This document shows positions 1 to 64,000 of a stretch of DNA of 64,000 nt, piece after piece; position 1 is the first letter of the stretch; every line of letters starts with the position of its first letter. Both the position numbers and the translations under genes were made by a program. Origin of the DNA: Methylomicrobium sp. (GTDB lineage: Bacteria > Pseudomonadota > Gammaproteobacteria > Methylococcales > Methylomonadaceae); the NCBI GenBank assembly GCA_018333785.1, contig JAGXSU010000059.1, positions 1 to 64,000 of the forward strand. The letters are read 5' to 3'. The notes under the pieces were generated by a model. That model did not search any database and was not told the origin of the DNA. It saw only the letters and a program-made list of their open reading frames with translations.

Positions 1-50
1 TAAATACGTCCCTGTAGCTCTCTGCAACATCCCTGTTGCAGAAGCCTTTT
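1..50 (+). repeat. Dispersed repeat family A, copy 1 (cut by window start)
   Basis: The core box TAAATACGTCCCTGTAG is followed by a hairpin at about 23-40 with stem TGCAACA/TGTTGCA and a TCCC loop. The same core and hairpin layout recurs near 7999 and, on the other strand, near 24460. The left end lies outside the window. Confidence 0.7.
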
Positions 51-170
51 CAATCAACCACCTACACCCACTAAAATTGGAGGGGGTGAGCAGATACGAA
101 TCTGTAAACATTAACCCTAAAAAGTTTTCGTATTTTATAACGGCTGGAGTGAAGTCAATGCCGTTCAATA

Positions 171-196
171 AAGGCCATCGCAATAAATTGATAGGC
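171..196 (+). repeat. Short dispersed repeat D, copy 1
   Basis: AAGGCCATCGCAATAAATTG continuing to GATAGGC matches 51262-51287 at 23 of 26 positions. Function unknown. Confidence 0.55.
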
Positions 197-280
197 CCGC
201 TCTTACAAAATACGCTTAACCTCACTGCCGTCCTGAAAAAACGTACAGTTCTTGTTGAAAATACCACCAGCCCAAACAAA

Positions 281-302
281 TTGTTGGTAACACAACCAAC
301 AA
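281..302. promoter_or_regulatory. Inverted repeat upstream of the nifH promoter
   Basis: TTGTTGGT (281-288) and ACCAACAA (295-302) form perfect 8-bp arms around a 6-nt spacer, about 65 bp upstream of the sigma-54 element. A NifA upstream activator site is expected in such a position. However, the classical form is TGT-N10-ACA and the spacing here is TGT-N14-ACA, so the assignment is tentative. Confidence 0.35.
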
Positions 303-362
303 TCACCTTACAACATAATTAATAATTCATTTTATTCAATAGCTTAGGATGTTTTTTCTGTT

Positions 363-378
363 TGGCACACGGCTTGCT
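363..378 (+). promoter_or_regulatory. Sigma-54 (-24/-12) promoter of nifH
   Basis: TGGCACACGGCTTGCT matches the consensus TGGCAC-N5-TTGCT exactly, with GG at -24 and GC at -12. Transcription should start near 389, about 33 nt before the nifH ATG. Promoters of this type need an enhancer-binding activator, in nif operons NifA. Confidence 0.93.
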
Positions 379-380
379 AA

Positions 381-1304
<924 letters not shown>

Positions 1305-1356
1305 AGCTGATTGGGTTTTGCTTATCTCAAGTTAAACCCGGCACACAGCACAAGAT

Positions 1357-1384
1357 GTTGGGTCAGGCATTGGCCTGGCCCAAC
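1357..1384 (+). repeat. Intercistronic hairpin, family C (nifH-nifD)
   Basis: GTTGGG (1357-1362) pairs with CCCAAC (1379-1384), and CAGG inside pairs with CCTG. It is one of several GTTGGGT...ACCCAAC hairpins in the window. No U-tract follows, so it is more likely an mRNA-stabilising or processing element than a terminator. Confidence 0.6.
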
Positions 1385-1442
1385 CTACGATTCCCACAAC
1401 TGCCTGTTGGGAGATTACCCACGGCATTAGGAGGATAACATC

Positions 1443-2921
1443 ATGGCAGCCATGACAAGAGAAGAGACTGAAGCACTCATACAGGAAGTGCTGGAAGTCT
1501 ACCCTGAAAAAGCAAAAAACGATCGCGCCAAACATTTGGCCGTGAACGATCAAAGCCTGGAAAAAGCAAACAAGTGTATTACCTCAAACCGTAAGTCCCT
1601 GCCGGGCGTGATGACCATTCGTGGATGCGCCTACGCCGGTTCAAAAGGGGTGGTTTGGGGCCCGATCAAAGACATGATCCATATTTCCCACGGACCGGTC
1701 GGCTGCGGGCAATATTCCCGCGCCGGTCGCCGTAATTATTACGTCGGCACCACGGGTGTCAACACCTTCGGCACAATGAACTTTACTTCCGATTTTCAGG
1801 AAAAAGACATCGTATTCGGCGGCGATAAAAAGCTCGCCAAGCTGATCGATGAAATCGAAGTGTTGTTTCCATTGAATAAAGGCATTTCGATTCAATCGGA
1901 ATGCCCTATCGGTTTGATCGGTGACGACATCGAAGCAGTCGCCAAAGTCAAGAAAAAAGAACACGGAAAAACTATCGTACCGGTTCGGTGCGAAGGCTTT
2001 AGAGGAGTTTCTCAATCCTTGGGTCACCATATTGCAAATGACGCGATACGGGACTGGGTGCTGGAAAATCGTGATGGTGACGAAAGCTTCCCAACCACAC
2101 CTTATGATGTCGCTGTCATCGGCGATTACAACATCGGCGGAGATGCCTGGTCATCCAGAACCTTACTGGAAGAAATGGGTCTGCGTGTAGTGGCCCAATG
2201 GTCCGGTGACGGTACCATCGCTGAAATCGAAAAAACCCCTAAAGTGAAGCTGAACCTGATTCACTGTTACCGTTCGATGAACTACATCGCCCGGCATATG
2301 GAAGAAAAGTACAGCATTCCCTGGATTGAGTACAACTTCTTCGGTCCGACCAAAATCGCCGAATCGTTACGCAGAATCGCCTCCCACTTCGATGAAACCA
2401 TACAGGCAGGCGCAGAACGTGTGATTGAGCGCTACAAGATCGAATATGAAGCGGTAATTGCCAAGTACAAACCTCGCTTGCAAGGTAAACGCGTCATGCT
2501 GTATGTGGGCGGCCTCCGTCCGCGCCACGTGATCGGCGCTTATGAAGACTTGGGCATGGAAGTGGTGGGGACCGGCTACGAGTTTGCTCACAATGACGAC
2601 TACGACCGTACCATCAAGGAGATGGGTAACGCTACCCTGCTTTATGATGATGTGACCGGCTACGAGTTTGAAGAATTCGTCAAAAAAGTCCAGCCTGACC
2701 TCGTCGGATCCGGCATCAAGGAAAAATATATTTTCCAAAAAATGGGCGTCCCTTTCCGTCAAATGCACTCTTGGGATTATTCAGGACCTTATCACGGTTA
2801 CGACGGCTTTGCCATCTTCGCCAGGGATATGGATATGACTATCAACAATCCTTGCTGGAAAAACTTTAAAGCACCTTGGAAAACCGAGGCTGCCAGCGAT
2901 GCGGTAAAAGCGGTGGCGTAA
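1443..2921 (+). CDS. nifD: Nitrogenase molybdenum-iron protein alpha chain NifD
   Basis: The product (492 aa) is the alpha subunit of the MoFe protein, which carries FeMo-cofactor and reduces N2 to ammonia. P-cluster cysteines are visible in RGCAYAG, GPVGCG and QSECPIG. The FeMo-co Cys lies in [10 protein letters not shown] and the FeMo-co His environment in [15 protein letters not shown]. Length matches Mo-type NifD; the Mo-type motifs and the nifHDK order argue against Vnf/Anf alternative nitrogenases. The start is an ATG with a good AGGAGG site. It lies 138 bp after nifH, with a hairpin between that may allow higher NifH levels. Confidence 0.98.
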
Positions 2922-2929
2922 CACCCTGT

Positions 2930-2955
2930 GTTGGGTTGCAAATACCTGCAACCCA
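2930..2955 (+). repeat. Intercistronic hairpin, family C (nifD-nifK)
   Basis: TGGGTTGCA (2932-2940) and TGCAACCCA (2947-2955) form a perfect 9-bp stem just after the nifD stop codon. No U-tract follows. Confidence 0.65.
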
Positions 2956-3058
2956 TACAAAACAGATCTACCTAATGCAGGCTGGGTTGACCGATAAACC
3001 AACCCGGCTAAATCCAATCTACGCCGTCCACAGATTAGTGGCGCGTCAGGAGATTATC

Positions 3059-4630
3059 ATGAGCCAAGAAGTCGACAACATTCAACCCAGTTATCCATTG
3101 TTCCGTACCGACGAGTACAAAGAGAATCTGGCCAATAAACGCGAAGCCTACGAAGAACGTCATCCGCAGGAAACCATTGACGAGGTGTTTCAATGGACGA
3201 CCAGTCAGGAATACAAAGAGTTAAACTTCAACCGCGAAGCATTGACCGTAAACCCTGCCAAAGCCTGTCAACCTCTGGGTGCAGTATTATGCGCACTGGG
3301 TTTTGAAAAAACCCTGCCTTATGTGCATGGATCACAAGGTTGTGTGGCTTATTTTCGTACCTATTTCAATCGTCATTTTAAAGAACCGATATCCTGTGTC
3401 TCCGATTCGATGACTGAAGATGCAGCCGTATTCGGTGGGCAAAAAAATATGTTTGCCGGTCTCGAAAATGCGAAGGCGCTTTACAAGCCCGACATGATTG
3501 CCGTATCGACGACCTGTATGGCAGAAGTTATTGGTGACGACTTGAACGCGTTTATTAACAACGCCAAAAAAGAAGGCCATATCGAACAGGAATTTCCAAC
3601 GCCGTTTGCACATACGCCGAGCTTCGTCGGCAGTCATACAACCGGTTGGGATAATATGTTCGAAGGGATTGCCCGGTATTTCACGCTAAATTTCATGGAA
3701 GACAAAGAAGTCGGTTCTAATGGCAAAATTAATTTTGTCCCCGGTTTTGAAACCTATCTGGGAAATTTTCGCGTCATTCATCGTATGATGAAAGAAATGG
3801 GTGTCGATTATACGTTGCTCAGCGATCCTACCGAAGTACTGGATACTCCGGCTGACGGACAATTCCGCATGTATGCCGGCGGCACGACCATGGATGAAAT
3901 CAAGGATGCACCGAATGCCATCAATACGATTCTGCTGCAACCTTGGCAATTGGAAAAAACCAAGAAATATCTCAACACTACCTGGAAGCATGAAACACCG
4001 AAGCTGGAAATTCCGATGGGTCTTGAGTGGACCGACAAATTGTTGATGACCATTTCCGACCTGACCGGCAAACCGATTCCAGCCTCATTGGAAAAAGAGC
4101 GCGGCCGCTTTGTCGACATGATGACTGACTCCCATGCCTGGTTACACGGCAAGAAGTTCGCACTGTATGGCGATGCCGACTTTGTCTTGGGCATGACCAA
4201 ATTCCTGCTGGAACTGGGCGCCGAAGTGACTGACGTGTTGGCCAATCATGCGAACAAACGCTGGAAAAAAGCCTGTGAAGAAATTTTGAATGCTTCACCT
4301 TACGGCCAAAGTGCGACTGTTCATATCAGCAAAGACTTGTGGCATTTCCGATCATTGGTATTCACCAACAAACCTGATTTCATGATCGGTAATTCATACG
4401 GTAAATTTATTCAACGTGACACCTTCTACAAAGGTGAAGAGTTTGAGGTTCCGTTAATCCGGATAGGCTTTCCAATCTTTGACCGCCATCATTTGCACAG
4501 AATGACAACGCTCGGTTACGAAGGCGGCATGTATATCCTGACTACCCTGGTCAATGCCGTACTGGAGCAATTGGACAAGGAAACCAAAGGCATGGGCACT
4601 ACCGACTATAACTACGATTTGGTTCGCTAG
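3059..4630 (+). CDS. nifK: Nitrogenase molybdenum-iron protein beta chain NifK
   Basis: The product (523 aa) is the beta subunit of the MoFe protein, sharing the P-cluster with NifD. P-cluster cysteine motifs are visible: CQPLGAVLCALGF, GSQGCVAYFRTYF and STTCMAEVIGDD. The reading frame is open from 2876, but the ATG at 3059 (MSQEVDNIQPSYPLF) is the likely start. It follows an AGGAG site, gives the normal family length and removes an unlikely overlap with nifD. It is third in the nif operon and must be co-expressed with nifD for the alpha2beta2 tetramer. Confidence 0.97.
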   Translation: MSQEVDNIQPSYPLFRTDEYKENLANKREAYEERHPQETIDEVFQWTTSQEYKELNFNREALTVNPAKACQPLGAVLCALGFEKTLPYVHGSQGCVAYFRTYFNRHFKEPISCVSDSMTEDAAVFGGQKNMFAGLENAKALYKPDMIAVSTTCMAEVIGDDLNAFINNAKKEGHIEQEFPTPFAHTPSFVGSHTTGWDNMFEGIARYFTLNFMEDKEVGSNGKINFVPGFETYLGNFRVIHRMMKEMGVDYTLLSDPTEVLDTPADGQFRMYAGGTTMDEIKDAPNAINTILLQPWQLEKTKKYLNTTWKHETPKLEIPMGLEWTDKLLMTISDLTGKPIPASLEKERGRFVDMMTDSHAWLHGKKFALYGDADFVLGMTKFLLELGAEVTDVLANHANKRWKKACEEILNASPYGQSATVHISKDLWHFRSLVFTNKPDFMIGNSYGKFIQRDTFYKGEEFEVPLIRIGFPIFDRHHLHRMTTLGYEGGMYILTTLVNAVLEQLDKETKGMGTTDYNYDLVR

Positions 4631-4685
4631 TTAACTCAAGTTCAGGTTAGCTGGCAACAACTAACCTGACCGCTCAAGCTTCAAC

Positions 4686-4711
4686 GTTGGGTTGGCTATT
4701 GACAACCCAAC
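4686..4711 (+). repeat. Intercistronic hairpin, family C (nifK-nifT)
   Basis: GTTGGGTTG (4686-4694) and CAACCCAAC (4703-4711) form a perfect 9-bp stem. This is the third hairpin of this type inside the nif operon. Confidence 0.65.
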
Positions 4712-4733
4712 CTAATTTTGTTTGGAGAACCCT

Positions 4734-4946
4734 ATGCCCAGCGTCATGCTGAGAAAACGTGAAGACGGCAAATTGCTGTTTTATGTGGCTAAGAAAGATC
4801 TTGAAGAAACGATTGAGTCGATGGAATTCGACACCCCTGACAAATGGGGTGGCGAAGTGGTGTTAGGCGACGGTTCCCGCTATTATTTTGAACCCACCTC
4901 ACCCCCGCCTAAAATTCCTACGACTTTACAAGCAAAACGTTTATAA
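4734..4946 (+). CDS. nifT: NifT/FixU family protein
   Basis: This small protein (70 aa) follows nifK, as nifT does in many diazotrophs. The opening MPSVMLRKREDG and the KWGGEVVLGDGSRYYFEP segment are typical of NifT/FixU. Its biochemical role is not established; knockouts in other species have mild effects. The frame also opens upstream at TTG, but the ATG at 4734 has GGAG at the right distance and gives the usual length. It ends 10 bp before the ferredoxin gene. Confidence 0.9.
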   Translation: MPSVMLRKREDGKLLFYVAKKDLEETIESMEFDTPDKWGGEVVLGDGSRYYFEPTSPPPKIPTTLQAKRL

Positions 4947-4956
4947 GGAGGCTGTC

Positions 4957-5157
4957 ATGGCTTTATATATAGTGGCTGACGAATGCATTTCCTGCGGTGA
5001 TTGTGAGCCGGTCTGTCCGACCGGATCGATCAAAGAAGGCGCCATCGTCTACGAAATCAACAAAAAAACCTGTACTGAATGTCTGGGCGACCACGATAAG
5101 CCTGAATGTGTCAGGGTTTGCCCTATCGATAACTGTATCCTACCGTTAACGGCCTAA
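4957..5157 (+). CDS. 2[4Fe-4S] ferredoxin, nif-linked
   Basis: This small ferredoxin (66 aa) has two cluster motifs: CISCGDCEPVCP near the start, and CTEC with an eight-residue insertion before CVRVCP, plus a further Cys in DNC. The insertion in the second motif is typical of the FdxN/nif-associated class. It probably donates electrons to the Fe protein or takes part in FeMo-co assembly. The start is the ATG at 4957, which has AAGGAGG 7 nt upstream; the frame is open further upstream inside nifT but that is not needed. Confidence 0.9.
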   Translation: MALYIVADECISCGDCEPVCPTGSIKEGAIVYEINKKTCTECLGDHDKPECVRVCPIDNCILPLTA

Positions 5158-5159
5158 TC

Positions 5160-5870
5160 ATGAACAAGCCAAATCTAAACAGGGATCTGGCTTTGCGTAT
5201 CGGGTTGGCAGCGCGCTCCCTGCCCGATACTCAGACTAAGTTATTCATGACCGTATTAACCGAATGCACCGGTTTACCCTTGACGGAAGCGACGGTTGAT
5301 TCACTGGATAAAACCCTCTTCCGCGAAGTTTTCAGGCAACATGGACGAGCGTTTACTGAAACCGCCCTTGACCACGCATTAAGCATTCTTAAATCGGCCA
5401 AACCGGTCGAACTATCTGCTCCAGACCAAACAGACTATCATGACGGCGAAATGCCCGGCTCTATCCGGATTGCGATCGGCAGTCAGGATGGCTACCATGT
5501 CGACGGTCATTTCAGTTCGTGCCTGCAATTCATGATTTATCAAATATCGACCAGCGAAATCCGCCCTGTCGATATTCGTCCGATACAATTGGACGACGCG
5601 CGAAAATATTCGGACAAAAACGAATACCGAGCCGATCTGATTGCCGATTGCCAAATCCTGCACATTGCCTCCATAGGCGGTGCCGCTGCGGCCAAAATCG
5701 TAAAAAAGGGCGTCCATTTGATCAAAATCGGTAACCATAAAACGATAGCCTCCGTGCTGGAACAACTGCAACACATACTCGTAGAGTCTCCGCCACCCTG
5801 GCTCGCCAAGGTAATGGGTATCGAAGGAACTCAGCGCTTCCGTTTCGAAAAACAGGAACCGGTTTTATGA
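5160..5870 (+). CDS. NafY/NifY-type FeMo-cofactor accessory protein
   Basis: The product (236 aa) resembles NifY/NafY. An N-terminal helical region of about 90 residues may bind apo-dinitrogenase. A C-terminal NifX/NafY-type cofactor-binding fold follows (IRIAIGSQDGYHVDGHFSSC, then HIASIGGAAAAKIVKKGVH). Family members hold FeMo-co and apo-MoFe protein during maturation. Its place after nifT and the ferredoxin matches nifY in Azotobacter-like operons. The start is 2 bp after the ferredoxin stop, and its end overlaps the next gene by 4 bp (ATGA), so translation is coupled. Whether it is NifY or NafY in the strict sense cannot be decided here. Confidence 0.85.
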   Translation: MNKPNLNRDLALRIGLAARSLPDTQTKLFMTVLTECTGLPLTEATVDSLDKTLFREVFRQHGRAFTETALDHALSILKSAKPVELSAPDQTDYHDGEMPGSIRIAIGSQDGYHVDGHFSSCLQFMIYQISTSEIRPVDIRPIQLDDARKYSDKNEYRADLIADCQILHIASIGGAAAAKIVKKGVHLIKIGNHKTIASVLEQLQHILVESPPPWLAKVMGIEGTQRFRFEKQEPVL

Positions 5871-6136
5871 TTAACCCTCAGCTGACACAAACCATTGCTG
5901 AAACCATTGCCTCACAAGGTATTGATGAAACGGTGATCGGTTTATTGAGAGAGCAACATCCGGGGATACACTTTACCTATTGCATGGACGACGACATCCC
6001 TGATCACACCCCTGTATTGGAACATCCCGAATTTAATTTATACCTGGTTGACGGAAGAGATCATTGCCTGTGCCTGACGCAAAGTTATGAGCAGGCATCC
6101 GGTTTCGTCGTTGCTGAAATTGTGGAATACGACTGA
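5867..6136 (+). CDS. Small conserved-type nif operon protein, function unknown
   Basis: This acidic protein (89 aa) has no catalytic motif I recognise. It has an N-terminal helical part and a C-terminal strand-rich part with two Cys (GRDHCLC). Short proteins of this kind follow nifY in Azotobacter-like nif operons (possibly DUF6129), but this is recalled, not tested. It overlaps the NafY-type gene by 4 bp and lies 12 bp before the LRV gene, so it clearly belongs to the operon. Confidence 0.75.
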   Translation: MINPQLTQTIAETIASQGIDETVIGLLREQHPGIHFTYCMDDDIPDHTPVLEHPEFNLYLVDGRDHCLCLTQSYEQASGFVVAEIVEYD

Positions 6137-6148
6137 TAAGGATACTCG

Positions 6149-6913
6149 ATGGACGGTGAACAACGCCCCGTTTCGACTCCGATGGCCGACTGCAGTCTAT
6201 GCCGTTTTCGCAGCAAAACATTGCTGATGGGCCGCTGTATGCCGGGTGACACCTGTGTAATGGCCGAAAGTGGCCGGCAAATTGACCGATTTCTCAGAGT
6301 CAATCCGTTTTATGCTGTGCTGTTTCTGACCGATGCCTTTTGGGAGAGACGCGCCATTGCTGTTCGCTATGCGCCGTTAAAAGCATTGCTGAACGTGATG
6401 ACTGACGAAGATGAAGTCGTCAGACGTGCCGTTGCTTTTCGGCTACCCCCGCACCAGTTGCTGCCGATGATTGACGATCCTGACCGGGAAGTACGCATGA
6501 CGGTTGCCAGTCGCATTGAACTGGAGCATCTGGAAAAGCTGGCAACTGACCGGGATTACATTGTCCGGGTAACCGTCGCCAAACGCCTGCCTACCGGCCG
6601 TTTATTCCGTTTTATCAAGGATGTGGATCTGGAAGTGCGCAAAGTCGTTGCCAAACGCCTTCCGGAAATGAGTCTTGGCCTGATGATTCATGACGACTCC
6701 CCGGAAATAAGACGAATTCTGGCAGAACGGATGGCGCCGGAGGATGTTTCGGTGCTGTTTAACGATGATGACTGGCTGGTACGTTATACCGCCGCGCTAC
6801 GCGCCAACCCTGACGACTTGTCGGGACTGGCCGACGATCCGGAACCCGATGTCCGGGCTTTGGTACATCAACGCCTTAATACTGCGCATCCATCAGGAGC
6901 TGAAAATGAATGA
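6149..6913 (+). CDS. LRV-type 4Fe-4S leucine-rich-repeat-variant protein
   Basis: The product (254 aa) has an N-terminal cysteine cluster (CSLC, then GRCMPGDTC, residues about 15-36) and then about eight 24-residue helical repeats of the form VRxxVAxRLPxxxLxxLxxDxD. This matches the Azotobacter vinelandii LRV protein, a 4Fe-4S protein with a repeat superhelix encoded in the nif region. Its role is unknown; the fold suggests protein-protein contact. The ATG has AAGGA upstream. The end overlaps the next gene by 8 bp. Confidence 0.88.
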   Translation: MDGEQRPVSTPMADCSLCRFRSKTLLMGRCMPGDTCVMAESGRQIDRFLRVNPFYAVLFLTDAFWERRAIAVRYAPLKALLNVMTDEDEVVRRAVAFRLPPHQLLPMIDDPDREVRMTVASRIELEHLEKLATDRDYIVRVTVAKRLPTGRLFRFIKDVDLEVRKVVAKRLPEMSLGLMIHDDSPEIRRILAERMAPEDVSVLFNDDDWLVRYTAALRANPDDLSGLADDPEPDVRALVHQRLNTAHPSGAENE

Positions 6914-7868
6914 GTCGCAATTAATCATTGCCGGTCAAACCCTCTCCGAATGCTGTAAAAAAATTATCCCGGGCCAAAACGATGAGGCGCTGTTGGCTAA
7001 ATTAGAATCACTCATTCCGGATTACCCGGTACGATTGGCCATGATTGGAGAAGAATGGTATCGCATAGGGGGTGTAGTCGACTCCGAAGGTAAACGTGTC
7101 GCTCACGATTTAATTGAATGGACGGAAAGAACCTATATTCAGTGCGGCCAAAATCTGCAAATCCTGATCGATCATGCCCGCGAACAAAAACTGATTGCCA
7201 CCCGGCAAACCGGCAAAACGCTGTATTTTGTCGTTCAAACCGGCAAGGAAGCCGCTGATTTCACCTTGATTGAAATCGACAAGACGCATGAAATTTCAGA
7301 CCGGTTAATGGTCAATGAAAAAGAGTTGCCGGAAGATTTAGAGGACTTTATTGATCCGATGAATCCGGCCAGTATTGAAAGCTTTTACCTGGGCTCATCC
7401 AATTACACTTACCGGCGCAAAACCGATATCACTCTCTTCATGGAAGAAATCAATAAACATCATGCGTTCGAACATCCGGTTCAACGTTTCATGGATGACT
7501 GGAATCGGAGCAGCGCCGGTCAAAGCCATAAACTGTCCGAAGACTGGATCATCCGGCCCTTTCAACATACCGGCCGGTTCGGCGAGCAGATTGTGAATGC
7601 CGAAATTATCAACACCCATATCAATCACCTGCCTTACCTTGAGGATATCGGCGGAATCAAAGGCAACACACTCAACAACCTGTTGAACCGGTTCGATCGT
7701 CAGGCCGGCTACCCCTTTGCCTGGTTTTTTTACATGGTCAAAGGCAAACTGGTTTCACCCTACAGCGCCCAATCGGTTTATAAAGACATCACTGGTGATT
7801 TTGCTTACCTTCCGGAACGCGACGAAGCCATTCTGCGCGACTGGATTGCCCAGCCTTATAATGTGTAA
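6906..7868 (+). CDS. Nif operon protein of unknown function (320 aa)
   Basis: I do not recognise a named domain. The protein looks soluble, with no signal peptide or membrane segment. The N-terminal third is helical with a Cys pair (ECCKK); the rest is mixed with many aromatic residues (EEWYRIGG, YLGSSNYTYRRK, GYPFAWFFYMVKG). The ATG at 6906 is chosen because it lies inside the end of the LRV gene (8-bp overlap, translational coupling); the frame is open further upstream only as a shadow of that gene. It is the last gene of the visible nif operon, so a role in nitrogenase maturation or protection is an inference from position only. Confidence 0.8.
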   Translation: MNESQLIIAGQTLSECCKKIIPGQNDEALLAKLESLIPDYPVRLAMIGEEWYRIGGVVDSEGKRVAHDLIEWTERTYIQCGQNLQILIDHAREQKLIATRQTGKTLYFVVQTGKEAADFTLIEIDKTHEISDRLMVNEKELPEDLEDFIDPMNPASIESFYLGSSNYTYRRKTDITLFMEEINKHHAFEHPVQRFMDDWNRSSAGQSHKLSEDWIIRPFQHTGRFGEQIVNAEIINTHINHLPYLEDIGGIKGNTLNNLLNRFDRQAGYPFAWFFYMVKGKLVSPYSAQSVYKDITGDFAYLPERDEAILRDWIAQPYNV

Positions 7869-7971
7869 TCCTTAACCCGGGTTCATCTGTATTTGCGAAC
7901 CCAATGCATATGGCCTTGAAGCTTAAATTACCCATTTCGACGAAAAATATACCCATTGTAGATCGAAATCC

Positions 7972-8069
7972 GGCACCGGGGTGCCCGTCAAAGGACGCCG
8001 TAAATACATCCCTATAGGCTCTATGCCAGCATCCATGCTGACAAAGCCTTTGCCGAACACCCCGGTGCC
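7972..8069. repeat. Dispersed repeat family A, copy 2, with 12-bp terminal inverted repeats
   Basis: GGCACCGGGGTG (7972-7983) and CACCCCGGTGCC (8058-8069) are perfect 12-bp inverted ends. Inside is the core GACGCCGTAAATACATCCCT (from 7994), then a hairpin CAGCA-TCCA-TGCTG (8027-8040). The element lies between the convergent nif operon and fmdB and looks like a small non-autonomous element. Confidence 0.75.
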
Positions 8070-8108
8070 TTCTTAGGCAGTGCCGAAATTTGAAGTGCGA
8101 AAGGTATA

Positions 8109-8483
8109 CTAATGACTGATCATCCACGGCCGTTGGGACGGAAAGACCTTGCTGCCATCGGGCATGAACACCACCTGCTGACTCAAATCACTGCGATCCG
8201 GATGTTTAATGCTACAACCACAACTTTTGCCGTGCTGATGACGTAAAGCCGATTCCTCTCGGACATCCGGCGTTGAAAGCCTGGGCTCATGCTTTGCCTT
8301 TTCGTTGGTTTCGATGATTTTTCGTTTAGCTGGCGCCATGGCCAGCACCTGGGGAGCGATCAAAATCACCCGGGCGCTGGGCTTGCCGCATCTTGGGCAT
8401 GCACACGGCATACCGGCTTGATCCATGGTCGCAAGTTCATGAAAAACACCATGATCTGAACATTTATAATCATAAACAGGCAC
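8109..8483 (-). CDS. fmdB: FmdB family zinc-ribbon regulatory protein
   Basis: The product (124 aa) starts PVYDYKCSDHG and continues to CPRCG, the typical N-terminal FmdB zinc ribbon with CxxC-type ligands. A second Cys group lies further on (HGKSCGCS). In Methylophilus methylotrophus fmdB is in the formamidase operon and is thought to be regulatory. A GTG at 8483 with GAGGAG 8 nt upstream is the best start; the frame also opens upstream at 8540. It follows fmdA closely on the same strand. Many genomes carry FmdB paralogues, so the regulatory role is inferred from context. Confidence 0.85.
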   Translation of the reverse strand: MPVYDYKCSDHGVFHELATMDQAGMPCACPRCGKPSARVILIAPQVLAMAPAKRKIIETNEKAKHEPRLSTPDVREESALRHQHGKSCGCSIKHPDRSDLSQQVVFMPDGSKVFPSQRPWMISH

Positions 8484-8570
8484 GATCAACGCTCCTCTTG
8501 ATTCGATTAACTTAGAAATATCGCTGATCCACGAAATCACTCAAATGTGGACTCATTGCAAATTTTAGGA

Positions 8571-9800
8571 TTAAAGATCCGGTGACAAAGGCACTTGAAC
8601 ACTGCCGTCCACTTCTATTTTGGGACCATCGGCATTGGGTTTGACCTCAAACTTGAAGATATCCGTAGGCAGCCATAAGGTCGCACAGGCATTGGGAATA
8701 TCCACGACTCCGCTGATATGGCCTTGAACCGGCGCAACGCCGAGAATAGTGTAGGCCTGTGCCCGCGAATAGCCGAATTTGGTCAGGTATTCAATCGCAT
8801 TTAAGCAAGCCTGGCGGTATGCAATATGGACATCCAGATAGTGCTGTTTGCCGCCCTCATCGACAGAGATACCTTCAAATATCAAATAATCGTCATATTT
8901 GGGCGCCATCGGGCTGGGTTTGAAAATAGGATTTTTGATACCGTATTTCTGCATGCCATCCTTGATCAGGTTGACCCGCATATGAATCCATCCGGCCATT
9001 TCAATGGCGCCGCAAAACGTAATTTCGCCATCGCCCTGACTGAAATGCAAATCGCCGACGCTGAGCCCGGCATTGTCAACATAAACCGGAAAATAAACGG
9101 TTGAACCGCGGGATAAATCCTTGATATCGCAATTACCGCCATGTTCGCGCGGCGGAACGGTCCTGGCACCTTCTGCAGCGGCAGCCTTAGCTTCTTCACC
9201 CTTCATCCGGCCCATATGCGCGGTGTCCGCATAAGGCAATGTTGCCAGCGCAGGCACTCTATCCGGATCGGTATCGTATAACGCTTTTTCCCGTGTATTC
9301 CACTCTTCCAGCATGGCTTTTGAAGGCAATGTTCCGATCAGCCCAGGATGGATCAATCCGGCAAATTCGACGCCCGGCACATGGCGAGATTTGGTAAACA
9401 TGCCGTTAAAATCCCAGATTGTCTTTTGCGCTTCAGGGAAATGTTCGGTCAAAAATCCGCCGCCGTTCTGTTTGGAAAAAAAGCCGTTAAACCCCCACTG
9501 ACTCTCTTCAAATGCACCGATATCGAGAATTTCAACGACCAGCAAATCACCCGGTTCTGCGCCTTCAACCCCTACAGGACCCGATAGAAAATGCACTTTT
9601 GACAAGTCGACATCACGCACATCATCGGCGGAGTCGTTGTTTTTGATCTGTCCGCCGGTCCAGTCCACCGACTCGACTATAAAATCATCGCCGGGTTTCA
9701 CCATCGCCACCATAGGAATGTCCGGGTGCCAGCGGTTGTGAATCATATCGTTTTCGTAAGGGGATTTGTTTAAATCAACTTTTATAATGGTGTCAGCCAT
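8571..9800 (-). CDS. fmdA: Formamidase/acetamidase FmdA
   Basis: This cytoplasmic amidohydrolase (409 aa) of the FmdA/AmdA family hydrolyses formamide to formate and ammonia. Family features include DDFIVESVDWTGGQIKN near the N-terminus, the PLSP-like GPVGVEGAEPGDLLVVEILDIG stretch, GGNCDIKDL and the HFSQGDGEITFCGAIE segment. The ATG is preceded by CAGGAG. It lies downstream of urtE on the same strand, so amide uptake and hydrolysis would be co-expressed, giving nitrogen from ammonia while formate can go to formate dehydrogenase in a methanotroph. Confidence 0.95.
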   Translation of the reverse strand: MADTIIKVDLNKSPYENDMIHNRWHPDIPMVAMVKPGDDFIVESVDWTGGQIKNNDSADDVRDVDLSKVHFLSGPVGVEGAEPGDLLVVEILDIGAFEESQWGFNGFFSKQNGGGFLTEHFPEAQKTIWDFNGMFTKSRHVPGVEFAGLIHPGLIGTLPSKAMLEEWNTREKALYDTDPDRVPALATLPYADTAHMGRMKGEEAKAAAAEGARTVPPREHGGNCDIKDLSRGSTVYFPVYVDNAGLSVGDLHFSQGDGEITFCGAIEMAGWIHMRVNLIKDGMQKYGIKNPIFKPSPMAPKYDDYLIFEGISVDEGGKQHYLDVHIAYRQACLNAIEYLTKFGYSRAQAYTILGVAPVQGHISGVVDIPNACATLWLPTDIFKFEVKPNADGPKIEVDGSVQVPLSPDL

Positions 9801-9836
9801 ATCATTTCTCCTGAGTGGATTGATTGCTTGGGTGGT

Positions 9837-10526
9837 TCAAACGGATAAATAAGCCGCGACTTTGGCTTCGTTAAGCGATGCCCGCTCTTCTTCATGAACA
9901 ATTTCGCCTTTTTCCAGCACGATGACCCGATCCGCGATTTCAAGCGTAAAGCTCAGCACTTGCTCGGATACGATGATGGACAAGCCTCGGGTATCCCTGA
10001 TCTTTTTCAAGGTCCGAGCCATTTCGCGGATGATGGACGGTTGAATCCCTTCAGTCGGTTCATCCAGCAACAACAGTTTGGGCTTGCTGGCCAATGCCCT
10101 GGCGATGGCCAATTGCTGCTGCTGACCGCCGGAAAGATTCCCGCCGCGCCGGTTACGCATTTCTTCAAGCACAGGAAACAGTTCGTAAAGATCTTCCGGT
10201 ATGGTTTTTTCACCGGTGCTGGTCAGACCGGTTTCAATGTTTTCCTTGACGGTCATGGTAGAAAAAATCATGCGTCCTTGGGGTACAAAACCCAATCCCC
10301 CGGCCACACGCTGATGGCTTTTAAGATGGGTAATATCGATATCTTCCAGCGTAACCCTGCCCTGCGCAGCCGGTATCATGCCGATCAGCGACTTCATCAG
10401 CGTCGATTTACCCATGCCGTTACGGCCCATCACCGCGACAATTTCTCGGGGTTTAACCTGAAAGTTAAGCCCATGCAGTACTTCACTCTGACCATAAGCC
10501 ACGTGATAATCTCTAACGCTCAACAT
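9837..10526 (-). CDS. urtE: Urea/short-amide ABC transporter ATP-binding protein UrtE
   Basis: This ATPase (229 aa) of the branched-chain amino acid/urea type (LivF-like) has Walker A GRNGMGKST, signature LSGGQQQQLAIARAL and Walker B LLLLDEPTEGIQP. UrtE pairs with UrtD to energise uptake through UrtBC. The start has CAGGAG upstream. It lies 21 bp after urtD and 36 bp before fmdA, one operon. The ATPase itself looks intact even though the upstream binding protein and one channel gene are damaged. Confidence 0.93.
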   Translation of the reverse strand: MLSVRDYHVAYGQSEVLHGLNFQVKPREIVAVMGRNGMGKSTLMKSLIGMIPAAQGRVTLEDIDITHLKSHQRVAGGLGFVPQGRMIFSTMTVKENIETGLTSTGEKTIPEDLYELFPVLEEMRNRRGGNLSGGQQQQLAIARALASKPKLLLLDEPTEGIQPSIIREMARTLKKIRDTRGLSIIVSEQVLSFTLEIADRVIVLEKGEIVHEEERASLNEAKVAAYLSV

Positions 10527-10547
10527 TCTGATTTCTCCTGATTCTCA

Positions 10548-11297
10548 TCAATGCCCAAGGTAAACTTCAATCACTTTGGGATCATTTTTAACGCGCGACA
10601 TGGAGCCTTCCGACAACACTTTGCCCTGGTGCATGACGGTCACCCGATGCGCAATATCTTCAACGAACTGCATATCGTGTTCGACCACCAGCACAGAACG
10701 TCCTTCGGTAATTCGGTTAAGCAAATCCGCCGTTTTTTTACGTTCGGCAACGGACATGCCGGCAACCGGTTCATCCAGCATCAACAAGTCCGGCTTCTGA
10801 ATCAGTAACATCCCGATTTCCAGCCATTGTTTCTGACCATGGCTTAACAGACCTGCCTGTTTGTCCAGGTCATCTTTTAGAAAGATGGTTTCGGCGGTTG
10901 CTTCCACTTCACGGATGACTTCCTTATCGCGCTTGAACGCTAACGCACCAAAAACGCTGCGGCCACGCGGGTAAGAAATCTCCAGGTTTTCAAAGACGGT
11001 CAAGTCTTCGTAGATGGAAGGGTTTTGAAACTTTCGGCCCACGCCCGTATGCACAATTTCGTGTTCTTTCATACGTGTCAGCTCTTTCCCCCGGAACTTG
11101 ATGGAGCCTTTTGTGGCTTGCGTGCGTCCGCAAATCAAATCCAGCACGGTGGTCTTACCCGCCCCGTTTGGACCGATAATTACCCTGATTTCGCCTTCAT
11201 TGACATAAAACGACAAATCATTAACGGCTTTAAATCCGTCGAACGATACTGTGAGCCCTTCCACTTCAAGGACAAAATCATTCGCTTTAATCGACAT
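10548..11297 (-). CDS. urtD: Urea/short-amide ABC transporter ATP-binding protein UrtD
   Basis: This LivG-like ATPase (249 aa) has Walker A GPNGAGKTT, the signature LSHGQKQWLEIGMLL and Walker B LLMLDEPVAGMS; the LSHGQKQ form of the signature is characteristic of UrtD. The ATG at 11297 (MSIKANDF) has a purine-rich site upstream and overlaps the end of urtC by 11 bp. The frame also opens at 11336, but that would extend far into urtC. Confidence 0.93.
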   Translation of the reverse strand: MSIKANDFVLEVEGLTVSFDGFKAVNDLSFYVNEGEIRVIIGPNGAGKTTVLDLICGRTQATKGSIKFRGKELTRMKEHEIVHTGVGRKFQNPSIYEDLTVFENLEISYPRGRSVFGALAFKRDKEVIREVEATAETIFLKDDLDKQAGLLSHGQKQWLEIGMLLIQKPDLLMLDEPVAGMSVAERKKTADLLNRITEGRSVLVVEHDMQFVEDIAHRVTVMHQGKVLSEGSMSRVKNDPKVIEVYLGH

Positions 11298-12531
11298 AAA
11301 CGCCCCCTTCCAGCGAATTGACAGGCACCGTTTCATCGGATTGTTTTTCAGTGCTTTTACTGGTTGCGGTTTCAGGCTGAGTATCCGTTGAAGTCAACGA
11401 CGCCTTTTCCACAACTTCAGCAGGTTCGACCGGTTTTGCCTTGCCGTGATACCAAGCCGGAAGATAGGGTTCAATATAACGAAGAAACAGACTGGCAAGC
11501 CCATTGGGAAAAGCCATGACGACACCAATGAACAGTGCGCCCATGGCAAACAGCCATAATTCTGGAAATGATTCGGAAAAACTGGTTTTTGCCCAATTCA
11601 CCAGCAAAGAACCGTAGACCGCGCCGAGTATCGACAATCTTCCTCCCACAGCGCAGAAAATCACCATTTCTATGGACGGCACAATGCCGACAAAAGAAGG
11701 CGACATAAACCCGACCTGCAGCGTAAACATCGCTCCGCCGACTGATGAAATGGCAGCGGCCAGACAAAAGACAAAGATCTTGAAGTTAGCCACATCGTAG
11801 CCGGAAAACCGGACCCGTTCTTCACGGTCACGCATCGCTACCAGAATCCGGCCCAATTTGTTCTTGCGGATAAACTGAGCGATCAGCAGACAGCCAAACA
11901 ACAGGATGCAATTGACAAAATAAAGAACCAGCTTCGCATTATCGCTGCGAATGTCCCAACCCAGCAGCGTGCGTAAATCGGTAATGCCATTAACGCCGCC
12001 GGTATAACCTTGTTGACCGATGATCAAAATGGTCAGTATTGCCGCCAAGGCCTGGGTTATGATGGCAAAATAAACGCCGCCCACCCGCCGTTTGAACATC
12101 GCCACGCTGATAATAAATGCAAACACAGTGGGCACCAGAACCACCGCGATCAAGCTCAGCGTCAGACTGTTAAAAGGCTGCCACCACCAGGGAATCGCGG
12201 TAATCTGATTCCAGTCCATAAAATCGGGAATGCCGGGAGTGGACTGGATTTTGGTCGATACGGGATCGGACGCTTCCAGCTTCAAAAACATGGCCATACA
12301 ATAGCCACCCAGCCCGAAAAACAGGCCCTGACCCAAACTCAGAATACCGCCGTATCCCCAGCACAGCACCAGACCCAATGCGACGAAAGAATAAGTCAGG
12401 TATTTGCCGACCAGATTCAAACGAAACACATCCAGAACCAGCGGCAATATCACGATCAAAATAAGCGCCAGCACTGCAAATCCAATCAGGTCCTGGCGTG
12501 GCATAAACAAAGCTTTAGCACGTTCCTGCAT
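11287..12531 (-). CDS. urtC: Urea/short-amide ABC transporter permease UrtC
   Basis: This LivM-like inner-membrane permease (414 aa) has about ten hydrophobic segments from residue 15 to 340 and the characteristic GYGGILSLGQGLFFGLGGY motif. The C-terminal 50 residues are hydrophilic and rich in Thr, Glu and Ser, an extension beyond the core permease. The ATG has AAGGAGAT upstream. It would form the channel with UrtB, but only the C-terminal half of UrtB is encoded upstream. Confidence 0.92.
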   Translation of the reverse strand: MQERAKALFMPRQDLIGFAVLALILIVILPLVLDVFRLNLVGKYLTYSFVALGLVLCWGYGGILSLGQGLFFGLGGYCMAMFLKLEASDPVSTKIQSTPGIPDFMDWNQITAIPWWWQPFNSLTLSLIAVVLVPTVFAFIISVAMFKRRVGGVYFAIITQALAAILTILIIGQQGYTGGVNGITDLRTLLGWDIRSDNAKLVLYFVNCILLFGCLLIAQFIRKNKLGRILVAMRDREERVRFSGYDVANFKIFVFCLAAAISSVGGAMFTLQVGFMSPSFVGIVPSIEMVIFCAVGGRLSILGAVYGSLLVNWAKTSFSESFPELWLFAMGALFIGVVMAFPNGLASLFLRYIEPYLPAWYHGKAKPVEPAEVVEKASLTSTDTQPETATSKSTEKQSDETVPVNSLEGGVYVD

Positions 12532-12552
12532 GGGAATATCTCCTTGATACTA

Positions 12553-13308
12553 TTAATGACGGATCTTGAGAGCGAAGAGACCTTGTGGCCGCAACATGAG
12601 GATGCCGACCACCAGCAGCAACGTAATGACCTTGGCCATTGACCCGCTGAGAAAAAATTCCAGCGTGGATTGCGATTGCGAGATGGTGAAAGCAGATGCG
12701 ATAGTACCCAGCAGACTTTGTGCGCCGCCGAACACAACAACCAGAAACGTATCGACGATATACAACTGGCCTGAAGTCGGCCCGGTGGAGCCGATCATCG
12801 TAAAAGCACTGCCCGCGATACCCGCAACACCGCAGCCTATCCCGAACGTATAGCGATCGATTTTTTCGGTATTGATGCCTACAGCGCCGGCCATGGGCCG
12901 ATTTAACACGACTGCGCGTACCTGTTTACCCCATCGTGAACGGAACATCAGTAAATAAACGCACAAAGAAATAAACAGCGTCAGCACCATGACAAAAATG
13001 CCGTTGATCGGTATTTCTATGGTTTCGCTCAAGGCATAAGAACCCATCATCCAGTCCGGCAAAGTGACGCCCACTTCGATCGCCATGGTGCCGGTCACCG
13101 AATGCAAAATACCGACAGTTACGGTATCATCGGTTACGGCCAGCCCCGTGGTATTGACTTCACTGGTCGCCGGTGCCGCCCAGGCCATATGTGACGCCAG
13201 CAACAGGCTCACAGGCAGGGCGCATAGCGCTTTGACAGCCAGACGACGTCCGGATAACTGACAAGGGCTGCCGGTTTTGGATAGTCGAAGATCGGATGGG
13301 TTACGCAT
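12553..13308 (-). pseudogene. In-frame chimera: UrtA N-terminus fused to UrtB C-terminus
   Basis: Residues 1-77 are the start of the periplasmic urea/amide-binding protein UrtA: a signal sequence (LPVSLLLASHMAWA) and the first strand TVTVGILHSVTGTMAI. From residue 78 the protein is the C-terminal half of the permease UrtB: LPDWMMGSYAL, several membrane segments, then RPMAGAVGINTEKIDRYTFGIG and VFGGAQSLLG, ending LRPQGLFALKIRH. UrtA is normally around 400 residues and UrtB at least about 290, so most of UrtA and the first half of UrtB are missing. The frame is kept, the ATG has an AGGAG site, and urtC follows 21 bp later. An internal deletion of roughly 1.5-2 kb is the simplest explanation. 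A functional transporter from this locus is unlikely unless other copies exist. Confidence 0.88.
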
Positions 13309-13619
13309 AATGTGCTCTCCTAAGGTTTATGTGGTTCGCAGTTAGTGTCCGTTAAAGCGGCGTTGTCCGCCATTCGTCGGATGATCACCCCTGTTACGTC
13401 ATATGACGTATAGCTAATGACACACTGTCCAGGTATGCTCTGAACTATGAAACCCCGTTTAGCCAGTCTTTCTGCTGTTGCCTGTAGTAACTCGCAATCA
13501 GAACATCCGCCTTTTGATCCCGGTCCGGATCTGTTTACGCACATCCCTTGTTCAATTGATTTAAAACCCGCTTCATCACTTTCCAAAAGACGCTTTAGCC
13601 AAGCGGCTACGCTCACCTC
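13309..13619. promoter_or_regulatory. Divergent regulatory region between the urt/fmd operon and the sensor kinase
   Basis: This 311-bp stretch separates the minus-strand urt/fmd operon from the plus-strand kinase and must hold both promoters. It contains a 16-bp perfect palindrome at 13395-13410. A minus-strand frame (13320-13682, Cys-containing, no known domain) spans it; its last possible upstream start is only a few bases from the kinase ATG. I treat it as doubtful. Confidence 0.5.
13395..13410. promoter_or_regulatory. 16-bp perfect palindrome, candidate operator
   Basis: TACGTCATATGACGTA is self-complementary. It lies about 87 bp upstream of the urtA'-'urtB start and about 210 bp upstream of the kinase gene. 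It is a plausible binding site for a dimeric regulator, perhaps the LuxR-type response regulator encoded nearby. Confidence 0.5.
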
Positions 13620-16600
13620 ATGAACGCCCAGCAAAAAGTTTTTCGGGTTCGACGGAATTACAATCGCTGGGTAGCCAACCAAACACTTGAAGACTATGCG
13701 TTGCGTTTCACGGCCAATAGCGCCAGAAAATGGTCGGCCATGCAGGTTGCGCTTACTGCTTTGGGTGCGATTTCATTTTTGGCTTTGGAGGCCATCGGCG
13801 GCGCAATAACGCTCAGCTACGGATTTACTAATGCCGTAACGGCTGTTGCAGTGGTCGGAACGATCATTTTTTTGACCGGTTTGCCTATTTGTTACCACGC
13901 GGCAAAACAAGGCATTGATATTGACTTGCTCACCCGGGGAGCAGGCTTCGGTTATATCGGCTCGACCATCACATCGCTGATTTATGCGTCTTTCACCTTT
14001 ATTTTTTTCGCACTGGAAGCCGCGATCCTGTCACTGGCGCTGGAACTCATACTCAATATTCCGCTATCGATCGGCTATTTAATCAGCGCGTTGCTGGTCA
14101 TTCCCCTGGTTACTCACGGCATCACACTGATCAGCCGATTTCAGATCTGGACACAACCACTGTGGCTTATTCTACAAATCCTGCCCCTGGCCTGCATTGC
14201 TTCAAAATCGGATGAAGCCATTAGCCTCTGGACTGATTACAATCCCACGGCAACCGGCCCGGATTTCAATTTGATCGCTTTTGGCGCCGCATCTGCAGTT
14301 TTGTTCTCACTGATAGCGCAAATCGGCGAACAGGTAGACTTCCTTCGCTTTCTTCCCCAGGAAAATAAATCGTCGCGCAGTTGGTGGTTAGCGATGCTGA
14401 CTGCCGGCCCCGGATGGATCATCATCGGTTCCGGCAAGATATTGATAGGTTCGTTTTTAGCCGTGCTGGCGCTCAAGCACGGCATCGCTCACGATGAAGC
14501 TTCCGATCCTAACCGGATGTACCTGACCGCATTCAGTTATATGAATCAAAGTCCGCAATTCACGCTGTTGATGACCGGTGTGTTTGTAATTTTGTCGCAG
14601 CTCAAAATCAACGTAACAAACGCCTATGCCGGATCCATTGCCTGGTCCAACTTTTTCTCCAGACTCACTCAAAATCATCCCGGCCGCGTCGTCTGGCTGG
14701 TGTTCAATGTTGCGATTGCATTAATGCTGATGGAACTTGGCATTTACCGGGTTCTAAAAGAAATTCTCGGCGTTTATGCGATTATTGCCCTGGCCTGGGT
14801 TGGCTCAATGGTTGCGGATCTGGTCATCAACAAACCGCTGGGCTTACGTCCCCAAACCATGGAGTTCAAACGCGCCCATCTTTACGATATCAATCCTGTT
14901 GGCGTAGGCTCGATGCTCGTTGCATCAGTCACCGGCTTTATGGCTCATGCGGGTCTGTTCGGGGAAATTCCGCGCGCCCTGTCTTCCTTTATCGCCCTGG
15001 GCTCTACGTTTATTTGCGCCCCGCTGATCGCCTGGCTAACCCAGGGGCGTTACTATATTGCCCGCGAACCTACGGTTTTTCCCTCCCGTGCAGAAATCAG
15101 CTGTTGTATCTGTGAACACCATTTCGAACCCGAAGACATGAGTCATTGCCCTGCTTATGCAGGGCCTATCTGTTCGCTGTGTTGTTCATTGGATAGCCGT
15201 TGTCACGACATGTGTAAAACCAACGCCAGAATGTCGGATCAACTGACAGCAACGTTAAGCCTGGTGTTCCCTCTGAGCTGGGTGAAAGTGTTGAATACCC
15301 GTATGGGACATTTTCTGGGTTTGTTCTTACTGACCAGTTTGATGATCGCCAGCTTGTTGATGCTGGTGTATTTTCAAATCACACTGGATGAAGGGGTTGA
15401 AAAAAAGGTGGTCGCCAGGGCATTGATCAATGTTTTCTTTATACTTTTGATCGTATCGGGCGTCGTGGCCTGGATGTTCGCACTGGTCCACGAAAACAGA
15501 AAGATTGCCCAGGAAGAATCCCGGCGCCAGACGCAATTACTGATGGCCGAAATTACCGCCCATAAAAAAACCGACCAGGAATTGCAGCAAGCCAAAGAGG
15601 TCGCAGAATCAGCCAACAAGGCCAAAAGCCGCTATTTGACAGGAATCAGCCACGAATTACGCTCACCGCTCAATGCCATCATGGGCTATGCGCAACTGCT
15701 GGAAAAAGACCCGGCCATTCCGGCAAAACGGAGGGATGCGCTGGCCGTTATCCGGCGCAGCAGTGAACATCTGGCCGACTTGATCGAAGGTCTGCTTGAT
15801 ATTTCCCGCATTGAGGCAGGACGTCTGCATCTGTCGCGCAGTGATGTCCAGCTGGGCAGTCTGCTGGATCAGATAGTCAGCATGTTTGAAGTACAAGCCA
15901 TGTCCAAGGGCATTCATTTTGATTACACACGCCTGACTCCGCTTCCCGATACGGTGCGCACCGATGAAAAACGCCTGCGTCAAATCCTGATCAATGTGAT
16001 TTCCAACGCCATTAAATACACCCATCAAGGGCAAGTCAGCCTTTCGGTCAGTTATCGAAATCAGGTCGCCGAATTTTCCATTAAAGATACCGGTGTCGGT
16101 ATCGCATCCAAAGATATGGACCGGATTTTCCGGCCTTTCGAACGGATACGCAAAGCCGGATCGCCCCATATCACCGGCACAGGTTTGGGTCTGACCATTA
16201 CCCGCTTCCTGACTGAGATCATGGGCGGCGATATCAGCGTAGAGAGTACACCGGGTGTGGGCAGCCATTTTCATGTCCGCCTGATGCTGAGCAGCGCCCT
16301 GACCCTTGCCGCCAATACAGCGCCCGAAAAAATAGTCTGCGGCTACGCGGGCAAAGAGCAGACCGTCTTTGTCGTAGATGATGAACCCAGTCATCGAGGC
16401 CTGCTTCAGGAAATGCTGACACCACTGGGCTTTAATGTGATTCAGGCTCAGGACGGCTTGTCCTGCCTGGATATGCTGCAATACTGTGAATGCGAACCGC
16501 ATATTTTCCTGCTGGATATCGCCATGCCCGGCATCAGCGGCTGGGAACTGGCTCATATTGTTCGCAAGCGTATACCTTCAGCTGTCATCCTGATGGTATC

Positions 16601-17015
16601 AGCCAACGCCAATGAGCAAGTTCCGCAGCAGCTTCAAATGGCGCCCCATAATGCTTATTTGGTAAAACCCCTGCGCATGGCTCAACTTCTGGATACGCTT
16701 CAACAACAGACCGGACTCACCTGGCTTTATAAACCCTGTGAACAAGACCAAAATCAAACCGGTCTTGCTTTGGCAGCACCCCAACAAAATCGTAGTATCA
16801 GCGACACGTTAAAAACCAACCTGATAAGCGATCAAGAAGCGCGCGGCGAGTTAATCCGGTTGGCACAAATCGGCTATGCCAATGGCATCTGTTCATTACT
16901 CGAACAGCTTAAAAATGAGCATCAGATTGATGCCGACCTGATGCAGCAGCTTGAAGAATTAACGCATCATTTCCAGTTTTCAGCACTGATCAAATTACTC
17001 AAGGAACAGGCATGA
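13620..17015 (+). CDS. NCS1-permease-like sensor, hybrid histidine kinase/response regulator
   Basis: This very large protein (1131 aa) has an N-terminal NCS1 (cytosine/purine permease type) transporter domain with about twelve membrane segments (residues about 40-480; RRNYNRWVANQTLEDYALRF before it). Next comes a cysteine-rich patch (about 494-535, CCICEHHF and CSLCC, possibly metal binding) and more membrane segments. A HisKA domain (SHELRSPLNAIMGY, His about 678), a HATPase domain (DTGVGIASKD, GTGLGLTIT) and a receiver domain (VVDDEP, phospho-Asp about 966 in LLDIAMPG) follow. The last 90 residues are helical. Such proteins are thought to sense a small nitrogen compound through the transporter-like module. 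Its position divergent from urt/fmd suggests urea or amides. It overlaps the response regulator gene by 4 bp. No clear ribosome site precedes the ATG. Confidence 0.9.
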   Translation: MNAQQKVFRVRRNYNRWVANQTLEDYALRFTANSARKWSAMQVALTALGAISFLALEAIGGAITLSYGFTNAVTAVAVVGTIIFLTGLPICYHAAKQGIDIDLLTRGAGFGYIGSTITSLIYASFTFIFFALEAAILSLALELILNIPLSIGYLISALLVIPLVTHGITLISRFQIWTQPLWLILQILPLACIASKSDEAISLWTDYNPTATGPDFNLIAFGAASAVLFSLIAQIGEQVDFLRFLPQENKSSRSWWLAMLTAGPGWIIIGSGKILIGSFLAVLALKHGIAHDEASDPNRMYLTAFSYMNQSPQFTLLMTGVFVILSQLKINVTNAYAGSIAWSNFFSRLTQNHPGRVVWLVFNVAIALMLMELGIYRVLKEILGVYAIIALAWVGSMVADLVINKPLGLRPQTMEFKRAHLYDINPVGVGSMLVASVTGFMAHAGLFGEIPRALSSFIALGSTFICAPLIAWLTQGRYYIAREPTVFPSRAEISCCICEHHFEPEDMSHCPAYAGPICSLCCSLDSRCHDMCKTNARMSDQLTATLSLVFPLSWVKVLNTRMGHFLGLFLLTSLMIASLLMLVYFQITLDEGVEKKVVARALINVFFILLIVSGVVAWMFALVHENRKIAQEESRRQTQLLMAEITAHKKTDQELQQAKEVAESANKAKSRYLTGISHELRSPLNAIMGYAQLLEKDPAIPAKRRDALAVIRRSSEHLADLIEGLLDISRIEAGRLHLSRSDVQLGSLLDQIVSMFEVQAMSKGIHFDYTRLTPLPDTVRTDEKRLRQILINVISNAIKYTHQGQVSLSVSYRNQVAEFSIKDTGVGIASKDMDRIFRPFERIRKAGSPHITGTGLGLTITRFLTEIMGGDISVESTPGVGSHFHVRLMLSSALTLAANTAPEKIVCGYAGKEQTVFVVDDEPSHRGLLQEMLTPLGFNVIQAQDGLSCLDMLQYCECEPHIFLLDIAMPGISGWELAHIVRKRIPSAVILMVSANANEQVPQQLQMAPHNAYLVKPLRMAQLLDTLQQQTGLTWLYKPCEQDQNQTGLALAAPQQNRSISDTLKTNLISDQEARGELIRLAQIGYANGICSLLEQLKNEHQIDADLMQQLEELTHHFQFSALIKLLKEQA

Positions 17016-17926
17016 TGCAGACCGGCCGGAAAAAAGACGTGGTTTTGATTGTGGATGACTCCCCTGAAACCTTGAGCATGCTTAACGACACACTCGATCA
17101 GGCCGGGCTGACCGTTTTGGTTGCGCTGGAAGGTGCTCAAGCGCTGACCATTGTGGACAACATCACGCCGGACATCATATTGATGGATGCGATCATGCCG
17201 CACATGGACGGCTTTGAAGCGTGTAAACGGCTTAAAGCCAACCGATCTCTGGCTCATATTCCCGTCATCTTCATGACCGGATTATCCGATACTGAAAGCA
17301 TTGTCAAAGGCCTTCAGGCCGGGGGCGTTGACTACATCAACAAACCCGTCAAAGGTGATGAATTGATTGCGCGTATGCAAGTCCATTTAGCCAATGCCAG
17401 GCTCACCTTAAGCGCACAAACCGCTCTGGACACCGCCGGCCAATTCCTGTTCGCCGCATCCTCGGAAGGCGCTTTGCTGTGGACTACACCCCAGGCCAAT
17501 CAACTGTTCAATACGGCAGGTGTCACGATAGACTGGCTGGAGGAAAATCTTCCCAACCAATTGCGTCAGTTACTGCAGCCTCAGTTTAATAAAGAAAAAG
17601 GTCTGCTCATCAAGGTGAACGAGAAGCCGCTGGAAATTCGTTATATAGGCCAAACCGGTGCCAACGAATTTTTATTACGGCTGATTGATTTGCAGCGTCC
17701 CAGTGAAATCGAACGCTTACGCTCGGCGCTGCCCATTACCGAACGGGAAGCCGAAGTCTTACTCTGGATTGCCCGAGGCAAAACCAACCGGGAAATCGGC
17801 ACCATTCTAAGCATGAGCCCACGAACGGTTAATAAACACCTGGAACAGGTTTTCCGGAAATTGAATGTGGAAAACCGCACGACCGCCGCCGTTTTTGCGA
17901 TGAAGTATCTGCATCAGGAATCCTGA
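17012..17926 (+). CDS. LuxR/NarL-family response regulator
   Basis: The product (304 aa) has an N-terminal receiver domain (VDDSPETLSML, phospho-Asp about residue 59 in LMDAIMPHMDG, Lys in NKPVK). A middle segment of about 100 residues is of unclear fold. The C-terminal LuxR-type HTH reads ITEREAEVLLWIARGKTNREIG and TVNKHLEQVFRKL. It overlaps the kinase stop by 4 bp (ATGA) and is almost certainly its partner. The likely target is the divergent urt/fmd operon; this is inference. Confidence 0.92.
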   Translation: MMQTGRKKDVVLIVDDSPETLSMLNDTLDQAGLTVLVALEGAQALTIVDNITPDIILMDAIMPHMDGFEACKRLKANRSLAHIPVIFMTGLSDTESIVKGLQAGGVDYINKPVKGDELIARMQVHLANARLTLSAQTALDTAGQFLFAASSEGALLWTTPQANQLFNTAGVTIDWLEENLPNQLRQLLQPQFNKEKGLLIKVNEKPLEIRYIGQTGANEFLLRLIDLQRPSEIERLRSALPITEREAEVLLWIARGKTNREIGTILSMSPRTVNKHLEQVFRKLNVENRTTAAVFAMKYLHQES

Positions 17927-18251
17927 AGTTTTGGATACGGTAAAACCATACTGCGTTAACCTGTAGCCACTTGTCAGTCTATCGAAGGGCGGGCTGATTG
18001 GGTCGTAATTGTTAGGCGTAGGTTAGGTTGCATGCTTTTCGCAACCCAACAATTTACGCTATGACCTTTAAATGTTGGGTTGGCTATTGCCAACCCAACC
18101 TACGCGGTGCATTACCTTTGTTTTATTGCTACTCTGAAAAGTTACCTTTAAACTTATTTTGCGTTTATGGTAGTCTCCATCAAACCTTTCGTTTTGGGCT
18201 TAAAAAAGATAATACCCGCCGGGAATCCATCGCAATTGGGAAAACTTCAAA
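17927..18251. other. Intergenic region with two family C hairpins
   Basis: No gene is seen. The stretch contains GTTAGGTTGC/GCAACCCAAC (18022-18050) and GTTGGGTTGGC/GCCAACCCAAC (18074-18099, perfect 11-bp stem). A promoter for the DUF4239 gene should also lie here but I cannot place it. Confidence 0.6.
18022..18099. repeat. Tandem pair of family C hairpins
   Basis: Two GTTGGGTT-type stem-loops 23 bp apart. The second has an 11-bp perfect stem with loop TATT. They share the arm sequence with hairpins in the nif operon. No U-tract follows either. Confidence 0.65.
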
Positions 18252-19049
18252 ATGGCTGACAAAATAGACTTTACCTTATTGATAACAATCACAGCCTGTG
18301 TCCTATTTCTTTTAATGGTGGTTGTTTCTGAACTTGGACGGCGAATCGGCCTTAAACGGATCGCAAATGACCCAAAAGGCTTGGCAGAAGGAATCGGAGC
18401 AGCTGAGGGTGCTGTGTTTGCCTTATTGGGACTGGTTATCGCTTTTACCTTTTCGGGCGCTGCGACGAGACTGGAAGAGCGCCGGGATTTGATAACCGAG
18501 GAAGCCAATGCCATCGGCACGGCCTATTTGCGTATTGACTTGCTTTCCAAAGAAGCCCAGCCCGAAATTCGTAAATTATTTCGTACCTACACCGGCGTCA
18601 GGGCAACCATTTACGAAGACAGGGCTAATAAGCCTCTCATGAAAATCAAACAGGACAAGGTAGCTGATCTGCAAACCCGGATTTGGAATTTGTCATTGGC
18701 AGCAAGCCGTTTGCCTGACGCATGGCCCCAGGCAACCATGTTGCTGATTCCCGCATTAAATGAAATGATCGACATCACCACAACGAGAGAGATGGCAACC
18801 AAGAATCATCCTCCGGTACAGATCTATATCTTGCTTTATGGACTGAGCTTTATCGGTGCATTGCTGGTCGGCTACAGCATGTCCGTCAACAAAGAGCGCA
18901 GCTGGCTGCATATCTTGTCTTTCTCTGCGGTTATGTCGCTTGCTATCTATGTGATTGTCGATCTTGAATACCCGCGGCTCGGCCTTATTAAAGTTGACAC
19001 TTCAGACCAAGTGCTTTTTGATCTACAAAAAAGCATGGAGGTAGAATAA
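18252..19049 (+). CDS. DUF4239 (bestrophin-like) membrane protein
   Basis: The product (265 aa) has two N-terminal membrane segments (around residues 7-27 and 50-70) and two more around 185-205 and 215-235. A soluble helical middle lies between them. The GLAEGIGAAEGAVFALLGLVIAFTFSGA stretch is typical of DUF4239 proteins, which are distantly likened to bestrophin channels. The biochemical role is unknown. It points towards the mxa cluster end and shares no obvious operon. Confidence 0.8.
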   Translation: MADKIDFTLLITITACVLFLLMVVVSELGRRIGLKRIANDPKGLAEGIGAAEGAVFALLGLVIAFTFSGAATRLEERRDLITEEANAIGTAYLRIDLLSKEAQPEIRKLFRTYTGVRATIYEDRANKPLMKIKQDKVADLQTRIWNLSLAASRLPDAWPQATMLLIPALNEMIDITTTREMATKNHPPVQIYILLYGLSFIGALLVGYSMSVNKERSWLHILSFSAVMSLAIYVIVDLEYPRLGLIKVDTSDQVLFDLQKSMEVE

Positions 19050-19114
19050 AGTGCAAATACATAAATACACCTGATTATAAAGATATTTCAGCTCTAACTC
19101 TTTTTACCTATCCG

Positions 19115-19208
19115 ACCGCGTCATTTCGGCAGGGATTGCACCATGGATAGCTCGAAGCTTACCGTCCATGGCCTCTGGACCCCGGCGATCCCTGCCGGGG
19201 CGACACCA
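19115..19208. repeat. Dispersed repeat family B, copy 1
   Basis: CGGCAGGGAT (19127-19136) and ATCCCTGCCG (19188-19197) are inverted ends. Nested inside is CCATGGA/TCCATGG (19141-19147 and 19165-19171). The motif CTGGACCCCGGCGATCC is shared with copies near 29730 and 51143. It sits between the converging DUF4239 gene and mxaL and could act as a bidirectional barrier. Confidence 0.7.
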
Positions 19209-19259
19209 ACTCTCAACGCAAACTGTGGCATTTAAACATCGGGATTTGACTATTTCAGC

Positions 19260-20195
19260 CTAAATAAACACCAGCAGCAAGGCCAGCAAGGCCATTGAAG
19301 CAAACTGCCAGCGCCTGTCGATCCAGATGTCTTTGTTAAGCGCTAATGCTTCTGATTGAAGCGCCTGATTAAACGCTGCTGTTTCGGTCAAGCGTTGATA
19401 CCCCAAACCCGTCTCTGCTGCCAATTGTTTCAAATAAGGCTCATACAACCGGCTTAAATGTTCCGAACCTGCCGCAGCCTCACTGCCGAAAGGCGCATTG
19501 CGGGCATCGTAGCCTTGAATCGATTCAGGATTCAGATCCGATTCGCCAAAAGTTGAACGGTGCGGGACATCATCGGCGCCATAAAACCCCACACGTTTGC
19601 CTTGCTGATCAAATTTCGGGATGGGTTTCGGTTCCAACCCCCCGACGCCCACGATCAAACCTTTGATCTTGTCCTTGACGGTTGAAAAATCAGGCCCATA
19701 ACGCGAATTGAGCGGCGGGGCCTCATGACCGTCCGAGATAAAAATCAAACGGGTTTCCTGGTCATCCTTCAACATATCCAGGGTATTCAATAAACCGTGA
19801 GCAATCCGGCTATCAGCCGCCCAGGCCGATTGCCAATCCAATGCAGCAATGGCGGCATCCAGTTCATTAAAACCGGAGCAGACTTCTATTGGCTGAAATA
19901 ACAGTGACGAACGCCGTTCGGTAAAAACGCCCAAACCCACTTTTGACTGGCACGGCAAGCTCGACAAAAGCTCGCGTAAGGTCATTTTGACATACTCGAG
20001 ACGGCTGATCATTTCCCCGTTATAACGGTAATCCTCGGTGTTCATGCTCCGGGTGATATCAACAATGAATGTCATCTGATAGACCGGACCCGATTGTTTG
20101 ACCTTGGGAAACAGAAACAGCATCACCAAAGCCACCAGGGCGAGGGTTAAACACCAAAATCGAAAGTCTTTGAAACATTCACGTTTAGCTAACAT
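19260..20195 (-). CDS. mxaL: MxaL, methanol dehydrogenase maturation protein (vWA domain)
   Basis: The product (311 aa) has an N-terminal membrane anchor, a von Willebrand A domain with a MIDAS-like motif (DITRSMNTEDY) and FISDGHE, and a C-terminal hydrophobic tail. MxaA, MxaC, MxaK and MxaL are needed for correct calcium insertion into the methanol dehydrogenase; MxaL acts at the periplasmic side of the membrane. The frame opens upstream at TTG, but the ATG at 20195 has AGAG upstream and follows the mxaK stop by 24 bp. It is the last gene of the cluster. Confidence 0.9.
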   Translation of the reverse strand: MLAKRECFKDFRFWCLTLALVALVMLFLFPKVKQSGPVYQMTFIVDITRSMNTEDYRYNGEMISRLEYVKMTLRELLSSLPCQSKVGLGVFTERRSSLLFQPIEVCSGFNELDAAIAALDWQSAWAADSRIAHGLLNTLDMLKDDQETRLIFISDGHEAPPLNSRYGPDFSTVKDKIKGLIVGVGGLEPKPIPKFDQQGKRVGFYGADDVPHRSTFGESDLNPESIQGYDARNAPFGSEAAAGSEHLSRLYEPYLKQLAAETGLGYQRLTETAAFNQALQSEALALNKDIWIDRRWQFASMALLALLLVFI

Positions 20196-20219
20196 GCTTG
20201 CTCTCTGCACTATCAACCA

Positions 20220-20777
20220 TTACGGCAAACCTCGCGGAAAGCCCGGCACTGTCGTCCATAACCGGGTTTTGCTGTTTTCCTTGGCATCGTCTTTGATAGT
20301 GATTCTGTCCATTTCCGGCACTATCCGCATCGCAACCTCAAGGTTGTATTTCGCATCCCAAAACTGACTGTCCAGCGCAAGCGCTTGCCGGTAAGCCTGC
20401 TTTGCCAATGCAGCCAGGGGGAGTGCATCGTTGATCGCCATTTGTTCAGCCCGTTCAACTGTTTGCGTTAAATAATGATTACCCAGGTTATACCGAGTTT
20501 TAGCCTGAAAGCTTGGGCTGCCCTGATCCAGGATTAAATTGAGCGTCGCCAATGCTTCATCATATCGGCCTTTTTCCCGTAAATAGACAGCTCGCGCCAA
20601 ACGCACTTCCGGCGAACCCTTCACGACTTTTTCAATGGCAATATCGTGACCGGACAGCAGCCGGTTGATCCAGGCGTTCTCATTATAAATTTGCAGCAAT
20701 GTCCAGGCTTCGATGATAAAAATCAGCATACTGAAGCTGAATATTACCCACAACACGGTATTTTTTATTATTCTCAT
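20220..20777 (-). CDS. mxaK: MxaK, methanol dehydrogenase maturation protein
   Basis: The product (185 aa) has one N-terminal membrane segment (residues about 5-27) and a TPR-like helical region (RLARAVYLREKGRYDEALATL and an alanine-rich repeat). It belongs to the set needed for calcium insertion into methanol dehydrogenase. The ATG at 20777 overlaps the mxaC stop by 3 bp (ATGA arrangement); the longer frame into mxaC is not needed. Identity rests on the position between mxaC and mxaL and on the TPR plus anchor layout. Confidence 0.87.
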   Translation of the reverse strand: MRIIKNTVLWVIFSFSMLIFIIEAWTLLQIYNENAWINRLLSGHDIAIEKVVKGSPEVRLARAVYLREKGRYDEALATLNLILDQGSPSFQAKTRYNLGNHYLTQTVERAEQMAINDALPLAALAKQAYRQALALDSQFWDAKYNLEVAMRIVPEMDRITIKDDAKENSKTRLWTTVPGFPRGLP

Positions 20778-21760
20778 GACCGGTTCACCTCGCACAGTTT
20801 CAATACCAGCAATAAAGCAATCATCAGACTTGCCCATTGATAACAGAGCCCTGACAAATCCTGCTTGGGTAAGCGTTCAAAATAATGTAACGGACGATTT
20901 TCCAGTTTATCGATATCGTCAATAGCCGATTGCAAACCTTCAGGAGATTCTGCCTCGTAAACTTGATAAGGCACATTCAAACTCGAAAAAAACAAATGCA
21001 AATACTTTTCCGGCAAGGCCTGGGCATTGTCATCACGGGAATTTTCAGGTTTCTCATGAATGCCGGGACTGTTTGACGTCCTCAGGAATACCCAATACAA
21101 ACGGATGTGCTGTTCTTTGATTAATGTTCGCAGGGCTTGCTCACTGTCTGAATCGATCGCTGCAGCCCCGTCGGAAACCAAAACGATAATCCGGGTTCCG
21201 GTTGTCGGCTGTTCGTCAAAAAATGACAAAGCCATGGCAAGGCCTTTGCTGATATGGGTATAAGCCAATGCGGGAGTTGCTGTCGCGGCAATCGCGGCAT
21301 GAAGAGCCTGTTTATTTTCGGTCAATGGCATGACAAACAGCGGCGCGGTGCTGAATTCGGCAATACCCATCAAATCATGGCTGCGTTTGTCGATAAATTC
21401 AGTCAACAATCTTCTTGCAGCAGCAGATTTGGATTCTTCCTGTTCATTCATCGGTGCTTTACCGGCAAAGGTCGTGTCCATGCTGTTACTTCTATCCAAA
21501 AGCAGCACGATATGCGCACCCTGACCAATACGCTCGATGCGTTGTTCTTTTAAATAAACGCCGGACAAGCCCAGAATCAGCAAGCCAATTGCAGCCATAC
21601 CGATGATGCGGATCAGAACCGAAAGCGACGACGAGAGCGTATCCTTTGGCAGGATAGCCAGCCACGGATAAGCTTGTGATTTGATGCCCGTTCTCAGCAG
21701 AGGCACCATCATCAAAAGCAATCCGGAAAGAAGCCACGGTGTATCGAAATTAATCAGCAC
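20774..21760 (-). CDS. mxaC: MxaC, methanol dehydrogenase maturation protein (vWA domain)
   Basis: The product (328 aa) has two N-terminal membrane segments (about 8-20 and 50-75), a vWA domain with complete MIDAS-type DRSNSMD and LVSDGAAAID, and a C-terminal membrane segment. This BatA-like layout is typical of MxaC, which helps load calcium into methanol dehydrogenase. It starts 3 bp after the mxaA stop and overlaps mxaK. Confidence 0.9.
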   Translation of the reverse strand: MLINFDTPWLLSGLLLMMVPLLRTGIKSQAYPWLAILPKDTLSSSLSVLIRIIGMAAIGLLILGLSGVYLKEQRIERIGQGAHIVLLLDRSNSMDTTFAGKAPMNEQEESKSAAARRLLTEFIDKRSHDLMGIAEFSTAPLFVMPLTENKQALHAAIAATATPALAYTHISKGLAMALSFFDEQPTTGTRIIVLVSDGAAAIDSDSEQALRTLIKEQHIRLYWVFLRTSNSPGIHEKPENSRDDNAQALPEKYLHLFFSSLNVPYQVYEAESPEGLQSAIDDIDKLENRPLHYFERLPKQDLSGLCYQWASLMIALLLVLKLCEVNRS

Positions 21761-21763
21761 AAA

Positions 21764-22702
21764 TCAGCCTCTTTCCAGTTCGACACAGCGTTGACACAAT
21801 CTTTTGAGCGCCGCCCACTCATCAGCACCGGCAGACGGATTGCCGCCGAAAAAATAGTCGTTGGAAAAATTGAAAAACCACTCCAGCTCGGGGCCTATTT
21901 CTTTGAACTCAGGCCGTAGTCTGTAAAACTCTGACAAGCGGTGCTTAAACAGGGGTTTATGGTTTAACTGATTGAAAGCTTGATGAACAATCACCAAAGC
22001 CAAACCCAGTTCATTGGGCTGCACTTTTTTTAATCGGCTGTTTGCCCGGCTAAAAAAGCTTCGCCTTGGAAAACTAACGAAATAACCGTAACGAAACGCC
22101 AAGAACAAGCCGCTAAACAGACCTGACGCCAAACTGATCGATAACAGGCGCCAAGCGTTTTCCGATGAAATGAGGGTGGGTGTTGCATCGGGCCGCCGAT
22201 ACGTGTTGCCTTCCTCTTTTCTGACAGCCAATTCATGAATCGGTGAAACGGTAAATGACCATTCGGGCACAACCTGTTCAATAGCCTGGTCTCCTTGTTT
22301 GAACCGCAGTTTAAAGCCCGGAATAGTCAACATTTTGACTTCCAAAGGCGCGTAAAAGATCTGATATGTCAACTGGATTTCTGTCAGATGCTTTGAAGCT
22401 GGCCGAACAGTAATTTGATCGATTGACAGCCAACGGTTGAGATCACCTTTGGCAGGGAGACTCGTCGGTTCCAGTTGAATACCGGAACGGGTTTCAATCA
22501 CTATCCGATGGCGAATTTTATCGCCAATGACATAGCCAAAAGGTTTAGGCGTCTCAAATTCAAATCGTTCGATAGGAGGCGGCAAGCCTTCTGAACAGGC
22601 AACCAGTAAAAACAGTGAATACACCAGAATAGAACGGGCATATTTTACTATTTGGCGACTAAAGTCGGAGTCTTTGCAGTGCAGGAATGGTGACGATTTC
22701 AT
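21764..22702 (-). CDS. mxaA: MxaA, methanol dehydrogenase maturation protein
   Basis: The product (312 aa) has an N-terminal hydrophobic signal ending in a lipobox-like LLVAC (Cys about residue 36), a strand-rich periplasmic domain, a single membrane segment around 185-205 and a cytoplasmic helical tail. MxaA is required for calcium insertion into methanol dehydrogenase. The start codon overlaps the mxaS stop by 4 bp. The lipoprotein signal is read directly from the sequence; membrane anchoring at both points would be unusual, so the signal may instead be a plain anchor. Confidence 0.88.
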   Translation of the reverse strand: MKSSPFLHCKDSDFSRQIVKYARSILVYSLFLLVACSEGLPPPIERFEFETPKPFGYVIGDKIRHRIVIETRSGIQLEPTSLPAKGDLNRWLSIDQITVRPASKHLTEIQLTYQIFYAPLEVKMLTIPGFKLRFKQGDQAIEQVVPEWSFTVSPIHELAVRKEEGNTYRRPDATPTLISSENAWRLLSISLASGLFSGLFLAFRYGYFVSFPRRSFFSRANSRLKKVQPNELGLALVIVHQAFNQLNHKPLFKHRLSEFYRLRPEFKEIGPELEWFFNFSNDYFFGGNPSAGADEWAALKRLCQRCVELERG

Positions 22703-23550
22703 AATGCTCTTGCCTGAAAATACCGGGTCACTGTTTCGGATTGATAACCTTGACTAATAAACAATGGCTCGGTACCCAATGATCTGAAACATTGTTGCAA
22801 ATCAGCTTTTCGTTGCGTGAAGGCATCGATAATCCGTTTTTTGAAAGCCGGTCTCATCAGTAAAGTACGGGTAACTGCGTTTTCCTTGTCTTTAAATTTC
22901 ACGATTCCCCACTCAGGCAGATCCGAATAAGCTACATCATTCCACAACACAACAGGAACGACCGCATGCCTGTTCAGTTGCGGCAGCAACGCCTTAAGCA
23001 CAGCCAGATCAAAGTGAAAATCGGAAACCAGAAAAATCAATGCGTTTTGTGAAGATATGAGTGCAGGCGTTTTGAGCAAGCCGGAACTGGTCCCAACCGG
23101 TTTTGAATCAGCTAATTGTCCGGCCATTTTTTGGACAATGCCCCAATGATGACCGGCCGGAATATGCCACTTCGAACTGATACCGGTATCACAACCAATA
23201 AACCCGAAGCGGTCGCCTGTCTGATAAGCCGAAAGCGCGGCAGAAAGCATAAATTGAGACATGACCTGCATCACGCTTGATTGTCCTTCAATCCCCATTG
23301 ACCCCGACAAATCAGCTATCATGTACAGTGTGGTTTGCGAATGTTGCTGAAAGACTTTGACCCAATAGGACTGGAATGGATCAAGCAGACTGGCTCTCAA
23401 ATCGATGCGCCGGGTGTCGGGACTGGCCATCAACGGAACATGAGCTTTGAACAACTGTCCGGCACCGGTCAGCCGTCCCGGATGCGCTCCAGGATAAATA
23501 GGGGTTGACGGCTGGCCCAGACGATAAATAAACGGTGTGGTGGAAGTCAT
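22699..23550 (-). CDS. mxaS: MxaS, DUF58-family protein of the mxa cluster
   Basis: The product (283 aa) is a cytoplasmic DUF58/vWA-like protein: MIADLSGSMG and FLVSDFHFD are the metal-ion-site-like motifs. With MxaR (a MoxR AAA ATPase) it forms the common MoxR-DUF58-vWA gene set, thought to act as a chaperone for metal-cofactor loading. It lies between an unidentified membrane protein gene and mxaA and overlaps mxaA by 4 bp. Confidence 0.9.
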   Translation of the reverse strand: MTSTTPFIYRLGQPSTPIYPGAHPGRLTGAGQLFKAHVPLMASPDTRRIDLRASLLDPFQSYWVKVFQQHSQTTLYMIADLSGSMGIEGQSSVMQVMSQFMLSAALSAYQTGDRFGFIGCDTGISSKWHIPAGHHWGIVQKMAGQLADSKPVGTSSGLLKTPALISSQNALIFLVSDFHFDLAVLKALLPQLNRHAVVPVVLWNDVAYSDLPEWGIVKFKDKENAVTRTLLMRPAFKKRIIDAFTQRKADLQQCFRSLGTEPLFISQGYQSETVTRYFQARAL

Positions 23551-23571
23551 CGATAAACCAATAAAAATGCG

Positions 23572-24198
23572 TTATTGATGGGTAATCAAATGAACAAATA
23601 AACCGCTGATCAGCAAGTAAGCCGGTAAAGCATATTTGAGCGGTGTTTTTATCAACCAATCAATGACGCCCGATACCTGTTGATCGTTGTGGTTATAAAG
23701 TGCTTCACCCAACAACCAAAGTAACGTATTGGCCAGACAGAGCCCCACCAACGCAAAAAATCCAATATCACTGAATAAAAATGACTTGGACGCCAGCAGT
23801 GATGCTTTTTCGCTGGCATGAAAGAAATTGGCTACCAATATACCGATCATCAGTGCGCCTTCATCAAAAGCCACGACGAAAAAGGTATAGGTCAGTTGCC
23901 TCAACCTGGTCGCTACCCTTTCAAATCGCTTGAGCTGTTCGGCAAGATAGACCAACGGTAAACTGACACAAAGTAACAACAAGCCGATAACCGATAGCAA
24001 TATCCAGAATTTATAACCTACCGCATCATTGACCGCATTGGTGTAATAAGCTGCGTAAGCCACCTCCGCATATTCATCCAGCGCTGTAGCCACATAAGAG
24101 CCGATAAATCCGACACCGGCCCAGGTTAAATAAGTTGCTTTTAGATGCGTTAATCCTGCTTTGGGAATAATAATCGCCAAGTATTTTTGATAATTCAT
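23572..24198 (-). CDS. Membrane protein of unknown function between mxaR and mxaS
   Basis: The product (208 aa) has about five hydrophobic segments (around residues 22-40, 65-85, 108-130, 140-160 and 185-205). I see no catalytic motif. The position between mxaR and mxaS suggests a methanotroph-type addition to the mxa cluster, since the alphaproteobacterial order is usually mxaR directly followed by mxaS. The ATG at 24198 is preferred to an upstream TTG. It is 21 bp before mxaS and so likely co-transcribed with it; a 362-bp repeat-bearing gap separates it from mxaR. Confidence 0.8.
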   Translation of the reverse strand: MNYQKYLAIIIPKAGLTHLKATYLTWAGVGFIGSYVATALDEYAEVAYAAYYTNAVNDAVGYKFWILLSVIGLLLLCVSLPLVYLAEQLKRFERVATRLRQLTYTFFVVAFDEGALMIGILVANFFHASEKASLLASKSFLFSDIGFFALVGLCLANTLLWLLGEALYNHNDQQVSGVIDWLIKTPLKYALPAYLLISGLFVHLITHQ

Positions 24199-24560
24199 GG
24201 GCTTACGGTTAGTCTGAAAAAACAGGTCCAAAAAAATTCAGGGTGGCCAATTGGTAAGATGGATAAGCGACAGCACATCCACCTTCAACAGCATTGGCGG
24301 ATTCAACAAGCGACTTTTCCGCTCTACAATGGCCTTTCATTTGCCGGGGTGATGCCCAATCCTTCATGAGCGTTACCATGGAAGTACACGAACCAAAGAG
24401 GGTGCGGTTGCTCGATCGACAGGTGTCGGCGGCAGGGAGCCGCCGTCAAGCCTACATGGACGTATTCACGGCGTCCTGTCGGGCGAATGACCGCTCTCTC
24501 CTTAAAACCTAGTACTTTCATCTGACGGGGCGAATGCAGGGCTTTCATGAACGGTTAGGG
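24199..24560. other. Gap between mxaR and the next mxa gene, holding repeat family A
   Basis: No gene is seen in 362 bp. The stretch contains family A copy 3. Because the mxa genes are otherwise close or overlapping, this gap is probably an insertion of repeat sequence into the operon. Confidence 0.6.
24417..24481 (-). repeat. Dispersed repeat family A, copy 3
   Basis: CGACAGG (24417-24423) and CCTGTCG (24475-24481) are inverted ends. Read on the minus strand the core is GACGCCGTGAATACGTCCAT followed by GTAGGCT, and then a hairpin GGCGGC-TCCCT-GCCGCC (forward 24428-24444). Core and loop agree with copies 1 and 2 while the stem bases differ. Confidence 0.75.
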
Positions 24561-25580
24561 TTAGGGTGCAGCCACGGCGTCAAGAATGCCGTTGACCAGC
24601 TGGGGCATCAGCTCATCTTTCCGGTAGGCATAAACCGGCGCCAGAAAAATCCGGTGCGCCATGGTTACGTTATAAACCGCCTGAACATCCTCAGGCAGCA
24701 ATACTGTTCTGTTATCCAGCCAGGCCCTGACTTTTGCGGCTTTAATGAAATAACTCATACCGCGCGGGCTTGCTCCTGCCTGTATCAATGAAGGCATGTC
24801 CACATCACTTAATTTCACACCGTATTGACCAGGATCAGCGCTGGCCTTCCATAAATCCAGCGCATATTTGCGTAGTCTTGGGCTGGGCTCCAGTGTTTTC
24901 TGTATAAGACCGGAAATCTCGTTAAGTTCATAATATTTGAGCGAATCGCGCTGAATACCGGCAATCAATGAATCAACGTCATGAAAGCGCGGGTTGAACA
25001 TCAGTTCATCCAGAACGGCATCGTCAGCCGGTGTGTTGACATTGATTTCCATCAAAAAGCGGTCGCGGGCAGCCGCAGGTAATTCGAAAGTTTCTTCTCT
25101 TTCAACCCGGTTGCGATCAGCAAAAACCTGGATATGCGGAAAACGGTATTCTCGGTTAAAGGCGCTGACACTGCCTTCAGACATGGCTCTCAATAACAGC
25201 GAATGGACCTGAGGCCGTGCCCGGTTGATCTCATTAAAAAAGAAAGTCGATAGTTGCTCACCTTCTTTGAGCAGGGGACCAGGATCCACACAGGGTCGAC
25301 CTTCATGGTTTAAATAGGTGTAATAAATAAGGTCGGCGGGCATCAGATCAATAGTGCCTTCAATCCTTTGATAGCTGCCTCCCAATCCCTGCGCAACCGC
25401 TCTCAGCAAAGTGGTTTTGCCGACGCCGACGCCACCTTCCAGCAATACATGGCCTCGTGCAAAAATTGCAATCAGCACATTTCTTACTGTGGCGGTTTGT
25501 CCGATGACAACTTGATTGATGTTTTTTTCAAACTGAAGCGCTTTAGCGCGCCAGTCTGTGAATAAAGAATCTGTTTTCAT
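24561..25580 (-). CDS. mxaR: MxaR, MoxR-family AAA ATPase
   Basis: The product (339 aa) is a MoxR-type AAA+ ATPase: Walker A GGVGVGKTT, Walker B-like FFNEINRARPQ, and a C-terminal ATPase lid region (GASPRGMSYFIKAAKV). MoxR proteins act as chaperones with DUF58/vWA partners, here MxaS, MxaC and MxaL, in methanol dehydrogenase maturation. The start at 25580 (MKTDSLF) fits the family. It lies only 6 nt after the T-run of a strong terminator hairpin and shows no ribosome site. The frame is open further upstream to 25748, but that would span the terminator. Confidence 0.9.
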   Translation of the reverse strand: MKTDSLFTDWRAKALQFEKNINQVVIGQTATVRNVLIAIFARGHVLLEGGVGVGKTTLLRAVAQGLGGSYQRIEGTIDLMPADLIYYTYLNHEGRPCVDPGPLLKEGEQLSTFFFNEINRARPQVHSLLLRAMSEGSVSAFNREYRFPHIQVFADRNRVEREETFELPAAARDRFLMEINVNTPADDAVLDELMFNPRFHDVDSLIAGIQRDSLKYYELNEISGLIQKTLEPSPRLRKYALDLWKASADPGQYGVKLSDVDMPSLIQAGASPRGMSYFIKAAKVRAWLDNRTVLLPEDVQAVYNVTMAHRIFLAPVYAYRKDELMPQLVNGILDAVAAP

Positions 25581-25586
25581 AGTTTT

Positions 25587-25620
25587 AAAAAAAGCCCCGG
25601 TACATGGTTGTGCCGGGGCT
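25587..25620 (-). terminator. Rho-independent terminator between mxaI and mxaR
   Basis: On the minus strand AGCCCCGG...CCGGGGCT (25593-25600 with 25613-25620) pairs, extended inward by four further pairs including one G-T, to a 4-nt loop (25605-25608). A run of seven T (A at 25587-25593 forward) follows. It would end the abundant mxaFJGI transcript, with some read-through to mxaR. Confidence 0.88.
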
Positions 25621-25902
25621 ATAAGGTCTATTAGTCTTAATAACACATTTGAAACCGTCAACGACTGCCAGCGTTTGGGTTTCGGAGAAAACATAAAAGA
25701 TTCCTGTAACCATTGAGCGAAGACATCAACCGATGCTGTAAAACACATCGGCGGGGTTCTGCATAATTTCAGATTACTTTTATATTTAGGATCCGCAGTC
25801 CTTTGCAGAATCGGTATTTGCCGGATGGATAACGTTTCTTAAGTTGAGGAGATGTTATCCCTAACCCAACCTTCGCACCATTGACTCCACCTTGCAAAAA
25901 AT
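25621..25902. other. Gap between mxaI and the terminator
   Basis: No gene is seen. Part is covered only by an upstream extension of the mxaR frame, which would cross the terminator and has no domain content. Confidence 0.5.
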
Positions 25903-26184
25903 CTAGTTTTCTTCTATTTCGTAAACAAATTTGCCGGTTTCGATCAAATGCTTCCAGCGTTTCTCATTGCGCGCTTCCATTTCCTTGATCGACTGGGCTT
26001 GTTTATTCAATTCGTTAACATCGTGTTTGGGATCGTATTTACTTCCCGCTACCTGCGCCGGAAAACCGGGTTTGGGTTCCCAGCAAACTCCCGGTTCTTT
26101 ACAATTGGTTCCGTCATACGCCGAGGCTGAAAATGACAAAACGGAAGCTAATGTCATCATGCTGATAGCAATAAATTTGTTCAT
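25903..26184 (-). CDS. mxaI: MxaI, methanol dehydrogenase small (beta) subunit
   Basis: The product (93 aa) has a signal peptide (cut after SASA, residue about 22), then YDGTNCKEPGVCWEPKPGFP, the two Cys forming the conserved disulphide, and a long lysine/glutamate-rich helix. It wraps around MxaF in the periplasmic alpha2beta2 enzyme. Only the Ca-type enzyme has this subunit, so its presence supports the MxaF (not XoxF) assignment. It lies 15 bp after mxaG. Confidence 0.97.
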   Translation of the reverse strand: MNKFIAISMMTLASVLSFSASAYDGTNCKEPGVCWEPKPGFPAQVAGSKYDPKHDVNELNKQAQSIKEMEARNEKRWKHLIETGKFVYEIEEN

Positions 26185-26199
26185 GTTTAACTCCTTAAA

Positions 26200-26673
26200 T
26201 TATTTTAACCATTTCGCTTTTTGGGGGTCACCGGTGTAAATCGAGCGGAGAAACGCCATAATTTGCAACATCTGATCGGTTGAGAAATTGACATACTGAG
26301 GGCCCATCATGCCGTTGGCGCCGCCAAATAAAATCTCAAACAATCCCTGATCAGTCAATCCGCTGGGGTAGGTCCAGTAATCATCTGCCAAGCCTGGTCC
26401 TAATTTGCCTTCTGCCTCATGACCATGACATCCTGAGCACCCTGTCATGTACAAGCTTTTGCCCTCTGCCACGAATTTTTCGTTACTGTTGTAGGGATTT
26501 TTACCGGTCTTTAAAAACTCTTTGAATGCCTCGGTATCGCCACCTTTTTTGGCAAAACTCAGATCCAGGGCCTCGCCTGTCAAGGCATGACGAAGCGTGA
26601 TGTCGGCATTGGCCAGGGTGCTGGTCAAAGCCAGAGCCACACAGAAGCCTGCCGTTAACGTTTTGATTTTCAT
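26200..26673 (-). CDS. mxaG: MxaG, cytochrome cL
   Basis: The product (157 aa) has a signal peptide (cut after LANA, about residue 23) and one haem-binding motif CSGCH within YMTGCSGCHGHEAEGKLGPG. The axial Met is probably in NGMMGPQYVNFS. Cytochrome cL is the direct electron acceptor of methanol dehydrogenase in the periplasm. It lies 14 bp after mxaJ and 15 bp before mxaI. Confidence 0.96.
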   Translation of the reverse strand: MKIKTLTAGFCVALALTSTLANADITLRHALTGEALDLSFAKKGGDTEAFKEFLKTGKNPYNSNEKFVAEGKSLYMTGCSGCHGHEAEGKLGPGLADDYWTYPSGLTDQGLFEILFGGANGMMGPQYVNFSTDQMLQIMAFLRSIYTGDPQKAKWLK

Positions 26674-26687
26674 TTTTTAATAGTTCC

Positions 26688-27539
26688 TCATTTTGATACT
26701 AAAACCTGGTCAGGTTCCTCAACCAATGGAATCCCCTCGGCTTTTAATGTTTGCGTGATGTCATCCATCCGGTTTTCCAACGCTTTATCAAGTTTTGTCA
26801 GCAGCGCTTGATCGTCTTTCCTAACCGCCATAGAAGTGCTGTAATGAAAGCCGACTTTTTCGCCATCTGCCCGGGTGTTGTTATCCGGTATCAATGACAT
26901 AGTTAACGGTGTAGCCGACGCTTTGACATACCGCGCTGCAGCAGGGCCCCATAAAGCAGCCACCTCTGCCTTGCCGGATGACACTTCGGAAACCAGTTTG
27001 TCCGTTTCGTATTTGATGTATTCGTTACGACGGGATTTAAAACCCACCAGCTCCTGCATGTAGTTGAACATATCGTTGTAACGGCCGATGGCTCGCATCA
27101 TCACTTCCGGCGGAGTTCCCGGAACGAAGGCGATACGCTCGGCTTTTTGAAGCACTTCACTGTCCCATTGATCGACTGCCGGGGTGTCATTCGCACGGGT
27201 AATAAAGACATAGCCGGAGCGGTAATAAGGCTTTGTAGTCAATACCCTGGGATCACCGGCATCCATACCGATTACAACATCGCATAAGCCTTTGTCCAGG
27301 TAATCACGAACGAGATAACGCGGGTCAGTCCAGGTTACCCATTCGACTTTTCTCTCAAGCTCATCCGCAATAATTTCTGCCAGTTTATTTTCAAAGCCCT
27401 CACCTTTTTTATTGGCATAAGGCATTTCATTTTCGGCATTGCATACTTTCAATGTTTGCTGTTCAGCCATGACAGTTTGTGATCCACAACCAGCCATGAG
27501 GAATAAACCAGCAGACAAAACGAAAAATTGTATTTTCAT
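26688..27539 (-). CDS. mxaJ: MxaJ, periplasmic solute-binding-like protein
   Basis: The product (283 aa) is a type 3 solute-binding-fold protein (LKVCNAENEMPYANKKGEGFE, DVVIGMDAGDPR) needed for assembly or stability of methanol dehydrogenase. The ATG at 27539 (MKIQFFVLS) has GAGGAAAT upstream. The signal region ends LMAGCGS, close to a lipobox, so the protein may be membrane-anchored; alternatively it is cut after VMA. It lies between mxaF and mxaG with short gaps. Confidence 0.93.
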   Translation of the reverse strand: MKIQFFVLSAGLFLMAGCGSQTVMAEQQTLKVCNAENEMPYANKKGEGFENKLAEIIADELERKVEWVTWTDPRYLVRDYLDKGLCDVVIGMDAGDPRVLTTKPYYRSGYVFITRANDTPAVDQWDSEVLQKAERIAFVPGTPPEVMMRAIGRYNDMFNYMQELVGFKSRRNEYIKYETDKLVSEVSSGKAEVAALWGPAAARYVKASATPLTMSLIPDNNTRADGEKVGFHYSTSMAVRKDDQALLTKLDKALENRMDDITQTLKAEGIPLVEEPDQVLVSK

Positions 27540-27607
27540 TATTTCCTCAAAATACACTGCTACGCGGGCCGGGTAGCTCTAATGAACTAGCCCGGCCTAC
27601 CTCTTGA

Positions 27608-29416
27608 TTAGAGCGAGAACACCATGACGCCACCACCCATTTGAGTGTGATGTGCCAATTCTTTAAACGCGCCTACCGCGCCTAAACCGGCTGTCGGATC
27701 TTTAAGATCGAACACGAGTCCGACGCCAGGCCAACCGCCTACACCGTAATAGATAGCAACATACTGCTTACCGTCATGTTTGTAAGTTATCGGATGACCG
27801 ATTACGCCGGAAGGCAGTTTAAATTTCCACAGCTCTTCCCCAGTTTTGGAATTAAGCGCTTTGATGTAACCATCTAACGTACCGTAGAACACAAGATCGC
27901 CAGCTGTCGCAGTTGTACCGCCCCAAACCGCGAATTTTTCCTGAACCTCCCATTCAAATTCACCGGTTACCGAGTTCATCGCTTTAACCTGACCCAGGGT
28001 GCCTTTGGGGCCTGGATACATATTCAATGTTGCACCGACAAAGAACTGACCTGCACGGTAAGGCAACATGAACGGTTCCCAATCCATACAAATATGGTTC
28101 ACACCCATGAAGAACAGCTTTTTATTGGGATCGTAAGACTCTATGCCTTGGTTGTGATAACCCATTGCTGAAGGACAAATACCTTTGGCTTCATGATCCA
28201 TATGGGTTGAATATTCTGGATCACGTACCGGCAAACCGGTTTTCAAATCAACATGCTTGACCCAGTTGACGGTGTTATCGATTTTGAATGCATTAACCAG
28301 GTCGCCGTTTTCGCGGTTCAAGGTATAAACCAGACCGTTACGATCAGGGTGTGTCAGCAATTTTGTCATCTTGCCGTTAACCATTTGCTCGGATAAGCCC
28401 ATGTAGTTCACACCGGCATAATCCCACTCGTCATGAGGCGTTTTTTGATAACCAAATTTTGCTTCACCACTTTTGATATCCCGTCCCCAAATGGTCATCG
28501 TCCATTTGTTGTCGCCGGGGCGCATGGTTTCATTCCAGGGTGCAGGGTTACCTGATCCGTAATAGAGCATTTGTAAATCCGGGTCGTAGGCATACCAACC
28601 CCAGTTGGTTCCGCCACCGATTTTCCAGGCATCCCCTTCCCAGGTTTTCAGACCCAGACCGAATTGTCCGTAATGCGGATTGGCTTTATTGAAATCTTTG
28701 GACAATTTAATGTCTTCATCAGGACCTGTCGCATAGACACGCCAGGCTTGTTTTCCATCTTTAAGGTTATAAGCGGTTGCATACCCTCTTACACCTAACT
28801 CAGCACCGGAAGTACCGACAATTACCTTATCTTCAGCAACGAACGGAGCGATGGTGAGTGTAGAACCCATGGCAATATCGGAATTTTCCATTTTCCATAA
28901 CAGATCACCGGTTTTTGCATTGAGTGCAACGATATGACCGTCTAATTGGTTAAGGAAAATAGTCGCTGGATAATCTTTACCTTGAGGTGCATAAGCCAAG
29001 CCACGATTGACAACATCACAACAAGCTACTGCTCTGGCAGCCGGGTTTTGTTTCGGCTTGAACTGCCACAAGATTTTATCGGGCTCTTTCAAGTCGATGG
29101 CAAATACATTATTAGGATAGGGCGTGTGGACATACATGATACCGTCAACAACCAGAGGACCGCCCTCGTGGCCATTAAGAACACCGGTTGAAAAAGACCA
29201 CGCTACTTTCAGATTTTTGACATTGGTAATATTGATGTCATAAAGTTCGCTAAAGTGAGTCGAACTGTAGTCCTTGGTCTGCATTACCCAGTTGGTATTT
29301 TGACGGGACAATTTATCTAATTCTTTATTGGCCTGCGCCGATTCCGGCAATGCCAGAATGGCGCTAGCCATTAATGCGGACGTTCCCACGTTACGTGCAA
29401 ATTTCAACATTTGCAT
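27608..29416 (-). CDS. mxaF: MxaF, PQQ-dependent methanol dehydrogenase large subunit
   Basis: The product (602 aa) is the periplasmic catalytic subunit oxidising methanol to formaldehyde with PQQ. A signal peptide is cut after AQA (residue 29). The vicinal Cys pair CC (132-133) that faces PQQ is present, as are Glu 206 (GAELG) and Asn 271 (GGTNWGW), which match the calcium ligands, and Asp 313 (GRDIKSG), which fits the catalytic Asp. Two residues after it is Lys, not the Asp that marks lanthanide XoxF enzymes. Propeller motifs of the WxxD/GxxW type recur. GGAGG precedes the ATG. It is the first gene of the minus-strand mxa operon, divergent from mxaB. Confidence 0.97.
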
Positions 29417-29886
29417 AATTCCTCCGAGTTATTGTTCTGCTGTGAATTAAGGCATAGCCGCTGCATATCGATGATTCGATTTATGTTAACCAACTTACTT
29501 GATCTAAGTTCGCAAGGGGGGTCGACACACAGGGCTACACTGCGAGCAAATTCTACGCAGATCGTTTTGCAGGCGTTACGGAAGAAGGCTTGAATTAAGC
29601 TGGGAATATGTCAGTTATATCCCAAGAAGATTTCCCGATACTTGAGAACTTAAGTGACCGGATATCGATAATTTCGTGAATTCTGATCAGAGTGAATTTC
29701 GAGGCTGTTTACTTCATCCATGGCTCCTGGACCCCGGCAATCCCTACCAGGGCCACACCCACTGTTGACGGACTGAATTATTTGGATCCCTATCATCAAG
29801 GTCAATAATTCAGGAAAACATCCCATAGTTTTGATGAATGGAAAAGGGCATGATGCTGAGTTATTCATTCAAGGGAGCTTTTAGCG
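29417..29886. promoter_or_regulatory. Divergent mxaF/mxaB promoter region
   Basis: This 470-bp region must carry the strong mxaF promoter (minus strand) and the mxaB promoter (plus strand), but I cannot assign -35/-10 boxes with confidence. It contains a partial family B repeat at about 29715-29758. No gene is seen. Confidence 0.55.
29715..29758 (+). repeat. Dispersed repeat family B, partial copy 2
   Basis: CATCCATGGCTCCTGGACCC continues to CGGCAATCCCTACCAGGGCC. It matches the right half of the copies near 19170 and 51131. The left half is missing. Confidence 0.6.
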
Positions 29887-30564
29887 GTGTCCAACAAGAT
29901 CAGCGTTTTACTCGTCGACGACCATGCCGTGGTAAGAGCCGGCTTTAAAACCTACTTATCACTGTCCGATAAAATAGGTGATATTTACGAAGCAGACAAA
30001 GGTGAAACAGGTTGCCAGGTCTATGAAAAGAACAAGCCTGATATAGTCGTCGTAGACTTGTCCATGCCCGGTATCGGCGGTTTTGAAACGATCAGACGAC
30101 TTATTAACCGCGATCCGCATTGTAAAATTCTCGTTTTCAGCATCCACAATGAATTGATTTATGTCACACGCGCCATCAAAGCCGGTGCCAAAGGCTACAT
30201 CAACAAAAACAGCGCTCCCGAAATTCTGGTCACCGCTGTCTGCCAAATTGCACAAGGAGGCACTTTTGTAGACCCGATTCTCGCTCAACAACTCGCCATG
30301 TCTATGGTTACAGGCGATGATGAAGAAAGCAAAATCAAAACGCTTTCGCCCAGAGAATTTGATGTGTTCTGTTTGCTGGTCAATGGCTACACCACTCAAA
30401 AAGCCGCCGACAAACTTTGCTTAAGCTACAAGACCATATGTAATCACGGGACTTCAATCAAGGAAAAACTGGGGGTCAAAACGATTGCCGAAATGACGCT
30501 GTTAGCGTCCCGGCAAGGTCTGATCAATGGTTTGAATGGGCGTTTACATGATCACTCCGGTTGA
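29887..30564 (+). CDS. mxaB: MxaB, NarL/FixJ-type response regulator
   Basis: The product (225 aa) has an N-terminal receiver domain (VDDHAVVRAGF, phospho-Asp in VVDLSMPGIGG, Lys in AGAKGYINK) and a C-terminal LuxR-type HTH (LSPREFDVFCLLVNGYTTQKAADKL). MxaB activates methanol dehydrogenase genes in methylotrophs; the gene is commonly next to mxaF. It starts at GTG (29887) with GGGAG upstream. No cognate kinase is in the window. Confidence 0.88.
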   Translation: MSNKISVLLVDDHAVVRAGFKTYLSLSDKIGDIYEADKGETGCQVYEKNKPDIVVVDLSMPGIGGFETIRRLINRDPHCKILVFSIHNELIYVTRAIKAGAKGYINKNSAPEILVTAVCQIAQGGTFVDPILAQQLAMSMVTGDDEESKIKTLSPREFDVFCLLVNGYTTQKAADKLCLSYKTICNHGTSIKEKLGVKTIAEMTLLASRQGLINGLNGRLHDHSG

Positions 30565-30732
30565 ATAATTCTGCTGATCTTCCTTACTTTGATCAACCTG
30601 TCCATATCAGCTGACGAATGACACGCTTGAGCAAAGTCGTGACAATGTCCCGGGGTTATTCAGGAAACTTACCCACGTCAATACGCCATGGTTTACCCAT
30701 AATAGTGTTTTTAACCACTCTGACCTAAATCC

Positions 30733-31263
30733 ATGAACTATCCATTGACCGTGTTAATCAGTATTTTCTTGTTTCCACATTTCGCTCATGCACACGGGCC
30801 GACACCACAAAAAGCCAAGGAAAGCATCGTCATCAATGCATCTGCCGAACAGGTATGGGATGCTGTTAAACAATTTGACGGCATCGCTTCGTGGCATCCG
30901 GATGTCAAAGCCAGTAAAGGCGACGGCAAACACGAATCAGGCGGAATGCGGACTGTAACCCTGCAAAACGGTGCTGATCTGATTGATGAACTGGATTATT
31001 ACAGCGACAAAGATCACGAATACAGCTACCGGCTAAAAACCGAAAATGTTCAGGCCTTACCGGTCAGTTCCTACTCCATTGAACTCCAGGTGGGTCCTGG
31101 ACAAGATGCAAGCAACTCGACAGTGACGTTGAAAAGCCGTTTCTACCGTGGCGATACCGGCAACACGCCACCCGCAAACCTGAATGATGAAGCGGCTGTC
31201 AAGGCGATGAATGAATTTTTCAAAAACGGTTTAAGCGGGCTGAAGAAAAAGTTGGAACCCTAA
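30733..31263 (+). CDS. mxaD: MxaD, periplasmic SRPBCC-family protein
   Basis: The product (176 aa) has a signal peptide (cut after AHA, about residue 20) and a START/SRPBCC-type domain (IVINASAEQVWDAVKQFDGIASWHP). MxaD is reported to aid electron transfer between methanol dehydrogenase and cytochrome cL. Here it lies apart from the minus-strand mxa operon, 168 bp behind mxaB on the plus strand. Similar polyketide-cyclase-like proteins exist elsewhere; the location supports MxaD. Confidence 0.87.
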   Translation: MNYPLTVLISIFLFPHFAHAHGPTPQKAKESIVINASAEQVWDAVKQFDGIASWHPDVKASKGDGKHESGGMRTVTLQNGADLIDELDYYSDKDHEYSYRLKTENVQALPVSSYSIELQVGPGQDASNSTVTLKSRFYRGDTGNTPPANLNDEAAVKAMNEFFKNGLSGLKKKLEP

Positions 31264-31867
31264 TTCTACTTTGTAAGATTTCAGGTTTCACATGACCGAA
31301 GGTCGTCATTCCGGCATAGATTGCCGGAGCCGTCAGACCGCATAAGCGAATGCAGGCTCCCATGGAGGGTTCGAAGCTCGCCTTCCATAGCACTGGATAC
31401 CCGCTTCCCGGCGGGTATGACGGTCTTTCTTCTAATCTGACAAAGTAGAACTAATCAGCTCAACAGGATTAACCAACCTGTCGATCCTGCCGGGATTGAC
31501 GAAACACAGAAGCCATGGATGGCGAATGCTGTAGCACATCCTTTTGCTCTGTACCCCTGCAATCCCTCAGCATTCCCTGACCGGGGCAGGCTCTGCCGGG
31601 ATCACGCCTCTGCTAAAAATTCACAGTGATCATGGGCTAATTGCCTTGTCCATTATTTCTCATACTTTCTTTAGCAAGAGCTCGCTTCGAATGATGCATA
31701 TTGCACTAAATCTAATCCACAACGATAATGCGGCCATGCTTACTTTTCGGGATTGATTTATGCGGGCACTCACTATCAACACTATCTTTACTCCCTTTCT
31801 CTATCTATCGACTTTAATTTAGTGCGAAAGCCAAACAATTGGCAGGCAAAATAGAGGAGGATTTATT
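31264..31867. other. Intergenic region rich in family B repeat remnants
   Basis: No gene is seen in about 600 bp. There are two degenerate repeat units, about 31300-31427 (CATTCCGGCATAGATTGCCG at one end, CCCGGCGGGTATGACGG at the other) and about 31475-31610 (AAGCCATGGATGGCG and GCCGGGATCACG). A small plus-strand frame at 31544-31756 lies within repeat sequence and is rejected. Confidence 0.6.
31300..31427. repeat. Dispersed repeat family B, copy 3
   Basis: It opens with GTCATTCCGGCATAGATTGC and closes with CCCGGCGGGTATGACGG; GTCAT/ATGAC ends are inverted. The middle carries CCATGGAGGGTTCGAAGCTC, similar to copy 1. Confidence 0.6.
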
Positions 31868-32455
31868 ATGCATACGCAAGCGGAAAACAGAAATCCAATC
31901 AGTGTTGAGGAGTATTTGGCAGGCGAGTTAATTGCTGAAACTAAACATGAACTCATCGATGGTCATGTTTATGCCATGGTGGGCACCAGCCGAAATCATC
32001 AGCGCATAGCTATCAATATTTTGACCGAATTTAAAAATCATTTAAAAAATCAGCCCTGCGAACCTTTGGGTTCAGATATGAAAGTTAAGGTCGGCTCAAA
32101 CTTTTTCTACCCTGATGTGATCGTCGATTGTGATTTTGACGAATCAGAGCCTTACTTTACCGATACCCCGGTCATCATTGTGGAAGTGCTGTCGAAATCA
32201 ACGCGTAGAAAAGACAGAACAACCAAGCTGTCCAATTACATCACAATTCCAAGTTTGCAAGAATATGTCATGATCGAACAAGACTGTGTGGACATTGAAG
32301 TACTTAGACGGAAAGACGGCTGGTTTTCAAAACACTATTATTTAGGCGACGACGTCAATTTTGAATCAATCGATTTGACGACAACAGTAGAATCTATCTA
32401 CGACCGCGTTCATAACGAAGACATGTTGGAGTTTTTGGCTGGAAAAGCTGGTTAA
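31868..32455 (+). CDS. Uma2-family (DUF820) putative endonuclease
   Basis: The product (195 aa) has the PD-(D/E)xK-like layout of Uma2 proteins: SVEEYLAGELIAETKHELIDGHVYAM, then FYPDVIVDCD and VIIVEVLSKSTRRKDRTTK, with the Asp and Glu-x-Leu catalytic residues. The true role of this family is unclear; it is abundant in cyanobacteria and gammaproteobacteria and often near repeats. The start has AGGAGG at a good distance. No partner gene is obvious. Confidence 0.87.
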   Translation: MHTQAENRNPISVEEYLAGELIAETKHELIDGHVYAMVGTSRNHQRIAINILTEFKNHLKNQPCEPLGSDMKVKVGSNFFYPDVIVDCDFDESEPYFTDTPVIIVEVLSKSTRRKDRTTKLSNYITIPSLQEYVMIEQDCVDIEVLRRKDGWFSKHYYLGDDVNFESIDLTTTVESIYDRVHNEDMLEFLAGKAG

Positions 32456-32534
32456 CAGCTCTATTGACATCCCACTATGCAGTAGGCCTTTGAACTTAAT
32501 TTTTTTACCAAGACATACAAGAACAAAGTCACCC

Positions 32535-33269
32535 ATGATTAAACTCTACTTTAAGAACCTCTATCAAAGAACCATGCGTGAGGCCTACGATTTGGCTTTC
32601 CGCGAAATAGCAGAAGCGCTTAAATCCGGCGGTTCATGTCTTGATTGTGGGGCAAATTCCGGTAATTCCTTAAAAAGGATTCAACAGTCTATCCCTTTTG
32701 ATACAGCTAACTATTCCGGTGTGGAATGGAGCCCGGAACTTTGCGAAAGAGCCCAGGCAAATGGATATAACATCATTCAAGCCGACTTAAATAAAGTACT
32801 GCCTTTTGAAAATAACAGCTTCCAGTGCATTTTTGGTTTATCTGTTCTCGAACATTTACTCAATGGCTGTGCATTTATGAAGGAATGTCATCGAACACTC
32901 GCCCAAAATGGAACTTTGGTTTTACTGACACCCAATATCAGCACTTTTTTTACTATTGCCTTGCTAATCGCCGGTAAAATGCCTTCCAGCGGTCCTCATC
33001 CAGACTCCAACGCACTGCTTGCCAGCGAAGAACTGTTAAAAGTCAGTCGACTCGAGTTAACGCCCGACACAGAATCCGAAACACCTTTGCATCGCCATCT
33101 GGTTGTATTCAGTTACCGGGTACTCCACCGTTATCTCAACCTATTAGGGTTCGCTGACGTAAAAGGCTATGGTTTTGGGCTCTACCCCTTCCCAAACTTT
33201 ATGCAACCCATGCTGGAAAAAATCGATCCGTATCACTGCCATCAAATGGTTTTTGTTGCTCGGAAATAG
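32535..33269 (+). CDS. Class I SAM-dependent methyltransferase
   Basis: The product (244 aa) has a Rossmann-type methyltransferase core: CLDCGANSGNSL (motif I), YSGVEWSPELCERA, IIQADLNKVLPF and a SVLEHL post-motif. It probably methylates a sugar or lipid intermediate, because it sits beside the polysaccharide genes, but the substrate is unknown. The ATG at 32535 (MIKLYFKNLY) is preferred to an upstream start at 32490; neither has a strong ribosome site. Confidence 0.82.
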   Translation: MIKLYFKNLYQRTMREAYDLAFREIAEALKSGGSCLDCGANSGNSLKRIQQSIPFDTANYSGVEWSPELCERAQANGYNIIQADLNKVLPFENNSFQCIFGLSVLEHLLNGCAFMKECHRTLAQNGTLVLLTPNISTFFTIALLIAGKMPSSGPHPDSNALLASEELLKVSRLELTPDTESETPLHRHLVVFSYRVLHRYLNLLGFADVKGYGFGLYPFPNFMQPMLEKIDPYHCHQMVFVARK

Positions 33270-33383
33270 GTGCTAGCGATTGAGAGTTTAGAAAAATTCT
33301 TTCTGACCAAATTTTGAATCACATCCGCTATCAGCCATTAAGTCAGCCGGTAATGACGCCAGCTTTTTTAAAATCGTGAGCCA

Positions 33384-34505
33384 TTAACTGCTCAAATATT
33401 CTTTAGCAATTTTCAAGCTATTTGCGACTACCTGATGCATATCGTAATAGATATACTGACCGCAACGGCCAATAAAGGTCATATGCGCTAATTTCCGAGC
33501 CTCTTCACAATAACGGCGATACAAGCGTTGAGGAGCACCATCGACTGTTTTGACAGGATAATATCTTTCAAAATTATTTTCTTCATAACTGCATGGAATT
33601 TCTTTAGTATGTAACGCTTGATGAGCACCTAAATTACATCCGGGATATAAACGCCAATCGGTTTGGCGAGTAAAAATACTCTGATCGGTAAAATTTATGG
33701 TGGGTACTGGCTGATGGTGTTGCTCAATTTGTTCGTGGACAAATTTGATGGAGCGATAAGGTAAAGCCCCAAACTGCTCATTGAAATAAGCATCTATCGG
33801 CATGGAATTAAACACATGTTCGTAGTCTTTCTCCATGGCTTTATCAAACTGGCAAGCCAGCGAAATTGAGATCTCCGGGTGATCAAGCATCGTTTCAAAT
33901 AAACCGAGATAGCCGTCTGCAGGCATGGCCTGAATTTTATCATTGAAGTAATTGACGTTATCATCGTATCTAACCGGAAGCCGGGCCAACACCTCAGTAG
34001 CTAAATCAGACAATGACATTCCCCACATTTTTTGCGTGTAACGGGCAAAAAATAATTCCGTCAGTTCCACGCCATAGATGTTTTCGGCCATTTCGCGGGC
34101 ATTGGCGGGTTGCGTATGATGGCAGCGCAAAGTTTCCAAAAAAGCTTTAACCTCAGCCTCATCAGTCAGCGATTTATTGTAAATTTTGTTGAGTGTGATG
34201 CGGTTGATTGGTAAAGGCACATATCCAGTTCCCTCAACTAAGGCTTGGACTTGATGTGTGTAAGGTATCCATTGAGTAAATCTCGACAAGTAGTCAAAAA
34301 TGCGTTGGTCATTCGTATGAAAAATATGTGGACCATAGCGATGTAATCGGAGTTTTAACTGATCGTCAACTGGATCAAAAGCATTACCGGCAATATGATC
34401 GCGCTTATCAATGATATGGATTCTGAATCGTCCACTGTCCGCTAATTCTCGGGCTACCGTTGCACCGGCAAATCCAGCTCCGACGACTAAAATGTTTTTT
34501 TTCAT
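33384..34505 (-). CDS. glf: UDP-galactopyranose mutase
   Basis: The product (373 aa) is the flavoenzyme converting UDP-galactopyranose to UDP-galactofuranose. The N-terminal FAD site is VVGAGFAGATVAREL. Family motifs follow: GNAFDPVDDQLKLRLHRYGPHIFHT, KMWGMSLSDL, RYDDNVNYFNDKIQAMP and a late FIGRCGQYIYYDM. It supplies galactofuranose for the surface glycan. The start overlaps the stop of the upstream glycosyltransferase by 4 bp. It is the last gene of the minus-strand polysaccharide operon. Confidence 0.96.
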   Translation of the reverse strand: MKKNILVVGAGFAGATVARELADSGRFRIHIIDKRDHIAGNAFDPVDDQLKLRLHRYGPHIFHTNDQRIFDYLSRFTQWIPYTHQVQALVEGTGYVPLPINRITLNKIYNKSLTDEAEVKAFLETLRCHHTQPANAREMAENIYGVELTELFFARYTQKMWGMSLSDLATEVLARLPVRYDDNVNYFNDKIQAMPADGYLGLFETMLDHPEISISLACQFDKAMEKDYEHVFNSMPIDAYFNEQFGALPYRSIKFVHEQIEQHHQPVPTINFTDQSIFTRQTDWRLYPGCNLGAHQALHTKEIPCSYEENNFERYYPVKTVDGAPQRLYRRYCEEARKLAHMTFIGRCGQYIYYDMHQVVANSLKIAKEYLSS

Positions 34506-35602
34506 GAATTAAGCCATTCGGCCAAACGCATAGCTTGATCTTTCCAGGTAGGAATGGGAATATCCACGGCACTAGGGTAATCAAGTAAATTGACTATCTT
34601 CTCTGATAAGTCCGCCTGATTTTCAGGTTCGTAAAGACATTGGGGGTAATCTTTTAAGGTTTGCTGAAGAGCACCTAGACGTGCCGTCAATATTGGCGTT
34701 TTACAAGCCAATATTTCGTACGTTTTTTGGGGGAAAGCATAGCGCCCAAATTCGGTATCGCGCATACAAACTACAGCCAAATCGAGCGCATTATAAAAAA
34801 TATTAACGTCATGATGGGGTAACAAGCCCAAATAATGAATACGGGGATGTTCTGGTATAGGACAAGAGGCATCATTAGGTCCCGCCAAGGCTAAATGCAA
34901 TGCCGGATCACTTTCGGCCAGTTGCAGAAAGCTGTTATAGAGCAAATCGATACCTCGATTTCGGTGCAATGATCCGGCAACACCGATTAGTTTGGCATTT
35001 TCGGGCAAATTGAATCGATTGCGTGATTCGAACCGATTCCGTGGATAAAAATCACCTCCGCTGATCGTACTTTCCAGCGTCAATACATTAGCATGCCTGT
35101 AACGTTTCCTGATGAAGTCTGACAAAGGTTCACTGACGCAACTGACTCCGGTTGCGTTTTTGAGTGCGCTTCGATACAGCGGCAATATGCCGGGTAGTTT
35201 TGCCAAACCGAAACTTTCGTAATTATCGTAAAGATCAATGAAATAAGGAATATTAAATCTGCGCGCCAAATAGGCCGTAATCACTGCATGAGGGCAGTCT
35301 GAGCAACCCAGCAAGACATCAGGCTTGAAATCACGTAGCAATAATTTGGCATTTTGTAAGTAACGCCAAAATCCCGGCAATATTAAATGTCCCAAGTTAT
35401 ATGAATACCATTCCAGAAAGCCGCCATTTTCAAGGTAGTGTTCAAAGCGCCCCTCTTTACGCTTACTATAACTGAGGCAAATGCCACGTACCTGGTGGCC
35501 TTGTTGTGCCAATTGATTCGGCAGTTCATAGACTCTTGCATAGCGATCGTCTATGACGTCCTTATGCATGTATTGGCGTTTGGTTAGGAAAACTATCTTC
35601 AT
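34502..35602 (-). CDS. Glycosyltransferase, GT4-like
   Basis: The product (366 aa) has a GT-B fold pattern: N-terminal acceptor domain (MKIVFLTKRQYMHKDV, QQGHQVRGICLS), then VSEPLSDFIRKRY and the C-terminal donor domain (GVAGSLHRNRGIDLL, YLGLLPHHDV, FPQKTYEILACKTPIL with the EILA region near the usual Glu site). It adds a sugar to the growing glycan at the inner face of the membrane. Donor and acceptor are unknown. It overlaps glf by 4 bp. Confidence 0.88.
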   Translation of the reverse strand: MKIVFLTKRQYMHKDVIDDRYARVYELPNQLAQQGHQVRGICLSYSKRKEGRFEHYLENGGFLEWYSYNLGHLILPGFWRYLQNAKLLLRDFKPDVLLGCSDCPHAVITAYLARRFNIPYFIDLYDNYESFGLAKLPGILPLYRSALKNATGVSCVSEPLSDFIRKRYRHANVLTLESTISGGDFYPRNRFESRNRFNLPENAKLIGVAGSLHRNRGIDLLYNSFLQLAESDPALHLALAGPNDASCPIPEHPRIHYLGLLPHHDVNIFYNALDLAVVCMRDTEFGRYAFPQKTYEILACKTPILTARLGALQQTLKDYPQCLYEPENQADLSEKIVNLLDYPSAVDIPIPTWKDQAMRLAEWLNS

Positions 35603-35711
35603 GCTAATGCCAATTGAGCCAAGAAATTAATTATAAAGACAATAAATTGTGCCCGAAAGAACGCGTTATGCTCAAATGTTATCCTGATTATAAAGATGCT
35701 TCAGCAACAAC

Positions 35712-35785
35712 GTCTTTCCGGAATGGATTGCCGGAATCCAGAGAACAAGGATGTGTTCGGCGCTCGCCATCCATTAACGTATTTA
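35712..35785 (+). repeat. Dispersed repeat family B, copy 4 (partial)
   Basis: TTTCCGGAATGGATTGCCGG is followed by AATCCAGAGAACAAGGATGT and CGCCATCCATTAA. It resembles the left half of the copy at 51048. It occupies the 220-bp gap at 35603-35825, in which no gene is seen. Confidence 0.6.
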
Positions 35786-35825
35786 GGATCAGCTATATTC
35801 AATAGAACCATACAATTGCAAAAAG

Positions 35826-36731
35826 TTAGTTAATATGCCAAAAAGGATGTCGTTTTCCTTTTATGTTTAATAAACCATCATAAAAACCTGTAAAAAATGC
35901 CCAAAGTTGCGCTAACTTACGAGGTTCATAACGTAGCGCGCCGAATAATCTCAGAAATGATGCAGGTATTGTATGAGTCCAGAAACGCAAGCCATAGTAT
36001 TGTCGAGCAATAAACAAGCGATTGCGAGTATCGTAATAACGCTTCCACGGAGGAAGTTGTAAACAAGTAAAACTTCGACCAGGCAGTTGAAGTGTATAAG
36101 TAATAGCTTTGGGGTGTTTAATACGACTTTTGCCAGCAACGATGACTTGGGCTCCAAAACTCGCCGCCCTCATGCAATATTCAACATCGTCTGCAGCAAT
36201 GAAAAAACCTGCGTCCGGCAAACCCATTTTATTCACCAAGTCGCGATGAATCATGAAGCCAAGGAATGGTAAGAATTGTACTCTAGCTCTATCAGGAATA
36301 TCTTCAATCAGATCAACGCCTATATTACCTTTGTTAACTAAGCTCAAACCCCAAGAAGTATATTCTCCGCTAATAGCGACCGAACCATAGATATGGCTTG
36401 GGTTATTCGAAACAAACAATAATTCTTCCAATGCATTGGGTAACGGCTCAGCATCATCATCCATCATCCAAATCCAGTCAGCCCCATGAACAAGTGCCTG
36501 TTGGATACCCTCCGCGAAACCGCCTGCTCCTCCACGATTGTCAGTCAACCGTATGTAAATAATATTTGAAGAGATTCCGTGAATCCATGCATCAGTACCG
36601 TCTGTGGATGCATTATCGATAATTAATATGTGATCTGGAGATTTGGTCTGTGATTGGATGGCCCCAACACAGAGCTGAAGTAGGGGAAGGCGATTGTAAG
36701 TAACGATTACAGCAAAAACGTTGGAAGGCAT
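35826..36731 (-). CDS. GT2 glycosyltransferase, galactofuranosyltransferase-like
   Basis: The product (301 aa) is a family 2 glycosyltransferase: VIVTYNRLPLL, LIIDNASTDGT, DNRGGAGGFAEGI and WMMDDDAEP (the DDD metal site). The NRGGAGGFAEG and DDDAEP combination is typical of the RfbF/GlfT-like group, which includes galactofuranosyl- and rhamnosyltransferases; glf in the same operon favours galactofuranose (inference). The ATG at 36731 (MPSNVFAVIVTYN) is chosen because the longer frame to 36833 would add an unrelated N-terminus overlapping the previous gene. Confidence 0.88.
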   Translation of the reverse strand: MPSNVFAVIVTYNRLPLLQLCVGAIQSQTKSPDHILIIDNASTDGTDAWIHGISSNIIYIRLTDNRGGAGGFAEGIQQALVHGADWIWMMDDDAEPLPNALEELLFVSNNPSHIYGSVAISGEYTSWGLSLVNKGNIGVDLIEDIPDRARVQFLPFLGFMIHRDLVNKMGLPDAGFFIAADDVEYCMRAASFGAQVIVAGKSRIKHPKAITYTLQLPGRSFTCLQLPPWKRYYDTRNRLFIARQYYGLRFWTHTIPASFLRLFGALRYEPRKLAQLWAFFTGFYDGLLNIKGKRHPFWHIN

Positions 36732-36801
36732 GAAAATAGATTCCGAAAGTCCAAAAATGGAAAGTAATATGAAGGCCATGGAGCCACCAATTTTTGGATG
36801 G

Positions 36802-37803
36802 TCACAATATTCTTCTATAGTCTTTAAGAGCAACTCTTTTTTTATTGATATAAAAGTTTTTTAATCTTCGTAATAGAAATATCATCCATTCAACAGTTAA
36901 TGGGTCAAGATGTCGCAAAAAAGGATGAGAAAAAATGATATTTTCCGGTTTATAGTCTTTATCTATTTTTCTGGTCTGTTTTACGACTTGATGCCAATAA
37001 TAAGGGGCGTAAGGAAAAAAGGTATGAATAAAAAACCATAAAGTTCTAACTATGACTTGCTGTCTAATGTCCAATAATCTGTTTTGCTCCAAAAGTAAAT
37101 TATGGAGCGTAAAAATAGATGTAACAAGATCAAAAGGGATGTCTTTTGTGAAATTCATACTTGAAACTCTAGCTAGGTCATGTTGAAACCATACGCCAAC
37201 AATCTCATCAAGGTGTACCCATCGCCACTCTCTTAATCCGGCCAAATCAATCATCCATATAATATCCTGCATACGCACTACATTTTCATTCCACCTAGCT
37301 TCCTTAAGAGAGGATCGTAGATAAACATTACCAATAGGCAATGTGAATCCAGAAATGATAAGACTTGCGCAGACAAAGTCGCGTGAAACAGGAAAATTAA
37401 CTTGCCCCAGATCTTTATTTTCCATATCGATATTGAGCAATAAACCCGAACAAAAATCAAAGTTATCGCTTTCGAGCAATTCATACTGCCTTACACACCC
37501 GGCAAATATCAGATAATCGTCGTCATCAAGAAATCTTATATATTTACCATGGGCATTTAGCATGCCTACATTACGAGCTGCATTTCCATTGGCTTGCGGC
37601 ATCGGTATAACTCGTACGGCCAGGTTGTTTTTAAATGGCTGCAACGCTTTGCTCCAAGACTGATCCGGTCCATTCGGAACAACAATGACTTCAACATCCT
37701 TGCTATCCATTCCTGCCAAAGCACTATTCACTGCTCTTGCCAAGAATTGTGGGCGATTGAAAGTTGGGATGATGACAGAAACAAGCGGTTTTGGATTGTG
37801 CAT
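36802..37803 (-). CDS. GT2 glycosyltransferase
   Basis: The product (333 aa) has the GT2 core: LVSVIIPTFNRPQFLARAV, EVIVVPNGPD, GNAARNVGMLNAHGKYIRFLDDDDYL (the DxD site). The C-terminal part is rich in aromatics with no clear membrane anchor. The ATG at 37803 gives a standard N-terminus; a TTG lies eight codons upstream. AT content is higher than in the flanking housekeeping genes. Confidence 0.87.
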   Translation of the reverse strand: MHNPKPLVSVIIPTFNRPQFLARAVNSALAGMDSKDVEVIVVPNGPDQSWSKALQPFKNNLAVRVIPMPQANGNAARNVGMLNAHGKYIRFLDDDDYLIFAGCVRQYELLESDNFDFCSGLLLNIDMENKDLGQVNFPVSRDFVCASLIISGFTLPIGNVYLRSSLKEARWNENVVRMQDIIWMIDLAGLREWRWVHLDEIVGVWFQHDLARVSSMNFTKDIPFDLVTSIFTLHNLLLEQNRLLDIRQQVIVRTLWFFIHTFFPYAPYYWHQVVKQTRKIDKDYKPENIIFSHPFLRHLDPLTVEWMIFLLRRLKNFYINKKRVALKDYRRIL

Positions 37804-37878
37804 ACAAGTTAATAAATTTAAAGCCAAGAGTCTTTATAGTCGAGTTAATAGTATTTTCAGGATTTATAAAAACAGACT

Positions 37879-38364
37879 TTAAAGTTGTTGAGATTCTCCT
37901 GCCAACTCGAGTACCGTATTTATTAAACTTTCGCTGATGTATACAGGGCTTGAGGCAATTAGCTCTAATAAGGGCGCAATTAATTGAATATGTCCTGCGC
38001 GTTTAGCTTGCAGTAAAACGCCAACTGATCCAATAGTTTTGATTTGGTTTATTTTTGCAACTTTACGGCCGCGCTTATCATCAATGAGCAAATAATCCGC
38101 AGACACCTCCTTGTAAAGAAGCATAGCCTCTGTTTCTCCCGCGTCAGCAAAAGCATCCAAATAAACAAACCGCTGCGTATCTACAACACGTACCTTGCCT
38201 TTCAGATAAGATTGCAAGCAAGATGAGTGTGCTTTATCGACTTTAGCAATTTCAGAATATACAGTTTGGGGTACAAGGACTTCGCCAAAAAGTTTATCGA
38301 GTAAAGACAGGCTATTACAGGAAGCAAGTGCAATCAAAGCAGAAGCATCGGCAACCAAGATCAT
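37879..38364 (-). CDS. DUF3368-type PIN domain toxin
   Basis: The product (161 aa) is a PIN-like ribonuclease-fold protein: LVADASALIALA (first Asp), the GETEAMLLYKE middle acidic residues and LLIDDKRGRKVA (late Asp pair). DUF3368 proteins are paired with UPF0175 antitoxins, which is the case here: the upstream gene overlaps by 4 bp. It probably cleaves RNA when free. It sits inside the polysaccharide operon on the same strand. Confidence 0.88.
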   Translation of the reverse strand: MILVADASALIALASCNSLSLLDKLFGEVLVPQTVYSEIAKVDKAHSSCLQSYLKGKVRVVDTQRFVYLDAFADAGETEAMLLYKEVSADYLLIDDKRGRKVAKINQIKTIGSVGVLLQAKRAGHIQLIAPLLELIASSPVYISESLINTVLELAGESQQL

Positions 38365-38612
38365 GGTGTTTTGAAACAGCTCAGTTCTTCAAGAATTTCA
38401 TCACGTGTGATGTTGATGATAGGAACCTTGTTTGCTTTACAAATGCACATGAATTCATAAAGATCGAACCCCGCCAGTTCCGCCGCTTTTGCCAGCGTTA
38501 CGCGCTCGTGTTGATATAGCCAAACAGCATAGGAGGTTCGGATTTCTTGCTTAATGTCGTTTTCAGTTTGAAATTCGACAAAGTCATTGGGAAGATCGAT
38601 AGCGATTTGCAT
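38361..38612 (-). CDS. UPF0175-family antitoxin
   Basis: The product (83 aa) contains the UPF0175 signature: an N-terminal strand IAIDLPNDF, then VTLAKAAELAGFDLYEFMCICKANKVPI, an HTH-like region. It should neutralise the DUF3368 toxin encoded immediately downstream. The ATG at 38612 has GAGAGG upstream; the frame is open to 38681 but the family begins at this Met. Confidence 0.9.
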   Translation of the reverse strand: MQIAIDLPNDFVEFQTENDIKQEIRTSYAVWLYQHERVTLAKAAELAGFDLYEFMCICKANKVPIINITRDEILEELSCFKTP

Positions 38613-38698
38613 AATATGCCTCTCAATTTTGTCAATAGAGACATAGACCGCAATTGTATCTATTGATATAGGTTTTGTCATAGGAGCTGCTTTAGTCG

Positions 38699-39703
38699 CT
38701 ACAAAAGTATGATTATTTTTGTTTTAGGATAAACATATTGTTTAATTGAGCGTAGCATAGTATAGATTAAACGAAATTTAAGAAATAAAAGAACAGCAGG
38801 ATCAATGTCAAGCAATTCGCAAACATTGAACTTGCAATGCATCAGGTTTATTAGAAGTTTATCGGTATTAAGCTTTTCCGAGCTTTTGATTGATCTTCTT
38901 AGTAAGCGACGTTGTTCACCTTTTAATGCCCTATAGGTTTCTTCTTTTAAATGATTTGATTGCTTAATGAACTCTTGTATTTTTGAGGCGCTTTGCACTA
39001 AGCCCTCTACATTATGAAATGTTACATTAGTGGTCATGATCGAATTTTCTCGTACTCGTCGCTTAAATAAAATATTGCTTAATGAAATTGCTTTCTGCGC
39101 ACAGCAAAAAATTATTGGGGTAAGTCCTTCGTCTTCATGTAAATAGCCTTCGTCAAAATACAGATTATTTTGGTCGATAATTTTTTTACTAAACAAATAA
39201 AGACATGGCGATGGCGAATAGGCATTGGCTCTAACAAGTCTAGTAAATAGACCCGAGCCAGTTGTTGGTCTACAAATATCCGGTTTTTGGTAGAAGTTAA
39301 AATGCTTCTCAGCTCCTGGAATAGAAGAAAAGGCTCTTCCAGAAAAAACAATTAAGTCAAGTTTTAATTTAAATATTGATCTTATGCAAATTGCTAAAGC
39401 ATCAAGCTCCAATAGATCATCGCCATCAAAAAAGTAAATATAAGACCCAGCCGAATTTTTTAAGCCTAAATTTCTTGCCGCGCTCGGTCCAAGGTTTTGT
39501 TGAGATATGATTCTAATTCTATTGTCGGTATTCGCATAATTCGCTGCAATTGATAAAGAATTATCAGTGGAGCCATCATTAATTATGATAAGTTCAAAAT
39601 TATTAAATTCTTGGCCTAGTATCGACTCAATTGCGTCTGATATATAATTATCAACATTATATATAGGCATAATTATTGATAATAAACAATTAGAATTAGC
39701 CAT
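38699..39703 (-). CDS. GT2 glycosyltransferase
   Basis: The product (334 aa) has a GT2 core in the first 110 residues: LSIIMPIYNVDNYISDAIESI, LIIINDGSTDNS, GPSAARNLGLKNSAGSYIYFFDGDDLL (DGDD metal site). The remaining 200 residues are helical and Lys-rich. It begins 5 bp after the WbsX-like gene stop. Low GC, with many AAT, ATA and TTA codons, differs from the mxa and nif regions and points to transfer. Confidence 0.88.
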   Translation of the reverse strand: MANSNCLLSIIMPIYNVDNYISDAIESILGQEFNNFELIIINDGSTDNSLSIAANYANTDNRIRIISQQNLGPSAARNLGLKNSAGSYIYFFDGDDLLELDALAICIRSIFKLKLDLIVFSGRAFSSIPGAEKHFNFYQKPDICRPTTGSGLFTRLVRANAYSPSPCLYLFSKKIIDQNNLYFDEGYLHEDEGLTPIIFCCAQKAISLSNILFKRRVRENSIMTTNVTFHNVEGLVQSASKIQEFIKQSNHLKEETYRALKGEQRRLLRRSIKSSEKLNTDKLLINLMHCKFNVCELLDIDPAVLLFLKFRLIYTMLRSIKQYVYPKTKIIILL

Positions 39704-39708
39704 TGTTT

Positions 39709-40812
39709 TTATCTGAAATTTTCTAATTCGGCCTGAAATACTTCAAGGTATTTTTTGCCGAAGCGCAAGTCAGGCTCAATATAATTACCTTCTGCCCATT
39801 CGTTCCATGACTTTATAAATATAAATCTTCGACTGTCGGGTAGGTTTTTTGCTCTCATCAAGGCCTTTCTTAAATGACTTTTAAAAAGTTCAGGAGTTGA
39901 TGCAAATAGAACTCTACCATTTATGCCACTACGAGGGGTATTATCCCAATTAGGAATAACACAGGGTAATGAGTCTATCCCTTCGACTTGATAAAAAGGC
40001 ATTTCATCTAAAGATTTCTTATAATCATAAATGGAGGGATAATTTAATAACTTATAATATTCATTAAGTATTTTTCTTAAAGGCTTTTTCCAGCCGACTT
40101 TTTCCGTTTTTAATGGAGGAAGTTTTACATTATAAATCGCGTCGAATCCAGCTGATTTCGGTTCCCAAATATTTGATCCGTCGTGCTGAGCAACAAGATA
40201 TAGTCCTGGCAACCCATTTTTTAACGCTAATTCTCTCCAATAATCGGTCACCCTTAGTGAATCAGGCAGTTCTCTTGGTTGGAAAATCACGAATAATGGC
40301 TTACCGTCAGCTTTTACATATCGATGATCTTGGAATGAGCGTAGCAGATATTCAAAATGACGTTTGTGGTCGCCCATCCCTGGATAAGTTTGTTCAATCA
40401 ACGTTCTATTGGGTGCACCATGCCAAATACCCGACCAAGTTTGATTTGCCCAACAAAGGCAGAATGGAAAATCGGGCTCACCCGATTCGAGAACTTCATT
40501 GAATGGGCGTTCGAGTATACGTTTTCCAGCAAACCAATAGTGGTAATAACAAAACGCTTCTATACCATATTCTTTTGCTAATTCCGCCTGTGCTAATCGC
40601 GCTTCGGGCAAACGAAGATCATAAAATCCTAAATCACCGGGTACGTTTGGTTGATAATGCCTAGGAAATAATGGTTTAGCCTTAGCTGTATTAGTCCATT
40701 CGGTAAAGCCTTTGCCCCACCATACGTCATTTTCAGGAATAGGGTGAAACTGAGGCAGATATAAAGCAATTGCGCGTATCCTTTTATTTAGATCTGCAGA
40801 GGGATTGGTCAT
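39709..40812 (-). CDS. WbsX-like (GH99-like domain) glycan protein
   Basis: The product (367 aa) matches the WbsX/GH99-like group found in O-antigen and rhamnan clusters: RAIALYLPQFHPIPENDVWWGKGFTEW at the start, EAFCYYHYWFAGKRILERPF, FCLCWANQTWSGIW and a C-terminal KSWNEWAEGNYIEPD. Related domains act on mannose-type glycans, but the WbsX function is not firmly established. The ATG at 40812 is preferred to a TTG eight codons upstream. Confidence 0.87.
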   Translation of the reverse strand: MTNPSADLNKRIRAIALYLPQFHPIPENDVWWGKGFTEWTNTAKAKPLFPRHYQPNVPGDLGFYDLRLPEARLAQAELAKEYGIEAFCYYHYWFAGKRILERPFNEVLESGEPDFPFCLCWANQTWSGIWHGAPNRTLIEQTYPGMGDHKRHFEYLLRSFQDHRYVKADGKPLFVIFQPRELPDSLRVTDYWRELALKNGLPGLYLVAQHDGSNIWEPKSAGFDAIYNVKLPPLKTEKVGWKKPLRKILNEYYKLLNYPSIYDYKKSLDEMPFYQVEGIDSLPCVIPNWDNTPRSGINGRVLFASTPELFKSHLRKALMRAKNLPDSRRFIFIKSWNEWAEGNYIEPDLRFGKKYLEVFQAELENFR

Positions 40813-40845
40813 ATGTTTTTGATATTTAAACGTCAAGCGTATTAT

Positions 40846-41700
40846 CTAAAGTATTTTTTCTAAAATCCATATAGCTCTTGTGTGTAAATTTTTTTTTGAA
40901 ATATAGTATTTTTCTAGCTCTTTAATTTTATATTTCAATAATATTCTAACTGTTATGTTTTTATTAAAGTTATTATGTTGTTTTACAATTGCTTGTTTAA
41001 ATCCCATGTACATGGCTTCTTTATTTTTACAAAGACTATCGCTAGTTTTACGGTAAATAGCGAGGGCTTCCGGAACTACCTTGGTCTCTGGTGCTAAGGC
41101 AAATATTCTCATCCAACAATCCCAATCTTCATGATTAGGTAACGACTGATCGAATCTAATATTGAATTCACTAAAAAAACGGGCGTCAAATAAAAAGCAA
41201 TGGACTGGAATGCTAAGCCTTGTCTCCCACCTCAAGGCAACATCATATAGAGCATTTCTCATTACCAACCTTGAAGGAGAACGCTGAATTTGTAAAGGTG
41301 TTTGGCAAATATCTTCGTCCAGACCCATTAAATAATCTGAATAGCAAAGACAGAGGCTATTTGTAGATAAAAGCGCTCTTAATTGAAGTGAAAACTTGTC
41401 TTCTCTGATTTTATCATCAGCATCTAAAAATTGTATGTAATCTCCAAATGCGACATCTAATCCAGCATTTCTAGCACCGGACAGACCTTTGTTTTTTTGA
41501 TTGATTACCTTGATTCTGTTATCGGTTTTTGATAGTTCTGTTGCGACTTGTGCTGTATTATCGGTTGAGCCATCATTGACAATAATACATTCCCATTTTT
41601 CATATGTTTGGTTTTTTATGCTATGAATAGCGTCGGTTAGATATCTTGCTTGATTATAACAGGGGACAATCACGGTAATTAGCGGTGCATTATTTGTCAT
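40846..41700 (-). CDS. GT2 glycosyltransferase
   Basis: The product (284 aa) is a GT2 enzyme: ITVIVPCYNQARYLTDAIHSI, CIIVNDGSTDNT, GLSGARNAGLDVAFGDYIQFLDADD (DADD metal site). It ends in a Lys/Tyr-rich helical tail. Substrate unknown. Strongly AT-rich, like its neighbours. Confidence 0.88.
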   Translation of the reverse strand: MTNNAPLITVIVPCYNQARYLTDAIHSIKNQTYEKWECIIVNDGSTDNTAQVATELSKTDNRIKVINQKNKGLSGARNAGLDVAFGDYIQFLDADDKIREDKFSLQLRALLSTNSLCLCYSDYLMGLDEDICQTPLQIQRSPSRLVMRNALYDVALRWETRLSIPVHCFLFDARFFSEFNIRFDQSLPNHEDWDCWMRIFALAPETKVVPEALAIYRKTSDSLCKNKEAMYMGFKQAIVKQHNNFNKNITVRILLKYKIKELEKYYISKKNLHTRAIWILEKIL

Positions 41701-41753
41701 AATTTTTATGACTGAGCAGTGTTAATAATAAATACTTTTAAGAGGTTTGTGAA

Positions 41754-43226
41754 TTAGTACTTATAGGTATTTGATCGGTCTTCGGCCCAGTACCTTATTG
41801 CTTTTAACATTCGCCTAGGGTACGGAAGGCAATAAATAATTCTTCTCATTAAACTACCTGATCCATACCTTAATCTTCTAGGGGTGATTAAATTTATGTA
41901 TTCGTGCATGTTAGCTATGTATTGCAAATCAATTTTTATTTTTGGAAAAAATTTTTCATATATTTCGTTGTGATTTTGCGATGTATCGTTCAAGTAGATG
42001 GATATGTCATTAATGTTTCTGAAAGATTCATAATCTTCGCAGTTTTCATTAGTTAAATACATCTGATCATAAAAGAGATATGAGGCAAAATCGGACCAGT
42101 TCTTTAGTTTGGTTTCTAAATCAACCTTATCGAGCCAGTTTGATATTACATTTTGATCATTATGGTTATATTCGTACACAATGTTTTTATTTGATAAAAG
42201 TGATTTCCCTAGCTGTAGTACCGCTTTATCTAGGACTAAAGATTCAAATAACGAGCTCGAATTAACTCCTACAACATAATCTGCCAAGTTTAAGCATGAT
42301 TTTAATGATAAAGAATTGGTCCAAATGCCTTGTTTTTTTATAATTCTTTCGTAAGCGTCTGTTTTATCGTGATTGCATGGGTGTTGTTTTGCTATTATGT
42401 AGATGTCATTTCTTGCTTTTAACTGTTCGCATAGCCATTTTAAAGCGTCAATATTTTTTTTAAAGAATGGCGAAAAATAAAAGTTAGAGGTATCTTCATC
42501 TAACTGATTAAAAAATAGAATTACTTTTTTGTTTTTTGGTATTGAAATGTATTTATTATTGGATGATGGTTGAGGATGCCATGTAAAGCTGCAATCTTTA
42601 TATAGTTTCTTGTAAGATAAGTAAAGGCTATGCGATCTTTTTTGAGTTTGTGCATCGGGCCATTCCCAATTCGTTTTATTTGCGATTGGGTGGCTTCCAT
42701 TGAATCCACCATTAAATCCTAACTTGCTTAGCTGCATTGTATCAGGTAAAGGACCACGTTCAATAAACACGACAGGACATGATATTTTATTGCATATATT
42801 TTTTAATATTATCTGTGTCGGTAATTCACCATTCCATATAATGCATGATTTTGGTTTTAATGAGGTTATTAATTCTATATATAAATTATGTATATATCTT
42901 GCACCGCTTTTTCTTAGTTCAATACTTCCTTTCCCAAACCACTTTTCTTCTATTTCTAGGAGTTCGGCAATGTTGTCAACGTCTTCCTCGGGAAAGGATG
43001 TGTATATGTTTGTGTATGAAGATAATATGGGTGGCATATACAAATAAGGCATGCATAAATTATTTTCAGCCTCTTTATTTGTTGAAGTACCCATTAATAA
43101 AAATTCTAAGTTTAATTTAAGAAGGCTTTCTCTCGTTCTATTCCAGAAATGAATTTCTGTTTTAGATAATGATGTTGATGCATATACTAATAATTTTTGA
43201 GTATTTTCTTCAAATTTATAAAGCAT
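41754..43226 (-). CDS. Capsule-polysaccharide-type protein, possible glycosyltransferase
   Basis: The product (490 aa) is soluble. The segment VILFFNQLDEDTSNF, then IIAKQHPCNHD and LNLADYVVGVNSSSLFESLVLDKAVLQLGK resembles the Capsule_synth (KpsS/KpsC-like) pattern of HP...VNSS...E...LGK. That family includes Kdo transferases and other GT-B enzymes. I cannot name the sugar. It lies between the Wzt gene and a GT2 gene on the same strand. The coding sequence is AT-rich. Confidence 0.65.
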   Translation of the reverse strand: MLYKFEENTQKLLVYASTSLSKTEIHFWNRTRESLLKLNLEFLLMGTSTNKEAENNLCMPYLYMPPILSSYTNIYTSFPEEDVDNIAELLEIEEKWFGKGSIELRKSGARYIHNLYIELITSLKPKSCIIWNGELPTQIILKNICNKISCPVVFIERGPLPDTMQLSKLGFNGGFNGSHPIANKTNWEWPDAQTQKRSHSLYLSYKKLYKDCSFTWHPQPSSNNKYISIPKNKKVILFFNQLDEDTSNFYFSPFFKKNIDALKWLCEQLKARNDIYIIAKQHPCNHDKTDAYERIIKKQGIWTNSLSLKSCLNLADYVVGVNSSSLFESLVLDKAVLQLGKSLLSNKNIVYEYNHNDQNVISNWLDKVDLETKLKNWSDFASYLFYDQMYLTNENCEDYESFRNINDISIYLNDTSQNHNEIYEKFFPKIKIDLQYIANMHEYINLITPRRLRYGSGSLMRRIIYCLPYPRRMLKAIRYWAEDRSNTYKY

Positions 43227-43325
43227 TTTCTATATTTTCATTTTAATGGTATAAAAATCGTTATCATAGACCTTCATAAGCCTGGATGAAATAGATTGTG
43301 TTATAATTTATTGTTTGCCTGTGGT

Positions 43326-44573
43326 TTATTTTTCACGATGACTGTTTGTTGAATATTTTTTATTAACGCTGGTAACCTTCCAATGTGATGTTAATTGCTG
43401 TGTAGCACAGCCAATTTGATTTCCTTTTATAGTGATAATACCTGCAAATCTTATCCAATCATAATGTTTATTATATTTTTTTGATATTAATATAAGACCA
43501 ATGTTGTAGGCGCCTGGATTTATATTAATATTTTCAATTACTATATCAACATTTATGAATTTTTCGTCTTTTACTAGTATTTTTGCTTCATTTAAATGGC
43601 TATTACATTCGGCAACCACCTCTCCATCAGCTTTTCTGAATTCAACTATTAATACCAAATCGTCTATTGTCCTTCCGATTAATTTCAAATTTATATGTAT
43701 TAACTTTCCGTAGGTGAACTCCTTTGTTTTGTTGTTAAACTCATCTAAATACTCAAACGATGTTATTTCGGCTTCTTGTGTTCCGGTTCGAATATCATCA
43801 GTGTTTTTCGTCAAATATATTTTGTCATATTCGATAGATGCGATAGTTGGATTTCCGTAATATTTCACCTGCCCCTGATCAAGTAATAAAGATTGATCGG
43901 ATATTCGAGTTATTTGTTGCATAGAGTGTGAGACAAATAATACAGCTGATTTAGGTAACAAATTTGCAATAGCGTTATAGCATTTTGTACGAAAACCTAC
44001 GTCACCGACTGCAAGTACCTCATCCAAAATCAAAACATCCGGCTCCATCTGCACCGCAATCGCAAACCCTAATCTCACATACATCCCGCTCGAATAATGC
44101 TTGACCGGCATATCGATAAACTCTTCCAACTCAGCAAACGCAACAATTTCATCGAATTTCTTGTCGATCTCGCGTTTGCTCATGCCGAGAATCGCACCGT
44201 TGACATAGATATTTTCCCGCCCTGTTAGCATCGGGTGAAATCCGGCGCCGACTTCGATCAGAGCACCAACTTTACCTTTAATCGTGATTTTGCCTTTGTC
44301 CGGCAGAATGATGCCGTTGAGCATTTTTAATAAGGTGCTCTTCCCTGCTCCATTACGACCAATAATACCCAGACATTCGCCGCGTTTGACTTCAAACGAC
44401 ACATCGTCAACCGCCCAAAATTCATCCCCCCGTAACTTGTCCGAGGTGTTTGGCAAATGCAGCAGGTCGCGACTGATGTCTTCGATGCCATAAAGCATAG
44501 ACCGTTTCAGTGAGCGGCAGAATTTTTTGCTGACGTTTTCGACTTTGATTAAGACGTCGTCTGAGTTTGACAT
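43326..44573 (-). CDS. O-antigen/polysaccharide ABC transporter ATP-binding protein (Wzt-like)
   Basis: The product (415 aa) has an N-terminal ABC ATPase (Walker A IIGRNGAGKST, signature YSSGMYVRLGFAIA, Walker B VLILDEVLAVGD) and a C-terminal domain of about 150 residues (from about 260) of the Wzt carbohydrate-binding type. It exports the lipid-linked glycan together with Wzm. The first 57 residues are duplicated upstream as a gene fragment (45362-45586). The N-terminal ATPase part has higher GC than the C-terminal domain, in line with exchange of the glycan-binding domain. Confidence 0.92.
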   Translation of the reverse strand: MSNSDDVLIKVENVSKKFCRSLKRSMLYGIEDISRDLLHLPNTSDKLRGDEFWAVDDVSFEVKRGECLGIIGRNGAGKSTLLKMLNGIILPDKGKITIKGKVGALIEVGAGFHPMLTGRENIYVNGAILGMSKREIDKKFDEIVAFAELEEFIDMPVKHYSSGMYVRLGFAIAVQMEPDVLILDEVLAVGDVGFRTKCYNAIANLLPKSAVLFVSHSMQQITRISDQSLLLDQGQVKYYGNPTIASIEYDKIYLTKNTDDIRTGTQEAEITSFEYLDEFNNKTKEFTYGKLIHINLKLIGRTIDDLVLIVEFRKADGEVVAECNSHLNEAKILVKDEKFINVDIVIENININPGAYNIGLILISKKYNKHYDWIRFAGIITIKGNQIGCATQQLTSHWKVTSVNKKYSTNSHREK

Positions 44574-44585
44574 GGGAGTATCGTG

Positions 44586-44995
44586 TTATGGATTCGCCGT
44601 TTGAAATATATTTACAGCGAGGCTGTTAGCCGCTTCTTTCAAACGATTATCATTGGTCCAAAATTCCGTGCAGCCATTTTCTATCGCTGTGGCTAAGTGA
44701 AGCGCATCGGGTGTTTTAATTTTATGCTTGACTCTCAAGTTTAACGCTCTGGCAATTAAAGTGCATTGATGGTTAACCATCGTTGGTCAGCCAAAAATAG
44801 CTCATAATCTTCAACTAGTATTTGATTACCTTCAATCAACGGCTTTACAAGGCATCCAAGGCGGACTAAAGATGATATGCATAAAATAGCATCTAGGTTA
44901 TTTGCAAGGTGTTGTCGAATAAGACCGCTGAAAGGCTGTGCATCTTCCAGCAAATAAATGACACAACACATGTCAATATAAATTAGTCGGAGCAT
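44586..44995 (-). pseudogene. VapC-like PIN toxin gene, frameshifted
   Basis: Two overlapping frames together encode a VapC-type PIN protein. The first (44995 to about 44756) carries LIYIDMCCVIYLLE and ends RWLTINAL. The second carries on with TLIARALNLRVKHKIKTPDALHLATAIENGCTEFWTNDNRLKEAA to 44586, including the conserved late Asp residues. The shift lies around 44756-44775; a single-base indel would restore one frame. The start overlaps the antitoxin stop by 1 base (TGATG). A sequencing error or programmed frameshift are the alternatives. Confidence 0.82.
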
Positions 44996-45267
44996 CAGTC
45001 GTTATTCCATTCATCCCGAATAGCAAAAATGCGTCGTTGTACTTCTTCTAGGTTAGCTCTTGGACGGTGCTGGAAACGAGGAGATGCCAAAAGTCTTAGT
45101 GTGCGAGACACACTTCCTTTAGTTTCGGTTAACGTTGCATCGGATTCTTCGTTCGCATCACTTTCCAATAGCGTAAGCAGCGCCTTACCTTCTAACTTGA
45201 ACATGATCGGCTCTAAGGCTTGGATATGTCCAGTTGGGTCAATCTCAACGTGTATGGTTTTTAGCAT
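44995..45267 (-). CDS. Putative antitoxin of the VapC-like module
   Basis: The product (90 aa) begins MLKTIHVEIDPTGHIQALEP, a strand pattern seen in small antitoxins paired with PIN toxins, and ends in a Arg-rich helical tail. The assignment rests on its coupling (1-bp overlap) with the PIN toxin gene. The Met at 45267 is chosen over an upstream start at 45288. Confidence 0.72.
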   Translation of the reverse strand: MLKTIHVEIDPTGHIQALEPIMFKLEGKALLTLLESDANEESDATLTETKGSVSRTLRLLASPRFQHRPRANLEEVQRRIFAIRDEWNND

Positions 45268-45361
45268 GGCTTTGTTCCTAAATAGCAATCAAGGATAGTA
45301 GCATTGACATAGATATACACGCGCATGGCCTACATCAGGTTACAGCCCACGCAAACTCCAA

Positions 45362-45586
45362 TCAACGCTGCATCTTTGCCTTTGTACAGCAGGATGTTGG
45401 CATGAACTTTTTGTTTTTATTAATAGCCCAAAATTCATCTCTGCGTAATTTGTCCGAGGTGTTCGGCAAATGCACAAGGTCGCGACTGATGTCTTCGATG
45501 CCATAAAGCATAGACCGTTTCAGCGAGCGGCAGAATTTTTTCAAGACATTATTGGCTTTGATTAAAACTTCGTATGAATTTGACAC
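45362..45586 (-). pseudogene. Truncated duplicate of the wzt 5' end
   Basis: The fragment (74 codons) begins MSNSYEVLIKANNVLKKFCR and follows the first 57 residues of the intact Wzt-like protein with few changes (LYGIEDISRDLVHLPNTSDK and DEFWAI match closely). It then runs into unrelated sequence before Walker A. It cannot be a working ATPase. It stands between wzm and the toxin-antitoxin module, where the intact wzt would be expected. Confidence 0.88.
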
Positions 45587-45627
45587 CCGTTAAACCCAGA
45601 ATTCGACATCAAAATTATATCTTTTAT

Positions 45628-46479
45628 TCAAGCCCGCTCGGCAATTCTGGGCAGGGTAATGTAAAAAACCCGCCAGCCCAATAAAAAAACCATTATGGCT
45701 ATTCCCGCTGCAACCGGCAATGCTGTCATTTGACTTAACGTTTGGCCGACCAGTAATTCCTGAGTAGCAATGACCAGAGGACTGAACGGATTTAACGTAT
45801 TAGCCCATACAAAGGGTTCTCTGATCGGGGGCGGATAGAGAATCGGTGCTAAAAACATACCGAACGTCAAGATCATACTGATTGCATTACCCGCATCACG
45901 AAACACCAAGTTGAGTATGGCCATGAAAAAACCGATACCGAGCGCCATCATAATGACCAAAATCAATATGAGGGGAATAGCCAAAGCATGCATTGAAGGC
46001 AAATAACCGTACCAGATAAATACGGCAGCAATCGGTACCAAGCGTATCAAAAAATCGATACCCGCCTGCCCTACTGAAGCAAACACCAGGGCTTCTTTTG
46101 TAAAATTGATTTTTGTCACCAATGATCCGGCATTGATCAGGCTGTTGGTGCTGCCCACCAAACAACTTGAAAATAGTTGCCAAACGGATAAGCTCCATAA
46201 TGCGTGCAAGACATAAGGCAAACTGGTTTCACCCATGTCAAAGACCCTGTGTTTAGCCAAAAAGGTAAATAGGGTTACTGTGACAATTTGCGGAAGAACG
46301 GCCCAGACATAACCCAAAATGGATTGCCGGTAGCGGACAGCAAAATCTCTTTTCATCAACCTCAGGATGAGCTCCCTGCTTTGCCAGACAGATTTAACCA
46401 TGATCACCCAGACTAAAAGACCGGACTGACGGCGAGCATTGGGTGTATAGACGGTGATAATTTCGTGTTGTTTTTCCAT
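45628..46479 (-). CDS. O-antigen/polysaccharide ABC transporter permease (Wzm-like)
   Basis: The product (283 aa) is an ABC-2 permease with about six membrane segments and the family start LILRLMKRDFAVRYRQSILGYVWAVLPQ. It forms the channel of the exporter with Wzt. It is the first gene of the minus-strand polysaccharide operon. The 275 bp upstream to bioA should hold the operon promoter; no clear boxes were assigned and no gene is seen there. Confidence 0.92.
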   Translation of the reverse strand: MEKQHEIITVYTPNARRQSGLLVWVIMVKSVWQSRELILRLMKRDFAVRYRQSILGYVWAVLPQIVTVTLFTFLAKHRVFDMGETSLPYVLHALWSLSVWQLFSSCLVGSTNSLINAGSLVTKINFTKEALVFASVGQAGIDFLIRLVPIAAVFIWYGYLPSMHALAIPLILILVIMMALGIGFFMAILNLVFRDAGNAISMILTFGMFLAPILYPPPIREPFVWANTLNPFSPLVIATQELLVGQTLSQMTALPVAAGIAIMVFLLGWRVFYITLPRIAERA

Positions 46480-46754
46480 TAAAGGGGATGTTCGTATATC
46501 AATTCAGTTTCTTGTTAGGTTGCCAACAGAATACAACTCAAACCTAAACCGTTTACATAAATTCAAAGTGCCATGAGTATAGTGCGAGTCTTCTATTTCG
46601 CCTATGCTAAAACCATCCTGTAAACCGGGAACAATTAATTAACTGATCCTTTGTACGGCTGGACACTCACTTTCCCGTTGATTAGCGGTAAGATGATTAC
46701 CTCACTCAACATGGTTGATCTTTAAGCGTGCTTTCAACTGATTTCGCATAACGC

Positions 46755-48059
46755 ATGACAAAAACTTTTACTTCAAATGACTCGATGCTGGCTTTTGATC
46801 GCCAGCATATATGGCACCCCTACACGTCGTTGACTGCCCCGGATCCTGTTTATGCGGTCGAATCTGCTACAGGCGTCATGCTCAAGCTAACAGATGGGCG
46901 AGAATTGATCGATGGCATGTCCTCCTGGTGGGCTGCGATTCATGGTTATAACCACCCGCGTTTGAATCAGGCGGCCAACGATCAATTAAATAAAATGTCG
47001 CATGTCATGTTTGGCGGCATAACGCATTCTCCCGCGATTGAGCTTGCCCAGCGTTTAATTGAGATGACACCTGAAAATCTTGATGCTGTGTTCTATTGCG
47101 ATTCCGGCTCGGTCAGTGTAGAAGTGGCTCAAAAAATGGCGATTCAATACTGGCAGGCGCAGGGTAAAACCCAAAAAAGCCGGTTTATTGCGTTGCGCGG
47201 GGGTTATCATGGCGATACTTTTGGCGCAATGTCGGTGTGTGACCCTGTGACGGGCATGCATCATTTATTTGGCGATGTAATGCCCACGCAGTTATTTGCG
47301 CCTCGCCCCGCTTGCCGTTTTGACGCCAGCTGGGACCCTGATGATATCGCTCAACTGGAAATGCTGTTAAAAGCCAACCACGAACACTGTGCAGCCTTGA
47401 TTCTGGAGCCTGTTGTTCAAGGTGCAGGCGGGATGTGGTTTTATCATCCCGATTATCTGAAGGCAGCGCGAAAGCTCTGCGACCGTTATCAGGTGCTGTT
47501 GATCGCAGATGAAATCGCTACGGGATTTGGCCGCACCGGCCGTTTGTTTGCTTGTGAACATGCCGATATTTCACCGGATATTTTATGTATCGGAAAAGCG
47601 TTAACCGGCGGGTATTTGTCTTTGGCAGCGACGCTGACCAGCCAGGCTATCGCCCGCGTCATTTCCAATGGTGAAGCCGGATGCTTCATGCACGGCCCCA
47701 CTTTTATGGGCAACCCTTTGGCATGCCGGATCGCTTCGGCCAGTATCGATGTGCTGCTGGAATCAGACTGGCGAGCCAACATAGCGATGATTGAAAGCGG
47801 CTTAAATAAAGGCCTGTCGCGCTGCCGCGATTTACCTGGTGTCTATGACGTCAGGATTTTAGGCGCCATAGGCGTTGTTGAAATGCGGGAATCGGTCGCT
47901 GTTGCCAAAATACAGGCCCGACTGGTAGAGATAGGTGTCTGGTTAAGGCCATTCGGACGATTGATTTATCTGATGCCTCCCTTCATTATCAGCGCATCCC
48001 AGCTTGAATCATTAACCTCGGCAGTCTACAGGGTTATCAGTGAAGGCAATACAGCATAA
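46755..48059 (+). CDS. bioA: Adenosylmethionine-8-amino-7-oxononanoate aminotransferase BioA
   Basis: The product (434 aa) is a class III PLP aminotransferase of biotin synthesis, converting KAPA to DAPA with SAM as amino donor. Visible features: [12 protein letters not shown] at the start, [28 protein letters not shown] with the PLP-binding Asp, and [15 protein letters not shown] with the Schiff-base Lys. No other bio gene is in the window. It ends 6 bp before the P-type ATPase gene, which looks like chance pairing in one transcript. Confidence 0.96.
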
Positions 48060-48065
48060 ATACAG

Positions 48066-50903
48066 ATGAATAATTGGCTTGTTTATTTTAACGATCTAAA
48101 CCCGGCAACAATAAAGGCTATCGCCATCCTGGTACTAATTCTTGGTGTAGGACTCACCGTACTTTTACTTGTCAGGCGCCGACGAGTTAAACAGCATCTA
48201 AAACACCCATCGCAACCTCCACCCCACTCACTCGATTGGCATACCCTGGCAATCAACGAAGTATTTAAATGCCTGGATGCTTCTGCTCAGGGTTTATCGT
48301 CAAAATCAGCAGACGAACGCTGGATTAAATTTGGCCCCAATCAACTGACGGAAGCGCCTCCGGTCTCGATTGGCTACCTGTTATTATCCCAATTTAAAAA
48401 CTTTCTGATTGTTATTCTGATCCTTGCGGCCATATTGGCAGCAGCGATGGGGGATATACGGGATGGACTGGTCATCTTAACCGTTGTGCTGATCAATGCA
48501 TTTTTAGGGTTTTATCAGGAATACCGGGCCGAACAATCGCTGGCCGCCCTCAAAAAAATGCTGGCACTAAAAGCCAAGGTCAAACGGGATGGGCATATAC
48601 AGGAGCTGTTCGTTACACAATTGGTACCCGGCGATTTAGTGCTATTGGAGGCAGGAGACAAACTCCCAGCAGACGGGCTTATCGTTCATGCCCACAGCTT
48701 GGAAATTGACGAATCTTCGTTAACCGGTGAATCCATTCCTGTCGCTAAACAGGCCGGGAAGCTCGAAAAAATGGATTGCCCTCTTTCCGAACAAAGCAAT
48801 CGACTGTTCATGAACTCCGTCGTCACTCACGGCCGGGCTGAAATGATAGTCACCGAAACCGGCATGCAGACCGAAATCGGCCGAATAGCGGGCCTTCTGG
48901 CTGCTCCGTCAGAAAGTTCAACCCCCTTGCAAGTCCAGCTTGACAGCTTGGGCAAGCGGCTGGCTTTTATTGCCTTTGTGATAATTTTACTCTTATTCGC
49001 AAGTGCCCTGCTCCGCGGCGAACCTTTAATCAAGACCGCTTTTACTGCTATTGCATTAGCAGTGGCCGCAATTCCAGAGGGCTTACCGGCCGTTGTAACT
49101 GTCACTCTGGCTTTGGGCATGCACCGGATGGCCCGGCAAAAAGCCATCGTCAAACGACTCGCGGCGGTCGAAACACTGGGCTGCACGACAGTTATTTGCA
49201 GCGATAAAACCGGCACGTTAACGCATAATCAAATGACGGTAAGAGCCTTACACTATCAAGACAATCACTATGGTGTAAGCGGCCAAGGCTACAGTTTAAC
49301 GGGCGAAATCAAGCTGGAAAGCGACTGCGTTCCTGTCGACTTTGCACCGCTGTTAAACGCCTTGGTATTGTGCAATGACAGTCAACTGCGCGAGGGTCAA
49401 GTCATAGGCGATCCTATGGAAGCCGCTTTGCTGGTATTGGCGGCAAAAGGCGGACTGGATTGTGTGGCGGTTAAATCGCAATTCAAACGATTGGCTGAAA
49501 TCCCGTTCGATGCGACCAATAAGTTTATGGCGACTTTTCACGAACAGGGCGAAAGGGTCGTGGTATTTATCAAAGGCGCACCCGAAATACTGTTATCGCA
49601 TTGCACCTATCAACTGAATGGCTCAGGCTCCAACAACCCGGTCGAGCATGTCAAAATCATCAATGCAAACGAACGCATGGCTGCGACAGGGCTGCGCATA
49701 CTCGCCGTCGCCATGGCAGATATTGCCGCTGAAGACTTTAATCCACAAGGTGATTTGCTAAGCCACATCAACAATCTCGGCTTCATTGCCTTGATCGGTT
49801 TAATGGACCCGCCCAGACAGGAAGCCAGGGAAGCAATTGCTTTGTGCCGCAAGGCAGGTATCAAGGTCAAAATGATTACCGGCGATCAAAAAGTGACGGC
49901 AACCGCGATTGCTGATGAATTAGGCTTAAGCGGCAATATAATGGACGGGGATGAATTAGCGAAACTGGATAATCAGGCTTTAGCTGAACAAATCGAACAT
50001 ATTGCGGTCTTTGCCCGCACCGCTCCCGAACAGAAAGTACGCATTGTGACTGCCCTTCAAGAAAACGGCGAAGTCGTTGCAATGACCGGAGATGGCGTCA
50101 ATGACGCACCGGCGCTCAAACATGCCGATATCGGAGTTGCCATGGGCATCAGCGGCACCGATGTTGCGCGCGAATCAGCGTCAATGATTCTGACGGACGA
50201 CAATTTTGCAACCATTGTCAGAGCCGTTCAGGAAGGACGCAGCCTGTACGAAAACATGATCAAATTTATACGCTATCAGTTGTCGACCAATATCGGCGCT
50301 ATATTGACCGTTGCCGCAGCGCCGCTACTGAGTCTGCCTGTGCCTTTTTCGGCGATTCAATTATTGTGGATCAATATCATTATGGACGGTCCGCCCGCCA
50401 TTGCTTTGGGAATCGATCCATCCCGACCCGCCTGCATGAACGAGCCACCTCGCCCACCCAAGTCACGAATTCTGTCATTGCCGCGCTTTGGTAATTTGTT
50501 CAGTTATGGTCTCACCATGGCTTGCGGCACATTGGGCATTTTGGCTTACAGCCTGCAAAATGGCGATAAAAATCATGCCATCACGCTGGCTTTCACCACT
50601 TTCGTGCTGTTTCAGATATTCAACGTATTTAACGCCCGATCGGAAAAACGTTCGGCATTTAACCGGCAATTTTTCATGAACCACATGCTCTGGCTGGCTC
50701 TGGTTTGTGTCGTGTTATTACAAATTCTGGTTGTACACTGGCCGCCCGCGCAACTGATTTTTCATACCGTGCCGTTGACATTAAACGACTGGCTTTTGGC
50801 TACGGGCATCGCGGCGTCAGTATTAGTATTGGAAGAAACGCGAAAACTGCTGCAACGCTGCATATCGGCAATAGTAAAATGCAAACCGAAAAAGAGCAGT
50901 TAG
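48066..50903 (+). CDS. P-type cation-transporting ATPase (P2, SERCA-like)
   Basis: The product (945 aa) has the P-type ATPase domains: N-terminal cation ATPase domain (SADERWIKFGPNQL), actuator TGES, the M4 motif PEGLP, phosphorylation site SDKTGTLTHNQMT (Asp 380) and hinge TGDGVNDAPAL. The C-terminal membrane region is present. PEGLP and the layout suggest Ca2+ (or Mn2+/Na+) transport; the exact ion is unknown. An extra hydrophobic segment at residues about 15-37, before the usual N-terminus, is a small oddity. Confidence 0.92.
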   Translation: MNNWLVYFNDLNPATIKAIAILVLILGVGLTVLLLVRRRRVKQHLKHPSQPPPHSLDWHTLAINEVFKCLDASAQGLSSKSADERWIKFGPNQLTEAPPVSIGYLLLSQFKNFLIVILILAAILAAAMGDIRDGLVILTVVLINAFLGFYQEYRAEQSLAALKKMLALKAKVKRDGHIQELFVTQLVPGDLVLLEAGDKLPADGLIVHAHSLEIDESSLTGESIPVAKQAGKLEKMDCPLSEQSNRLFMNSVVTHGRAEMIVTETGMQTEIGRIAGLLAAPSESSTPLQVQLDSLGKRLAFIAFVIILLLFASALLRGEPLIKTAFTAIALAVAAIPEGLPAVVTVTLALGMHRMARQKAIVKRLAAVETLGCTTVICSDKTGTLTHNQMTVRALHYQDNHYGVSGQGYSLTGEIKLESDCVPVDFAPLLNALVLCNDSQLREGQVIGDPMEAALLVLAAKGGLDCVAVKSQFKRLAEIPFDATNKFMATFHEQGERVVVFIKGAPEILLSHCTYQLNGSGSNNPVEHVKIINANERMAATGLRILAVAMADIAAEDFNPQGDLLSHINNLGFIALIGLMDPPRQEAREAIALCRKAGIKVKMITGDQKVTATAIADELGLSGNIMDGDELAKLDNQALAEQIEHIAVFARTAPEQKVRIVTALQENGEVVAMTGDGVNDAPALKHADIGVAMGISGTDVARESASMILTDDNFATIVRAVQEGRSLYENMIKFIRYQLSTNIGAILTVAAAPLLSLPVPFSAIQLLWINIIMDGPPAIALGIDPSRPACMNEPPRPPKSRILSLPRFGNLFSYGLTMACGTLGILAYSLQNGDKNHAITLAFTTFVLFQIFNVFNARSEKRSAFNRQFFMNHMLWLALVCVVLLQILVVHWPPAQLIFHTVPLTLNDWLLATGIAASVLVLEETRKLLQRCISAIVKCKPKKSS

Positions 50904-51047
50904 CACGAATTACAGCGTTTTCTTGCTGGAATGAGCCGAGAAAATCAGGTTACAAGGATGTGAAAGTCCAACGCCATCCATGGCTTCAGGACATAATAAA
51001 TCCTGATTGCTTATGACTTTCAGCGGAATGGATGGCCCGTCAAATAG

Positions 51048-51174
51048 CCGTCATACCGGCATGGATTGCCGGTATCCAGTGTACACGGATGTACCGATCT
51101 TTTTGTGAGTGGTGTGATTACCTGCTCGCATCCATGCAGTTTGGACCCCGGCAATCCATGCCGGAGCGACGCCA
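51048..51174. repeat. Dispersed repeat family B, full copy with 17-bp inverted repeats
   Basis: CCGGCATGGATTGCCGG (51056-51072) and CCGGCAATCCATGCCGG (51148-51164) are perfect inverted copies. The ends GTCAT and GGAGCGAC flank them. About 75 bp separate the arms. This is the best-preserved member of the family in the window. Confidence 0.8.
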
Positions 51175-51261
51175 CCTTTATTACTTATAGGATCACACTA
51201 TTTCAGTTTTGGATGAAGCTTATACGTAATCAGGTAATAAATTAAGAAGTACCTTTTAGTT

Positions 51262-51287
51262 AAGGCCATCGTAATGAATCGATAGGC
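51262..51287 (+). repeat. Short dispersed repeat D, copy 2
   Basis: AAGGCCATCGTAATGAATCG continuing to ATAGGC. It matches 171-196 with three mismatches in 26. Confidence 0.55.
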
Positions 51288-51404
51288 TTGTATCTTAGGA
51301 GCGGTGGATCAGATACCCATTAAGTCATTCAAGCTGTGCCCTAATTTTTGAATTACGCAGTGATAAGCCTTATAGTACAAGGCTGTTTTTTATACGGACA
51401 ATTA

Positions 51405-54227
51405 ATGGACACCATCAGCATACGCGGCGCTAGAACCCATAATCTCAAAAATATCGATCTGGATTTACCTCGTGATCAACTCATAGTGATTACCGGCCTT
51501 TCAGGCTCCGGCAAATCGTCACTGGCATTTGATACGATTTACGCTGAAGGCCAGCGGCGTTATGTGGAATCGCTCTCGGCCTATGCCCGTCAGTTTCTTT
51601 CGATGATGGAAAAACCGGACGTCGATCATATTGAAGGCTTGTCTCCGGCCATCTCCATCGAGCAAAAATCCACATCGCACAATCCGCGATCTACTGTCGG
51701 CACCATTACCGAAATTTACGATTACCTGCGTTTGCTTTATGCCCGCGCCGGAACCCCGCGTTGTCCTGAACATCAGGTTTCGCTTGCCGCGCAAACGATC
51801 AGCCAAATGGTCGATACCGTTTTGGCCCAGCCCGAAGGGCAGCGCTGGATGCTGCTGGCACCGGTAATTAACGACAGAAAAGGCGAACATCTGCAATTAT
51901 TCGAGGACTTACGCTCGCAAGGCTTTATCAGAGCCCGCATTGATGGCGTCGTTGTCGACCTGGACGATTCACCCACGCTGGATCCGAAAAAGAAACATAC
52001 CATCGAAGTCATCGTTGACCGGTTTAAAGTCCGCGAAGACATCAGCTTGCGTCTGGCCGAGTCCTTTGAAACCGCGTTACGCATCTCGGAAGGCATTGCT
52101 CTGGCAGTCAGCATGGAAGAAGGCGATACAACCACCCTGCTCTTTTCGGAACGCTATGCCTGCCCTCACTGCGGCTACAGCCTTACCGAACTTGAGCCCC
52201 GAATATTCTCGTTTAACAACCCGAAAGGCGCGTGTCCCAGTTGCGATGGCTTGGGCGTCAAACAACATTTTGATCCGCAATTAGTGATTCATAATCCGGA
52301 AATCAGCCTGGCAGGCGGCGCAATTCGGGGCTGGGACAGGCGCAACGGTTATTACTTCCAAATGATCTGTTCGCTGGCCGAGCATTATGGATTCGATCCG
52401 GAACAGCCTTATCAGGAATTACCGGAAACCCTACAAAACATCTTGCTGTTCGGTAGCGGACAGGAGGTCATTCATTTTAAATTTATGAACGGCCCCCATG
52501 GACACCAAACCCGGAAATACCCGTTTGAAGGCATTATTGCCAACATGGAACGCCGCTATCATGAAACCGATTCGCAAATGGTACGGGAAGAGCTGGCTAA
52601 ATACCTTTCGCAAAAGCCCTGTAATACCTGCAACGGCGCACGCCTGAATTTGGCAGCGCGTAATGTGTTCATCAATGAACTGCCCTTGCATGAAGCCACC
52701 CGCTTCCCTATACGCAAATCGCTCAGCTTTTTCGAAACGCTTGATCTGCCCGGCAAACGCGGCGAAATCGCCGCAAAAGTCGTCAAGGAAATCGTCGAAA
52801 GACTGGAATTTCTCGTCAATGTCGGACTGGATTACTTAACGCTGGATCGCAGTGCCGATACGCTCTCCGGAGGAGAAGCGCAGCGTATCCGGCTGGCAAG
52901 TCAGATTGGCGCAGGTCTGGTCGGTGTAATGTATGTACTGGATGAACCGTCCATAGGCTTGCATCAGCGCGATAACGAACGCCTGCTGAAAACATTATTC
53001 CGGCTGCGTGATCTGGGTAATACCGTGATTGTGGTCGAACATGATGAAGACGCGATCCGAGCCGCTCAGCATGTTGTGGACATTGGTCCGGGAGCGGGTG
53101 TCCACGGAGGACAAATTGTTGCGCAAGGTACGCCGGATGAAATTATCGCCAATCCGTCATCATTGACCGGTCAATATCTGGCCGGCATTCAAACGATAGC
53201 CATTCCCGAAAGCACGACGCCGGTCAATCCTGATAAAAAAATCACTATTTGCAACGCACACGGCAATAACCTGAACCAGGTCAGCATCGAAATCCCGGTC
53301 GGATTGCTGACTTGCGTAACCGGTGTTTCCGGTTCCGGCAAATCGACACTGATCAATGACACGCTCTATCGCTTTGCGGCTCGCGCCATCAACCGCGCAG
53401 GCACATTACCTGCGCCTTGCGACAATGTGGAAGGACTTGATTTTTTCGATAAAGTCATCGACATCGATCAAAGCCCCATCGGCCGCACACCCCGATCCAA
53501 TCCTGCCACTTACACCGGTATTTTCACTCCGATACGCGAGTTGTTTGCCGCCACACAGGAAGCGCGTTCACGCGGTTACACACCCGGCCGGTTCAGTTTT
53601 AATGTCAAAGGCGGCCGCTGTGAAGCCTGCAAAGGCGATGGTGTTATCAAAGTGGAAATGCATTTTCTGCCCGACATTTTTGTCAATTGCGACAACTGCG
53701 GAGGCAAGCGTTATAACCGCGAAACACTGGAAATTCGTTACAAAGGCAAAACCATCAGCGAAATATTGAATATGACCGTAGAAGATGCGGCACATTTTTT
53801 CAGCGCAGTGCCGATGCTCGCACGGAAACTGGATACGTTGACTGAGGTGGGTTTGAACTACATTACCTTGGGGCAAAATGCAGTCACGCTGTCAGGCGGC
53901 GAAGCGCAACGGGTCAAATTGGCGAAGGAATTGTCAAAACGGGATACAGGAAAAACCCTTTATATACTCGATGAACCGACGACCGGCCTGCACTTTCATG
54001 ACATCAAGCAATTACTTAAAGTACTGCATACCCTGCGGGATCACGGTAACACACTGGTTGTCATCGAACATAACCTTGACGTTATCAAAACCGCAGATTG
54101 GGTCATTGATATGGGACCGGAGGGAGGCGATGGGGGGGGAATGCTAGTAGCCCAAGGGACGCCTGCCGAGATATGCAGACAGGAAAACTCCCATACAGGC
54201 TACTATTTGAAACGTTTTTTTGAATAA
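51405..54227 (+). CDS. uvrA: Excinuclease ABC subunit A
   Basis: The product (940 aa) is the damage-recognition ATPase of nucleotide excision repair. Features: first Walker [10 protein letters not shown] near residue 31, zinc finger CPHCG...CPSC, signature LSGGEAQRI, second Walker [10 protein letters not shown], second zinc finger CEAC...CDNC and final [13 protein letters not shown]. The ATG at 51405 ([13 protein letters not shown]) gives the normal length; an open frame reaches back to 51348. It ends 6 bp before the convergent small membrane protein gene. Confidence 0.97.
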
Positions 54228-54233
54228 CGCAGT

Positions 54234-54560
54234 TTATGCTTTGACGGAATCGGCTATGGCGTTAAACGCTTCGACTTTTGCTTTACCCAGCGTAATCAGT
54301 TCAACGCCCGTATCCACAACCAATTTGCACAAACCGGGGGTTTTATAGACGATAAGACCCAGGTAGCCAACGGCGGGAATAGCGATAAAAGCGGAGATAA
54401 AGGCGTTTAAACCAATCAGGCTAAACAACTTGATCAACATGACGATCGCGTCCAAAGGCAACAAGACCATTGCTCCAAAGTAAACGATCACGACAAATAC
54501 AAAAACTACAAACACAATAAACTGAAAAAGTCTTACTAGCCCAACATTTAATTTATTCAT
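54234..54560 (-). CDS. Small membrane protein, function unknown
   Basis: The product (108 aa) has two or three hydrophobic segments (about 12-36, 40-58 and 60-78) followed by an amphipathic tail (VELITLGKAKVEAFNAIADSV). No family recognised. It converges on uvrA with a 6-bp gap. Confidence 0.7.
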   Translation of the reverse strand: MNKLNVGLVRLFQFIVFVVFVFVVIVYFGAMVLLPLDAIVMLIKLFSLIGLNAFISAFIAIPAVGYLGLIVYKTPGLCKLVVDTGVELITLGKAKVEAFNAIADSVKA

Positions 54561-54680
54561 TTTTTCTATTCCCAGGCAGGATCGAGTAACCTCACAAGCC
54601 AGCCAAATCTGACTTTCATTGCATGAAAGGCGCTAATTAAAAGGGATGTATTATACATAAAAGCGATTTTATTTCATGCA

Positions 54681-55367
54681 TTATTGCGGCGGCTCTTTTT
54701 TAAGAAAGAAGCGGTACAAAAACCCGCCGGCAATAAATCCGCCCAAGTGCGCCCACCAGGCAACATCTGCAGCACCCCCTTCAAAGATGACAGAAGTGGT
54801 GCCTTTGTATAACTGAATAATCACCCACAAACCCAGAAAACCGATGGCAGGCACATGGATAATGATGGGCAAAAAGAAAATCGGCACCCACAAAATGACT
54901 CTTTCCATCGGGTACAGAAAGAAGTAAGCGGCCAAGACACCGGCAATCGCTCCGGAAGCCCCTACGACAGGAATCGCCAGCATCGGATCGAAATACCATT
55001 GCATGGCAGTAGCCAACAACCCGCAGACCAAATAGAAGTTCAGATAATTGAATTTGCCCATCCTATCTTCGACGTTATCGCCAAATATCCACATGAACCA
55101 CATGTTGACAATCAGATGTGACCACCCGCCGTGCAGAAACAGATTACTTATAAACGAAAAATGGTAATCATTCGGCAAACCAAAATGTGCCGCCCAATCC
55201 GGATTACCATATCTCAAAGGCACCATGCCGTATAAAAAGAGCAAGCGGTTACTTTGCTCGAAGGGCATCAGTTTCATCGCAATAAAGATCACGATGCATA
55301 TCGCCATCAACGTCCATGTGACATAAGGTCTTGAATAGCAGGGAGCGGTATCTCTGATAGGTATCAT
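54681..55367 (-). CDS. Rhomboid family intramembrane serine protease
   Basis: The product (228 aa) has about six membrane segments with the catalytic GASGAIAG (Ser) and a late His in WWAHLGGFIAGG, plus the HGGWSHLIVNMWFMWIFG loop and DRMGKFNYL typical of the GlpG-unlike, DUF-type bacterial rhomboids. It cleaves membrane proteins within the bilayer; substrates unknown. The start overlaps the stop of the upstream membrane protein gene by 4 bp, so the two are co-expressed. Confidence 0.92.
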   Translation of the reverse strand: MIPIRDTAPCYSRPYVTWTLMAICIVIFIAMKLMPFEQSNRLLFLYGMVPLRYGNPDWAAHFGLPNDYHFSFISNLFLHGGWSHLIVNMWFMWIFGDNVEDRMGKFNYLNFYLVCGLLATAMQWYFDPMLAIPVVGASGAIAGVLAAYFFLYPMERVILWVPIFFLPIIIHVPAIGFLGLWVIIQLYKGTTSVIFEGGAADVAWWAHLGGFIAGGFLYRFFLKKEPPQ

Positions 55368-56248
55368 CGTTTAATTACTCTGATAGATTTTCTAAAATTC
55401 AACAAAACATCAACAATTCCAACCGTAGCCATACCAAAAACAACATAGTGAGGCATAACAAAAAATAACAGATAAGGCGGCCAAAGGTAGTATTTATTTT
55501 TATCCTGAGCCGCCACGGTGTAATGAAGAACCGACATTCCCTGAAAAAAGAAGGCAACTGCGAAAATCAGAATCAGATCATTCGCCAGTCGCTCTTTGAC
55601 TAACATTGCCAACAGCACAACCACACCCATTGAAATCACGTGGGTCCAGGTAAATTTGATTTGGTTGAATTCCTTGCCAAATCCGCCCGGGTTATAAAGA
55701 CCGGCCTGCAACCAGCGTCCGATAAATACGGATGCGCTGATCGCAAAAGCAAACAGCATACCGATCAGACCGTTCATTAAGAGCAAGGTACCGCTTTTTA
55801 AAAAGCCGTCATAATCGGCTTCTTTAACCCCTTCTACAGCAATTTTCAGCCAATCCGACCACCATTGAACGGCGTTACCGGAAGCAAAATGAACGGCTAA
55901 GGCCGTGATCGCTGCAAATATCACCGCCAAAAAAATAGCCGCAGACTGCGATTCGGTCACTTTAAGCGTTTTGGCACACACAACGACCGGTCCCAGCAAA
56001 AACAAGATCAAGGGATAGCCCAGCCCGGGCCTTGGAACCACAAATTGCTGACTGATTAAAATGATTAAAACGGTCACCGATAAAACAATTAACCACTCAA
56101 GGTCTTTTCGCGTCAGTACGCAAAGAGCGATGACACCGCTACTGATCAAGCCCAAAGGCAACACATATTGAGACAAAGCACCCAGCATACCGGCGACGGC
56201 AATCGCCTGAAATGGGCCCTTCATGACAAAGCCGGCTAACAATTTCAT
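55364..56248 (-). CDS. Polytopic membrane protein (DUF2232-like)
   Basis: The product (294 aa) has about eight hydrophobic segments and no soluble domain, with the layout of DUF2232/YybS-like proteins. The ATG at 56248 (MKLLAGFVMKG) has CAGGAG upstream. It overlaps the rhomboid gene by 4 bp. Function unknown; DUF2232-like proteins often neighbour ribosomal or replication genes elsewhere, which is not the case here. Confidence 0.75.
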   Translation of the reverse strand: MKLLAGFVMKGPFQAIAVAGMLGALSQYVLPLGLISSGVIALCVLTRKDLEWLIVLSVTVLIILISQQFVVPRPGLGYPLILFLLGPVVVCAKTLKVTESQSAAIFLAVIFAAITALAVHFASGNAVQWWSDWLKIAVEGVKEADYDGFLKSGTLLLMNGLIGMLFAFAISASVFIGRWLQAGLYNPGGFGKEFNQIKFTWTHVISMGVVVLLAMLVKERLANDLILIFAVAFFFQGMSVLHYTVAAQDKNKYYLWPPYLLFFVMPHYVVFGMATVGIVDVLLNFRKSIRVIKR

Positions 56249-56576
56249 ATTGACACTCCTGTCGTTATTTTTATCAAAAGGCAAAGCTTTTTAGGATCAA
56301 ACCAAAAGTAAACGAGACCTAGCTTATCACTGAATCCATTACGCACAATTCAGCGCTTTAGACAAGTTGATAATTAAGGCTTCTACGCGTAACATGGGGT
56401 ACTTTTAAACAACAACCTTAACATGGCTTTTGTTGCAAACTTGTTTGCACCTCGTATCCAACGCTCTACCTGATCACTGCCAAGGCCAGGACGAAATATA
56501 CCCTAGTCCAGTGGCTCCATACATCGCTGTTGTTTCTGTTTTAAAGCCCCACATTCAATTGAATCCCTAACTATCT
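56249..56576. other. Divergent gap between membrane protein and DEAD-box helicase genes
   Basis: No gene is seen in 328 bp. A 7-bp inverted repeat TGCAAAC/GTTTGCA (56434-56449, 2-nt spacer) lies about 128 bp before the helicase ATG and could be an operator. Confidence 0.45.
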
Positions 56577-57917
56577 ATGCCAAACTTTTCCGATACTGCG
56601 TTATCGCCCGTTACCTTTTTAAATTTCAATCTTGATGATTGCCTGTTAAAAGCCACTGAACAAATGGGTTTTAAACAAGCGACCGAAGTCCAAGCGCATT
56701 GCATTCCGGCAGCGCTGGAAGGTAAAGACCTCTGGGTAGCCGCCAAAACCGGCAGCGGCAAAACCGCAGCTTACTTGTTGCCGTTGTTGCAGCGTCTTCT
56801 TAATGAACGGCTCAATGCTTTGGGCGTCAGCGCCCTGATTCTTGCACCTACCCGTGAGTTGGCCCGTCAAATCCATAAACAATGCCAACTGCTGGCCGAG
56901 TTTACTTCAATAACATCCGGCCTGATCACCGGTGGTGAAGATTTTAAAAAACAATCCGGACTGTTCCGTAACGATACACATATCGTCATTTCAACACCGG
57001 GCCGTTTGTTGGAGCTGATCAATGAAGGCTCCGCCAACCTTAATAACATCAGTGTGCTGGTTGTTGATGAAGCCGATCGCATGCTGGAAATGGGTTATAG
57101 CAATGACCTTGTCAGCATCGTCGAGCAATGTAACAAAACCCGTCAGACCTTGTTTTTTTCAGCGACACTCAATCCTAATTTAAAAGGCGTCGCCCGCACC
57201 ATCCTGAACGATCCTCAACCGATTTATCTCAACGGCATTCAGGAAGTCCACAGCCAGATTCATCAGCAAATGGTACTGGCCGATGATTTTGAACACAAAC
57301 AGAAATTACTCACCTGGCTGCTCAGCAACGAAACCTACGGCAAAGCGCTGGTGTTTGCCAACACCAAAATCAACGTCGATAAACTGAGAGGGCCTTTGCG
57401 CGGCCATAAATTAAGAGTTGGCAGCCTGCATGGGGATATGGATCAGAGTGAAAGAAACAAGGTGATGAATTTCTTCCGGGATGGCGTTATCAATATCCTG
57501 GTTGCTACCGATATTGCTGCTCGGGGTCTGGACATTGAAGGGGTCGATCTGATAATCAACTTCGATCTGGCCCGCAATGCCACCGATTATGTGCACCGCA
57601 TCGGCAGAACAGGTCGCGCAGAAAATGAAGGCGTGGCCATTTCTCTGATCAACTCAAGGGAATGGAATCAGCTTGCCGGAATTGAACGCTATCTGAATCA
57701 ACGCTTGACCCGAAGAACCATTAAAGGCATGGAAGGCCACTATACCGGTCCGAAAAAACTCAAATCATCCGGTAAAGCGGCCGGCACCAAGAAAAAAGAG
57801 TCGGCGCCGGAGAAAAAACCGGTCAAGAAAGAGAAAGTGCGTTTGCGCGATAAGAAAAATATCGGCAAACGGCGCAAACCCAGCGCAGTCGAGACATCAA
57901 CTGAAAACAAATCTTAA
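56577..57917 (+). CDS. DEAD-box ATP-dependent RNA helicase (SrmB/RhlE-like)
   Basis: The product (446 aa) contains the Q motif (GFKQATEVQAHCIPAAL), motif I AKTGSGKT, PTRELARQ, TPGRLLE, motif II VDEADRM, SAT and motif VI HRIGRTGRA. The last 50 residues are Lys-rich (KKKESAPEKKPVKKEKVRLRD), an RNA-binding tail as in SrmB/RhlE. A role in ribosome assembly or RNA turnover is likely. It converges on the DUF938 gene. Confidence 0.94.
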   Translation: MPNFSDTALSPVTFLNFNLDDCLLKATEQMGFKQATEVQAHCIPAALEGKDLWVAAKTGSGKTAAYLLPLLQRLLNERLNALGVSALILAPTRELARQIHKQCQLLAEFTSITSGLITGGEDFKKQSGLFRNDTHIVISTPGRLLELINEGSANLNNISVLVVDEADRMLEMGYSNDLVSIVEQCNKTRQTLFFSATLNPNLKGVARTILNDPQPIYLNGIQEVHSQIHQQMVLADDFEHKQKLLTWLLSNETYGKALVFANTKINVDKLRGPLRGHKLRVGSLHGDMDQSERNKVMNFFRDGVINILVATDIAARGLDIEGVDLIINFDLARNATDYVHRIGRTGRAENEGVAISLINSREWNQLAGIERYLNQRLTRRTIKGMEGHYTGPKKLKSSGKAAGTKKKESAPEKKPVKKEKVRLRDKKNIGKRRKPSAVETSTENKS

Positions 57918-57980
57918 CCCACAGACCGGATGCAGCGATCAGGCATCCGGGATTCCAATTCCGCGCGGCTGAATGTGCGG

Positions 57981-58610
57981 CTAGCCAGTTTCCAAACGGC
58001 TTTTCTGAAACACCAGCAGCCGGTTGTTAGCGGGCATCGCATGATCTTCGACAAGAATCAATCCCGCGTTTTGCGCTTCGGCCGCAACCGCCTCGAAATC
58101 ACGGATGCCGCTTAATAAATCCCGCGCTTTAAGAGACTGGTCAAAAAATTCATTGCTGACACTGGTGTATTGTCCGTTATAGTTAAAAGGCCCGTAAATA
58201 CAGACTGTTGCATCCTTTGCCAACAAGGATTTCAAGCGAGCAAACAATACCGTCACTTCCTGCCAAGACATGATATGCAATGTATTGGCGGTAAACAACG
58301 CCTCAATACGGCTACATGGCCAGACCAAGTCATTCACATCCAGCGACACCGGTGGCTTGAGATTACTCAAGCCGGCATCACTTATCCATTGCTCGATACC
58401 CGGCAAATACTCCGCTCTGTCAGCAGGCTGCCAGATCACATGCGGCAGATGACCGGCAAAATGGCATGCATGCTGACCTGTCCCACTGCCAATTTCCCAT
58501 ACGGTTACCGGCTTTACGAATATCTGTCGCAATACGTGCAAAATGGGTTCTTTGTTATTCTCACAGGCCTGAGAGAAAGGTTTAGGCTGATTCAAACGCA
58601 AATGCTCCAA
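57981..58610 (-). CDS. DUF938 SAM-dependent methyltransferase-like protein
   Basis: The product (209 aa) shows the DUF938 pattern PFSQACENNKEPIL near the start, motif I VWEIGSGTGQHACHFA, and FTANTLHIMSWQEV. The catalysed reaction is not known. The start appears to be TTG (58610), which gives the full conserved N-terminus; no in-frame ATG lies nearby. It diverges from the FemAB-like gene with 48 bp between starts. Confidence 0.88.
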   Translation of the reverse strand: MEHLRLNQPKPFSQACENNKEPILHVLRQIFVKPVTVWEIGSGTGQHACHFAGHLPHVIWQPADRAEYLPGIEQWISDAGLSNLKPPVSLDVNDLVWPCSRIEALFTANTLHIMSWQEVTVLFARLKSLLAKDATVCIYGPFNYNGQYTSVSNEFFDQSLKARDLLSGIRDFEAVAAEAQNAGLILVEDHAMPANNRLLVFQKSRLETG

Positions 58611-58658
58611 AAAGTGATAATCTCTAACTTACTCCGATTTAACCCGTCAGTTTTAAAG

Positions 58659-59792
58659 ATGATTGTAAAACAGCTCGCTAGCCTCAGTGAAATCGATAAA
58701 GACCCGTGGAACAGCCTGACCGGTTTCACTTACCCGTTTCTGCGTCACGAATTTCTGAACGCATTGGAACAATCCGGTGCCGTCTGCGCGCAAACCGGCT
58801 GGGAAGCTAAACACCTGCTGGTCTATGAAAATAATGAACTGATCGCATTGATGCCGCTATACCTTAAACATCACTCACAAGGCGAGTATGTGTTCGACCA
58901 TCAGTGGGCTCAGGCTTATCAGCACCAAGGCCAGGCCTACTATCCCAAATGGCTGACCGCGGTTCCTTATTCACCTTGCCAGGGTCCCCGAATCATTATT
59001 CAGAACACAGTCAACCCCTCAGAGGTCCTCGCGTTACTGTTTGCTTTTATACAGGAACAGTCCGCGATACAAGGCATTTCATCCTGGCATTGTCTGTTTC
59101 CCGTCAACGAACAAGCCGAATTGCTAGAGGGAGCCGGTTTACTGCTTAGATCGGATGTGCAGTTTCATTGGCATAACCTGGGTTACCGGGATTTTGCCGA
59201 TTATCTGGCGCGTTTTTCTTCCGCTAAACGCAAGCAGGTCAAACGCGAACGGCGCCGCGTAGAAGAACAAGGCATTCACTTTCTGCACCTGCGAGGAAGC
59301 GAGATTTCCGAATCACAATGGACCGCCTTTTACCTGTTTTACCAAATGACTTATATCAAACGCGGCATGCGGCCTTATTTGCCGCTGGATTTTTTTCTAA
59401 ACATTGCAGCTACAATGCCGGAGAATTTATTACTTATCCTGGCCGTTAAAGACGAGCGCTATGTGGGTGCAGCATTAAGTCTGCACAGCGAAACGACACT
59501 TTACGGCCGTTATTGGGGATGTTATGAGGAGTTTAACAGCCTGCATTTTGAAGCGTGCTACTATCAAGGCATCGATTATTGCCTTCTCAATAAGCTGAGC
59601 CATTTTGATTCCGGTGCTCAGGGCGAACACAAAATCGCCCGAGGTTTCGAGCCGGTTTTGACCCATTCCGCACACTGGCTGCAAAATCAGGACTTTGCGC
59701 AGGCTATCAAGCGATTTCTTGATCGCGAGCAAAAGCACATAGAACAATACCGCGATTACGCACAAACCCTGCTGCCATTCAAACAAACGTAG
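58659..59792 (+). CDS. FemAB-like/PF04339 N-acyltransferase
   Basis: The product (377 aa) is a GNAT-fold protein of the FemAB-like (DUF482) group: PWNSLTGFTYPFLRHEFLNALE near the start, RFSSAKRKQVKRERRRVEEQG in the middle and YGRYWGCYEEFNSLHFEACYYQGIDYC late, with GAQGEHKIARGFEP. Role unknown; a peptide or amino-acid acyl transfer is likely. The ATG at 58659 is chosen; the frame is open upstream over the divergent DUF938 gene only as a shadow. Confidence 0.88.
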   Translation: MIVKQLASLSEIDKDPWNSLTGFTYPFLRHEFLNALEQSGAVCAQTGWEAKHLLVYENNELIALMPLYLKHHSQGEYVFDHQWAQAYQHQGQAYYPKWLTAVPYSPCQGPRIIIQNTVNPSEVLALLFAFIQEQSAIQGISSWHCLFPVNEQAELLEGAGLLLRSDVQFHWHNLGYRDFADYLARFSSAKRKQVKRERRRVEEQGIHFLHLRGSEISESQWTAFYLFYQMTYIKRGMRPYLPLDFFLNIAATMPENLLLILAVKDERYVGAALSLHSETTLYGRYWGCYEEFNSLHFEACYYQGIDYCLLNKLSHFDSGAQGEHKIARGFEPVLTHSAHWLQNQDFAQAIKRFLDREQKHIEQYRDYAQTLLPFKQT

Positions 59793-59881
59793 CCTGGATT
59801 GAGCAAAGCGGAACCGGTGAGACCAACATTGTAGTCGCACCCGTATTACGCTGCGCTGCATGCGGGCTACTTTTTCTTGAT

Positions 59882-61474
59882 CTAACTGATATTCTGGCTC
59901 AACAAATAATCTTCGTAATTACCACTAAAGTCGTTAATGCCGTCCGGTGTCAATTCAATGATGCGGGTCGCTAGCGATGATACGAACTCACGGTCGTGAC
60001 TGACGAAAATCAGCGTACCCGGATAATTTTCCAGGGCATTGTTCAATGATTCTATCGATTCCATATCCAAATGGTTGGTCGGTTCATCCATGATCATGAT
60101 ATTGGGCTTTTGCAATATCAGCTTGCCGAACAATAACCGGCCCTGCTCTCCGCCCGAAACCACTTTGACCGATTTATTGATATCATCTTGCGAGAACAGC
60201 ATCCGGCCCAATGTGCCGCGTATGGTTTGATCATCATCCGTTTCTTTACGCCATTGCCCCATCCATTCGATCAAGCTTAGATCTTCTTCAAAATCGGAGG
60301 CATGGTCCTGGGCAAAATAGCCTATATCGGCATTCTCCGACCATTTGATTTCACCGGCATCGGGTGTCAAATCGCCCACCAGTGTGCGTAACAGCGTGGA
60401 CTTGCCGATACCGTTCGGCCCGATTACGGCGACACGCTCGCCGACACTGATCATTAAATTCAGGTTTTTGAATAAGGGTTCTGCGCCGTAGCCTTTGGCG
60501 AGATTGTCAACTTCCACCGCCAAACGAAACAGTTTTTTATCCTGGTCGAAGCGGATGAACGGATTGACCCGGCTGGACGGTTTGACTTCATCCAGCTTGA
60601 TTTTATCGATCAATTTAGCCCTTGAAGTAGCCTGCTTGGCTTTGGAGGCATTCGCCGAAAAACGGCTGACGAACGTTTGCAATTCAGCAATCTGGGCTTT
60701 TTTCTTGGCATTTTCCGACAACAAGCGATCGCGCACTTGCGTAACAGCGGTCATGTATTCGTCGTAATTACCCGGATAAACTCTCAGCTCGCCGTAATCC
60801 ATATCCGCCATGTGGGTGCAGATACTGTTCAAGAAATGCCGGTCATGCGAGATGATAATCATCGTGCTGTTACGCTGGCTCAACACACCTTCCAGCCAGC
60901 GGATCGTGTTGATATCCAGGTTATTGGTCGGTTCGTCCAGCAGCAAAATATCAGGATCGGCGAACAAGGCTTGAGCCAGCAGCACGCGCAACTTCCAACC
61001 CGGTGCAACGGCACTCATCAAGCCATAGTGTTGCTCAATCGGGATATCGAGACCCAACAGCAAATCACCGGCTCGGGATTCGGCGGTATAACCGTCCATT
61101 TCACCGTATTGCACTTCCAGCTCGGCAACGTGCATGCCCTCTTCTTCAGTCATTTCCGGCAAACCGTAAATACGATCACGTTCCAGTTTGATCCGCCACA
61201 AGTCTTTGTGGCCCATGATGACGGTATCGATAACGGTATAGTTTTCAAAAGCAAACTGATCCTGGCGCAGGTTCCCGATACGCTCGTTTGGCGACGTACT
61301 GACATTGCCCTGTGTCGGATCGAGATCGCCGCTCAGGATTTTCATGAAGGTGGATTTGCCGCATCCGTTAGCGCCGATCAGGCCGTAGCGGTTGCCTTCG
61401 CCGAATTTGACGGAAATATTTTCGAACAGGGGTTTAGCCCCGAATTGCATGGTGATATTGGCAGTAGAAATCAA
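59882..61474 (-). CDS. ybiT: ABC-F ATPase YbiT
   Basis: The product (530 aa, same length as E. coli YbiT) has two ABC domains: Walker [10 protein letters not shown] and [20 protein letters not shown] and [10 protein letters not shown]-like sites, and the interdomain linker (about 240-290). It acts on ribosomes as a translation factor rather than a transporter. The start is TTG (61474), matching the E. coli N-terminus; no good ATG exists there. Confidence 0.93.
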
Positions 61475-61787
61475 GGTGTTGTATCCGAAATGAGGTCGAT
61501 AAAGTGGTGATGAAGAAAAAAGATGGGCTCAACAGCGAAGCTTGTCAATTGCATGATTGCGCCGACTTATGGCTTCGTACGAAGGATCAAGTCGCAAGCA
61601 ATTTTTCAGCTGGCTATGTTACCATTTTCAAGCCTTTTAAAGTAGTCCAAAGTAATGAGCATCCAGGGTAAACGCATTAAAATAATTAATAGATCAATAG
61701 GTTATCTGGTTGCTTAGAACCCATAGTCAATTTGGTTTAACTGGTGGCACCCCTCCCTGGGTCCCGTTAGGCCGCGCCGAGCACTGG

Positions 61788-61884
61788 CGATTTTGCCGAG
61801 AATAGCCCGTTAGGGGAGCGGCAGGGATGCCCCTCGTTTTCGGAGGGCTAGGGATAGCCCTTCCGAAAACCCTCGGCAAAATCG
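61788..61884. repeat. Nested inverted-repeat element (outer 13 bp, inner 15 bp)
   Basis: Outer arms CGATTTTGCCGAG (61788-61800) and CTCGGCAAAATCG (61872-61884) are perfect. Inside, GTTTTCGGA-GGGCTA (61836-61850) pairs with TAGCCC-T-TCCGAAAAC (61855-61870), loop GGGA. A second inner hairpin pairs GGGG (61813-61816) with CCCC (61830-61833). The RNA would form a branched, cloverleaf-like structure. Confidence 0.75.
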
Positions 61885-61927
61885 TCAGCGCGCAGGTTGC
61901 AGCGGCCTACGGGTGTCTTTTCTTTTG

Positions 61928-61962
61928 GATACTTTTCTTTGGACAAGCAAAGAAAAAGTATC
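61928..61962. repeat. Hairpin GATACTTTTCTTTG/CAAAGAAAAAGTATC
   Basis: The two arms (61928-61941 and 61948-61962) pair with one extra A. Similar TACTTTTCTTTG...CAAAGAAAAGTA hairpins are scattered in other gammaproteobacterial genomes (recalled, not searched). Confidence 0.7.
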
Positions 61963-62181
61963 GCGGCTGTCGGTCCGCGAACCGACTCCACATAAGCGTC
62001 GCGATAGCGACACAAAGCCTTTTTTTAGGTTTCAAATAAACCGAATCTTATAGTTAATCCGCAAAAAGGAATATTTTAACTATTTTATTTTCTATAGTGT
62101 TTTAATGCGTTTGCCCTGAATGAATCGGGTAACAAGACTCAAAATAACGGCTGTCAGCCTTGCTGAAAGGCGGTTAAATCG

Positions 62182-62685
62182 TTAATAAAGCGTGCCGGAT
62201 AACTCGACATGCGTCAAATAAAGACGGGTATCAAATTCCAGCTGATGATAATCCGGCTCCATGTGCACGCACAGCTGGTAAAACGCCTTGTTATGGTCTT
62301 TTTCACGCAAATGAGCCAGTTCGTGGACCACAATCATTCTGAGAAACTCAACCGGCATTTTTTTAAAGACAGTCGCCACCCGGATTTCATTCTTGGCTTT
62401 AAGCCGTGAACCTTGAACGCGCGATATCTGGGTATGCAGGCCCAATGCATCATTCAGCACGCTAATTTTATCGTCGTAAACCACTTTGCTCAGCGGCGAC
62501 GACATTCTGAGACGTTCATTTTTAAGGCCCATGACATACTGATACAAGGTCTTGTCGGTCCTGATTTCATGCGCTGCCGGATAGCGTTTTAAAATTTGCT
62601 CACCCAATTGATCGGCATTGATCAATGACTTGACCCGTTCAATAACCGGCTCCGGATAGCCGCCCAGGTAACTTAGCGATTTCAT
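62182..62685 (-). CDS. ygjP: YgjP-like metallopeptidase (DUF45)
   Basis: The product (167 aa) contains the zinc metallopeptidase motif HELAHLREKDHNKAFY with the downstream HMEPDYHQLEFD. Length equals E. coli YgjP, with which the LYQYVMGLKN, LGLHTQISRVQGSRLKAKNEIR and VATVF segments agree closely. The start at 62685 (MKSLSYLGGYPEPV) is chosen by that alignment; upstream ATG and TTG codons would lengthen it. Biological role is poorly known. Confidence 0.9.
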   Translation of the reverse strand: MKSLSYLGGYPEPVIERVKSLINADQLGEQILKRYPAAHEIRTDKTLYQYVMGLKNERLRMSSPLSKVVYDDKISVLNDALGLHTQISRVQGSRLKAKNEIRVATVFKKMPVEFLRMIVVHELAHLREKDHNKAFYQLCVHMEPDYHQLEFDTRLYLTHVELSGTLY

Positions 62686-62930
62686 AGGTTGCTCATTTAT
62701 TGTCGTTGGCATTGCAGCCGCTTTCCGAAGGATCACTGCCAAAAGCGGATGGCGATAGGGGATTACCAGCAGTAGCCTACCGGAATGATCTCCGAGATTC
62801 TAATATTCCTGCTCTCATGGATAACCTTCCATTAAATTTAGTTGGGTACACCCTAAGTGTTATGGCGAAAAAGATAGAATCAGTGATAGTATGTCATTTT
62901 GATAAGTGTACATAATTAAAGCGGCTCATC
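62686..62930. other. Divergent gap before the umuD-like gene
   Basis: This 245-bp gap must carry the umuDC promoter. I see no CTGT-N8-ACAG LexA box of the E. coli type. TGTACA near 62907-62912 is palindromic but short. Confidence 0.45.
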
Positions 62931-63530
62931 ATGACTCTTCCCTCTCACAAAGATGCACGCGGCGGTGCCAGATCCGGCGCAGGCCGTAAAAAAGGCTCGT
63001 CGGTTTACGGTGAAACGACACAGGCGATCCGGGTACCGGAAAGCATGATTCCTGAATTGAAAAACCTGCTGCAGCAGCGTCAACAGCAAAATCAGCAAAC
63101 CCGGGTTTCATTCGAAACTTTCCGGCCTGACAGAGACGCACCCAAGACAGCCTTACCTTTATTCAGCGGCAAAGTGGCGGCCGGTTTTCCCTCTCCGGCC
63201 GACGATTATATTGAAAAAACGCTGGATCTCAATGAATTGCTGGTGCAAAGACCGGCGGCGACTTTTTTCGTGCGTGCGGAAGGCGAATCAATGCTCGGTG
63301 CGGGCATTCATCCCAACGATATTCTGGTCGTAGACCGATCGCTGGAACCTGTCACCGGTAAAATCATTATTTGCGCACTGAACGGCGAATTGACGGTAAA
63401 ACGTTTAAAAAGCGAACGTGACGTCATCGTGCTGGGGGCCGAGAACCCGGCTTATCCCGATATTGTCGTTCAGGACGGAATGGATATGGTCATCTGGGGG
63501 GTGGTCACCAACGTGATTCATTCGGTCTAA
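62931..63530 (+). CDS. UmuD-like S24 protease, long N-terminal form
   Basis: The product (199 aa) has an S24 self-cleavage domain: cleavage pair Ala84-Gly85 (VAAGFPSP), Ser120 (GESML) and Lys157 (LTVKR), spaced as in LexA/UmuD. It is followed 5 bp later by umuC. Unlike E. coli UmuD (139 aa) it has about 60 extra N-terminal residues with [13 protein letters not shown], and unlike LexA no clear winged HTH. In an umuDC pair it should be processed by RecA and activate polymerase V. Confidence 0.9.
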
Positions 63531-63535
63531 CGGTT

Positions 63536-64000
63536 ATGCCAGCTCAGACACGCATCGCTTTAGTGGATTGCAATAACTTCTATGTCAGTTGCGAACGCGT
63601 ATTCAGACCCGACTTGTCCATCAAACCGGTTGCCGTACTGAGCAACAACGACGGCTGCATTGTCGCCAGAAGCCCTGAAGTCAAAGCGCTTGGCATAAAA
63701 ATGGGCACCCCTGTCTATCAGATCAGCCGCTTGATAAAACAACACCGCATCACGCTGTTTTCTTCCAATTACACGCTGTACGCCGATATGTCCGCCCGCG
63801 TCATGACGCTGCTGGAAAACTTCTCGCCAACGCTGGAAGTCTACTCTATCGATGAATCGTTCCTGGATTTGACAGGCATTTGCGATAAGGACCCTCTCGC
63901 ATACGGTCAGAACATCCGGCGTACCATTGTTCAAAATACCGGCATCCCGGTCTGTGTCGGTATGGGACCGACCAAAACATTGGCGAAACTTGCCAATTAT
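63536..64000 (+). CDS. umuC: UmuC-like Y-family DNA polymerase, cut by window end
   Basis: The first 155 residues are present. The Y-family core is visible: [16 protein letters not shown] (first metal-binding Asp), [23 protein letters not shown] (catalytic Asp-Glu pair) and [17 protein letters not shown]. It is the catalytic subunit of polymerase V for translesion synthesis. The ATG at 63536 lies 5 bp after the umuD-like stop. The C-terminus is outside the window. Confidence 0.95.

Follow-up and report, generated by a model that had tools for sequence, protein, structure and literature searches.

Toxin-antitoxin modules with 5' scars of wzt, the gene of a polysaccharide export ATPase, form an array of a known kind in an unexpected place, from which we infer how such modules arrive. 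The window, that is the whole stretch of 64,000 nucleotides of DNA that was analysed, carries such a module between wzm and an intact wzt gene. Upstream of the module lies a fragment which is a decaying wzt 5' end of about 129 codons and probably the scar of a capture of the module by recombination at wzt. The genome of the window is designated G000 and that of its sister species G001; G151 is Methylomonas lenta R-45370 and G011 is Methylotuvimicrobium buryatense 5G. Genes that we take to be methanol dehydrogenase-like were recognised in G000, which, like its relatives, fits a gammaproteobacterial methanotroph.

On the minus strand the genes are arranged in the order wzm, wzt 5' fragment, antitoxin-like gene, PIN toxin gene and intact wzt (Table 1). 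Matches to the antitoxin of at least 79% were found in five genomes (G000 and the query genome included), every one of them at wzt. The PIN toxin gene is frameshifted, encoding residues 1-77 in one frame and 80-133 in the other, and is 78-81% identical in these two frames to the intact toxin of G011; PF01850 was detected in its C-terminal part with an E value of 3.2e-9 and in the intact G011 toxin with 3.2e-17. With a PIN domain in the toxin gene and a small gene upstream, the layout is that of a PIN (VapC-like) toxin-antitoxin pair, the small gene being the putative partner. Ten proteins were scanned against NCBIfam and PADLOC: the sole NCBIfam match was a RelE/StbE-type toxin below the cut-off, and PADLOC matched only the candidate family PDC-S70, for the UPF0175 and DUF3368 proteins. 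A promoter scan was uninformative (2 sites versus 4.9 expected).

Table 1. Features of the wzm-wzt locus and of the exchanged block in the window.
Feature	Position	Strand	Remarks
wzm, permease of polysaccharide ABC exporter	45628..46479	minus	PF01061; 96% to G001, 88% to G002
wzt 5' fragment, piece A	45426..45586	minus	codons 1 to ~54; GTG replaces ATG; 160 nt, 88% to intact wzt
wzt 5' fragment, piece B	45304..45412	minus	codons ~83-125 (~129 in multiple alignment), after internal deletion
Antitoxin-like gene	44995..45288	minus	probable ATG at 45267; no Pfam or NCBIfam match
PIN-domain toxin gene	44586..44995	minus	frameshifted; frames 44756-44995 and 44586-44780
Junction, toxin stop to wzt ATG	44574..44585	minus	12 nt; similar in relatives (compared by eye)
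Intact wzt	43326..44573	minus	415 aa; ABC_tran, Wzt_C
Exchanged block versus G001	38620..44040	minus	glycosyltransferase and capsule-type genes, 3' part of wzt; edges approximate
UPF0175 antitoxin-type gene	38361..38681	minus	PF03683; probable start 38615, at far edge of exchanged block
DUF3368 (PIN-like) gene, UPF0175 partner	37879..38364	minus	PF11848

The preliminary description had reported that the wzt 5' end occurs twice and flanks an antitoxin and a PIN toxin. A repeat search confirmed this: two direct copies of 160 nt are present on the minus strand, one in the intact gene (44413-44572) and one at 45426-45585, with the antitoxin-like and PIN-domain genes between them, and they are the only direct-repeat family of at least 60 nt detected in the window. 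The duplication is longer than had been claimed. After a gap the fragment resumes with piece B, which aligns to wzt nt 247-374 with a local alignment score of 66.5, and in a multiple alignment with the copies of G001 and G011 it reaches about codon 129, immediately next to the antitoxin. None of 2000 mononucleotide shuffles reached this score (maximum 45), which together with the match of the two copies in a DNA search (E 3.9e-53) rules out chance similarity. Base-by-base alignment also bore out that the copies differ at a number of bases; the differences are uneven, affecting 12 of the 45 sites of nt 1-45 and 8 of the 116 sites of nt 46-161. No source of the fragment in another wzt of the same genome was found: searches with DNA (E up to 0.001) and protein (E up to 1e-6) gave no further copy of the wzt 5' end.

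G000 and G001 have a common fragment-antitoxin junction, showing that the fragment is older than the split between them. The G001 counterpart no longer has the wzt start codon and runs into a stop in the wzt frame, so the fragment looks like a scar and not like a gene. Of the idea of an older, independent gene, which the preliminary description had named as the refuting case, the age thus holds and the independent gene apparently does not.

A Wzt N-terminus of the window type was found in 11 of 237 genomes of the same family, and six of these carriers contain at least two wzt 5' copies: two each in G000, G001, G151 and G199, three in G011, and three in G200 plus a short one beside wzm. In the multi-copy genomes the copies are separated by toxin-antitoxin-type modules of several kinds. 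In transcription order, the array of G001 consists of wzm, DUF2442, a 211-aa gene, UPF0175, a wzt fragment, the antitoxin, a broken PIN gene, a PIN2 pair and wzt; that of G011 of wzm, a wzt fragment, antitoxin, PIN, a wzt fragment, broken DUF4160/DUF2442 and a wzt fragment; and that of G199 of wzm, a wzt fragment, antitoxin, a broken PIN gene, a wzt fragment and further modules. G151 has a PIN2 pair behind an inverted wzm, followed by the 211-aa gene, antitoxin, PIN, a wzt fragment, UPF0175/DUF3368 and wzt. The longest array, in G200, starts with wzm, a wzt stub, a PIN2 pair, a RelB/ParE-type pair, a wzt fragment and the remains of another wzm and of another wzt type, after which follow broken DUF4160/DUF2442, a wzt fragment, UPF0175/DUF3368 and wzt. 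Several module types are thus stacked at wzt in these five genomes, and one module is present in the window itself.

The other carriers have simpler loci. In the comparison with relatives lacking the module, proposed in the preliminary description, wzm is directly followed by wzt, with no modules, in G179, G141 and G066; the sister species G001 has the same fragment-antitoxin junction as the window. G196 has wzm, a wzt fragment, DUF2442 and the stub of a second wzt start; G197, with a degenerate wzt piece only, was left out of the analysis. No full wzt was found in the stretch examined in G011, G196 and G199, so wzt is rebuilt or retained in some genomes only. In a sample of the class, the window-type N-terminus was present in 5 of 369 genomes, with extra copies only in G000 and G011, and among named genomes (271 relatives, 79 loci kept) extra wzt 5' copies were found in M. 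lenta and M. buryatense. A Verrucomicrobia contig (L058) carries two longer wzt genes, at 2143-3540 and 6744-7885, with almost identical N-termini. In M. lenta the orientation of wzm (L036:3796-4638) is opposite to that of the array and wzt. A gene of 206-211 aa of no known family recurs near wzm, on either side (L013:10440-11075, L015:9879-10499, L036:5622-6242); its G001 copy had no match in Pfam, NCBIfam or PADLOC.

Pfam supports the assignment of PIN, UPF0175, DUF3368 and the RelB-like and ParE pair, and that of DUF4160 in intact family homologs elsewhere; DUF2442 in G011 (23.4 versus 23.9 bits) and PIN2 in G001 (22.5 versus 23.6) fall below the cut-off. Hand-scoring of 18 modules found the antitoxin-type gene intact in 16 and the toxin-type gene in 7 (discordant modules 10 versus 1, p 0.012). 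The same scoring without DUF2442/DUF4160, whose roles are uncertain, gave 6 versus 1 among 13 modules (p 0.125); the counts hint at a preferential loss of toxins. By eye, REP/MITE-like palindromic repeats seem to lie within a wzt fragment and a DUF4160-like gene (L037:6640-7440, L038:7200-9960).

The module lineages appear to move together with the wzt locus and not as independent elements, since their closest homologs in the family are all found at this locus, the other loci fetched showed no wzt or wzm nearby, and plasmid and phage records gave no match. The 13 closest family homologs (antitoxin 5, PIN2 3, DUF2442 5) are located here, and the 64 other homolog loci fetched had no wzt or wzm match within at most about 1.5 kb on each side. 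These numbers refer to 77 loci, of which some are the same place reached by two queries and some are cut by contig ends; 24 further PIN2 matches and 13 further DUF2442 matches came without a locus and were left out. Twelve of the loci hold wzt or wzm, and the thirteenth wzt-linked homolog, the DUF2442 gene of G199, lies about 2.1 kb from a wzt copy. The wzt-linked homologs are clearly separated from the next best match for the antitoxin (54%) and PIN2 (55%); DUF2442 is not separated, the G001 gene at wzt having 79% and two genes elsewhere 78%. Carriage on plasmids or phages was rejected, no record in either collection matching positions 44400-45700 in distant mode (E up to 1e-5).

Junctions between modules and the wzt 5' end have matching sequence in genomes of three genera. 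As compared by eye, the stretch from the end of the PIN toxin to the wzt ATG is alike in G000, G001, G011, G151 and G199, and the DUF2442-to-wzt spacer is alike in G011, G196 and G200. Several unrelated modules have their right border immediately upstream of the wzt ATG. On the left side, three unrelated module types have their border at wzt codons ~128-132 (PIN in G000, G001, G011 and G199; DUF4160 in G011 and G200; UPF0175 in G200), with the DUF4160 border of G200 joining a different wzt type; the left border of UPF0175 in G151 lies near codon 80, unlike the others. The clustering at codons ~128-132 is not what random illegitimate joining would predict, and it counts against the capture proposed below.

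Genes between wzm and wzt were also seen in more distant organisms. Two Spartobacteria loci (L083:7348-8698, L090:494-1209) have a Phd-type/PIN pair there and no wzt fragment; for the L083 pair PF01850 was matched and PF02604 scored 29.0 bits, just below the cut-off. Genes adjoining this pair in L083 are presumably DUF4160/DUF2442-like. On a deltaproteobacterial contig (L069:6714-7272), two small overlapping genes, which we take to be HicB/HicA-like and which had no Pfam match, lie between wzm and wzt, and so does, in two unrelated genomes, what is presumably a four-helix (23S rRNA intervening-sequence)-like gene (L045:5646-6005, L046:8579-8968). The wzm-wzt junction may draw such modules more widely.

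Trees of the wzt 5' copies, from which G200_f1 (78 nt) was left out, gave different answers for different genomes. A single clade of the three copies of G011 was rejected (p-AU 9.5e-7), as was the pair of its copies f1 and f2 (p-AU 0.00014), so local duplication fails in G011. For the two copies of G199 the p-AU value was 0.031, uncorrected for the several clades tested, and for those of G200 it was 0.058. Local duplication would fit G000/G001, whose four copies as one clade had a p-AU of 0.41, and for G151, whose two copies pair together at 93/92. The pair of the intact gene and the fragment of G000 was rejected, only because the fragment predates the split from G001. A clade of all module-linked copies was neither supported nor rejected (p-AU 0.32). 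G011_f3 groups with G200_f3 at 97/93, and each of the two follows DUF2442. A weak branch (75/81) in the best tree has all nine Methylotuvimicrobium-group copies, wzm-adjacent and module-linked, on the same side, an argument against recent intergeneric transfer.

The wzm-adjacent copies of the Methylotuvimicrobium group begin with (M)SDE, and those of G199, G011 and G196 group at 89/96; copies behind modules begin with M(S/P)NSD where the start is kept. G011_f1, G196_f1 and G200_f1 are mutually 81-93% identical and G199_f1 reaches 77-78%, despite wzm identities of 93-99% throughout, showing that the wzm-adjacent copies track wzm only loosely. Across genera, G000, G151 and G200 share 83-88% identity in their intact wzt 5' ends, against 64-67% in wzm. 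In the module-free G179, wzt is 73-75% and wzm 62-71% identical, and part of the difference is thus due to wzt changing more slowly.

A check for recombination breakpoints, suggested in the preliminary description, located one within wzt relative to the sister species. G000 and G001 are collinear at 92-96% over the stretch compared (window 17.5-62.7 kb), apart from small gaps and one block. This block of about 5.4 kb has no match to G001 except for a 340-nt stretch at 71%, and contains the 3' part of wzt together with genes of glycosyltransferase type. The edges of the block are at ~44040 (wzt codon ~178) and ~38600-38620 (the probable start of the UPF0175 antitoxin). Window positions 31423-33299, with genes which we take to be Uma2-like and methyltransferase-like, likewise had no match in the G001 region compared.

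The first 160 nt of the window's intact wzt show a mosaic similarity. Up to nt ~45 the gene resembles module-linked copies in a triplet test of nt 1-161, and from there on its own fragment. Thirteen of 51 triplets had p values under 0.05, one of them with an outgroup, and only two passed the threshold of 0.05/51 (0.0002 with G011_f3, 0.0006 with G200_f3); the triplets with G151 (0.005 and 0.015) failed correction. At several informative sites the change in G000 is confined to the fragment, and conversion or decay inside the fragment would therefore look much the same. The full-length test gave p under 0.05 for 26 of 51 triplets, nine of which had an outgroup as third sequence; it is thus unsafe and picks up uneven decay too.

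A capture at wzt would connect these observations as follows. In a donor strain a module would have been fixed before the wzt start codon and would arrive together with the wzt 5' part behind it. The incoming wzt part would pair with the resident gene, cross over early in the open reading frame and restore a complete wzt, and the far end of the module would be attached by illegitimate joining within the resident gene, in the window near codon 129. The homology would be one-sided, and the resident 5' end would stay behind upstream of the module as the fragment. One homologous and one non-homologous junction per event would be expected, and candidates for them in the window are the mosaic change near wzt nt 45-60 on one side and the module-wzt fusion near codon 129 on the other; the direction and order of events are inferred. 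Repeated captures, some presumably between genera, later homologous exchange between copies and decay by internal deletions, frameshifts, repeat insertions or module loss would produce modules alternating with wzt 5' scars from wzm to wzt. Addiction may help the modules to persist, and exchanges of the sugar gene block downstream would use the same wzt core for their crossover. Further observations count against capture: no donor form was seen, and in G001 the second PIN module sits inside the first with no added wzt copy. The preliminary description had offered recombination between diverged wzt alleles and entry of the module with a wzt copy as alternatives. These look like one process, since the module-wzt junction occurs in three genera, a breakpoint lies in wzt between sister species, wzt is mosaic and the G011 copies are not one clade; plain local duplication, in the lineage of the window, is compatible with the p-AU value given above, so that the preliminary interpretation is supported in part.

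Alternatively, the module could have entered wzt by an insertion with a long target duplication, doubling about 390 bp of the resident gene, so that both copies would stem from one allele and have diverged later. We consider this unlikely, though the geometry fits (codons 1-129 on the left, the full gene on the right) and so do the mutually nearest copies of G151 and the possible four-copy clade of G000/G001. According to PMC3874152, the target duplications made on insertion by some restriction-modification systems are long and vary in length, on the order of 100 bp. Against it stands the tree of the three G011 copies, the only genome in which it is rejected. Right borders at the wzt ATG are expected from a donor junction and less so if they were created anew each time. 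The mosaic in the window's wzt also argues for capture, although conversion after duplication could give the same.

Still less probable, in our view, is that unequal or ordinary homologous recombination between array-bearing strains moved the whole set, which older deletions or insertions of another kind would have founded, leaving the fragment as inherited debris. The junction common to G000 and G001 agrees with this, as nothing was created recently here, and array segments are common to several genomes; such transfer would account for the spread, but not for the joining of a truncated wzt to a module, which has happened with three module types. It is highly improbable that selection keeps the fragment as a working short gene or leader (74-aa ORF) with a coupling to the antitoxin. 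Its ORF is open in the window with a GTG start, and an upstream TTG could still open the frame in G001 (75-aa ORF), but at the wzt position the G001 counterpart lacks a start codon and in the wzt frame it runs into a stop, and the copies of G199 and G200 are broken in other ways.

Capture at wzt has a parallel in the type VI secretion (T6SS) effector-immunity arrays of Vibrio cholerae. For these, Kirchberger et al. (2017, PMC5361080) propose a route akin to homology-facilitated illegitimate recombination, argue against duplication much as we do here and name Rhs orphan 3' ends beside the Vibrio arrays. Both systems accumulate two-gene modules of horizontal origin next to a single anchor gene and retain parts of former alleles, and copies in one genome (here those of G011) need not be mutually nearest. 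In contrast to the T6SS arrays, the anchor wzt encodes a polysaccharide export ATPase and lies outside the module, downstream of the cargo; its scars are 5' ends, and several unrelated families of toxin-antitoxin-type pairs make up the modules.

Restriction-modification systems were reportedly shown by Nobusato et al. in 2000 to insert with long target duplication. In these systems, as here, a small addiction-type unit lies between direct repeats of host sequence of about 100 bp or more; unlike there, the repeats in G011 come from different alleles, the right border is at a start codon and several units occupy one site. Surface-polysaccharide gene blocks are exchanged by recombination in flanking genes. 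The window resembles this in that a variable block was swapped between near-identical flanks, with a conserved wzt 5' part and a variable 3' part, and differs in having toxin-antitoxin-type genes at both edges of the exchanged block. In the open-licence library searched we found no precedent for toxin-antitoxin modules between wzm and wzt, or for such modules tied to homology-facilitated illegitimate recombination.

A more far-reaching and doubtful reading is that a toxin-antitoxin module with a wzt 5' end is a self-favouring, recombinase-free cassette. It would spread between genera through host recombination at a sugar-switching junction, rebuild the gene it enters, be retained by addiction and bias which polysaccharide exchanges survive, with wzt expression placed behind the toxin-antitoxin genes. 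It has long been asked how toxin-antitoxin modules without a transposase get to their chromosomal positions and stay there. At wzt the marks of successive arrivals are still readable and the anchor gene is known. Since the array lies at a junction of polysaccharide block exchange, both the entry route and an addiction-biased switching of surface sugars become testable.
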